From NCBI GenBank assembly GCA_003214215.1, contig QCLX01000014.1:1-35913 (forward strand): a stretch of DNA of 35,913 bases, given 5' to 3'. Below are positions 1-35,913 of this stretch, in pieces. Source of the stretch: Prochlorococcus sp. AG-418-G18 (lineage in GTDB: Bacteria > Cyanobacteriota > Cyanobacteriia > PCC-6307 > Cyanobiaceae). The notes under the pieces are model-generated. The model was not told the DNA's origin, made no database searches, and saw only the letters and a program-made list of their open reading frames with translations. The translations under genes and the position numbers were made by a program. Within the stretch, counting starts at the first letter, position 1; the number at the start of each line of letters is the position of its first letter.

Positions 1-1
1 T

Positions 2-211
2 AGTCAATCTAACTTATTAGAAAGTGTAAAAAAGAATCCAAGCGAAGCTAGGAATTTATGTAAAAAGTTTAGAGAGTTTAATTCAAAGGGTATTTCAGCT
101 AGTTCAGATAAAGCTATAGAGTATGTATCAAACAAAAAAAAGTTAACTCCCGTTAACGCAGAGATCTTTTCTATTTACGTAATCGGGCTGCACTGTCCAG
201 ATATTATCTAA
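2..211 (+). CDS. C-terminal part of an unrecognised hypothetical protein (left copy)
   Basis: An open frame enters from the window edge and ends at TAA 209-211, giving 69 residues. The tail ends in the residues YVIGLHCPDII. It is lysine- and serine-rich and has no membrane segment or motif that I recognise. Its stop lies 7 nt before the ATG of the next gene on the same strand, so the two are probably cotranscribed. The 5' end is missing because the window and the inverted repeat both stop here. It is likely a conserved picocyanobacterial protein, but I cannot assign a function. The same fragment recurs at the far right end. Confidence 0.6.
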   Translation, partial: SQSNLLESVKKNPSEARNLCKKFREFNSKGISASSDKAIEYVSNKKKLTPVNAEIFSIYVIGLHCPDII

Positions 212-218
212 GGCCTAA

Positions 219-1799
219 ATGTCTGGTTCAAGATGGTTTGAAAAGTCTCTAGTACTTAGAGATGGGGTAAAGCTAATATCAAGGATTTGGTTACCTAATA
301 GTAATGGCCCATGGCCTGCATTATTAATGAGACAGCCTTATGGAAGGGAAATAGCTTCAACTGTTACCTATTCTCACCCTGAATGGTGGGCTTCAAAAGG
401 GTATATGGTAATCATTCAGGATGTTAGGGGAATGGGTTCTTCTGAAGGGGTTTTTAATGCTTTCAAACAAGAAGCTAGCGATACTTCAGAAACACATGAG
501 TGGGTAAGGTCTCTAAAAGAATGTAATGGAAAACTTGGCTTATATGGTTTTTCATATCAAGGATTTACTCAACTAACTGGCGAATTAAATTCAAAGCCGC
601 CAGATTGTTTATCTCCTGCAATGACTGGGATGAACATTAAGGAGCATTGGTGCTCAGATGGAGGAGCATATTGGTGGCATAACAATATTGCATGGGGGCT
701 TCAAATCGCAGCACTAAAAATGAAAAGAGAAAATAATTTGTTTGAGTGGGAAAAGATAAGATTATCCTTAGAAAATAAAAGTTATTTGAGGGAAGGAATT
801 GATATTTTAAAAGAAAATGATCCTAATAGCTTTGTTTTGGAATGGCTTAAAAATTTAAATAATGCTTGCCACTTTGAAGAATTTAAGCCAATTTCAACAT
901 GGATTAAACAACCTATGTTAATTATTGGAGGACTTTGGGATCCACATTTAAAAGGTGCCTTTGATCTTTATAAAAAATCTAAAGAAGCTGGTGGAAGCCC
1001 AGAGATAATTATTGGGAATGCGACACATCTAAATTGGTGGGAGGGATCACAAGAATCTTTATTAAAATTTTTTGATAAGCATTTAAAATCAGATGAAAAA
1101 TTTAATTCTAAGAATTTAAAAAAGGAGAGAAAAATATGGAATATTTCACTAAATAAATGGGAAGAATTAGATAATAAATTTCACCCCGAATTTATTTTTG
1201 GGCTCAAAAGCGATGGCACAGCAAATGCAAAGGTTGAGAATGGAAGTCTGACCATAAATTCAAAAGGATCAGGATGGTTCACGATTGTTAATGACCCATG
1301 GAGACCTACTCCATCTGACGGCGGTCATTTAGGTCCAAATCCAGGGAAGTTTAATAGAAGTATTACTGATAAACGCCTGGATGTTGCTGTTTTTCAAACC
1401 AATTCTTTTGAAAGAGATCAATATTTAACAGGGATTCCCACATTAGAAATCTCAGTAAAAAGTGATCAGCCCAATTTCGATATCTGCCTTGCTTTATCTC
1501 ATGTTGAAGAAGGGAATGAAAATGTGAATCAATTTTCAACTGGATTCTTAAGGGTTAAAAACTCCAAAATAAATGAAGAATCCACTTATCAAATAACAAT
1601 GCAGCCAACAAATATTTGTTTAATTCAAAATAGCAAGCTTCGCTTATCTATATCTGCAGCAGCTTATCCCGCTATTGGAGTTAATCCTGGATTCGGGGAG
1701 GGAAATATTGGGGCGCCCTCAGCAAATCATAGAATTATTACTCTAAGCTTTAGCCTAAATAAAACATTTATGAAAATGACCCCTTTTTTTAATAAATAA
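219..1799 (+). CDS. CocE/NonD (peptidase S15-like) hydrolase, left copy
   Basis: This 526-residue protein belongs to the alpha/beta-hydrolase group that includes cocaine esterase and X-prolyl dipeptidyl peptidase. Visible parts are the N-terminal hydrolase domain with the oxyanion-side motif RQPYGR (38-43), the nucleophile elbow GFSYQG with Ser112, the likely acid Asp241 in GLWDPH, and His270 in NATHLNWW. A C-terminal beta-rich domain (about 310-515) resembles the PepX_C jelly roll. There is no signal peptide, so it is probably cytoplasmic. Members hydrolyse ester or amide bonds, but the substrate cannot be read from sequence. The ATG start 7 nt after the upstream stop suits an operon. It is identical to 34115-35695. 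Confidence 0.88.
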   Translation: MSGSRWFEKSLVLRDGVKLISRIWLPNSNGPWPALLMRQPYGREIASTVTYSHPEWWASKGYMVIIQDVRGMGSSEGVFNAFKQEASDTSETHEWVRSLKECNGKLGLYGFSYQGFTQLTGELNSKPPDCLSPAMTGMNIKEHWCSDGGAYWWHNNIAWGLQIAALKMKRENNLFEWEKIRLSLENKSYLREGIDILKENDPNSFVLEWLKNLNNACHFEEFKPISTWIKQPMLIIGGLWDPHLKGAFDLYKKSKEAGGSPEIIIGNATHLNWWEGSQESLLKFFDKHLKSDEKFNSKNLKKERKIWNISLNKWEELDNKFHPEFIFGLKSDGTANAKVENGSLTINSKGSGWFTIVNDPWRPTPSDGGHLGPNPGKFNRSITDKRLDVAVFQTNSFERDQYLTGIPTLEISVKSDQPNFDICLALSHVEEGNENVNQFSTGFLRVKNSKINEESTYQITMQPTNICLIQNSKLRLSISAAAYPAIGVNPGFGEGNIGAPSANHRIITLSFSLNKTFMKMTPFFNK

Positions 1800-1851
1800 T
1801 TATTTTTTTGGTTAATCATTTGATATTATTAATCCTTAATATCTACCAGTC

Positions 1852-4116
1852 ATGATCGAAACAATTCAAGCAGACTGGATTAAATCAGAAGCTATCAACC
1901 TAGAAAATTGTTGCAATGATAATCCATTAAAAATATTAGGTCCTCATTTTTATGAAGAGCAATGGGTAATAAGGATATGGATGCCTGAAGCCGACGAAGT
2001 TAAAATCAATTTTAAAAATAATTCCTACAAGGCAAAACCCATAAACCATAAGTGGCTTTTTGAAGCGATCTTGCCTGAAAATCCAAATTCTAATTACGAA
2101 ATAAATATTTCACGAGGAGGGATCACGCATACACAACATGACCCCTGGTCATATAAAGAAGAGTGGATGGGAGAAGTTGATAGGCATCTTTTTGCAGAAG
2201 GTAATCATCATCATATTTGGGAAAAAATGGGAGCACATCTCATTGAAGAAAAGAATCAAAAAGGTGTCATGTTTTGCATTTGGAGCCCAAATGCAAAATC
2301 AATCTCGATAATTGCAGATATAAATTCTTGGGATGGAAGACATCATCCAATGCAAAAAAGATTAGGGGGAATTTGGGAACTATTCATGCCAACAATGCAA
2401 GAGGGAGACACATATAAATATGAAATAAGAACACAACAAGGTCATATTTATGAGAAAGCAGATCCATATGGTTTCCTTCACGAAATCAGACCTCAAAATG
2501 GTTCAATAGTTTCAAAATTGAAAAACTTTAATTGGGATGATAGTTCTTGGATTTCAAATAGAGATTCCTCTAGTCAAATTAACAAGCCAATTTCAGTTTA
2601 TGAAATGCATTTGGGAAGTTGGCTCCATGAATCAATAGATAATAAATATCTTGAAGAAAATGGTGAACCAAGAGACCCTGTGCCTGCTGCAGATTTAAAA
2701 CCTGGAACACGATTATTAACTTATCCAGAATTAACCAAAAAGCTCATCCCTTACGTAAAAGAGAGAGGATTTACTCATATTGAACTAATGCCAATATCTG
2801 AACATCCTTTTGATGGTTCATGGGGCTACCAGGTTACAGGCTGGTATGCACCAACAAGTAGATTTGGCACCCCAAATGAATTTCGAGAGTTTGTCAATAA
2901 ATGTCATGAAGAGGGCATAGGTGTGATTCTTGATTGGGTCCCTGGTCATTTCCCAAAAGATAAGCATGGTTTAGCATTTTTTGATGGTTGTCATCTTTAT
3001 GAACATGGAGATTCGCGCATAGGTGAACATAAAGAATGGGGAACATTAATATTTAATTACAGCAGAAACGAAGTTAGAAATTTCTTAGTAGCCAACCTCG
3101 TTTATTGGTTTGAAGAGTTTCATATTGATGGCATAAGAGTAGATGCTGTAGCTTCAATGCTTTACAGGGATTATTTACGCCCAGATGGCGAATGGATACC
3201 TAATGAAAATGGTGGTAATGAAAATACAGAAGCTGTTAAATTTCTTCAACAGGCTAATCATGTACTCTTCCAACATTTCCCAGGTGCACTTTCTATCGCT
3301 GAAGAATCAACAACTTGGCCAATGGTAACCAAACCAACTGACATGGGAGGGTTAGGGTTTAATTTGAAATGGAATATGGGATGGATGCACGATATGCTCG
3401 ATTATTTTGAGATAGATCCTTGGTTTAGGCAATTCCATCAAAATAGTGTAACTTTCTCAATAACTTATAACTATACAGAGAACTTTATGCTTGCTCTCAG
3501 TCATGATGAGGTTGTCCATGGGAAAAGTCATCTTTTGCATAAAATGCCGGGCGATGACTGGAAGAAATATGCAAATACTCGAGCTTTACTCACTTATATG
3601 TGGACCCACCCCGGTAAAAAAACGATATTTATGGGAATGGAATTTGGACAAAGGCAAGAATGGAACGTTTGGGATGATCTGCAATGGGAGTTGCTAGAGT
3701 TTGAGCCTCATAAAGGTATCAGAAACTTGATTGATGACCTAAACGCACTTTATAAAAATGAAGCTGCGTTATGGAAAAATGACTTTGATCCTTATGGATT
3801 CCAATGGATTGATTGTAATGACAAATCTAATTCAGTTATAAGTTTCATGAGAAGAGAAAACGACACCAATGAGTGGCTTGTTGTTGTTGCTAACTTTACA
3901 CCTAATACTCATGGGTCATACAAAGTAGGTGTTCCTGTGGAAGGATTCTATAAAGAAATATTTAATTCAGACGGCTCTAGATACGGGGGTAGTAACAAGG
4001 GAAATATGGGGGGTAAAGAAACTATAAATTACAATATTCATGATTATCAAAATGCTCTAGAACTTGCTTTGCCTCCACTAAGCGTAAGTATCTTCAAACA
4101 TCAATCAAAAAAATAA
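1852..4116 (+). CDS. glgB: 1,4-alpha-glucan branching enzyme, left copy
   Basis: This enzyme introduces alpha-1,6 branches into glycogen, the carbon store filled in the light. The 754-residue length fits the long bacterial GlgB type with two N-terminal beta-sandwich (CBM48-like) modules (about 20-240), a GH13 barrel (about 250-640) and a C-terminal all-beta domain. Catalytic motifs are DWVPGHF (361-367), [10 protein letters not shown] with nucleophile Asp431, SIAEEST with the acid/base Glu484, and LSHDE with Asp552. It lies 52 nt after the hydrolase gene on the same strand. This copy is identical to 31798-34062 and belongs to the inverted arm whose joining to the core is doubtful. Confidence 0.96.
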
Positions 4117-4234
4117 GAAGGCTCATTTAACTTAGTGCTTCATATAAATGTTCATATAACGCTTTTGCTCTGCTTTGCATTGTAAGATTTTTAAGTTGGA
4201 ATTTTAATTTTTTTAAAACATATCGAATTGAAAA

Positions 4235-5275
4235 ATGGGTCAAGATTTACCACTACTACTTTCTGCCGCATTAGGTAAAAAAGTAAATAGGCCTCCAGTA
4301 TGGATGATGAGGCAAGCAGGAAGATATATGAAAATCTATAGAGATTTAAGGGAGCGTTACCCAAGCTTTAGAGAGAGGTCTGAAAATCCAGAACTATCAT
4401 ATGAGATTTCAATGCAGCCTTTTCATGCTTTCAAACCGGATGGTGTGATCCTTTTTTCAGATATTCTCACACCTCTCCCAGGGATGGGTATAAATTTTGA
4501 GATAATAGAAAGTAAAGGTCCAATAATTGATGACCCAATAAGAACTCTTAACCAGATAGAAAATTTAAAAGAATTAAATCCAAGTGAGAGTTTAAGTTTT
4601 GTTGGGCAAGTTCTTTCTTCACTAAAAAAAGATGTGAATAATGAGGCAACAGTTTTAGGTTTTGTTGGCGCACCTTGGACTCTTGCTGCATATGTAGTTG
4701 AAGGTAAAAGCAGTAAAAATTATTCTTTAATAAAATCAATGGCTTTTAAAGAACCAGATTTACTTCATAAACTTCTTGATCATTTTGCAAAATCTATTGG
4801 TGAATATCTTAAATATCAAATAAAATCTGGAGCGCAAGTAGTACAAATTTTTGATTCATGGGCAGGTCAACTAAGTCCACAAGATTACGATATCTTTGCT
4901 GGGCCCTATCAAAAAAAAGTTGTTGACATTGTAAAAGCAGAATACCCTGAGACACCAGTAATTCTCTACATTTCAGGAAGTGCTGGTGTCATAGAAAGAA
5001 TGGCAAAAACTGGAGTAGATATAATCTCATTAGACTGGACAGTAGATATTGAAGAGGCTTGTAAAAGAATCCCTAGTGGGATAGGAATTCAAGGTAATGT
5101 TGATCCTGGCATTTTATTCGGAAACAAAGAATCAATTAAAGAAAGGATAGATAATACTTTCAATAAAATTAAAGGCAGGAAATATATTCTTAATTTGGGT
5201 CATGGGATTTTACCTGGGACTCCAGAAGAAAATGCTCAAACATTTTTTGAACATGGAAAAAAACTTACTTACTAA
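4235..5275 (+). CDS. hemE: uroporphyrinogen decarboxylase, left copy
   Basis: HemE removes four carboxyl groups from uroporphyrinogen III to give coproporphyrinogen III, a step shared by heme, chlorophyll and bilin synthesis. The 346-residue length is typical. The family signatures are present: [13 protein letters not shown] (20-32, substrate-binding Arg residues) and the second signature [15 protein letters not shown] near residue 140. Asp76 in [12 protein letters not shown] matches the catalytic aspartate. The ATG start is followed by the usual short N terminus. The epimerase gene begins 8 nt after its stop, so they probably share a transcript. The copy is identical to 30639-31679. Confidence 0.96.
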
Positions 5276-5283
5276 TCAAAGTC

Positions 5284-6267
5284 TTGGCATATAAAAACTT
5301 ATTAATCACAGGTGCGAATGGATGTGTTGGCCAATATTTAGTTGATTGGTTTTTAAAAAACACAAAATTCAGGCTTTGTCTCATGGTGAGAGACAAAAGT
5401 AAGTTGCCAATTTCTGTTCAAGAAAATAAAAATGTCAAGTTAATGGTGTGTGATATCAGGGAATCATATAAGTATAAAAAGGAAATTAGTCAAATTAATT
5501 ACCTAATACATACTGCTACAGCTTGGGGAGATCCAAGAAGAGCCTATGAAGTAAACATTAAAGCTTTTGAAGAATTACTTGCAATGCTTGATATTAACAA
5601 GTTAGAAAAGATTATTTATTTTTCAACCGCTAGCATTCTTGATACCCAAACAGAATTAATGAGGGAATCATTGATTTATGGAACAGAGTACATTCAAACA
5701 AAATACGAATGTTTCCAGAGACTTAGAGAAAGCTCATTTGCAGAAAAAACTTTCGCTGTTTTCCCTACCTTGGTTTTTGGAGGAAATCTTGGAAAAAAAA
5801 GTAAATATCCTGTAAGTTATTTAACTAGTGGATTGAAAGAAATCGGAAAATGGCTTTGGGTAGCAAGATTTTTAAAACTCGATTCTAAATTTCACTTTAT
5901 ACACGCAAATGATATCGCTCAAATTTGTGGGTTTCTAATTAAAAATCATAAAGAAGAGAAATACAAAGGTTTTAGAAAATTTGTCCTAGGTCAGAAATTT
6001 ATTTCAATTGATCATGCCATTATTACACTTTTAAAAAGAAACAATATGAGGAGATATTTTGCTATACCCCTTACAAAAAAAATTCTAAAAATATTATTAA
6101 GAATTCTTCCCATCCAAACTACTCCGTGGGATAGCTTCAGTATCAAGAAATATGACTTTAATCATGTCCCCATCACTAATCCTGAGACTTTCAAACTTAA
6201 AAGTTATGCAAAGTCACTGAATGATATTTTAAGGTTATCAAAATTACCAAGCTGTAATAACAATTAA
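5284..6267 (+). CDS. NAD-dependent epimerase/dehydratase (extended SDR), left copy
   Basis: This 327-residue protein is of the extended short-chain dehydrogenase type. The N-terminal nucleotide-binding motif GANGCVG (glycines 10, 13, 16) and the YIQTK active-site pair Tyr136/Lys140 are visible, with a preceding serine in YFSTAS. Such proteins act on nucleotide sugars, steroids or flavonoid-like substrates; the C-terminal substrate domain gives no specific clue. Translation starts at TTG 5284, which gives the expected MAYKNLLITG start of the Rossmann fold; no upstream ATG is available. It follows hemE by 8 nt. The copy is identical to 29647-30630. Confidence 0.85.
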   Translation: MAYKNLLITGANGCVGQYLVDWFLKNTKFRLCLMVRDKSKLPISVQENKNVKLMVCDIRESYKYKKEISQINYLIHTATAWGDPRRAYEVNIKAFEELLAMLDINKLEKIIYFSTASILDTQTELMRESLIYGTEYIQTKYECFQRLRESSFAEKTFAVFPTLVFGGNLGKKSKYPVSYLTSGLKEIGKWLWVARFLKLDSKFHFIHANDIAQICGFLIKNHKEEKYKGFRKFVLGQKFISIDHAIITLLKRNNMRRYFAIPLTKKILKILLRILPIQTTPWDSFSIKKYDFNHVPITNPETFKLKSYAKSLNDILRLSKLPSCNNN

Positions 6268-6324
6268 AATTCTCACAGTTAATCTCCCAAAGCCTTGTAA
6301 TATGTATATAGGTAAATTTTAATT

Positions 6325-6675
6325 ATGTTACGTTCAATCTTTGCAGGGTTATTCGCAATAGTTTTAACTCTTGGTCTAGGAATTTCATCAGTTTCAGCTA
6401 AGACTGTTGAAGTAAAACTTGGTACAGATGCAGGAATGCTTGCATTTGAACCAAGTACAGTAACCATTAGTGCTGGTGATACAGTTAAATTCGTCAATAA
6501 TAAATTAGCTCCTCACAATGCAGTTTTTGATGGGCATGAGGAATTAAGTCATGCAGATCTAGCTTTTGCTCCAGGAGAGTCTTGGGAAGAAACATTTGAT
6601 ACTGCAGGAACTTATGATTACTATTGCGAGCCTCACAGAGGAGCTGGAATGGTAGGTAAAGTTATCGTTGAATAA
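6325..6675 (+). CDS. petE: plastocyanin precursor, left copy
   Basis: Plastocyanin is the small blue copper protein that carries electrons from cytochrome b6f to photosystem I in the thylakoid lumen. The 116-residue precursor has a signal peptide (residues 1-25, hydrophobic core [15 protein letters not shown], cleavage after VSA). The copper ligands are His64 (APHNAVF), Cys101 and His104 (YYCEPH) and Met109. The mature length of about 91 is slightly short of the usual 97-99. It has its own upstream gap of 57 nt with a possible -10 element. The copy is identical to 29239-29589. Confidence 0.97.
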
Positions 6676-6739
6676 ATCTTTTAAAATTTAAGTACTTTTT
6701 AACTTAATACTTACTACAGTCATAATTATAGTTTGATTG

Positions 6740-6892
6740 ATGAAGATAGTTCCAAGCGAATTTACAAATTCTGCTTGGATCTGTTTTATTTTGGCCAAAG
6801 AAATTGCTTATAAAAATCATCAACAAAACGTAGAGTCTGACAATTTGTTTTTAGCTCTTATAAAACAAGACAATCTTACAAAAAAGATTTGA
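6740..6892 (+). pseudogene. clpB: clpB fragment truncated at the repeat junction
   Basis: The first 50 codons match the N terminus of the intact clpB at 26592-29174, starting from ATG 6740. The match stops in the A tract at 6880-6885. The reading then runs two codons into foreign sequence, ending in Ile and a TGA at 6890-6892. Only part of the N-terminal substrate-binding domain remains, with neither AAA+ module, so the product would not be a functional chaperone. This is the point where the inverted arm meets the unique core, and it probably marks a chimeric join. Confidence 0.93.
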
Positions 6893-7085
6893 ATTTGATC
6901 AATACTCAAAAATTAGTAAATTCATGGGGGAAATTGAGAAATTATGTAAAGAAAGGGATATCTATCCAAATATCAGCTTCGGTAAGAATTTTGTAAGTCT
7001 CTCAATATTTTTAGACAATAAAGAAATATCAGACAAGGAGAAAGACTTTTCAATGGATATTGATAAATTTTATTTAGAAGATTAG
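6886..7085 (+). pseudogene. 3' part of a pterin-dehydratase-like gene (probable alpha-carboxysome RuBisCO assembly factor, acRAF)
   Basis: The frame reads FEFDQYSKISKF, then CKERDIYPNISFGKNF, ending DKFYLED at TAG 7083-7085. This matches my memory of the PCD-like protein that ends alpha-carboxysome operons in Prochlorococcus and Synechococcus (acRAF). In true pterin-4a-carbinolamine dehydratases this region carries a His-His-Pro catalytic motif. Here the equivalent is IYP, so the catalytic histidines are absent, as expected for the assembly-factor branch. The first part of the gene is missing because the sequence switches to inverted clpB at 6885/6886. About 65 codons remain. Family membership is recalled, not searched. 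Confidence 0.7.
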
Positions 7086-7091
7086 TCCTTT

Positions 7092-7319
7092 TTAATAATT
7101 ATTTGGCTTTGCAATATCTCTTTTGATTAAAGCCATTAAATATGTTGGTGCTTTATATCTACCAGGTAGACATCTATTTAAAGTTTCAAGATGACCCCAA
7201 CACACTGTCTTTTGTATATCTTTAACTGAGTTTCCTTTTAAGATTAATAGTCTAAGAGCTTTGCAAAATAAAGGATAACCAGCTTCTAGTTCATCTATAT
7301 TAAGCTTTGCTGCTGACAT
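7092..7319 (-). CDS. small DUF3136-like cyanobacterial protein
   Basis: This 75-residue protein has the pattern ELEAGYPLFCKALRLL, CWGHLETLNRCLPGRYK, YLMALIKRDI. I recall it as the picocyanobacterial DUF3136 family, which has no known function. It is helical with two cysteines and no membrane segment. Its stop lies 6 nt from that of the truncated pterin-dehydratase-like gene, so the two converge, and it is separated from ridA by 85 nt. The family name comes from memory and could be wrong; that it is a real gene is supported by its compact conserved-looking composition. Confidence 0.72.
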   Translation of the reverse strand: MSAAKLNIDELEAGYPLFCKALRLLILKGNSVKDIQKTVCWGHLETLNRCLPGRYKAPTYLMALIKRDIAKPNNY

Positions 7320-7404
7320 AGATCAAAGATGAATCATCAACTAATAATCTATACAACTATGGTGCACAATTGGTTCATATTTCAAATTTCTCAATAATTA
7401 GAAA

Positions 7405-7797
7405 TTAATCTAGAAATGCGACGCAATCTATTTCAACTAAAACTCCTTTTGGTAGAGATGAAACTTCCACACAGGCCCTTGCTGGAGGATTCTCAATATT
7501 AAAAAAATCACTATATATTTTATTAACAATTTGAAAATTACTTAAGTCCGTTAAGTAAATAGTTGTTTTTATTACATCCTCTATTTTGGCTCCACCAGCT
7601 TTAAGAACTTCTGTGAGATTTTTTAAAACTTGAATAGTTTCTTTCTCTATGTCTCCTAAACATGTTATTTCATTTAAAGCTGGGTCTATAGCAATTTGAC
7701 CAGAACAATAGATAAAATCCCCAGCTTTTATTGCTTGATTATATGGTCCTACTGGATCTGGAGCATTTGATGTTTTAATTACTTTTTTGGGGGACAT
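7405..7797 (-). CDS. ridA: RidA family 2-iminobutanoate/2-iminopropanoate deaminase
   Basis: RidA (YjgF/YER057c/UK114 family, a cytoplasmic trimer) hydrolyses reactive imines and enamines released by pyridoxal-phosphate enzymes such as threonine dehydratase. The 130-residue length is typical. Motifs include PVGPYNQAI (15-23), CSGQIAIDP (31-39) and the active-site segment PPARACVEVSSLPKG, where Arg107 is the substrate-carboxylate-binding arginine; Glu122 follows in VEIDCVAF. It lies 24 nt downstream of gloB on the same strand, so the two detoxification-type genes probably share a transcript. Confidence 0.93.
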   Translation of the reverse strand: MSPKKVIKTSNAPDPVGPYNQAIKAGDFIYCSGQIAIDPALNEITCLGDIEKETIQVLKNLTEVLKAGGAKIEDVIKTTIYLTDLSNFQIVNKIYSDFFNIENPPARACVEVSSLPKGVLVEIDCVAFLD

Positions 7798-7821
7798 TTG
7801 TTTAAGAAGATACCTATCTAT

Positions 7822-8562
7822 TTAAACCCATAAATCTTTATTTGCTCTTAAAAAAGTAAATTCTTCTAAATTTTTTGCTCTTAAGAAAAGGTTTATTTTC
7901 ATCTCTTCATCTAGTAAAAATGGAATTGTCAATTCATTAAGAGAAAGTTTTTTTTCAACTTCCGAAAGTTTATTTTTTATATCTTGATCTTTTGGCTTGA
8001 GATTCAATGCCCACAATATATTTGCCTTTGTATATTCATGTGCACAATATATGAGAGTATTTTTTGGCAAAGATTTGATTCTTTCTAGTGAAGAATACAT
8101 TTGTTGATAAGTTCCCTCAAAAATTCTTCCACAGCCTCCAGAAAATAATGTGTCACCAACAAAAAGAACAGGATTTTCCCCATTCAAAAAGAAGGCAATA
8201 TGTGATTTTGTATGTCCTAATACTTCAATTATTTTTACTTCTTCACCTAAAATATTCAAAGTTTCTCCATCCTTTACAGATACATTTTGAAAGGGTATTC
8301 GCTTTTTTTCTTTGGAGGAAGCAATCACCTTTATATTTGGCCATCTTTCAATGAGATACTTCGTCCCTCCAATATGGTCTGAATGATGATGAGTTTGCAA
8401 AATAGCTTCTAAGTGAAAATTGTTTTCATTTATATATCTAATAACTGGTTCGTGAACAGATGGATCTACAACCACGACGGATTTACCTTTTACCAACAAC
8501 CAAATGACGTTATCACTTAACACTCTAAGTCCGATTATATTTCGAGCTTTATTAAATTCCAT
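7822..8562 (-). CDS. gloB: hydroxyacylglutathione hydrolase (glyoxalase II)
   Basis: GloB hydrolyses S-lactoylglutathione to lactate and glutathione, the second step of methylglyoxal removal. The 246-residue protein has a metallo-beta-lactamase fold with the binuclear metal motif THHHSDH (57-63), a further ligand segment VLGHTKSH, the bridging aspartate in [13 protein letters not shown], and a C-terminal His in YCAHEYT. The short C-terminal helical domain matches the glyoxalase II branch rather than the arylsulfatase branch. It is divergent from hisG, with 40 nt between the start codons holding both promoters. Glutathione-related genes (gor and a GST-like gene) occur elsewhere in the window. 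Confidence 0.93.
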
Positions 8563-8602
8563 TGTTAACTTAGAATGAAGAATCCTTGGAAGAAATTGAT
8601 CT

Positions 8603-9241
8603 ATGTTTACTATAGCTTTACCAAAAGGAGCTCTGTTAAAAGATTCAATTTCAACTTTTAAAAGAGCTGGGTTAGATTTCTCAGATGCGTTGGACGAAAA
8701 TAATAGATCTTTAACCTTTCAATCAAATTGCAAACGGGCAAAAGCTTTATTAGTAAGAAATGGAGATGTGCCTGTTTATGTAAGTTATGGTCAGGCTGAT
8801 TTGGGTATTGTTGGGTATGACGTTTTACGAGAATCTGAATTAAAAGTCGCAAAGTTATTAGATTTAGGATTTGGGGGTTGTCATATGTCTTTGGCGGTTA
8901 AGAAAAATAGCGATTATTCAAAACCAACTGATCTTCCAGCGAATTGTAAAGTAGCAAGTAAATTTATAAAAACAGCAAGATCTTATTTTGAAGAACTGAA
9001 TATCCCTGTAGATATAGTTCATTTGACAGGATCAGTCGAGCTTGGTCCTATTACAGGCATGGCAGAGGCAATAGTTGATTTGGTGGCAACTGGAAAGACT
9101 CTTAAAGAGAATGGTTTAATTAAAATAGATGATCTTTTCTACTCGACTGCAAGACTAATTGGGAATCCTTTATCTATGAGGTTAGATGAAAATCATCTCA
9201 GAGATATGATTTTATCAATAGAATCAACTAATGTTTTATAA
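8603..9241 (+). CDS. hisG: ATP phosphoribosyltransferase, short form
   Basis: HisG condenses ATP with PRPP in the first step of histidine synthesis. At 212 residues this is the short form, which lacks the C-terminal regulatory domain and in other bacteria works as an octamer with HisZ, the regulatory paralogue of histidyl-tRNA synthetase. Typical segments are IALPKGALL at the N terminus, [18 protein letters not shown], and the PRPP-binding loop [21 protein letters not shown]. No hisZ is seen in the window, so it should be elsewhere on the chromosome. The ABC exporter starts 12 nt after its stop. Confidence 0.95.
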
Positions 9242-9253
9242 AAGAATAATTTA

Positions 9254-11020
9254 ATGTTAAATGATTTTAGAAGGATTAAAAAGTTAGGTAAATATTTAAC
9301 TAAAGATAAAAAAACTATCTATCTAATCTTGATAGTTTTGTTACCTGTTTCTTTCTCTGGAGCTATTCAACCATTATTAGTTGGTCAAGCAATTACTATT
9401 CTCAAAAACGAAACTACAGATGTTTGGCTAAGTAAAACTTTTTTTGGGCAGTCAATAAATGCCATAATCTTAACTTTATTTATAACTGTTTTATTTAGGT
9501 TGGTTTTGCAAGGATACCAAACTTACAATATCCAAGCAGTGGGTCAACGTTTGACAGCAAGGATTAGAAGAGAACTTTTTGATCATTCAATATCTTTATC
9601 TCTTAAGTATCACGATAAAATGCCTGTAGGGAAATTATTAACGAGATTAACAAATGATGTTGATGCTTTAGCCGAAGTTTTTGGTAGTGGTGCAGTTGGA
9701 GTTATTGCTGACTTTGTAAGTCTAATAGTAATTTCTTTGACAATGCTTTCAATTGATCGAGGGCTTGCGATTTTATTGTTGATAACTCAGATTCCTGTTT
9801 CATATTTCATTATTTGGCTTCAAAAACGCTACAGAAAGGCCAATTATCAAGTGAGAGAAGAGTTATCTCAACTCAATTCTGATTTTCAAGAGAATCTTCA
9901 AGGTCTAGAAGTTGTTCAGATGTTTAGAAGAGAAGCTTTTAATAGTAAGAAATTTTCTAATACTGGAGTTGCTTACAAGAAAGCAGTAAATGGAACTATT
10001 TTTTATGACAGTAGCATTTCAGCATTTATAGAGTGGATTTCGCTTGCCGCAGTTTCTTTAGTTTTGGCAGTTGGTGGTTTAGGGACATTAACAACTTTTA
10101 TTTTATATTCTCAAAGGCTCTTTGAACCTTTAAGACAGCTTGCAGAGAGATTTACTCAGATTCAAGGAGGTTTAACAGCTGTTGAGAGAATAAATGAATT
10201 ATTAGATGAAGAAATTCAGATTCAAGACTCTATTTCCGCAAATAATTTTTCAAAAGATGCTCATACTGCAAATAAGCAATTTAAGGGTAAGATTGAATTC
10301 AAAAATGTATATTTCTTCTACAAAGAGGGAGAATATATTCTAAAGAATTTATCTTTCCTGATCAATCCTGGTGAGCATGTAGCTTTTGTTGGACCAACTG
10401 GTTCTGGTAAAACGACCATAATTAGATTGTTATGTAGATTGTATGAACCTCAATCAGGTCAAATTTTAATCGATGATATCGATATAAGAGGAATTCCCAT
10501 TGCAACCCTTAGAAATATGTTGGGAGTAGTTCTACAAGATACCTTTATCTTTAGTGGGAATGTTGCTGATAATTTGAAACTAAATGCCAATATTGACGAT
10601 CTTGAATTAGAAAATCTTTGTAAAGAATTAGGTTTAGAAAATTTATTAAAAAAATTACCAGAAGGTTTGAACACTTTGCTAAGAGAAAGAGGAGGGAATC
10701 TCTCTTCTGGTGAGAGACAACTTATTTCAGTAGCAAGAGTAGCGATTAGAAATCCGATTATTTTAATAATGGATGAGGCTACAGCTTTTATGGATCCCTC
10801 TACAGAGGCTACTTTGCAGAAAGATCTTGAGAGAATTCTGTCAAAAAGAACAGCATTAGTAATAGCTCACAGATTAGCAACTATTGAAAATTCTGATAAG
10901 ATTTTAGTCTTAAAAAGGGGATCATTAGTTGAAGAGGGAACTCATAGTGAATTAAGACTGAAAAAAGGTTTATATTTTCAGCTCTCTGAACTTCAACAAA
11001 AGGGATTTGCGAATTTTTAA
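9254..11020 (+). CDS. MsbA/MDR-type ABC exporter half-transporter
   Basis: This 588-residue protein fuses a six-helix membrane domain (about 20-305) to an ATPase domain (about 345-585), the layout of homodimeric exporters for lipids or drugs. The ATPase has Walker A GPTGSGKT (380-387), the Q loop near VVLQDT (426-430), signature LSSGERQ (483-489), Walker B IILIMDE (502-508) and the H-loop His539 in IAHRLAT. The substrate cannot be told from sequence; lipid flipping or peptide export are both possible. Its TAA overlaps the ATG of the acetyltransferase gene by one base, and hisG lies 12 nt upstream, so the three are probably cotranscribed. Confidence 0.93.
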   Translation: MLNDFRRIKKLGKYLTKDKKTIYLILIVLLPVSFSGAIQPLLVGQAITILKNETTDVWLSKTFFGQSINAIILTLFITVLFRLVLQGYQTYNIQAVGQRLTARIRRELFDHSISLSLKYHDKMPVGKLLTRLTNDVDALAEVFGSGAVGVIADFVSLIVISLTMLSIDRGLAILLLITQIPVSYFIIWLQKRYRKANYQVREELSQLNSDFQENLQGLEVVQMFRREAFNSKKFSNTGVAYKKAVNGTIFYDSSISAFIEWISLAAVSLVLAVGGLGTLTTFILYSQRLFEPLRQLAERFTQIQGGLTAVERINELLDEEIQIQDSISANNFSKDAHTANKQFKGKIEFKNVYFFYKEGEYILKNLSFLINPGEHVAFVGPTGSGKTTIIRLLCRLYEPQSGQILIDDIDIRGIPIATLRNMLGVVLQDTFIFSGNVADNLKLNANIDDLELENLCKELGLENLLKKLPEGLNTLLRERGGNLSSGERQLISVARVAIRNPIILIMDEATAFMDPSTEATLQKDLERILSKRTALVIAHRLATIENSDKILVLKRGSLVEEGTHSELRLKKGLYFQLSELQQKGFANF

Positions 11021-11550
11021 TGATTTTTAGAAACCAAGGGTCATCAATAAAAAAATCGAACACGATTTCTGGAGATGAACTTTTAGATATCTATGGTTTG
11101 AATTCTTATGAATTCACTCAAAAAAATAAAGAAGAAATTTTTGTATGCAGTAAAAGTAAAGAGTTAGATCTAATAGAGCTAGATCAACTTTTGCAAACAG
11201 TTGGTTGGAGCAGACGACCAATAAGGAGAGTAAAAAGAGCTTTGGATTTTAGTATTTTGGTTGTTGGTTTATGGCTTCATGACGATAAATTCCCAAGGCT
11301 AGTAGGCTTCGCAAGATGTACTGGTGATGGCGTTCTTGAGGCAACAGTGTGGGATGTGGCTGTTAATCCTGTATATCAAGGTCTTGGATTGGGAAAAGAG
11401 TTAATGAAATATATCCTAAAAGAATTAAAAAACATTGGCATTTCAAAAGTTACCCTTTTTGCTGATGCGGAAGTGGTTTCATTTTACAAAAGACAAGGCT
11501 GGATATTAGAGCCAAGAGGCTCTAAATGTGCTTTCTGGTATGCAAATTAA
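11020..11550 (+). CDS. GNAT family N-acetyltransferase, plastid Ycf52/SNAT-like
   Basis: This 176-residue GNAT protein has the acetyl-CoA-binding segment VWDVAVNPVYQGLGLGKELM (the Q/R-x-x-G-x-G/A loop) and the C-terminal ADAEVVSFYKRQGW element. The segment TVGWSRRPIRRVKRAL before the core resembles plastid-encoded Ycf52 and the chloroplast GNAT/serotonin N-acetyltransferase group of plants and cyanobacteria. The physiological substrate (amine or protein lysine/N terminus) cannot be read here. Translation begins at the ATG in TAATG, overlapping the ABC exporter stop by one base. It converges with the glycosyltransferase gene, whose stop directly abuts at 11551. Confidence 0.88.
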   Translation: MIFRNQGSSIKKSNTISGDELLDIYGLNSYEFTQKNKEEIFVCSKSKELDLIELDQLLQTVGWSRRPIRRVKRALDFSILVVGLWLHDDKFPRLVGFARCTGDGVLEATVWDVAVNPVYQGLGLGKELMKYILKELKNIGISKVTLFADAEVVSFYKRQGWILEPRGSKCAFWYAN

Positions 11551-12243
11551 TTAATTTTTATAGTATTCAGAATAGATAGTTTTTAATGATTCGCCGTTTA
11601 ACCACCTTCTTCTAAAGTTCCAGTTCTTTAATGCTTGGATAAAAATATTAGTTCTCTCCCATTTCCGTGAACTTATAAAAATAGGTAAATTTAATTGTTT
11701 TAAATGATTTTTTTTGTGTAATCTTCTTAAAAAATCTACATCTTCCATCAAAGGTATTTTCTTAAAACCATTGTTCTTAAAATAGTTAGTTCTATGAATT
11801 ATTAAACCTTGATCGCCATACGGTTGTTTAAAAAATCTACTTCTAAAATTCACGAGAAATTCGAGGACTCTATAAATTATCTTTTTGTTATTAATTTTGA
11901 ATTCAAAATAGTAAATACTATTCTTGTTTCCCTTTAAAAATGAATTTATTCTTTTAAACCAATCATGAGTTAATCTTGTGTCTGCATGTAAAAAAATGAG
12001 CCACTCTCCTTTTGAATTTTTAGCTCCAATATCTAATTGCAATCCTCGATTCCTTTCTTTGGATATACATACTTTTGCTCCATAAATATTTGCTATATCA
12101 ATAGTTTTATCTTCACTTCCACAATCAACAATTATAATTTCGCCCTCTTTCTGAATACTTGACAAGTCTGAAAGTAATAATGGCAAATTATTAGCTTCAT
12201 TAATTGTTGGAATGATAATTGAGATTTTAAACAAGTCGATCAC
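11551..12243 (-). CDS. family 2 glycosyltransferase (TIGR04283-like)
   Basis: This 230-residue protein has the GT-A fold opening ISIIIPTINEANNL, a nucleotide-binding segment IIIVDCGSEDKT, and the LIFLHADTRL motif with the metal-binding D-x-D-like site. The later FFKQPYGDQGLIIHR and PLMEDVDFLRRL segments are typical of the TIGR04283 group. It starts at GTG 12243, within the 4-base GTGA overlap with the stop of the upstream DUF2064 gene, so translation is coupled. The TIGR04283/TIGR04282 pair is often labelled arsenosugar biosynthesis, but the name rests on context in other genomes; no arsenic gene is visible nearby. The substrate is unknown. Confidence 0.87.
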   Translation of the reverse strand: MIDLFKISIIIPTINEANNLPLLLSDLSSIQKEGEIIIVDCGSEDKTIDIANIYGAKVCISKERNRGLQLDIGAKNSKGEWLIFLHADTRLTHDWFKRINSFLKGNKNSIYYFEFKINNKKIIYRVLEFLVNFRSRFFKQPYGDQGLIIHRTNYFKNNGFKKIPLMEDVDFLRRLHKKNHLKQLNLPIFISSRKWERTNIFIQALKNWNFRRRWLNGESLKTIYSEYYKN

Positions 12244-12875
12244 TTTCTATTTTCAATATCAATAATTGTATCTATATCTATTTTTTTATCTAAAAACTTA
12301 TATTTAAATTTTGTAGAAGCAAAATTATCAATTGTATTTTGAAGAACATTTTCTGTCCCCCACTTTATGTTGATAAAAGGTAAATATATATGCGATGACG
12401 TTATTTTTTCTGATAAACCAATAAGCCAATATCCTCCATCATTAGATGGTCCTAAAATAAGATCGTTTTGTTGGAGCTCTTTTAGAGTATTCAATAGATC
12501 TTGATGGCATAAATCTGGAAGGTCAGTACCAATAAAAATAATATTTTTGATCTTATTTCTTGCACAAAATTTTTTGTTGATAATTATTTGCCGTTTCATT
12601 TTTTCTCCTAAGCAGCCTTTCCCCTGCAAATTAAATTTTTTGATGCCTAGTTCTCTAGTCCATCTTCTACAATTACTTACCCCCAAACCAGATATAGCAA
12701 TAGAAATATCAATTAGTTTATTTTCTTGGAGAAATTTTGCTACTGAAATAGTGTGTTTGGTCATTACACTTTGAACCTTTGCAGAATTACTTTTACCTAT
12801 GTCTTTAGATAATCTTGTTTTGCATCTTCCAAAACCATGCCATTTTGCCATGATAATAAGTAATGCTTTATCCAA
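12240..12875 (-). CDS. DUF2064 / TIGR04282-like glycosyltransferase
   Basis: This 211-residue protein begins ALLIIMAKWHGFGRCKTRL, the nucleotidyltransferase-like opening of DUF2064 (the usual family pattern is near F-x-K-x-P-x-x-G-x-x-K-T-R-L). It contains IFIGTDLPDL with the conserved Asp pair and LGPSNDGGYWLIGL, both family hallmarks. The fold is related to cofactor guanylyl- or cytidylyl-transferases, so it may make or use an activated sugar for its partner glycosyltransferase, with which it overlaps by four bases. The gene is divergent from dnaA across 162 nt. The start ATG 12875 gives the expected N terminus. Confidence 0.87.
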   Translation of the reverse strand: MDKALLIIMAKWHGFGRCKTRLSKDIGKSNSAKVQSVMTKHTISVAKFLQENKLIDISIAISGLGVSNCRRWTRELGIKKFNLQGKGCLGEKMKRQIIINKKFCARNKIKNIIFIGTDLPDLCHQDLLNTLKELQQNDLILGPSNDGGYWLIGLSEKITSSHIYLPFINIKWGTENVLQNTIDNFASTKFKYKFLDKKIDIDTIIDIENRK

Positions 12876-13009
12876 TAATTTAGTGCGATTTAAAATAATT
12901 ATATGCCTATAAAAATAAAATTTTTTATAAATTTCTATGATGCTTTGTTACGTAATTTTAAATTTGTCGTGATCTTGTGATTTCCTAATGGCCAATTATT
13001 AAATTCCAA

Positions 13010-13026
13010 CTAGATTAATAATCTAG
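13010..13026. promoter_or_regulatory. palindrome just upstream of dnaA
   Basis: The arms CTAGATT (13010-13016) and AATCTAG (13020-13026) form a 7-bp inverted repeat around AAT, ending 11 bases before the dnaA TTG. The position fits an operator or a 5'-UTR structure. No TTATCCACA-type DnaA box is visible in 12876-13037. The assignment is from symmetry and position only. Confidence 0.35.
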
Positions 13027-13037
13027 ATAATAAAATT

Positions 13038-14432
13038 TTGCAAGCAATTAATCCTATTTGGGCGGAAGTTCAACAATCACTTCAAAAAACTTTAAGTAAG
13101 CCTTCATTTGAGACATGGATAAGGCCTGCTAAATTTAATTGTTTTGAAAATGGCTTATTAACCTTAATTGCTCCAAATACATTTTCCAGTGATTGGTTAA
13201 GAAAGAATTATTGTCAAACTATCGAAAAGGCTGCAACAGAAATATGCGGCCATGATGTAAAAGTTGTTTTTAAATCTGAAACAAATATTAGCAGCGATTC
13301 AACAAATAAGGAGAACCTAGATGAACAGATCGTGAATCATAAAACAAAATCATTTGCTAACAATAGTCTAGATATTTCTTCAAAAAATCGATCCAAAAAT
13401 CCCAACGGTCTAAATCTGCGCTACGTCTTTAAAAGGTTTGTTGTTGGTCCAAATAGTAGGTTAGCTCACGCTGCGGCTTTGGCTGTTGCCGAATCACCTG
13501 GAAGAGAATTTAATCCATTATTTATTTGTGGTGGAGTAGGTCTCGGTAAAACTCATTTAATGCAAGCAATAGGCCATTATCGAGTAGAAATAGATCCAGA
13601 AGCAAAAGTTAAATATGTTTCTACAGAGACTTTTACCAATGATGTTATTAGCGGTATTCGAAGAGATGGAATGACAGCTATTCGAGACAAATATAGAAAT
13701 GTAGATTTGATTTTAATAGACGATATACAATTCTTAGAAGGCAAAGAATATACACAGGAAGAATTCTTTCATACTTTTAACGCTCTTCACGAATCAGGAA
13801 GTCAAATAGTTATTGCAAGTGATAGACCTCCAAATCAATTGTCAGGAATTCAAGAGAGATTAATTTCTAGGTTCTCAATGGGTATGACTGCAGATATTCA
13901 ACCACCTGACCTTGAGACGAGGACCGCCATCCTTCAAAAAAAGGCAGAACAAGAGAGGATGAGTCTTCCAAGAGATTTAATTCAATTTATAGCAGGAAGA
14001 TTCACTTCGAATATTCGAGAATTGGAAGGAGCATTCACTAGAGCTGTTGCATTTGCATCAATAACAGGATTGCCAATGACAGTCCAATCAATTGCGCCAA
14101 TGCTTGATCCGAATAGTGTAGGTGTAGTTGTTACTCCAAAACAAGTAATTGATAAAGTGTCAGATTTTTTTAAAGTTTCTACTGATGAATTGATTAGTTC
14201 AAGTAGGAGAAAACCAGTAAGTCAAGCTAGGCAAATAGGCATGTATCTTATGCGACATGGAACGGATCTAAGCTTACCAAGAATTGGAGATGAGTTTGGG
14301 GGCAAAGATCATACAACAGTTATGTATGCTATTGAACAAGTTGAAAAAAAATTGTCTATTGATCCTAATATTGCAAGTCAAGTTCAAAAAATAAGAGATT
14401 TACTTCAAATAGATTCAAGAAAAAATTTATAG
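13038..14432 (+). CDS. dnaA: chromosomal replication initiator DnaA
   Basis: DnaA binds origin DnaA boxes, opens the DNA and loads helicase. The 464-residue protein has domain I (about 1-80, [20 protein letters not shown]), a variable linker, an AAA+ domain with Walker A GGVGLGKT (165-172) and Walker B LILIDD (224-229), and domain IV with [20 protein letters not shown] followed by [11 protein letters not shown] for box binding. The start is TTG 13038; it gives the usual domain I opening, and no ATG lies nearby in frame. The neighbourhood lacks dnaN or clustered DnaA boxes, as expected for Prochlorococcus, where dnaA is away from the origin. Confidence 0.97.
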
Positions 14433-14440
14433 TTTTAATA

Positions 14441-15670
14441 TTAACTAGAAACAAAATTTCTAGGATCTTGATCATATCTATGCCTAAAAGGTATCTTATC
14501 TATCTCATTGATATCACTAAGCGATTCAATTTTATTTAATGATTGTCTTAATAACCTTGCCGAAATAATTGGCATATCTCTTGGAACTGAAATTCTATTT
14601 TTTAAGTATCTTAGAGAGATTCCTGAAAGTTTGTTAGGGATTATTACTTCACCTGTGATCATATGGGTCAATGCTGATCTCAATGATTCCTCAAATGATT
14701 CTTTATTAAATGGGTTTACTTTTAGTAAATTGTCTTTATGCTTTATCACTCTTTGAAGAGCAATTTTAGCGAAATATTTTGAATCATAATTTTTATTGAA
14801 TTCATAATTACCTAGACCCTTTCCAGTATCTATAAGCCCAGAGAAAGTTATCTGATTTTCATTGCTTTCTTTATAACATCCACCCATTTGTGGAGGTAAA
14901 TCATGAGAGTGAGTATGAAAATCTCCTTGAGTGCCTCTATAAACACTTGTCCCTTCAAAAAGGGTAAGCCAGTTATCTACATGACGGTAATTAGATCTTA
15001 AATTAAACCCTTTATAATAAATCAGTGATGCATTTATTCTCTCCATATAGGGAATATAAATTATATCTCCAACACCAGGCTCTATAACACCCGTATCAGC
15101 TACTGATGGATCAACAAACCCTGATTTTGATCTACTTAAGATTTTATCTAGTTTTGAAATGGATTCTTTAAAACTTTCTTTTCTAAAAGAGTTATCTATA
15201 AAATTAAAGCTTTCTCGGCAGAGCCAATTACACCAAGATCTGAAAATTTCTCTTTCTAATTCTCGAATTTTGATAAGGTGACTAGATGTTAAAAAAGATC
15301 CAAGTGCTCCAAATTCATTTTCTAAAAAAGCAATGATATCGTCGCTTTCAGTTATAACTTGCCCTTTAAATTCAATTGCAGGTAATTTCCCCGATCTGAC
15401 TTTTTCAAGGAACCAACTTTCTTTTTGACCGTAGCAAAACATATTTATTTTTCTGACTCTGTATGGAATTCTCTTGAATTCAAGCCATAACCATATCTTC
15501 TGACAGTAAGGACACCAAGAGTGCCTATCCCTATAGAGGGTAACTAATACATCATTTTCACTATGTCCAAATAATCTTAAATTTGCGTAGGAATTATTTA
15601 TACCATGGACTCTATCAAGATCTTCAACTTCAAATTTATTTAAATCATCCCATGTCAAAATCCCATTCAT
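14441..15670 (-). CDS. glutathione S-transferase-like protein with N-terminal thioredoxin fold
   Basis: This 409-residue protein carries a GST N-terminal domain at about 42-115: TLYRDRHSWCPYCQKIWLW with a CPYC redox motif (53-56), GKLPAIEFKG (cis-Pro) and ITESDDIIAFLE. A helical GST C-terminal region follows, and the last 120 residues are an extension not seen in small GSTs. The CPYC motif suggests glutaredoxin-like or omega-class, Cys-type chemistry rather than classical Tyr/Ser GST conjugation. It is divergent from gor with 51 nt between starts, which links it to glutathione metabolism. Its stop lies 8 nt from the dnaA stop. The substrate is unknown. Confidence 0.87.
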   Translation of the reverse strand: MNGILTWDDLNKFEVEDLDRVHGINNSYANLRLFGHSENDVLVTLYRDRHSWCPYCQKIWLWLEFKRIPYRVRKINMFCYGQKESWFLEKVRSGKLPAIEFKGQVITESDDIIAFLENEFGALGSFLTSSHLIKIRELEREIFRSWCNWLCRESFNFIDNSFRKESFKESISKLDKILSRSKSGFVDPSVADTGVIEPGVGDIIYIPYMERINASLIYYKGFNLRSNYRHVDNWLTLFEGTSVYRGTQGDFHTHSHDLPPQMGGCYKESNENQITFSGLIDTGKGLGNYEFNKNYDSKYFAKIALQRVIKHKDNLLKVNPFNKESFEESLRSALTHMITGEVIIPNKLSGISLRYLKNRISVPRDMPIISARLLRQSLNKIESLSDINEIDKIPFRHRYDQDPRNFVSS

Positions 15671-15721
15671 TATTTGAATTAAAGTTATAAACTAACGTTA
15701 TAATAATTGATTTAAAAAGTC

Positions 15722-17086
15722 TTGAAATTTGAATTTGATTTAATTGTTGTTGGCGCTGGATCTGGAGGACTTGCGGCGGCTAAACGTGCAGCAAGTTATG
15801 GAGCAAAAGTCGCAATCATTGAAGTAAATCAAATAGGAGGAACTTGTGTGATTAGGGGATGTGTTCCTAAGAAATTGATGGTTTATGCAGCTAAAAGTAA
15901 AAAAGATATGGATTCTTCTGAAGGATATGGATTGAAAAATGAAGGTATTAATTTTGAATCAAATATTTTATTGAAGAATGTTAGAGAGGAGGTTTCTAGA
16001 TTAAGTAATTTACATAGAAATTCTTTAAAAAAATTGAATGTTACTGTTTTTGAGGGCTTAGGAAGATTTACTACTCAAAATGAATTAGAAATTATTTGTC
16101 CAAAAACGAAGAAAATTAAAAATAAAATAAGTTCAAAAAAAATTCTTATTTCAGTTGGAGGTAAACCAAAAAAATTAAATATTCCTGGGGTAGATTTGGC
16201 ATGGACTAGTGATGATATTTTTGAATTAGAAAAGTTTCCCGAATCAATATTAATAGTAGGAGGGGGATATATTGCTTGTGAATTTGCTTCTATTTTCAGA
16301 AATTTAGGTACTGAAGTAACGCAATTAATTAGAGGTCAACATTTACTTAATGGTTTTGATGAGGATCTTTCTTCATGCCTAGTGGAATCACCTACTTTTA
16401 ATGAAATCAATATAATCTCCAACACTCAATTAAAGTCTATCAACAGAGTAAATGGAAATTTGGAATCTACTCTAGACTCGGGGGATAAACTCCTAACTAA
16501 TAATATTCTTATTGCTACAGGAAGAGAACCAAATCTTTTGCCTTTAAATTTAGATTTTTTAAATTTACAGATGGATGGACAATATTTAGATGTTGATGAA
16601 CTTAATCAAACAAGCAACTCAAACATTTTTGCAGTTGGCGATATCATAAATAAACCAAACTTAACTCCAGTAGCAATAGAACAAGGGAGAGTTTTTTCGG
16701 ATAATTTTTTTAATGACCAAAAAAGAAAAGTAAATTATGAATATATTCCTAAGGCCGTTTTCACTATTCCAGAAATTTCAACAGTTGGCTTAAGTGAGAA
16801 AAGAGCTAAGGAGATTTATTCTGAAAAAAATATAAAAATTTTCAAATGCAAATTTACCCCTATGTCTAATACCTTTAAAAAGAATAAATCAAAATGTATG
16901 TTGAAGATTGTAGTTCATAAGCTAACTGACAAAGTCTTGGGATGTCATATGTTTGGAGAAACATCATCTGAGATTATTCAAATGGCATCAATTTCATTAA
17001 ATGCAGGGATAACAAAAAAAGACTTTGATATAACTATGGCTTTGCACCCAACTATCTCAGAAGAATTTGTGACTATGTATGGATAA
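15722..17086 (+). CDS. gor: glutathione reductase
   Basis: This FAD enzyme reduces glutathione disulfide with NADPH. The 454-residue protein has the FAD motif VVGAGSGGLAAA (9-20), the redox-active disulfide GGTCVIRGCVPKK (Cys42 and Cys47), the NADPH-binding VGGGYIACEFA, the second FAD segment FAVGDI, and the C-terminal proton-transfer site LHPTISEE. The HPTxxE tail and CVPKK spacing favour GR over dihydrolipoamide dehydrogenase or mercuric reductase, although the group is hard to split by eye. Start TTG 15722 gives the normal N terminus. It is divergent from the GST-like gene and converges with the antiporter gene, leaving only 5 nt between stops. Confidence 0.92.
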   Translation: MKFEFDLIVVGAGSGGLAAAKRAASYGAKVAIIEVNQIGGTCVIRGCVPKKLMVYAAKSKKDMDSSEGYGLKNEGINFESNILLKNVREEVSRLSNLHRNSLKKLNVTVFEGLGRFTTQNELEIICPKTKKIKNKISSKKILISVGGKPKKLNIPGVDLAWTSDDIFELEKFPESILIVGGGYIACEFASIFRNLGTEVTQLIRGQHLLNGFDEDLSSCLVESPTFNEINIISNTQLKSINRVNGNLESTLDSGDKLLTNNILIATGREPNLLPLNLDFLNLQMDGQYLDVDELNQTSNSNIFAVGDIINKPNLTPVAIEQGRVFSDNFFNDQKRKVNYEYIPKAVFTIPEISTVGLSEKRAKEIYSEKNIKIFKCKFTPMSNTFKKNKSKCMLKIVVHKLTDKVLGCHMFGETSSEIIQMASISLNAGITKKDFDITMALHPTISEEFVTMYG

Positions 17087-17091
17087 AATTA

Positions 17092-18168
17092 TTAATTAGA
17101 AAATTTTAATTTTTCTTGGACAATCAGAAACACTATAAGTAAGGCAAAGTAAATAAATAAACCTATCCTTAATTCAGAAAGGAAGTTAAATCCATTCAGG
17201 AAAAGTATCTTATCGAGAATATAGAAAATATAAAGATTAACCAAAATAAATCCTTCAATTCTGGTAATTTTTCCTTTGGTCCAGAAAATTGGTAAGCAGG
17301 CAAAGGTAGTTAAAACCATAAAAGGTAAGTCAACTTTTATTAGACTTTGTTCAATTACTAAACCTTTAAATCCTGAAAAAATACTGCAACTTCCAAGGAT
17401 TAGAAGTTGATTGAGTAAATTGCTTCCTATTACATTCCCAATCGCAAGATCTGTTTTGCCTTTAAATGCAGCAATTATTGAAGTTACTAATTCTGGCAAA
17501 GATGTTCCAGTGGAGAGAATGGTTAAACCGATAATAATTTCATTTACCCCCAAAAGAGTAGCAAGCATTTGAGAACCATTTACTAAGACGTTTGAACCAA
17601 AGCTCAAAAGAAATATTCCAAAGATTAACTTTATTAAAATATTTAGCTTCCCTCTTTTATTATCTTTGAATTCTTCTATCTCTGGTTCAGCATCTTTTGT
17701 ATCTTCCTCTTTCTCCTTGATGGTATTAATTTCCCATATCGTATTTAAGACTAAACAAAATATTAGAAATATCCCTGCTTGCAGTGTTAATAAGCCTGTA
17801 GATGACATGGCCCATACCGCACAAGAAATAGCCATTAAAAGAGGAACATCTCTTCTGACTATTCTGCTTTTTACCTTAAGAGGTGTTATCAGTGAGCTTA
17901 TACCTAAAACTACAAGAACATTGAAAATATTGCTTCCTATTATATTGCTAGCCGCTAGCGTATCACTGCCTTTATAAATTGAACTCAAACTTACCAACAA
18001 CTCAGGAGAACTTGTACCAAGTGAGACAACTGTTAATCCAATTATAATTTGAGGTATTCCTAAAATTAAAGATAAATTTATGGCTCCTTGAATAAAGAAC
18101 TCTCCTCCTGCAAAAAGTAAAACCACTCCAAAAATTATTTCTATTATTGGAAATAAAAAATCACTCAT
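17092..18168 (-). CDS. calcium/sodium antiporter (CaCA family, YrbG-like)
   Basis: This 358-residue membrane protein has about ten hydrophobic segments in two homologous halves. The alpha repeats carry the family signature twice: GTSSPELL (51-58) with SNIIGSNIFN, and GTSLPELV (221-228) with GNVIGSNLLN. The halves are joined by an acidic and lysine-rich loop (about 150-175, KEKEEDTKDAEPEIEE) likely to face the cytoplasm. Such proteins export Ca2+ in exchange for Na+ (some also H+ or K+); exact ion preference is not visible. It is divergent from pyrC across 118 nt and converges with gor. Confidence 0.9.
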   Translation of the reverse strand: MSDFLFPIIEIIFGVVLLFAGGEFFIQGAINLSLILGIPQIIIGLTVVSLGTSSPELLVSLSSIYKGSDTLAASNIIGSNIFNVLVVLGISSLITPLKVKSRIVRRDVPLLMAISCAVWAMSSTGLLTLQAGIFLIFCLVLNTIWEINTIKEKEEDTKDAEPEIEEFKDNKRGKLNILIKLIFGIFLLSFGSNVLVNGSQMLATLLGVNEIIIGLTILSTGTSLPELVTSIIAAFKGKTDLAIGNVIGSNLLNQLLILGSCSIFSGFKGLVIEQSLIKVDLPFMVLTTFACLPIFWTKGKITRIEGFILVNLYIFYILDKILFLNGFNFLSELRIGLFIYFALLIVFLIVQEKLKFSN

Positions 18169-18286
18169 ATTTAGTCTTTTGTTTCGATAATTAAATCTTT
18201 AATAATTGATTAACAACTATCCTCGAATATCTATAATTTAGTGTCAATATTAATTTGCTGTTAAAATTGACTAAATAGTAAAAATT

Positions 18287-19336
18287 TTGAAGACATTAAC
18301 CATATTAAAACCAGATGATTGGCATTTACATTTAAGAGAGGGTCTTGTATTAAAAAATATCATACATTTTACATCAGAATATTTCGGGAGAGCTATCATC
18401 ATGCCAAATACTAAAAATCCTATAACATCTATTGATGGTGCTAACAGCTATAAGAAATCAATTTCTGAAGCGTTACCAGAAAGTTCTAAGTTTGAACCAT
18501 TAATGACAATGTATCTTACTGATGAGACTGATAAAGAAGAACTAATAAATGGTTTCAAAAATGGTGTCTTTTTCGCGGCAAAATTATATCCTGCTAATGC
18601 CACAACTAATTCAACTCATGGAGTTAAGAAAATAGAAAATCTATATAAGATCTTTGAATCAATGCAAGATTCTGGGATACCTCTTTTGATTCATGGAGAA
18701 GTGACAGATTCTGAAATAGATGTATTTGATCGAGAGGAAGTTTTTATAGACAGAGAACTTTCTAAAATAGTTAAAAGATTTCCAAAGTTAAAAATTGTTT
18801 TAGAACATATAACTACTTCCTATGCGGTGGATTTTGTTCAAGAAAATAATATTGGGGCTACTATCACGCCCCATCATTTGCACATAAATAGAAATGCAAT
18901 GTTTTTTGGAGGTTTAAATAGCGATTTCTATTGCTTACCAGTCGCTAAGAGGGAAAAAAATAGATTGGCTTTAAGGAAAGCTGCAACAAGCGGGAAAGAA
19001 TGTTTTTTCTTGGGAACTGACTCTGCTCCTCATCTTAGAAAGTGGAAAGCTTTTTGCGGTTGTGCGGGTATTTTTAATTCGCCAGTTGCAATAGAAAGCT
19101 ATATAACTGTTTTTGAAGAGGAAAATGCTTTAGATAATTTTGAGAAGTTTGCAAGTTTGAATGGCCCTAATTTTTATAATGTTCCTCCAAATAAACAAAA
19201 ATTAAAATTAGTTTCTAGTCCTAATAAAGTCGCTGAATTTATTGATGTTGTTGAAGAAAAAAATATTGTCGGACAAATAAAACCATTTCATGCTGGTGAA
19301 ACTTTAAAATGGCAAGTTGAAGGGATATTAAATTAA
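18287..19336 (+). CDS. pyrC: dihydroorotase, class II
   Basis: PyrC cyclises N-carbamoyl-aspartate to dihydroorotate in pyrimidine synthesis. The 349-residue length fits the E. coli-type enzyme. Binuclear zinc site residues are visible: His13 and His15 in DWHLHLRE with substrate-binding Arg17, the carboxylated Lys99 in AAKLYPANATTNS, His136 (LIHGEV), His174 (LEHITT) and catalytic Asp245 in LGTDSAPH. Start TTG 18287 gives the proper N terminus MKTLTILKPDDWH. Its end lies next to the decayed tRNA-Leu copy at 19359-19479, so the downstream border is where a putative element inserted. Confidence 0.96.
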   Translation: MKTLTILKPDDWHLHLREGLVLKNIIHFTSEYFGRAIIMPNTKNPITSIDGANSYKKSISEALPESSKFEPLMTMYLTDETDKEELINGFKNGVFFAAKLYPANATTNSTHGVKKIENLYKIFESMQDSGIPLLIHGEVTDSEIDVFDREEVFIDRELSKIVKRFPKLKIVLEHITTSYAVDFVQENNIGATITPHHLHINRNAMFFGGLNSDFYCLPVAKREKNRLALRKAATSGKECFFLGTDSAPHLRKWKAFCGCAGIFNSPVAIESYITVFEEENALDNFEKFASLNGPNFYNVPPNKQKLKLVSSPNKVAEFIDVVEEKNIVGQIKPFHAGETLKWQVEGILN

Positions 19337-19353
19337 ATAATTAGATTTAATTT
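19330..19353 (+). terminator. weak A/T-only hairpin at the pyrC stop
   Basis: Arms of nine bases (AAATTAAAT at 19330-19338 and ATTTAATTT at 19345-19353) enclose AATTAG, overlapping the end of pyrC. The stem is all A/T and lacks a clear U tract, so termination activity is uncertain. Its position between convergent genes is what suggests it. Confidence 0.25.
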
Positions 19354-19358
19354 GATTG

Positions 19359-19479
19359 TTCAATAAAAGTGTAAATATTCCAATTTTTCTTGGTTAAATG
19401 GGAGACTTTCAGCTACGACAAAAAAGCGCAAATTCTTTTTGGGAGTATGGCGGAATTCGTAGATGCGCAAGACTTAAAA
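19359..19479 (+). repeat. decayed direct copy of the tRNA-Leu upstream region and 5' half
   Basis: This 121-bp stretch aligns without gaps to 20854-20974, with 107 identical bases by my hand count (14 mismatches). It covers about 80 bp of upstream sequence plus the first 39 bases of the tRNA. The match ends in the anticodon loop CTTAAAA; from 19480 the sequences are unrelated. Mismatches in the tRNA part show decay of this copy, since the right copy still folds as a complete tRNA. Confidence 0.93.
19441..19479 (+). pseudogene. 5' half of tRNA-Leu(UAA), truncated in the anticodon loop
   Basis: The 39 bases correspond to the acceptor 5' strand, D arm and 5' side of the anticodon arm of the intact gene at 20936-21021. 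Changes include G to A in the acceptor (GGGAGTA), C for G in the D-loop Gly-Gly position, and CAAGA for CCGGA in the anticodon stem. No 3' half follows, so it cannot make a tRNA. It marks one boundary of the putative element. Confidence 0.88.
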
Positions 19480-19627
19480 AATAACCAAAATATAAATACA
19501 CTAGCTTAAAGCACATATAGAGATTAGGTTGAAACCTTTCGTATTACTTAATTTATGACCTATCCACTTAAGGACAAACATCCAACTTATATCTAGCGCG
19601 AATTAAATGTCAAAATAAAAGAATCTA

Positions 19628-20749
19628 TTATTCTGAAATTGATTTTGATAACTTATATTTGCCCTCCTGGAATTTAAACGCAATATTTTCTATTTTTTCT
19701 AATCGAGCAAGAAGCTTTTTATTTTGAGCAATTATCTCATTATTTTTAGTTTCTAATTGAGTGTTTTTAGATATTATGTTCTCGTTCTCATTTTTTAATT
19801 TTTCATTATCATTTTCAAGTTGAGATAATTTTAGATCTATTTCTACTTTCTGATTCATGCTGATTTGAGTTGGATTATTTGCCCTGCCTAATTGCCAAAC
19901 AAATCCAGCTCTAGCAGAAAACTTATCTTCAAATTCACCGGCATATTCTTGTCCTGGCATAGTCATAGATGCGGCATAGTTAAATGATAGTTTTTCATTT
20001 ACTTTAGAAGCACATCCTCCTGAAAAGGCGAAATCTCCCCCGTGAGTTCCTGCTCCTAAACCACAAGCTAGATCAGTGTCAGTAGGAACTGTTGGTAATC
20101 CTGTAAGAGCAGCGCTTAATGCTCCGACATTGTTTATTGATTGTTCTACATCTCTTCCATTTATCAATAATTTAGTCCCATTTGTATAGTCTATTGGTAT
20201 TGGATTTCCTGCGTCATCTTTTGCATACACTTTTTGCCTGCTATTTTCTTCTTTAGTAATCCAAGAGTTTTTACCAATATGTAACTCACCATTTGCTTTC
20301 TTACTTATTATGGGATCTCCATCAACAGATAAACCCTCTGAAGTTATGTCGACATCATTAGCATCCCCACCTATCTGAATAGTTCCATCTTCATTTTTTT
20401 TGATAACGTTTTTACCTTCCCAAGGTACAAAATTATTAAGTTGGCCAGTTAATCCGTAAGGTACTTTTGTTATTGTATTTGCGTCAATATCATAAATAGT
20501 ATATCCATCGTTATCACCAGCCATATAAAGTTTTCTATTGTAAGAATCCAGAAAAGATCCTGAAGATGCTACTCCACTAGGTTGATTAAATTCAACTAAA
20601 TCTGTAGCCACATTTGTGGTTTCATTAACGCGTTGAATTTTGTAGTTTTTACTTCCTAAAGTAACTACTCTTATTAGGTCGGCTTTTACTGAATTGCTAC
20701 TTATCAAGAAGCTAGAACCTATTAGAGATAATGCAATGATTTTTTTCAA
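19628..20749 (-). CDS. secreted YadA-anchor-like surface protein with C-terminal coiled coil
   Basis: I choose TTG 20749 (373 residues) because it opens a clear signal peptide, MKKIIALSLIGSS to SVKA, cleaved before DLIRV; the frame stays open to a TTG at 20803 but that would bury the signal. After it come a propeller-like stretch (NRKLYMAGDNDGYTIYDI), repeats with isoleucine/glycine spacing (about 85-150, as in beta-roll or stalk regions), then ALSAALTGLP and a strand-rich segment ending in SARAGFVWQLG that resembles the outer-membrane anchor of trimeric autotransporters. About 75 residues of heptad-like KNENENIISKN coiled coil follow, whereas YadA proteins normally end at the anchor. Function is probably at the cell surface; adhesion is a guess. 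Confidence 0.75.
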   Translation of the reverse strand: MKKIIALSLIGSSFLISSNSVKADLIRVVTLGSKNYKIQRVNETTNVATDLVEFNQPSGVASSGSFLDSYNRKLYMAGDNDGYTIYDIDANTITKVPYGLTGQLNNFVPWEGKNVIKKNEDGTIQIGGDANDVDITSEGLSVDGDPIISKKANGELHIGKNSWITKEENSRQKVYAKDDAGNPIPIDYTNGTKLLINGRDVEQSINNVGALSAALTGLPTVPTDTDLACGLGAGTHGGDFAFSGGCASKVNEKLSFNYAASMTMPGQEYAGEFEDKFSARAGFVWQLGRANNPTQISMNQKVEIDLKLSQLENDNEKLKNENENIISKNTQLETKNNEIIAQNKKLLARLEKIENIAFKFQEGKYKLSKSISE

Positions 20750-20853
20750 TTTTTTTATTATGTTTATTAATTGATTGCTAGCTAAATGACTATAATATTG
20801 CAATAATTTATTAGGAAATTAATAGGAAATAATTAATCTAGCGTGTCTATCTA

Positions 20854-20974
20854 TTCAAGAAAAGAGTAAATATTGGAATATTTTTTGGTTAAATGGGAGA
20901 CTTTCAGCTAAGATAAAAAAGCGCAAATTCCTTTTGGGAGTGTGGCGGAATTGGTAGACGCGCCGGACTTAAAA
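20854..20974 (+). repeat. direct repeat containing the functional tRNA-Leu upstream region and 5' half
   Basis: This is the intact partner of 19359-19479. The best-conserved part is GGTTAAATGGGAGACTTTC, about 45 bases before the tRNA, followed by AAAAAAGCGCAAATTC just ahead of it. Such conservation suggests that the promoter of the tRNA travelled with the 5' half. Confidence 0.93.
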
Positions 20975-21021
20975 TCCGTCGAGCGCTTTAGCTCGTGGGG
21001 GTTCAAGTCCCCCCACTCCCA
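20936..21021 (+). tRNA. tRNA-Leu(UAA)
   Basis: The 86-base gene folds as a class II tRNA: acceptor GGGAGTG with CACTCCC, D arm GCG with CGC around GAATTGGTAGA, anticodon loop CTTAAAA (anticodon TAA, reading UUA), a long variable arm with stem GAGC/GCTC, and T arm GGGGG-TTCAAGT-CCCCC. The discriminator is A, and CCA is not encoded. There is no group I intron, although many cyanobacteria carry one in this gene between anticodon positions 34 and 35. Its 5' half is duplicated upstream. Given the leucine UUA richness of this genome, it is probably heavily used. Confidence 0.97.
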
Positions 21022-21099
21022 TTATTTAATTACTTATCTTAAGTTTTTACGATAACTTCTAAAAATTGTTATGTTTTAACTAATCAACAATAAATCAAT

Positions 21100-21333
21100 A
21101 TGGAAAATATTTTCAGTAATTCATTTGCTACCATAGTTGCCTATGTTGGAGTAATTTCTATCTATTTGTTGGTTGTTCCATTGTTTCTATTTTACTGGAT
21201 GAACAATAGATGGAACGTTATGGGCAAATTTGAAAGATTAGGAATTTATGGACTCGTATTTCTTTTCTTTCCTGGATTAATTTTATTTTCTCCATTTCTA
21301 AATCTCAGATTAAAAGGAAGTGGTAAAGGGTAA
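21100..21333 (+). CDS. ndhL: NAD(P)H-quinone oxidoreductase subunit L (NDH-1)
   Basis: NdhL is a small, cyanobacteria- and plastid-specific membrane subunit of the NDH-1 complex, which works in cyclic electron flow, respiration and CO2 uptake at the thylakoid. The 77-residue protein has two hydrophobic helices (about 10-32 and 47-66) separated by the polar [20 protein letters not shown] segment, and ends in a basic tail. It is followed by a DUF3007 gene 4 nt later and then trpA, a gene order that I recall in other picocyanobacteria, which supports the call. Confidence 0.93.
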
Positions 21334-21337
21334 ATAA

Positions 21338-21658
21338 TTGACTAAAGGTAAAGTTATACAAATAGGTATAGTTGTCTCATTAATAGGATTAATTAGTTAT
21401 GAATTGGTACCTCAAATAGGTATCGATAATTTCACAGCAACTACAATCTCAAGTTGTATTTTAATTCTGATTGTTATTACATGGGTAGCTTCATATGTTT
21501 ATAGAGTTGTAAATGGGAAAATGACTTTTATGGAGCAAAGGAAGCGTTATAGAAAAGAGTACGAAAAAGTTGTTAATGATAAACTAGAAACTAAGTTCAA
21601 TGCATTGTCAAAGGAAGAGCAGGAAAAACTAATGAAATATTTAGAAAAAAATCCATAA
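21338..21658 (+). CDS. DUF3007 family membrane protein
   Basis: This 106-residue protein has two membrane helices (about 7-24 and 36-56) followed by a charged C-terminal helix, MEQRKRYRKEYEKVVNDKLE. I recall it as DUF3007, a cyanobacterial family of unknown function that sits between ndhL and trpA. Translation starts at TTG 21338, four bases after the ndhL stop, so both are probably made from one message. A link to NDH-1 is suggested only by the neighbourhood. Confidence 0.85.
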   Translation: MTKGKVIQIGIVVSLIGLISYELVPQIGIDNFTATTISSCILILIVITWVASYVYRVVNGKMTFMEQRKRYRKEYEKVVNDKLETKFNALSKEEQEKLMKYLEKNP

Positions 21659-21684
21659 ATTTTTCATAAAAAAATCCAAAATTC

Positions 21685-22533
21685 ATGAAAGATAACAAAA
21701 AGCAAATTACTAAAATGAAATCTTTGTCAAAGGTAGATGAGAAGTTTTATGAGTTAAAAAATAATAAAAAATTAGCTTTAATGCCTTTCATAATGGCTGG
21801 GGACCCGAATATTGAAATAACCTCTGAGATCTTATTGAATTTACAAGAAAATGGAGCTGATCTTATTGAGTTAGGCATCCCATACAGTGATCCACTTGCA
21901 GACGGCCCTGTTATTCAAGTTGCTGCTTCTCGCGCCTTAAAGTCAGGGACTACCCCAAGAAAAGTTATTACACTTTTAGAGTCTTTAAAAGGTAAATTGA
22001 ATATTCCCATCATACTTTTTTCTTACTTAAATCCTTTACTATGTTTCGGCTTTGAACAGTTTTGTGAGATGGCATCTAGGGCTGGAGTTTCTGGACTAAT
22101 AATACCTGATCTCCCTTTAGAGGAAGCTTATAAATTTTCTAAATTAGTTAGTGATCATTCTATGGACTTGATTTTATTGGTAGCTCCAACAACTCCTTTT
22201 GAAAGAATGAAACAAATATCAAATCATACAAAAGGCTTTACTTATTTAGTAAGTGTTACTGGTGTAACTGGTGAGAGAAGCAAAATGGAAAATAGAGTAG
22301 AAAATCTTATTGCTAAATTAAAAGAAGTTAATACCAATCCAATTGCTGTTGGTTTTGGGATATCTACTCCTGAACATGTTAATAAAGTTCGTGAATGGGG
22401 AGCAGATGGAGTTATTATTGGCAGTGCATTTGTAAAACGAATATCTAGTTCAAGTGAAAAAAATGTTGTTGATAATGTTGGTGAATTTTGTAAAGATATG
22501 CGTTTAGCTGCAGATCAAAAATTATATAAATAG
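21685..22533 (+). CDS. trpA: tryptophan synthase alpha chain
   Basis: TrpA cleaves indole-3-glycerol phosphate to indole and glyceraldehyde-3-phosphate, and passes indole to TrpB. The 282-residue protein is a TIM barrel with the signature LIELGIPYSDPLADGPVIQ, where Glu62 and Asp73 correspond to the catalytic Glu49 and Asp60. The phosphate-binding GFGISTPEHV and GVIIGSAFVK segments follow near the C terminus. The N terminus has a 20-residue lysine-rich extension before KFYELK; an internal ATG at residue 11 is an alternative start. It lies 26 nt after the DUF3007 gene and converges with the cyAbrB gene. Confidence 0.96.
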   Translation: MKDNKKQITKMKSLSKVDEKFYELKNNKKLALMPFIMAGDPNIEITSEILLNLQENGADLIELGIPYSDPLADGPVIQVAASRALKSGTTPRKVITLLESLKGKLNIPIILFSYLNPLLCFGFEQFCEMASRAGVSGLIIPDLPLEEAYKFSKLVSDHSMDLILLVAPTTPFERMKQISNHTKGFTYLVSVTGVTGERSKMENRVENLIAKLKEVNTNPIAVGFGISTPEHVNKVREWGADGVIIGSAFVKRISSSSEKNVVDNVGEFCKDMRLAADQKLYK

Positions 22534-22595
22534 AAAATATTGATTTAAAAGTCAAATAAAAAGTTAATTAATTATGAAAATTACTCAAATTATTT

Positions 22596-22955
22596 TTAAG
22601 AATCCTTAGTAGGTAATAATCTTATTTGTTTTTTCCCAAGTTTAATTTCGAATTCATCACCCGCTTTTAAATCTAGACGTTCTGTGTAGGCTTTGCCAAT
22701 CAAAAGATTTCCATTTCCTTGGACTTTCGCTATAAAACTTAATTTTCTTCCTCCTTTGCCAACAACACCCAATTCATTTTCATTGCTACTTTTATAACCT
22801 TGAGCAATTGCTATTGCCTTATAATAAGCGTTAAAGTTTAATCTTTTTTTACCTTTTTTAGAAGTGGAGAAATATCCACAAGCTAAAACTCTCTCTGATT
22901 CACTAATGCCCTTAAGTTCCTTAGTCTTAGCAATTAATTCACTTCCAGTGAGCAT
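22596..22955 (-). CDS. cyAbrB-type transcriptional regulator
   Basis: This 119-residue protein matches the cyanobacterial AbrB (cyAbrB) family: an N-terminal LTGSELIAKTKELKG segment, a lysine-rich middle (KKGKKRLNFNAYYKAIA) and a C-terminal AbrB swapped-hairpin region with NLLIGKAYTERLDLKAGDEF. In other cyanobacteria, cyAbrBs bind many promoters and tune carbon and nitrogen balance; targets here are unknown. In these proteins the AbrB domain is C-terminal, the reverse of Bacillus AbrB. It converges with trpA, with 62 nt between stops. Confidence 0.88.
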   Translation of the reverse strand: MLTGSELIAKTKELKGISESERVLACGYFSTSKKGKKRLNFNAYYKAIAIAQGYKSSNENELGVVGKGGRKLSFIAKVQGNGNLLIGKAYTERLDLKAGDEFEIKLGKKQIRLLPTKDS

Positions 22956-23049
22956 AATAATAAATACATCTACTTAAGTAAGATAGCAATTTGCACGTAA
23001 TTTATGCAATTATTAATTATATTTTTATTCAATTAGTTAGCAAAAAAAA

Positions 23050-23319
23050 ATGGAAAAGTTTGTAGTATTTGGTAGATATTGTGAAGATGCAATTAATAAG
23101 CGGGACCCATTCCGTGAACAGCATCTTGATAGACTTAAATCTTTAAAGGATAAAAATATTTTAGTTACTTTAGGACCAACAAAATGTACGCAATATTTAT
23201 TCGGTATTTTTAATGCTAATGATGAAAGTCAAATTAGAGATTTAATTGAAGAAGATATATATTGGAAAAAAGGTATATGGACTAACTATGATATTTATCC
23301 TTGGGTACAGGCTTTTTAA
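23050..23319 (+). CDS. YciI-like (YCII superfamily) protein
   Basis: This 89-residue protein is of the dimeric alpha/beta barrel type related to YciI: an N-terminal strand FVVFGRYCEDAINKR, a conserved LRPxH-like region replaced here by FREQHLDRLKSLKDK with His29, then ILVTLGPT and the IRDLIEEDIYWKKGIWTNYDIYPW C-terminal helix and strand. Family members may be hydrolases or stress proteins, and the activity is unproven. The 216 nt after its stop (23320-23535) is very A/T-rich, and I see no gene in it. Confidence 0.83.
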   Translation: MEKFVVFGRYCEDAINKRDPFREQHLDRLKSLKDKNILVTLGPTKCTQYLFGIFNANDESQIRDLIEEDIYWKKGIWTNYDIYPWVQAF

Positions 23320-23535
23320 AAAGAATTTATAATATTTTTAGAAATTTATATTATTACATAAAATTTATTTTCAAAGAAGAAAAAAATATTTTTAATTATT
23401 AATTTAATTTTTTACTAGATATGGTTTTTAACACTATATTTTTGATTTGTTAGTTTCTTGAGAGCTATATATTTCTTTAAAATCTGTTTATTAACTTTGA
23501 AGATTATTAATTAAGATGAAATGTTATGAAAATAT

Positions 23536-23856
23536 TTAATTACTAGTATCTTTATTTATCTGATTTACTAAAGAGTCAATATCTAATTGATTATATGGTG
23601 CATGATCATTCCTATCTTTATGATCAGTTTTGATGTCGTTCAACCAATTTTGCTCAATCTTTATGAGATTCTTTGCAACGTTAAACATGCCACCTTTTTT
23701 ATAGAATTCTTTTATTTTTAGAATAATTCCAGGCATTTGAATTGACTTGATATTTAATTGATATGCCAAATCTTTTTGATTATATCCATGAGATTTCAAC
23801 CAATCCTTAATGAAGTAGATTAGTTCTTTTTCTTCTTGATGAGAAAGTTTACTCAT
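23536..23856 (-). CDS. hypothetical protein with helix-turn-helix-like segment
   Basis: I do not recognise this 106-residue protein. The part LKSHGYNQKDLAYQLNIKS (about 19-37) looks like a DNA-binding helix-turn-helix of Cro/C1 type, preceded by a glutamate/lysine-rich start and followed by a charged, asparagine-rich tail. Its ATG directly abuts the TAA of the DUF1232 gene, so translation is probably coupled. A regulatory role is inference; the segment also fits an unrelated short helical protein. Confidence 0.65.
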   Translation of the reverse strand: MSKLSHQEEKELIYFIKDWLKSHGYNQKDLAYQLNIKSIQMPGIILKIKEFYKKGGMFNVAKNLIKIEQNWLNDIKTDHKDRNDHAPYNQLDIDSLVNQINKDTSN

Positions 23857-24225
23857 TTAAAAAAAAGGGAATAATTTATTAAGCTTTCCTTCCGCTCTTG
23901 CTCTTATTGAAGGAGTCATGTATTTGCTCCATATACTTAGTACTGCTGTGAGGGCTACAAAATCATCACTAAAACCAACTAAAGGCATAAAGTCAGGGAA
24001 AAGATCAAATGGCATAATTAAATAGGCTAGCGCAGCCATTAAGGAAACTCTTACTTGAGCTGGAGTATAAGGATCTAAAGCCATCTCCAAAACTTCTAAG
24101 GCAGGCTTGGCAATTGTTCTTCCTGCTTTAATAAGAATCTTGATAATGATATTTTCATCAAATGTTGAACTCTCTAAAACTTCAGCATCATAGATTTTTT
24201 CTTGGGTTTTGTAATTCTCTTTCAT
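23857..24225 (-). CDS. DUF1232 (YkvA-like) membrane protein
   Basis: This 122-residue protein carries the DUF1232 core: SLMAALAYLIMPFDLFPDFMPLVGFSDDFVALTAV, with a hydrophobic segment, the LxPxDLxPD motif and a following DD pair. This is a small cyanobacterial and bacterial family of unknown function, thought to be membrane-associated. The N-terminal 40 residues are charged. It lies 38 nt downstream of the sigma factor gene on the same strand and abuts the next gene with no spacer, so the three could be one operon. Confidence 0.85.
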   Translation of the reverse strand: MKENYKTQEKIYDAEVLESSTFDENIIIKILIKAGRTIAKPALEVLEMALDPYTPAQVRVSLMAALAYLIMPFDLFPDFMPLVGFSDDFVALTAVLSIWSKYMTPSIRARAEGKLNKLFPFF

Positions 24226-24263
24226 CCTTAATTAATGAAATTAAAATATTTTTAATTGAATTT

Positions 24264-25187
24264 TTAGCTAATACTATCAACTAATCCATTCTGTATTCCT
24301 GCTTTTCTAAGTTTTCTTAAAGCACGTTGAACAACTTGTCGGCAATATTCCCTGCTACAGCTCATATGTCTTGCAACTTCAGCTAAAGTTCTCCATTCAT
24401 TTGAGCCATCTAAACCAAATCTTAGGCTTACTATCTTTCTTTCTTTTTCAGTTAAATTTGCTTTATCTAATAACTTCCAAGCCGAGTCTGTCCTTTCGGC
24501 TAATTCCGCTAACTCCATTGGAGCAACTTGCTCACTAGGAAGGATATCAACTAACTCGGAAGGATCTGATTTTGATTTGACAGTACCTTGGAGACTAACT
24601 GTGATGCTTCTCAATTCACAAGAAAGGAGTTCGTCAATTTCCTCTTTGGTTATTTTCATTTCTTCAGCTAGGTCATCACTACTGGGTGGAATACCCCTAA
24701 GTTGCATAAGCTTTGATTTCGCTGATCTTAATTTTGTGAGTTTTTCATTAATATTAACTGGAATCCTTATAGTTCTACTTTGAGTTGACAATGCTCTATT
24801 TAAACCTTGCCTAATCCACCAATAAGCATAGGTAGAAAATCTATGTCCTCTAGAAGGATCATATTTTTCTACTGCTCTTGTAAGACCTAATGTCCCCTCC
24901 TGAATTAAGTCCAGTAATTCTAATCCTTTCCCTTGGTATCTTTTAGCAAGGTTGACTACTAGTCTTAGATTGGCTGTTATCATCTCGTTTTTAGCTTTTT
25001 CACCAATTTTGATCTTTTTTCTTTCAGTTTCGGAATATTCACAGGCAGGGCCTTTGCCACCTGCCTCTTGACATCTATTAACAAGCACTACCATTTCTTG
25101 GACCTTTCTGCCCATAGTGAGTTCTCTTTCGGGAGTCAAAAGTTGATGACGACCTATTTCACCAAGAAAATCGCTTAATGAACTCAC
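24264..25187 (-). CDS. group 2 RNA polymerase sigma-70 factor
   Basis: This 307-residue protein lacks the long region 1.1 of the principal sigma factor, as non-essential group 2 sigmas do. It has region 1.2 (LSDFLGEIGRHQLLTPERE, 4-22), an atypical cysteine-containing insert (about 38-60), region 2 (ANLRLVVNLAKRYQGKG, 72-88, through STYAYWWIRQGLNRAL, 118-133), region 3 (about 145-210) and region 4 with the HTH (RTLAEVARHMSCSREYCRQVVQRAL). Group 2 factors in marine cyanobacteria respond to light, stress or nutrients; which it is cannot be told. Start GTG 25187 is chosen because region 1.2 follows directly. Confidence 0.92.
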   Translation of the reverse strand: MSSLSDFLGEIGRHQLLTPERELTMGRKVQEMVVLVNRCQEAGGKGPACEYSETERKKIKIGEKAKNEMITANLRLVVNLAKRYQGKGLELLDLIQEGTLGLTRAVEKYDPSRGHRFSTYAYWWIRQGLNRALSTQSRTIRIPVNINEKLTKLRSAKSKLMQLRGIPPSSDDLAEEMKITKEEIDELLSCELRSITVSLQGTVKSKSDPSELVDILPSEQVAPMELAELAERTDSAWKLLDKANLTEKERKIVSLRFGLDGSNEWRTLAEVARHMSCSREYCRQVVQRALRKLRKAGIQNGLVDSIS

Positions 25188-25260
25188 GATTTACCTCATT
25201 GTTGATATATTCAACTTATAGTCAATTCAGTAATAAGCCATACATGTAATAATTAATTAA

Positions 25261-25288
25261 TAATTAATTAATAATTATTAATTAATTA
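25261..25288. repeat. 28-bp perfect A/T-only palindrome
   Basis: Bases 25261-25288 read the same on both strands around a centre at 25274/25275. They sit in a longer run of AATTAAT repeats starting near 25248. A 14-base T tract follows at 25292-25305. The sequence lies between hisIE and the sigma factor gene on the minus strand. Possible roles are transcription termination or a bend; A/T composition makes chance symmetry more likely than usual. Confidence 0.8.
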
Positions 25289-25345
25289 ACATTTTTTTTT
25301 TTTTTAATTTTTAGCTTAAAAAAAATTATAAATTTTAAATTTTAA

Positions 25346-26008
25346 TTATTTAATTTTTCTTCTTGATTCTAGAACAGCAAGTACATCTCTCCACTCAACG
25401 CCTTTATACATAAGTGCTACTTGCAGATGATAAATTAAATCAGCAGCTTCATTTGAGATTGAATTTTTATCATTATCTTTGCAAGCCATTATAAATTCTG
25501 CGGATTCCTCTCCTATCTTTTTCAGAATAGTATTACTTCCTTTTTTCAATAAGTGATTTGTGTAACTTTTTTCTGATGGATTTATTGACCTTTCGTTAAT
25601 TGTATTAAATAATTCAGAGCAAATATTCGAGAAGGGAGTTGTTTTTTTCTCTTTTTTATCATTTTGATTAATTTGGATTTCGTTGAAAAAACAACTTTTT
25701 TCCCCAGTGTGACATGCTCCTGAACCATTTTGTTCAATCAAAAGGATTAGTGAATCATTATCACAGTCGAATCTTATCTCCTTTAGTATTTGGGTACTTC
25801 CACTTGTAGCTCCTTTTCTCCAGATTTCTGATCTTGACCTACTCCAATAATGAACGTTTTTGGTCTCAAGTGTCATTGTCAATGATTCTTTGTTCATCCA
25901 AGCAAGCATAAGAATTGATCCGTCAAGCCAATCTTGTGCTATTGCAGGGATTAATCCATAATTATCAAAGCGTAGATCTTCTATCGAAAAATTAGTTGGA
26001 TAAGTCAT
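25346..26008 (-). CDS. hisIE: bifunctional phosphoribosyl-AMP cyclohydrolase/phosphoribosyl-ATP pyrophosphatase
   Basis: HisIE carries out steps 2 and 3 of histidine synthesis, acting on the product of HisG (encoded earlier in the window). The 220-residue protein has an N-terminal HisI domain (1-110) with WLDGSILMLAWMN, FDCDNDS (metal Asp residues) and the zinc cysteine/histidine segment GACHTGEKSCF. A C-terminal HisE domain (about 130-220) follows, with KIGEESAEF and NEAADLIYHLQV providing magnesium ligands. It is divergent from the PTPS-like gene. The two domains are fused in one frame, as in most cyanobacteria. Confidence 0.95.
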   Translation of the reverse strand: MTYPTNFSIEDLRFDNYGLIPAIAQDWLDGSILMLAWMNKESLTMTLETKNVHYWSRSRSEIWRKGATSGSTQILKEIRFDCDNDSLILLIEQNGSGACHTGEKSCFFNEIQINQNDKKEKKTTPFSNICSELFNTINERSINPSEKSYTNHLLKKGSNTILKKIGEESAEFIMACKDNDKNSISNEAADLIYHLQVALMYKGVEWRDVLAVLESRRKIK

Positions 26009-26071
26009 TATTTTCGTTATGTTAAATCCTACTTATTGTGTTTTATTAAAAATTATCCTAACAGTTAATTG

Positions 26072-26542
26072 ATGTATATTCATTCTTTGAAATTTTCATG
26101 CAGCAAAAGTTACGAGGATTTTCCCTGTTCACATAGGCAATGGCGCCATGAAAGCCATTGCAGATTTGTGCATGGATATTCAAGATCATTCACCTTTTGG
26201 TTCACTTCAAAAAAATTAGACCTAAATGGTTTTGTGGTGGATTTTTCAAGTCTAAAGCCTCTAGAAAACAGACTAAAGGAGCAATTTGACCATACTTTTT
26301 TAGTAAATAAAGATGACCCCTTGCTGAATTACTGGGAAAAATTACATGACTTAGATGCTTTAGATCTGAGAATTATGGATAATGTAGGAATGGAGTTCAC
26401 TTCTGAATTAATTTGGAGATGGGCTAATGAATACTTGCAGGTTAAGGATAAGGGCAGAACATGTTGTTGGAAAACAGAATCAAAAGAAAATAAATCTAAT
26501 AAAGCAAGTTATGAAGAAATTCCTGATTGGTTTAAATCTTAG
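26072..26542 (+). CDS. 6-pyruvoyl-tetrahydropterin synthase/QueD family protein
   Basis: PTPS/QueD enzymes convert dihydroneopterin triphosphate to pterin intermediates for queuosine or biopterin. This 156-residue protein (start ATG 26072, preferred over the adjacent TTG) has CSHRQWRHESHCRFVHGYSRSF, where Cys30 and His34 match the catalytic Cys and one zinc His. The usual HGH has become HGY, so one ligand (Tyr36) differs. A FDHTFLV segment with catalytic Asp/His and MEFTSELIWRWANE with the pterin-anchoring Glu follow. Start of hisIE lies 63 nt away in the opposite direction. Enzyme activity is uncertain because of the altered ligand. Confidence 0.82.
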   Translation: MYIHSLKFSCSKSYEDFPCSHRQWRHESHCRFVHGYSRSFTFWFTSKKLDLNGFVVDFSSLKPLENRLKEQFDHTFLVNKDDPLLNYWEKLHDLDALDLRIMDNVGMEFTSELIWRWANEYLQVKDKGRTCCWKTESKENKSNKASYEEIPDWFKS

Positions 26543-26591
26543 ATTAAAGTTTTTAAATTTCAAGTCATATAGAATTCTTTAATTTAGATCT

Positions 26592-29174
26592 TTAATCAAC
26601 AATTATCTCTCCATTAACCAGATAAATATTAATTTCGTCTTTATTAAGGTAATGATTATTCAATATATTATTTGAAATTTTTGTCTCAATTTGTTTTTGA
26701 ATAATTCTTTTTAAAGGCCTTGCACCATAGGAATAATCGTAACTGTTCTCGACAAGTTGGTTAATTACCTCATCCGTAATTTTGAATTTGAAGTTTTTTT
26801 TGTTAAGTCTTTTTTCTAAATTTTGAAGCTGGATTTTTGCAATTTCTTTTATGTCTTTTAATTCTAAATTATTAAAAATAACTATTTCATCAAGTCGATT
26901 TAAAAACTCAGGCTTGAAAAATTTTTTAAGTTCATTATCTACAACTTTTTTGATTTCATTTGTATCTTCTTTTCTAACTGATAAATCATTTATTGATTGA
27001 CTTCCTAAATTACTTGTGAGAACAATGATTGAATTTTTGAAATTGATTGTACGACCCTGCCCATCAGTAATAATTCCATCATCAAGAACCTGTAAAAGAA
27101 TATCTAAAATGTCTTTGTGTGCTTTTTCTATTTCATCTAGAAGTATCAATGAATAAGGATTTTTCCGCACTGCTTCAGTTAATTGACCGCCTGATTCGAA
27201 ACCTAAATATCCAGGAGGCGCACCTATAATTTTGCTTACTGAATGCTTTTCCATATATTCAGACATATCCAGTCTTGTAATTGAAGAATTTGAATCGAAT
27301 ATAATTTTGGCTGTTACTTTACTCAGCTCTGTTTTCCCAACACCAGTTGGACCTAAGAAGAGGAAACTGGCTAAAGGCTTGCTTGGATCATTTAAACCAG
27401 TCCTTGATCTCTTAATGGAATCTGCAACAGCCCTAATTGCAGTATCTTGACCAATAATTTTTTCTTTAAGGATTGACTCGAGGCTCAAAAGTTTATCTTT
27501 TTCTGACTGGTTTAAGTTCTGTACTGGAATAGATGTCCACTTTGAGACAACTTCTGCAATATCATCAAAAGTAACCTCTTGCCTTAAAAGACTCGTCTCT
27601 CCGGTTTTGTGAGAATTAACTAAACACTCACTTTTTTCTTTTAATTTTTTTTGTAAAGAATTTAAAGTTCCAAATTCTAATTCTGCTGCTTTGTTGAGGT
27701 CAAAACTCCTTTTAGCTTGATCTATTCGCAATTGAACAGATTCAATTTCTTCTTTTATGGTGCTAATCTCATCAATTTCATCTTTTTCTTTTTTCCATTT
27801 GGCGCCTAATTCTGCCTGTTTATCTTTAAGGGATATAAGTTCATTATTGATTTTTTTTAATCTTTCTAAAGAAAAATCATCTGTTTCTCTTTTTAAAGAG
27901 AATTTTTCCATCTCAAACTGCAGAACTTTTCGATCAATTTCATCAATTTCTTCAGGTTTGGAAGTTATGACCATATTTAATCTTGAGGCTGCTTCATCGA
28001 TTAGATCTATTGCTTTGTCAGGAAGAAATCTATCGTTAATATATCTTTCACTAAGGTTTGCAGCTGCAACTAAAGCATTATCAGAAATTCTCACACTATG
28101 GTGAACTTCGTATCTTTCTCTCAATCCTCTTAATATTGATACAGTATCATCTATTGAAGGAGCATCAATTTTTATTTTCTGAAATCTGCGTTCTAGAGCA
28201 GGATCTTTTTCTATATTTTGTTTATGTTCAATAATAGTTGTAGCACCAATACATCTAAGTTCTCCTCTTGCAAGCATTGGCTTTAATAGGTTGCTCGCAT
28301 CTAGAGAACCTCCGCTAGCACCAGCTCCAACAACTGTATGAATTTCATCAATAAAAAGAATGACTTTACCATCTGATTGTTTAACTTTCTTCAGAACATT
28401 TTTTATTCTTTCTTCAAATTCTCCACGATATTTTGCACCAGCTATAAGTGAACCCATATCTAATGAAATTAGTTGCCTATCTTGTAGGGCAAAAGGTACA
28501 TCGCCATTAATAATTCTTTGAGCCAACCCTTCAACAATGGCCGTTTTACCAACCCCAGGTTCTCCAATAAGAACTGGATTATTTTTTGTTCTTCTACTCA
28601 ATATTTGAATTGTTCTTCTAATCTCTTCATCCCTACCAATAACTGGGTCTAAAATTCCATCTCGTGCAGATTGAGTGAGATCTATACCATATTTTTCCAA
28701 AGACACATTAGAAGTATCAAATTCGTTTTTTACTGCTGGATCTGACTTCATTTTCTTAATAGTTTCAAGAAATTCTGGAATGCTTTTTTGATTTAAAATT
28801 TGAAATCCATATTTATCATCATAAGTGAAACCATAAACTAAGTGTTCTGTTGATATCACTACATCATTTAAAGAATTTCTAATATCATTCGCTTTCAAAA
28901 ATATTTTGTGAAGAGTATCACCGATATATAAATTATCTTGTTTATCTTTCATTTTTGCCTTCAAATTTAACGAAGACATTATTTCTTTCTCAATCTCTTT
29001 GATATTTACATTATTTTTTTTTAAGATTTTTTTTGTAAGATTGTCTTGTTTTATAAGAGCTAAAAACAAATTGTCAGACTCTACGTTTTGTTGATGATTT
29101 TTATAAGCAATTTCTTTGGCCAAAATAAAACAGATCCAAGCAGAATTTGTAAATTCGCTTGGAACTATCTTCAT
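26592..29174 (-). CDS. clpB: ClpB disaggregase (AAA+ chaperone)
   Basis: ClpB threads aggregated proteins through its hexameric pore and works with DnaK. The 860-residue length fits ClpB. Parts are an N-terminal Clp domain (about 1-140), AAA1 with Walker A GEPGVGKT (204-211) and Walker B VILFIDE (271-277), a long coiled-coil middle domain (about 400-520, rich in Glu/Lys) that separates ClpB from ClpA/ClpC, and AAA2 with Walker A GPTGVGKT (608-615). The N domain diverges from typical ClpB, so this may be a second paralogue. I choose ATG 29174 over the TTG one codon upstream. petE lies 64 nt upstream on the same strand. The first 50 codons recur at 6740. Confidence 0.95.
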
Positions 29175-29238
29175 CAATCAAACTATAATTATGACTGTAG
29201 TAAGTATTAAGTTAAAAAGTACTTAAATTTTAAAAGAT

Positions 29239-29589
29239 TTATTCAACGATAACTTTACCTACCATTCCAGCTCCTCTGTGAGGCTCGCAATAGTAATCAT
29301 AAGTTCCTGCAGTATCAAATGTTTCTTCCCAAGACTCTCCTGGAGCAAAAGCTAGATCTGCATGACTTAATTCCTCATGCCCATCAAAAACTGCATTGTG
29401 AGGAGCTAATTTATTATTGACGAATTTAACTGTATCACCAGCACTAATGGTTACTGTACTTGGTTCAAATGCAAGCATTCCTGCATCTGTACCAAGTTTT
29501 ACTTCAACAGTCTTAGCTGAAACTGATGAAATTCCTAGACCAAGAGTTAAAACTATTGCGAATAACCCTGCAAAGATTGAACGTAACAT
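29239..29589 (-). CDS. petE: plastocyanin precursor, right (native) copy
   Basis: The precursor carries a Sec-type signal of about 25 residues and then a cupredoxin domain with type 1 copper ligands His64, Cys101, His104 and Met109. It is exported to the thylakoid lumen, where it shuttles electrons between cytochrome f and photosystem I. In this copy petE is followed 64 nt later by clpB on the same strand and preceded by the epimerase gene, with a 57-nt gap that can hold its own promoter. The high hydrophobicity of the signal core is typical of lumenal targeting. I see no sign of an alternative cytochrome c6 gene here. Confidence 0.97.
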
Positions 29590-29610
29590 AATTAAAATTT
29601 ACCTATATAC

Positions 29611-29616
29611 ATATTA
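29611..29616 (-). promoter_or_regulatory. petE: possible -10 element of petE
   Basis: TAATAT is read on the minus strand 21 bases before the petE ATG, in the gap after the epimerase stop. The left copy has the same hexamer at 6298-6303. No good -35 box stands out, and A/T-rich DNA gives many chance matches, so the call is weak. Confidence 0.3.
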
Positions 29617-29646
29617 CAAGGCTTTGGGAGATTAACTGTGAGAATT

Positions 29647-30630
29647 TTAATTGTTATTACAGCTTGGTAATTTTGATAACCTTAAAATATCATTCAGTGA
29701 CTTTGCATAACTTTTAAGTTTGAAAGTCTCAGGATTAGTGATGGGGACATGATTAAAGTCATATTTCTTGATACTGAAGCTATCCCACGGAGTAGTTTGG
29801 ATGGGAAGAATTCTTAATAATATTTTTAGAATTTTTTTTGTAAGGGGTATAGCAAAATATCTCCTCATATTGTTTCTTTTTAAAAGTGTAATAATGGCAT
29901 GATCAATTGAAATAAATTTCTGACCTAGGACAAATTTTCTAAAACCTTTGTATTTCTCTTCTTTATGATTTTTAATTAGAAACCCACAAATTTGAGCGAT
30001 ATCATTTGCGTGTATAAAGTGAAATTTAGAATCGAGTTTTAAAAATCTTGCTACCCAAAGCCATTTTCCGATTTCTTTCAATCCACTAGTTAAATAACTT
30101 ACAGGATATTTACTTTTTTTTCCAAGATTTCCTCCAAAAACCAAGGTAGGGAAAACAGCGAAAGTTTTTTCTGCAAATGAGCTTTCTCTAAGTCTCTGGA
30201 AACATTCGTATTTTGTTTGAATGTACTCTGTTCCATAAATCAATGATTCCCTCATTAATTCTGTTTGGGTATCAAGAATGCTAGCGGTTGAAAAATAAAT
30301 AATCTTTTCTAACTTGTTAATATCAAGCATTGCAAGTAATTCTTCAAAAGCTTTAATGTTTACTTCATAGGCTCTTCTTGGATCTCCCCAAGCTGTAGCA
30401 GTATGTATTAGGTAATTAATTTGACTAATTTCCTTTTTATACTTATATGATTCCCTGATATCACACACCATTAACTTGACATTTTTATTTTCTTGAACAG
30501 AAATTGGCAACTTACTTTTGTCTCTCACCATGAGACAAAGCCTGAATTTTGTGTTTTTTAAAAACCAATCAACTAAATATTGGCCAACACATCCATTCGC
30601 ACCTGTGATTAATAAGTTTTTATATGCCAA
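29647..30630 (-). CDS. NAD-dependent epimerase/dehydratase (extended SDR), right (native) copy
   Basis: This 327-residue extended SDR lies between hemE and petE. Its Rossmann motif is GANGCVG at residues 10-16. The catalytic pair is Tyr136/Lys140, with FSTAS at 113-117 giving the active-site Ser/Thr. The C-terminal third is unusually basic (KKILKILLRIL), which may mean peripheral membrane contact. Coupling to hemE is likely because only 8 nt separate the hemE stop from the TTG start. In cyanobacteria such genes next to hemE have no fixed function that I can name; sugar-nucleotide or isoprenoid modification are possibilities. Confidence 0.86.
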   Translation of the reverse strand: MAYKNLLITGANGCVGQYLVDWFLKNTKFRLCLMVRDKSKLPISVQENKNVKLMVCDIRESYKYKKEISQINYLIHTATAWGDPRRAYEVNIKAFEELLAMLDINKLEKIIYFSTASILDTQTELMRESLIYGTEYIQTKYECFQRLRESSFAEKTFAVFPTLVFGGNLGKKSKYPVSYLTSGLKEIGKWLWVARFLKLDSKFHFIHANDIAQICGFLIKNHKEEKYKGFRKFVLGQKFISIDHAIITLLKRNNMRRYFAIPLTKKILKILLRILPIQTTPWDSFSIKKYDFNHVPITNPETFKLKSYAKSLNDILRLSKLPSCNNN

Positions 30631-30638
30631 GACTTTGA

Positions 30639-31679
30639 TTAGTAAGTAAGTTTTTTTCCATGTTCAAAAAATGTTTGAGCATTTTCTTCTGGAGTCCCAG
30701 GTAAAATCCCATGACCCAAATTAAGAATATATTTCCTGCCTTTAATTTTATTGAAAGTATTATCTATCCTTTCTTTAATTGATTCTTTGTTTCCGAATAA
30801 AATGCCAGGATCAACATTACCTTGAATTCCTATCCCACTAGGGATTCTTTTACAAGCCTCTTCAATATCTACTGTCCAGTCTAATGAGATTATATCTACT
30901 CCAGTTTTTGCCATTCTTTCTATGACACCAGCACTTCCTGAAATGTAGAGAATTACTGGTGTCTCAGGGTATTCTGCTTTTACAATGTCAACAACTTTTT
31001 TTTGATAGGGCCCAGCAAAGATATCGTAATCTTGTGGACTTAGTTGACCTGCCCATGAATCAAAAATTTGTACTACTTGCGCTCCAGATTTTATTTGATA
31101 TTTAAGATATTCACCAATAGATTTTGCAAAATGATCAAGAAGTTTATGAAGTAAATCTGGTTCTTTAAAAGCCATTGATTTTATTAAAGAATAATTTTTA
31201 CTGCTTTTACCTTCAACTACATATGCAGCAAGAGTCCAAGGTGCGCCAACAAAACCTAAAACTGTTGCCTCATTATTCACATCTTTTTTTAGTGAAGAAA
31301 GAACTTGCCCAACAAAACTTAAACTCTCACTTGGATTTAATTCTTTTAAATTTTCTATCTGGTTAAGAGTTCTTATTGGGTCATCAATTATTGGACCTTT
31401 ACTTTCTATTATCTCAAAATTTATACCCATCCCTGGGAGAGGTGTGAGAATATCTGAAAAAAGGATCACACCATCCGGTTTGAAAGCATGAAAAGGCTGC
31501 ATTGAAATCTCATATGATAGTTCTGGATTTTCAGACCTCTCTCTAAAGCTTGGGTAACGCTCCCTTAAATCTCTATAGATTTTCATATATCTTCCTGCTT
31601 GCCTCATCATCCATACTGGAGGCCTATTTACTTTTTTACCTAATGCGGCAGAAAGTAGTAGTGGTAAATCTTGACCCAT
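30639..31679 (-). CDS. hemE: uroporphyrinogen decarboxylase, right (native) copy
   Basis: HemE is a cytoplasmic TIM-barrel dimer that needs no cofactor. It feeds tetrapyrroles to chlorophyll and heme, so it is essential in a phototroph. The barrel can be followed from RQAGRY (26-31), through FSDILTPL with Asp76, to the late segment [15 protein letters not shown], which holds the conserved His. Residue length (346) is within a few residues of other cyanobacterial HemE proteins. glgB lies upstream on the same strand with a 118-nt gap, enough for a separate promoter, and the epimerase gene follows 8 nt later. Confidence 0.96.
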
Positions 31680-31797
31680 TTTTCAATTCGATATGTTTTA
31701 AAAAAATTAAAATTCCAACTTAAAAATCTTACAATGCAAAGCAGAGCAAAAGCGTTATATGAACATTTATATGAAGCACTAAGTTAAATGAGCCTTC

Positions 31798-34062
31798 TTA
31801 TTTTTTTGATTGATGTTTGAAGATACTTACGCTTAGTGGAGGCAAAGCAAGTTCTAGAGCATTTTGATAATCATGAATATTGTAATTTATAGTTTCTTTA
31901 CCCCCCATATTTCCCTTGTTACTACCCCCGTATCTAGAGCCGTCTGAATTAAATATTTCTTTATAGAATCCTTCCACAGGAACACCTACTTTGTATGACC
32001 CATGAGTATTAGGTGTAAAGTTAGCAACAACAACAAGCCACTCATTGGTGTCGTTTTCTCTTCTCATGAAACTTATAACTGAATTAGATTTGTCATTACA
32101 ATCAATCCATTGGAATCCATAAGGATCAAAGTCATTTTTCCATAACGCAGCTTCATTTTTATAAAGTGCGTTTAGGTCATCAATCAAGTTTCTGATACCT
32201 TTATGAGGCTCAAACTCTAGCAACTCCCATTGCAGATCATCCCAAACGTTCCATTCTTGCCTTTGTCCAAATTCCATTCCCATAAATATCGTTTTTTTAC
32301 CGGGGTGGGTCCACATATAAGTGAGTAAAGCTCGAGTATTTGCATATTTCTTCCAGTCATCGCCCGGCATTTTATGCAAAAGATGACTTTTCCCATGGAC
32401 AACCTCATCATGACTGAGAGCAAGCATAAAGTTCTCTGTATAGTTATAAGTTATTGAGAAAGTTACACTATTTTGATGGAATTGCCTAAACCAAGGATCT
32501 ATCTCAAAATAATCGAGCATATCGTGCATCCATCCCATATTCCATTTCAAATTAAACCCTAACCCTCCCATGTCAGTTGGTTTGGTTACCATTGGCCAAG
32601 TTGTTGATTCTTCAGCGATAGAAAGTGCACCTGGGAAATGTTGGAAGAGTACATGATTAGCCTGTTGAAGAAATTTAACAGCTTCTGTATTTTCATTACC
32701 ACCATTTTCATTAGGTATCCATTCGCCATCTGGGCGTAAATAATCCCTGTAAAGCATTGAAGCTACAGCATCTACTCTTATGCCATCAATATGAAACTCT
32801 TCAAACCAATAAACGAGGTTGGCTACTAAGAAATTTCTAACTTCGTTTCTGCTGTAATTAAATATTAATGTTCCCCATTCTTTATGTTCACCTATGCGCG
32901 AATCTCCATGTTCATAAAGATGACAACCATCAAAAAATGCTAAACCATGCTTATCTTTTGGGAAATGACCAGGGACCCAATCAAGAATCACACCTATGCC
33001 CTCTTCATGACATTTATTGACAAACTCTCGAAATTCATTTGGGGTGCCAAATCTACTTGTTGGTGCATACCAGCCTGTAACCTGGTAGCCCCATGAACCA
33101 TCAAAAGGATGTTCAGATATTGGCATTAGTTCAATATGAGTAAATCCTCTCTCTTTTACGTAAGGGATGAGCTTTTTGGTTAATTCTGGATAAGTTAATA
33201 ATCGTGTTCCAGGTTTTAAATCTGCAGCAGGCACAGGGTCTCTTGGTTCACCATTTTCTTCAAGATATTTATTATCTATTGATTCATGGAGCCAACTTCC
33301 CAAATGCATTTCATAAACTGAAATTGGCTTGTTAATTTGACTAGAGGAATCTCTATTTGAAATCCAAGAACTATCATCCCAATTAAAGTTTTTCAATTTT
33401 GAAACTATTGAACCATTTTGAGGTCTGATTTCGTGAAGGAAACCATATGGATCTGCTTTCTCATAAATATGACCTTGTTGTGTTCTTATTTCATATTTAT
33501 ATGTGTCTCCCTCTTGCATTGTTGGCATGAATAGTTCCCAAATTCCCCCTAATCTTTTTTGCATTGGATGATGTCTTCCATCCCAAGAATTTATATCTGC
33601 AATTATCGAGATTGATTTTGCATTTGGGCTCCAAATGCAAAACATGACACCTTTTTGATTCTTTTCTTCAATGAGATGTGCTCCCATTTTTTCCCAAATA
33701 TGATGATGATTACCTTCTGCAAAAAGATGCCTATCAACTTCTCCCATCCACTCTTCTTTATATGACCAGGGGTCATGTTGTGTATGCGTGATCCCTCCTC
33801 GTGAAATATTTATTTCGTAATTAGAATTTGGATTTTCAGGCAAGATCGCTTCAAAAAGCCACTTATGGTTTATGGGTTTTGCCTTGTAGGAATTATTTTT
33901 AAAATTGATTTTAACTTCGTCGGCTTCAGGCATCCATATCCTTATTACCCATTGCTCTTCATAAAAATGAGGACCTAATATTTTTAATGGATTATCATTG
34001 CAACAATTTTCTAGGTTGATAGCTTCTGATTTAATCCAGTCTGCTTGAATTGTTTCGATCAT
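31798..34062 (-). CDS. glgB: 1,4-alpha-glucan branching enzyme, right (native) copy
   Basis: GlgB transfers short glucan chains to form alpha-1,6 branches and so makes soluble glycogen. All four GH13 regions are intact (DWVPGHF; DGIRVDA; SIAEEST; LSHDE), with Asp431, Glu484 and Asp552 as the triad. The N-terminal 110 residues form the extra N1 module found in long cyanobacterial and enterobacterial enzymes; the CBM48 module follows at about 135-235 with [13 protein letters not shown]. The gene is 52 nt downstream of the CocE-like gene, and no other glg gene is present, so glycogen genes are dispersed here. Confidence 0.96.
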
Positions 34063-34114
34063 GACTGGTAGATATTAAGGATTAATAATATCAAATGATT
34101 AACCAAAAAAATAA

Positions 34115-35695
34115 TTATTTATTAAAAAAAGGGGTCATTTTCATAAATGTTTTATTTAGGCTAAAGCTTAGAGTAATAATTCTATGATTTGCTGAGGGCG
34201 CCCCAATATTTCCCTCCCCGAATCCAGGATTAACTCCAATAGCGGGATAAGCTGCTGCAGATATAGATAAGCGAAGCTTGCTATTTTGAATTAAACAAAT
34301 ATTTGTTGGCTGCATTGTTATTTGATAAGTGGATTCTTCATTTATTTTGGAGTTTTTAACCCTTAAGAATCCAGTTGAAAATTGATTCACATTTTCATTC
34401 CCTTCTTCAACATGAGATAAAGCAAGGCAGATATCGAAATTGGGCTGATCACTTTTTACTGAGATTTCTAATGTGGGAATCCCTGTTAAATATTGATCTC
34501 TTTCAAAAGAATTGGTTTGAAAAACAGCAACATCCAGGCGTTTATCAGTAATACTTCTATTAAACTTCCCTGGATTTGGACCTAAATGACCGCCGTCAGA
34601 TGGAGTAGGTCTCCATGGGTCATTAACAATCGTGAACCATCCTGATCCTTTTGAATTTATGGTCAGACTTCCATTCTCAACCTTTGCATTTGCTGTGCCA
34701 TCGCTTTTGAGCCCAAAAATAAATTCGGGGTGAAATTTATTATCTAATTCTTCCCATTTATTTAGTGAAATATTCCATATTTTTCTCTCCTTTTTTAAAT
34801 TCTTAGAATTAAATTTTTCATCTGATTTTAAATGCTTATCAAAAAATTTTAATAAAGATTCTTGTGATCCCTCCCACCAATTTAGATGTGTCGCATTCCC
34901 AATAATTATCTCTGGGCTTCCACCAGCTTCTTTAGATTTTTTATAAAGATCAAAGGCACCTTTTAAATGTGGATCCCAAAGTCCTCCAATAATTAACATA
35001 GGTTGTTTAATCCATGTTGAAATTGGCTTAAATTCTTCAAAGTGGCAAGCATTATTTAAATTTTTAAGCCATTCCAAAACAAAGCTATTAGGATCATTTT
35101 CTTTTAAAATATCAATTCCTTCCCTCAAATAACTTTTATTTTCTAAGGATAATCTTATCTTTTCCCACTCAAACAAATTATTTTCTCTTTTCATTTTTAG
35201 TGCTGCGATTTGAAGCCCCCATGCAATATTGTTATGCCACCAATATGCTCCTCCATCTGAGCACCAATGCTCCTTAATGTTCATCCCAGTCATTGCAGGA
35301 GATAAACAATCTGGCGGCTTTGAATTTAATTCGCCAGTTAGTTGAGTAAATCCTTGATATGAAAAACCATATAAGCCAAGTTTTCCATTACATTCTTTTA
35401 GAGACCTTACCCACTCATGTGTTTCTGAAGTATCGCTAGCTTCTTGTTTGAAAGCATTAAAAACCCCTTCAGAAGAACCCATTCCCCTAACATCCTGAAT
35501 GATTACCATATACCCTTTTGAAGCCCACCATTCAGGGTGAGAATAGGTAACAGTTGAAGCTATTTCCCTTCCATAAGGCTGTCTCATTAATAATGCAGGC
35601 CATGGGCCATTACTATTAGGTAACCAAATCCTTGATATTAGCTTTACCCCATCTCTAAGTACTAGAGACTTTTCAAACCATCTTGAACCAGACAT
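34115..35695 (-). CDS. CocE/NonD (peptidase S15-like) hydrolase, right (native) copy
   Basis: The 526 residues divide into a catalytic alpha/beta-hydrolase domain with helical cap (about 1-300) and a C-terminal jelly roll (about 310-515). The family triad is complete: Ser112, Asp241 and His270. A tryptophan-rich cap segment (HWCSDGGAYWWHNN) is typical of this family and lines the substrate pocket. Annotation as acyl esterase or X-Pro dipeptidyl peptidase would be equally defensible. It sits between a partial hypothetical gene and glgB, all on one strand. The neighbours give no substrate clue. Confidence 0.88.
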   Translation of the reverse strand: MSGSRWFEKSLVLRDGVKLISRIWLPNSNGPWPALLMRQPYGREIASTVTYSHPEWWASKGYMVIIQDVRGMGSSEGVFNAFKQEASDTSETHEWVRSLKECNGKLGLYGFSYQGFTQLTGELNSKPPDCLSPAMTGMNIKEHWCSDGGAYWWHNNIAWGLQIAALKMKRENNLFEWEKIRLSLENKSYLREGIDILKENDPNSFVLEWLKNLNNACHFEEFKPISTWIKQPMLIIGGLWDPHLKGAFDLYKKSKEAGGSPEIIIGNATHLNWWEGSQESLLKFFDKHLKSDEKFNSKNLKKERKIWNISLNKWEELDNKFHPEFIFGLKSDGTANAKVENGSLTINSKGSGWFTIVNDPWRPTPSDGGHLGPNPGKFNRSITDKRLDVAVFQTNSFERDQYLTGIPTLEISVKSDQPNFDICLALSHVEEGNENVNQFSTGFLRVKNSKINEESTYQITMQPTNICLIQNSKLRLSISAAAYPAIGVNPGFGEGNIGAPSANHRIITLSFSLNKTFMKMTPFFNK

Positions 35696-35702
35696 TTAGG
35701 CC

Positions 35703-35912
35703 TTAGATAATATCTGGACAGTGCAGCCCGATTACGTAAATAGAAAAGATCTCTGCGTTAACGGGAGTTAACTTTTTTTTGTTTGATACATACTCTATAG
35801 CTTTATCTGAACTAGCTGAAATACCCTTTGAATTAAACTCTCTAAACTTTTTACATAAATTCCTAGCTTCGCTTGGATTCTTTTTTACACTTTCTAATAA
35901 GTTAGATTGACT
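35703..35912 (-). CDS. C-terminal part of an unrecognised hypothetical protein (right copy)
   Basis: The frame runs in from the right edge of the window and ends 7 nt before the hydrolase start. The 69 visible residues (SQSNLLESVKKN at the cut end, YVIGLHCPDII at the tail) show a helical, charged region and no membrane segment. This is probably the true location of the gene, whose start lies beyond the window. No function can be assigned. Confidence 0.6.
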   Translation of the reverse strand, partial: SQSNLLESVKKNPSEARNLCKKFREFNSKGISASSDKAIEYVSNKKKLTPVNAEIFSIYVIGLHCPDII

Positions 35913-35913
35913 A

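Follow-up and report, generated by a model that had tools for sequence, protein, structure and literature searches.

Small gene cassettes with cyanophage-like attachment arms at the tRNA-Leu gene of Prochlorococcus

A repeated tRNA-Leu half and its recurrence between pyrC and ndhL

We observed that the intact tRNA-Leu(UAA) gene of Prochlorococcus sp. AG-418-G18 is preceded by a second, decayed copy of its own promoter and 5′ half, and we asked how this arrangement, and the gene enclosed by the two copies, could have arisen. The window, by which we mean the whole stretch of DNA analysed, spans 35,913 nucleotides (contig QCLX01000014.1 of assembly GCA_003214215.1, positions 1-35,913, forward strand). 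The locus lies between two conserved plus-strand genes, pyrC on the left (dihydroorotase, 18287-19336, with an Amidohydrolase Pfam match; found in 205 of 266 genomes of the genus) and ndhL on the right (21100-21333, PF10716, E 2e-27; present in 204 of 266). ARAGORN placed the intact tRNA gene at 20935-21022 and Rfam at 20936-21021. The direct repeat pairs 19359-19479 with 20854-20974 over 121 nt at 88%, with a spacing of 1495, in agreement with an earlier note on this DNA that had counted 107 of 121 identical positions by hand. Gapped local alignment of the copies scored 174, compared to a maximum of 31 in 30 shuffles, and extended ~26 nt farther upstream than the ungapped match. The latter stops where the note had placed its end, in the anticodon loop, at the loop's final base (20974). 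The same note had raised the alternative of a promoter motif common to unrelated tRNA genes. This did not hold, as a 161-nt repeat query found two places at E < 0.01 in the incomplete (66%) genome of this strain, both at the tRNA-Leu locus. All 10 genomes tested had just one intact tRNA-Leu(UAA) gene.

Between the two repeat copies, the ORFs of the window include no integrase and one long reading frame, as previously described. This cargo gene (19628-20803, minus strand) encodes 391 amino acids with an N-terminus that is signal-peptide-like by eye. The YadA-anchor identity given to it earlier stands less firmly, since the match to PF03895 (E 3.7e-4, 20.9 bits) is under the Pfam cutoff of 22.7; we refer to the protein as YadA-like.

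The pyrC-ndhL interval was compared in the 152 of 266 genus genomes with coordinates for both genes among the matches listed, a set in which genomes carrying divergent pyrC or ndhL are under-represented. Among these, the gap measures 259-353 bp, with the tRNA alone, in 115 genomes, and 516-3,723 bp in the remaining 37, the window's genome included; genomes filled at the site and found by motif alone are additional to the 37. In all loci fetched for comparison (36 other filled, 24 empty), there is a single intact tRNA-Leu(UAA); inserts, where present, lie upstream of it. A left remnant of the tRNA 5′ half or promoter was detected in 30 of the 37 filled loci, and none above threshold in the other seven. 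This remnant ends at tRNA position 39-48 (ARAGORN numbering) in 24 of the 30, at 55 in four and at 64 in one, where the gapped alignments run on, and at 25 in L072, which was left out of the junction alignment. In L055, the left copy is identical to the right over 114 of 114 nt. The remnants and the common breakpoint support the proposal of site-specific insertion at the anticodon loop made in the earlier note, and the locus comparison supports an element that supplies a new promoter and tRNA 5′ half. Its expectation of empty sites in many strains and different cargo at the same breakpoint in others was borne out, and the empty sites and varied cargo speak against the same gene and half-tRNA being carried by every relative.

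Models of the two end classes described below match 32 and 17 of the 266 genomes. With three weak matches to model R1 that lack a tRNA-Leu half (L229-L231) dropped, and three genomes matched by both models, the end motif is present at tRNA-Leu in 43 of 266 genomes, one of which (G171) holds the phage itself. The 40 cassettes with both ends measure 250-2,649 bp (median 1,185). The cultured strain MIT 9302 (L135) is among the cassette carriers. Tandem arrays occur at L047, L217 and L228 (genomes G023, G322 and G073); the tRNA-distal half is more decayed than the proximal one in two of the three, and all halves are intact in G322. At the level of sequence, the compared loci show that the site has been reused by many unrelated cargos and that tandem arrays exist. 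The predominance of empty sites, the two att types, the arrays of at least two units and the identical copies in L055 together point to repeated insertions. Separately, pyrC and ndhL occur twice and inverted on a single contig of one genome (L232, G192:C22), which is probably an amplification chimera.

Cassette ends and the attP locus of T7-like cyanophages

Directly beyond the break on its right side, a stretch of ~125 nt is conserved among inserts whose cargos are unrelated; it falls into two broad classes, A/B and C/D. By BLAST, the 5′ half and left arm match P-SSP7 at 83.4% over 168 nt (E 6e-41), at a position between int and the T7-like RNA polymerase gene. In the window, the left remnant (19359-19479, plus strand) consists of the original tRNA-Leu promoter and its decayed 5′ half, cut past the anticodon loop. 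It adjoins the left end of the cassette, a T7-like cyanophage attP arm (19480-19605, plus strand): BLAST against fetched phage contigs marked 19439-19607 as phage-like, the arm is homologous to the one matched in P-SSP7 up to 6018, and the R1 model, built with the window sequence included, matches 19477-19604 at 87.9 bits. The right end, also on the plus strand, comprises a phage arm-type site, TCTAGCGTGTCTAT (20837-20850, two mismatches to P-SSP7 5764-5777), a host-type tRNA-Leu promoter (20854-20935) resembling that of empty sites, and a tRNA-Leu 5′ half (20936-20974) identical to 39 nt of P-SSP7 (5860-5898). Promoter and half appear to be supplied by the cassette, and the original 3′ half follows at 20975-21021 (plus strand; ARAGORN, Rfam). 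The class C end pattern was found exactly in nine IMG/VR contigs, and the other two of the three end patterns had no IMG/VR match. P-SSP7, P-SSP3 and eight of the nine contigs share an identical 39-nt att core; the ninth contig is cut before it.

Class C/D cassettes have phage sequence as the tRNA promoter at their right, and the left ends of L039 and L044, both of this class, reach the first codons of the phage RNA polymerase gene. It is in itself unusual for a single-copy tRNA gene to be driven, as appears to be the case here, by a promoter of phage origin. Class A/B cassettes, including that of the window, carry a host-type tRNA promoter at the right; none of the 57 phage loci with the exact core has such a promoter. 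The arm site, which was picked after its resemblance to P-SSP7 had been noticed, is present with at most 4 mismatches in 23 of 31 host-promoter inserts vs 0 of 24 empty sites (p 5e-9), and in 2 of 1,100 shuffles. The right end is of phage type in 15/15 C/D cassettes and a host promoter in 23/24 A/B cassettes. Left and right classes agree in 38 of the 39 cassettes counted (of 40, the first cassette of L047 being left out as ambiguous); the exception, cassette 1 of L217, combines an A/B left arm with a phage-type right end. These comparisons show that both cassette ends resemble the attP locus of T7-like cyanophages, in the window that of the P-SSP7 group, and this match makes the phage Int the recombinase that fits.

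Phage-like stretches in the 48 filled loci examined are ends or internal att copies, with the exception of one 70-nt stretch in L072; the interiors are unlike the phage contigs fetched, most of which span little more than the region around int. In a tree of the arms, those of cassettes and phages interleave, far from forming one clade (19 changes, compared to a shuffled mean of 28.9 and minimum of 23), and the nearest neighbour is another cassette for 25 of 39 cassette arms. The interleaving suggests that arms were exchanged or re-derived repeatedly. A hairpin predicted in the left end, weak for A1 and clearer for A2, may be a terminator. The left end had also been considered as an RNA element, a candidate set aside once the phage attP match was found; Rfam on 10 loci gave no curated family at the left end and a tRNA for the intact gene only, with weak sub-threshold matches, some tRNA-like, across the left junction of L061 and L066. 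We likewise rejected a group I intron, as there was no Rfam match and an intact tRNA follows.

At one site, a phage itself is joined to the host sequence. In G171, pyrC, the 39-nt core and the arm are followed by colinear P-SSP7-like phage that continues until the contig stops (83% by blastn over 6.2 kb, from the part of P-SSP7 compared). That the junction falls exactly at att speaks against a random chimera. The earlier note had predicted larger versions with a tyrosine recombinase; the joined phage fits the first half of this prediction, and the contig of this incomplete genome ends before any int gene. At the host-phage junction (G171:C40; L233, L234), pyrC is split into two ORFs. In IMG/VR, 79 loci have a relative of the phage int, 75 of them with both int and RNA polymerase. 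The interval between these two genes is 252-363 bp in all 75 and contains a cassette in none, and no phage-cassette composite was found among them. No excised cassette circle was seen in this sequence analysis.

Cargo genes and their exchange between lineages

The insert cargos are unrelated to each other, and many are of membrane or envelope types, among them YadA-like, PspC, TPR, OMP beta-barrel, MORN, rhomboid, PDZ, TM2, DUF805 and DUF3721 proteins. Pfam at E 0.01 returned no family for 10 of 20 further cargo proteins. No integrase was read among the insert ORFs or detected by Pfam among 21 cargo proteins, and PADLOC gave no match for 10 proteins. Cargo families recur across distant strains and with both end types. 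YadA-like cargo related to that of the window is also present in cassettes L071, L046, L049 and L217, and relatives of the gene were found elsewhere in its own genome and in 18 more of the 89 searched. At 11 of 18 such loci (L100, L101, L103, L107 and L109-L115), the relative lies within the same 10-kb stretch as a tmRNA gene.

In a search of 50,697 phage records, seven of eight cargo proteins were without relatives in cyanophages: the YadA-like, TPR, PspC, L048, L217 and L055 proteins matched none of the records, and the OMP cargo had one weak Salmonella phage match. An IMG/VR pattern search likewise found no relative of the YadA-like or PspC cargo. A cassette gene in L227 (1144-1791, minus strand) encodes a 2OG-Fe(II) oxygenase with a PHROG match; it matched 140 of the 50,697 records, and its best matches include cyanophage proteins with 41-42% identity.

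We compared fourfold sites in cargo and core genes. Between L044 and L073, the TPR cargo shows differences at 9 of 80 sites vs 21 of 46 in pyrC and ndhL fragments (p 2e-5), and between the window and L071, the YadA-like cargo at 18 of 140 vs 19 of 59 in the core flanks (p 0.002); three PspC pairs, with 26 fourfold sites each, show the same tendency. On these sequence grounds, cargo is shown to have crossed between lineages. Conversely, L046, L049 and L071 have flanks that are 96-98% alike and inserts that are 77-80% alike. In the TPR and YadA pairs, the left arm is 75-82% alike compared to about 92-99% for the cargo core. Since the arms are less alike than the cargo, these cargos may have been exchanged by recombination within cassettes already in place, rather than moved as whole units. 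Arms and cargo would thus have been reshuffled, or arms would decay fast after integration.

A model of insertion, rival explanations and related systems

We consider it probable that these inserts are integrase-less cassettes bounded by cyanophage att arms, which T7-like cyanophage integrases inserted in trans. In the window, 19480-20974 would be such a cassette of 1,495 bp. As a circle, it would carry a cyanophage-type attP composed of the arm site, the promoter, the 39-nt tRNA-Leu 5′ half, whose end lies in the anticodon loop, and the second arm. The Int of an infecting T7-like cyanophage would join this circle to the only tRNA-Leu(UAA) gene, at its anticodon loop, leaving the old promoter and 5′ half behind as a decaying stub on the left while the cassette brings new ones. 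Because promoter and 5′ half are renewed, the tRNA would stay whole and the next cassette could insert on the tRNA side. Between cells, cassettes would travel alongside infecting phages, whether as separate circles or in a phage-cassette composite formed by accretion. The same integrases acting in trans on att-arm cassettes, as with CIMEs and conjugative elements, is the most economical reading, and the data suggest that a viral integrase may help bacteria to trade surface-protein genes. More tentatively, and at less than an even chance, lytic T7-like cyanophages may, through their integrase and attP, provide Prochlorococcus with a natural gene-cassette system. Here, infection would insert or move envelope-protein cassettes at tRNA-Leu, the newest unit of an array would adjoin the tRNA with the promoter renewed each time, and survivors of infection would gain surface traits.

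Several observations would also be expected from decayed prophages, that is, repeated T7-like integrations followed by near-total deletion and later chance pickup of host genes: a phage is present at the site in G171, the right ends of class C/D are phage sequence, some C/D left ends (L039, L044) extend as far as the opening codons of the phage RNA polymerase gene, cassette arms interleave with phage arms, and one cargo, the 2OG oxygenase, has cyanophage relatives. We nevertheless regard this origin as unlikely. The interiors are unlike the compared phage contigs (mainly the int region), seven of eight cargo proteins are without a cyanophage relative in the 50,697 phage records, and the same cargo families occur in distant strains and with both end types. 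In addition, A/B cassettes share a captured host promoter that is absent from 57/57 phage loci with the exact core.

A single old insertion, after which pyrC-ndhL alleles were swapped by homologous exchange through the flanking core genes, appears highly improbable in view of the empty majority (115/152 among the genomes listed), the two att types, the arrays and the 114/114 identical copies in L055. Moreover, flanks were not co-transferred in the pairs tested, although cargo similarity does peak inside the cassette and drop in the arms. That the tRNA-Leu gene was duplicated in tandem and one copy then decayed can be given almost no credence: this accounts for two copies in direct orientation, but the duplicate usually breaks off close to the anticodon loop, with sequence resembling phage attP beyond it, and the tRNA-side copy in class C/D inserts has a phage promoter. 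For the inserts taken together, the phage-like ends tell against such a duplication.

According to the available part of Shitrit et al. (PMC8776855), P-SSP7 and S-TIP37 integrate at tRNA-Leu and need int and attP for this; integration is transient, lysogens were not found, and its benefit 'remains uncertain'. The cassettes share with the attP/int system described there (PMC8776855) the tRNA-Leu target, the 39-nt first-half core and similar arms, but are without int and, as far as tested, have almost no phage genes; they sit in stored genomes, whereas the phage integration is reported as transient and without lysogens. As in an integrated T7-like phage, attP arms and the 39-nt core are found at the junctions; phage genes inside were found only in G171, the interiors of the 48 loci being unlike phage contigs (mainly the int region).

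CIMEs are usually several kilobases or more in size, compared to 0.25-2.6 kb for the cassettes, which, unlike CIMEs, replace the tRNA 5′ half and promoter. In the available parts of the work on CIMEs and accretion (PMC5704250) and on Dehalococcoides ssrA islands (PMC3146451), the described elements are similarly att-bounded, have no recombinase of their own, form tandem arrays at an RNA gene and should be able to travel together with a related element; CIMEs originate from conjugative or mobilizable elements, whereas the cassettes have lytic-phage att ends. As in CIMEs, the cassettes keep both att sites and, by ORF reading and Pfam, are without recombinase or transfer genes; the exchange of cargo between lineages lends indirect support to their possible mobilisation by a related element.

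The earlier note had proposed a cousin of the tycheposons, reportedly described by Hackl and colleagues in 2023 as Prochlorococcus elements with a tRNA target and cargo genes. The likeness in shape is real, since host, tRNA target and cargo agree, but the kinship is one of geometry only: the end sequences are not tycheposon-like and match the attP arms of T7-like cyanophages. In the available part of PMC10872708, tycheposons carry their own tyrosine recombinase and measure 4-200 kb, whereas the cassettes, although inserted at a tRNA gene, are without a recombinase and measure 250-2,649 bp. Integron cassettes and CALINs, as presented in the available part of PMC11389934, are alike in their fixed site, their arrays of small units and, for CALINs, an integrase in trans; here, in contrast, the target is a tRNA gene rebuilt at each insertion. 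We found no description of the present cassettes in the titles and abstracts of the literature searched, subscription papers being mostly outside reach.

Cassettes with cyanophage att arms, with 37 of the 152 listed genomes filled, offer a testable answer to the question of what benefit T7-like cyanophage integration brings, and are a possible route of surface-gene exchange. Because the left junction of a cassette looks like a host-att-phage junction, cassettes might also have inflated the metagenomic count of integrated phages, given as 1.6% for attP group I in the available part of PMC8776855.

A second site was observed at tRNA-Pro(UGG), where remnants of the 5′ half and promoter lie upstream and remnants of the 3′ half downstream (L116:4588-6060, L104:4543-5872, L105:576-1644 and further genomes). 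In G033, several copies are present. YadA-like cargo lies between the tRNA and the 5′-half remnant in L104 and L116, and other cargo elsewhere. Divergent tyrosine-recombinase-like ORFs of 462 and 407 aa stand beside a tRNA-Pro 5′ half at some loci (L255:2369-3754, minus strand, L256, L259 and L260; L257:2315-3535, minus strand), one protein with a weak Pfam match and another with a weak PHROG match. BLASTP of one pair gave no significant similarity between such a protein and the P-SSP7 Int (best E 0.20). We take this site to resemble tycheposons, and its recombinase-like ORFs are possibly the tycheposon recombinase.
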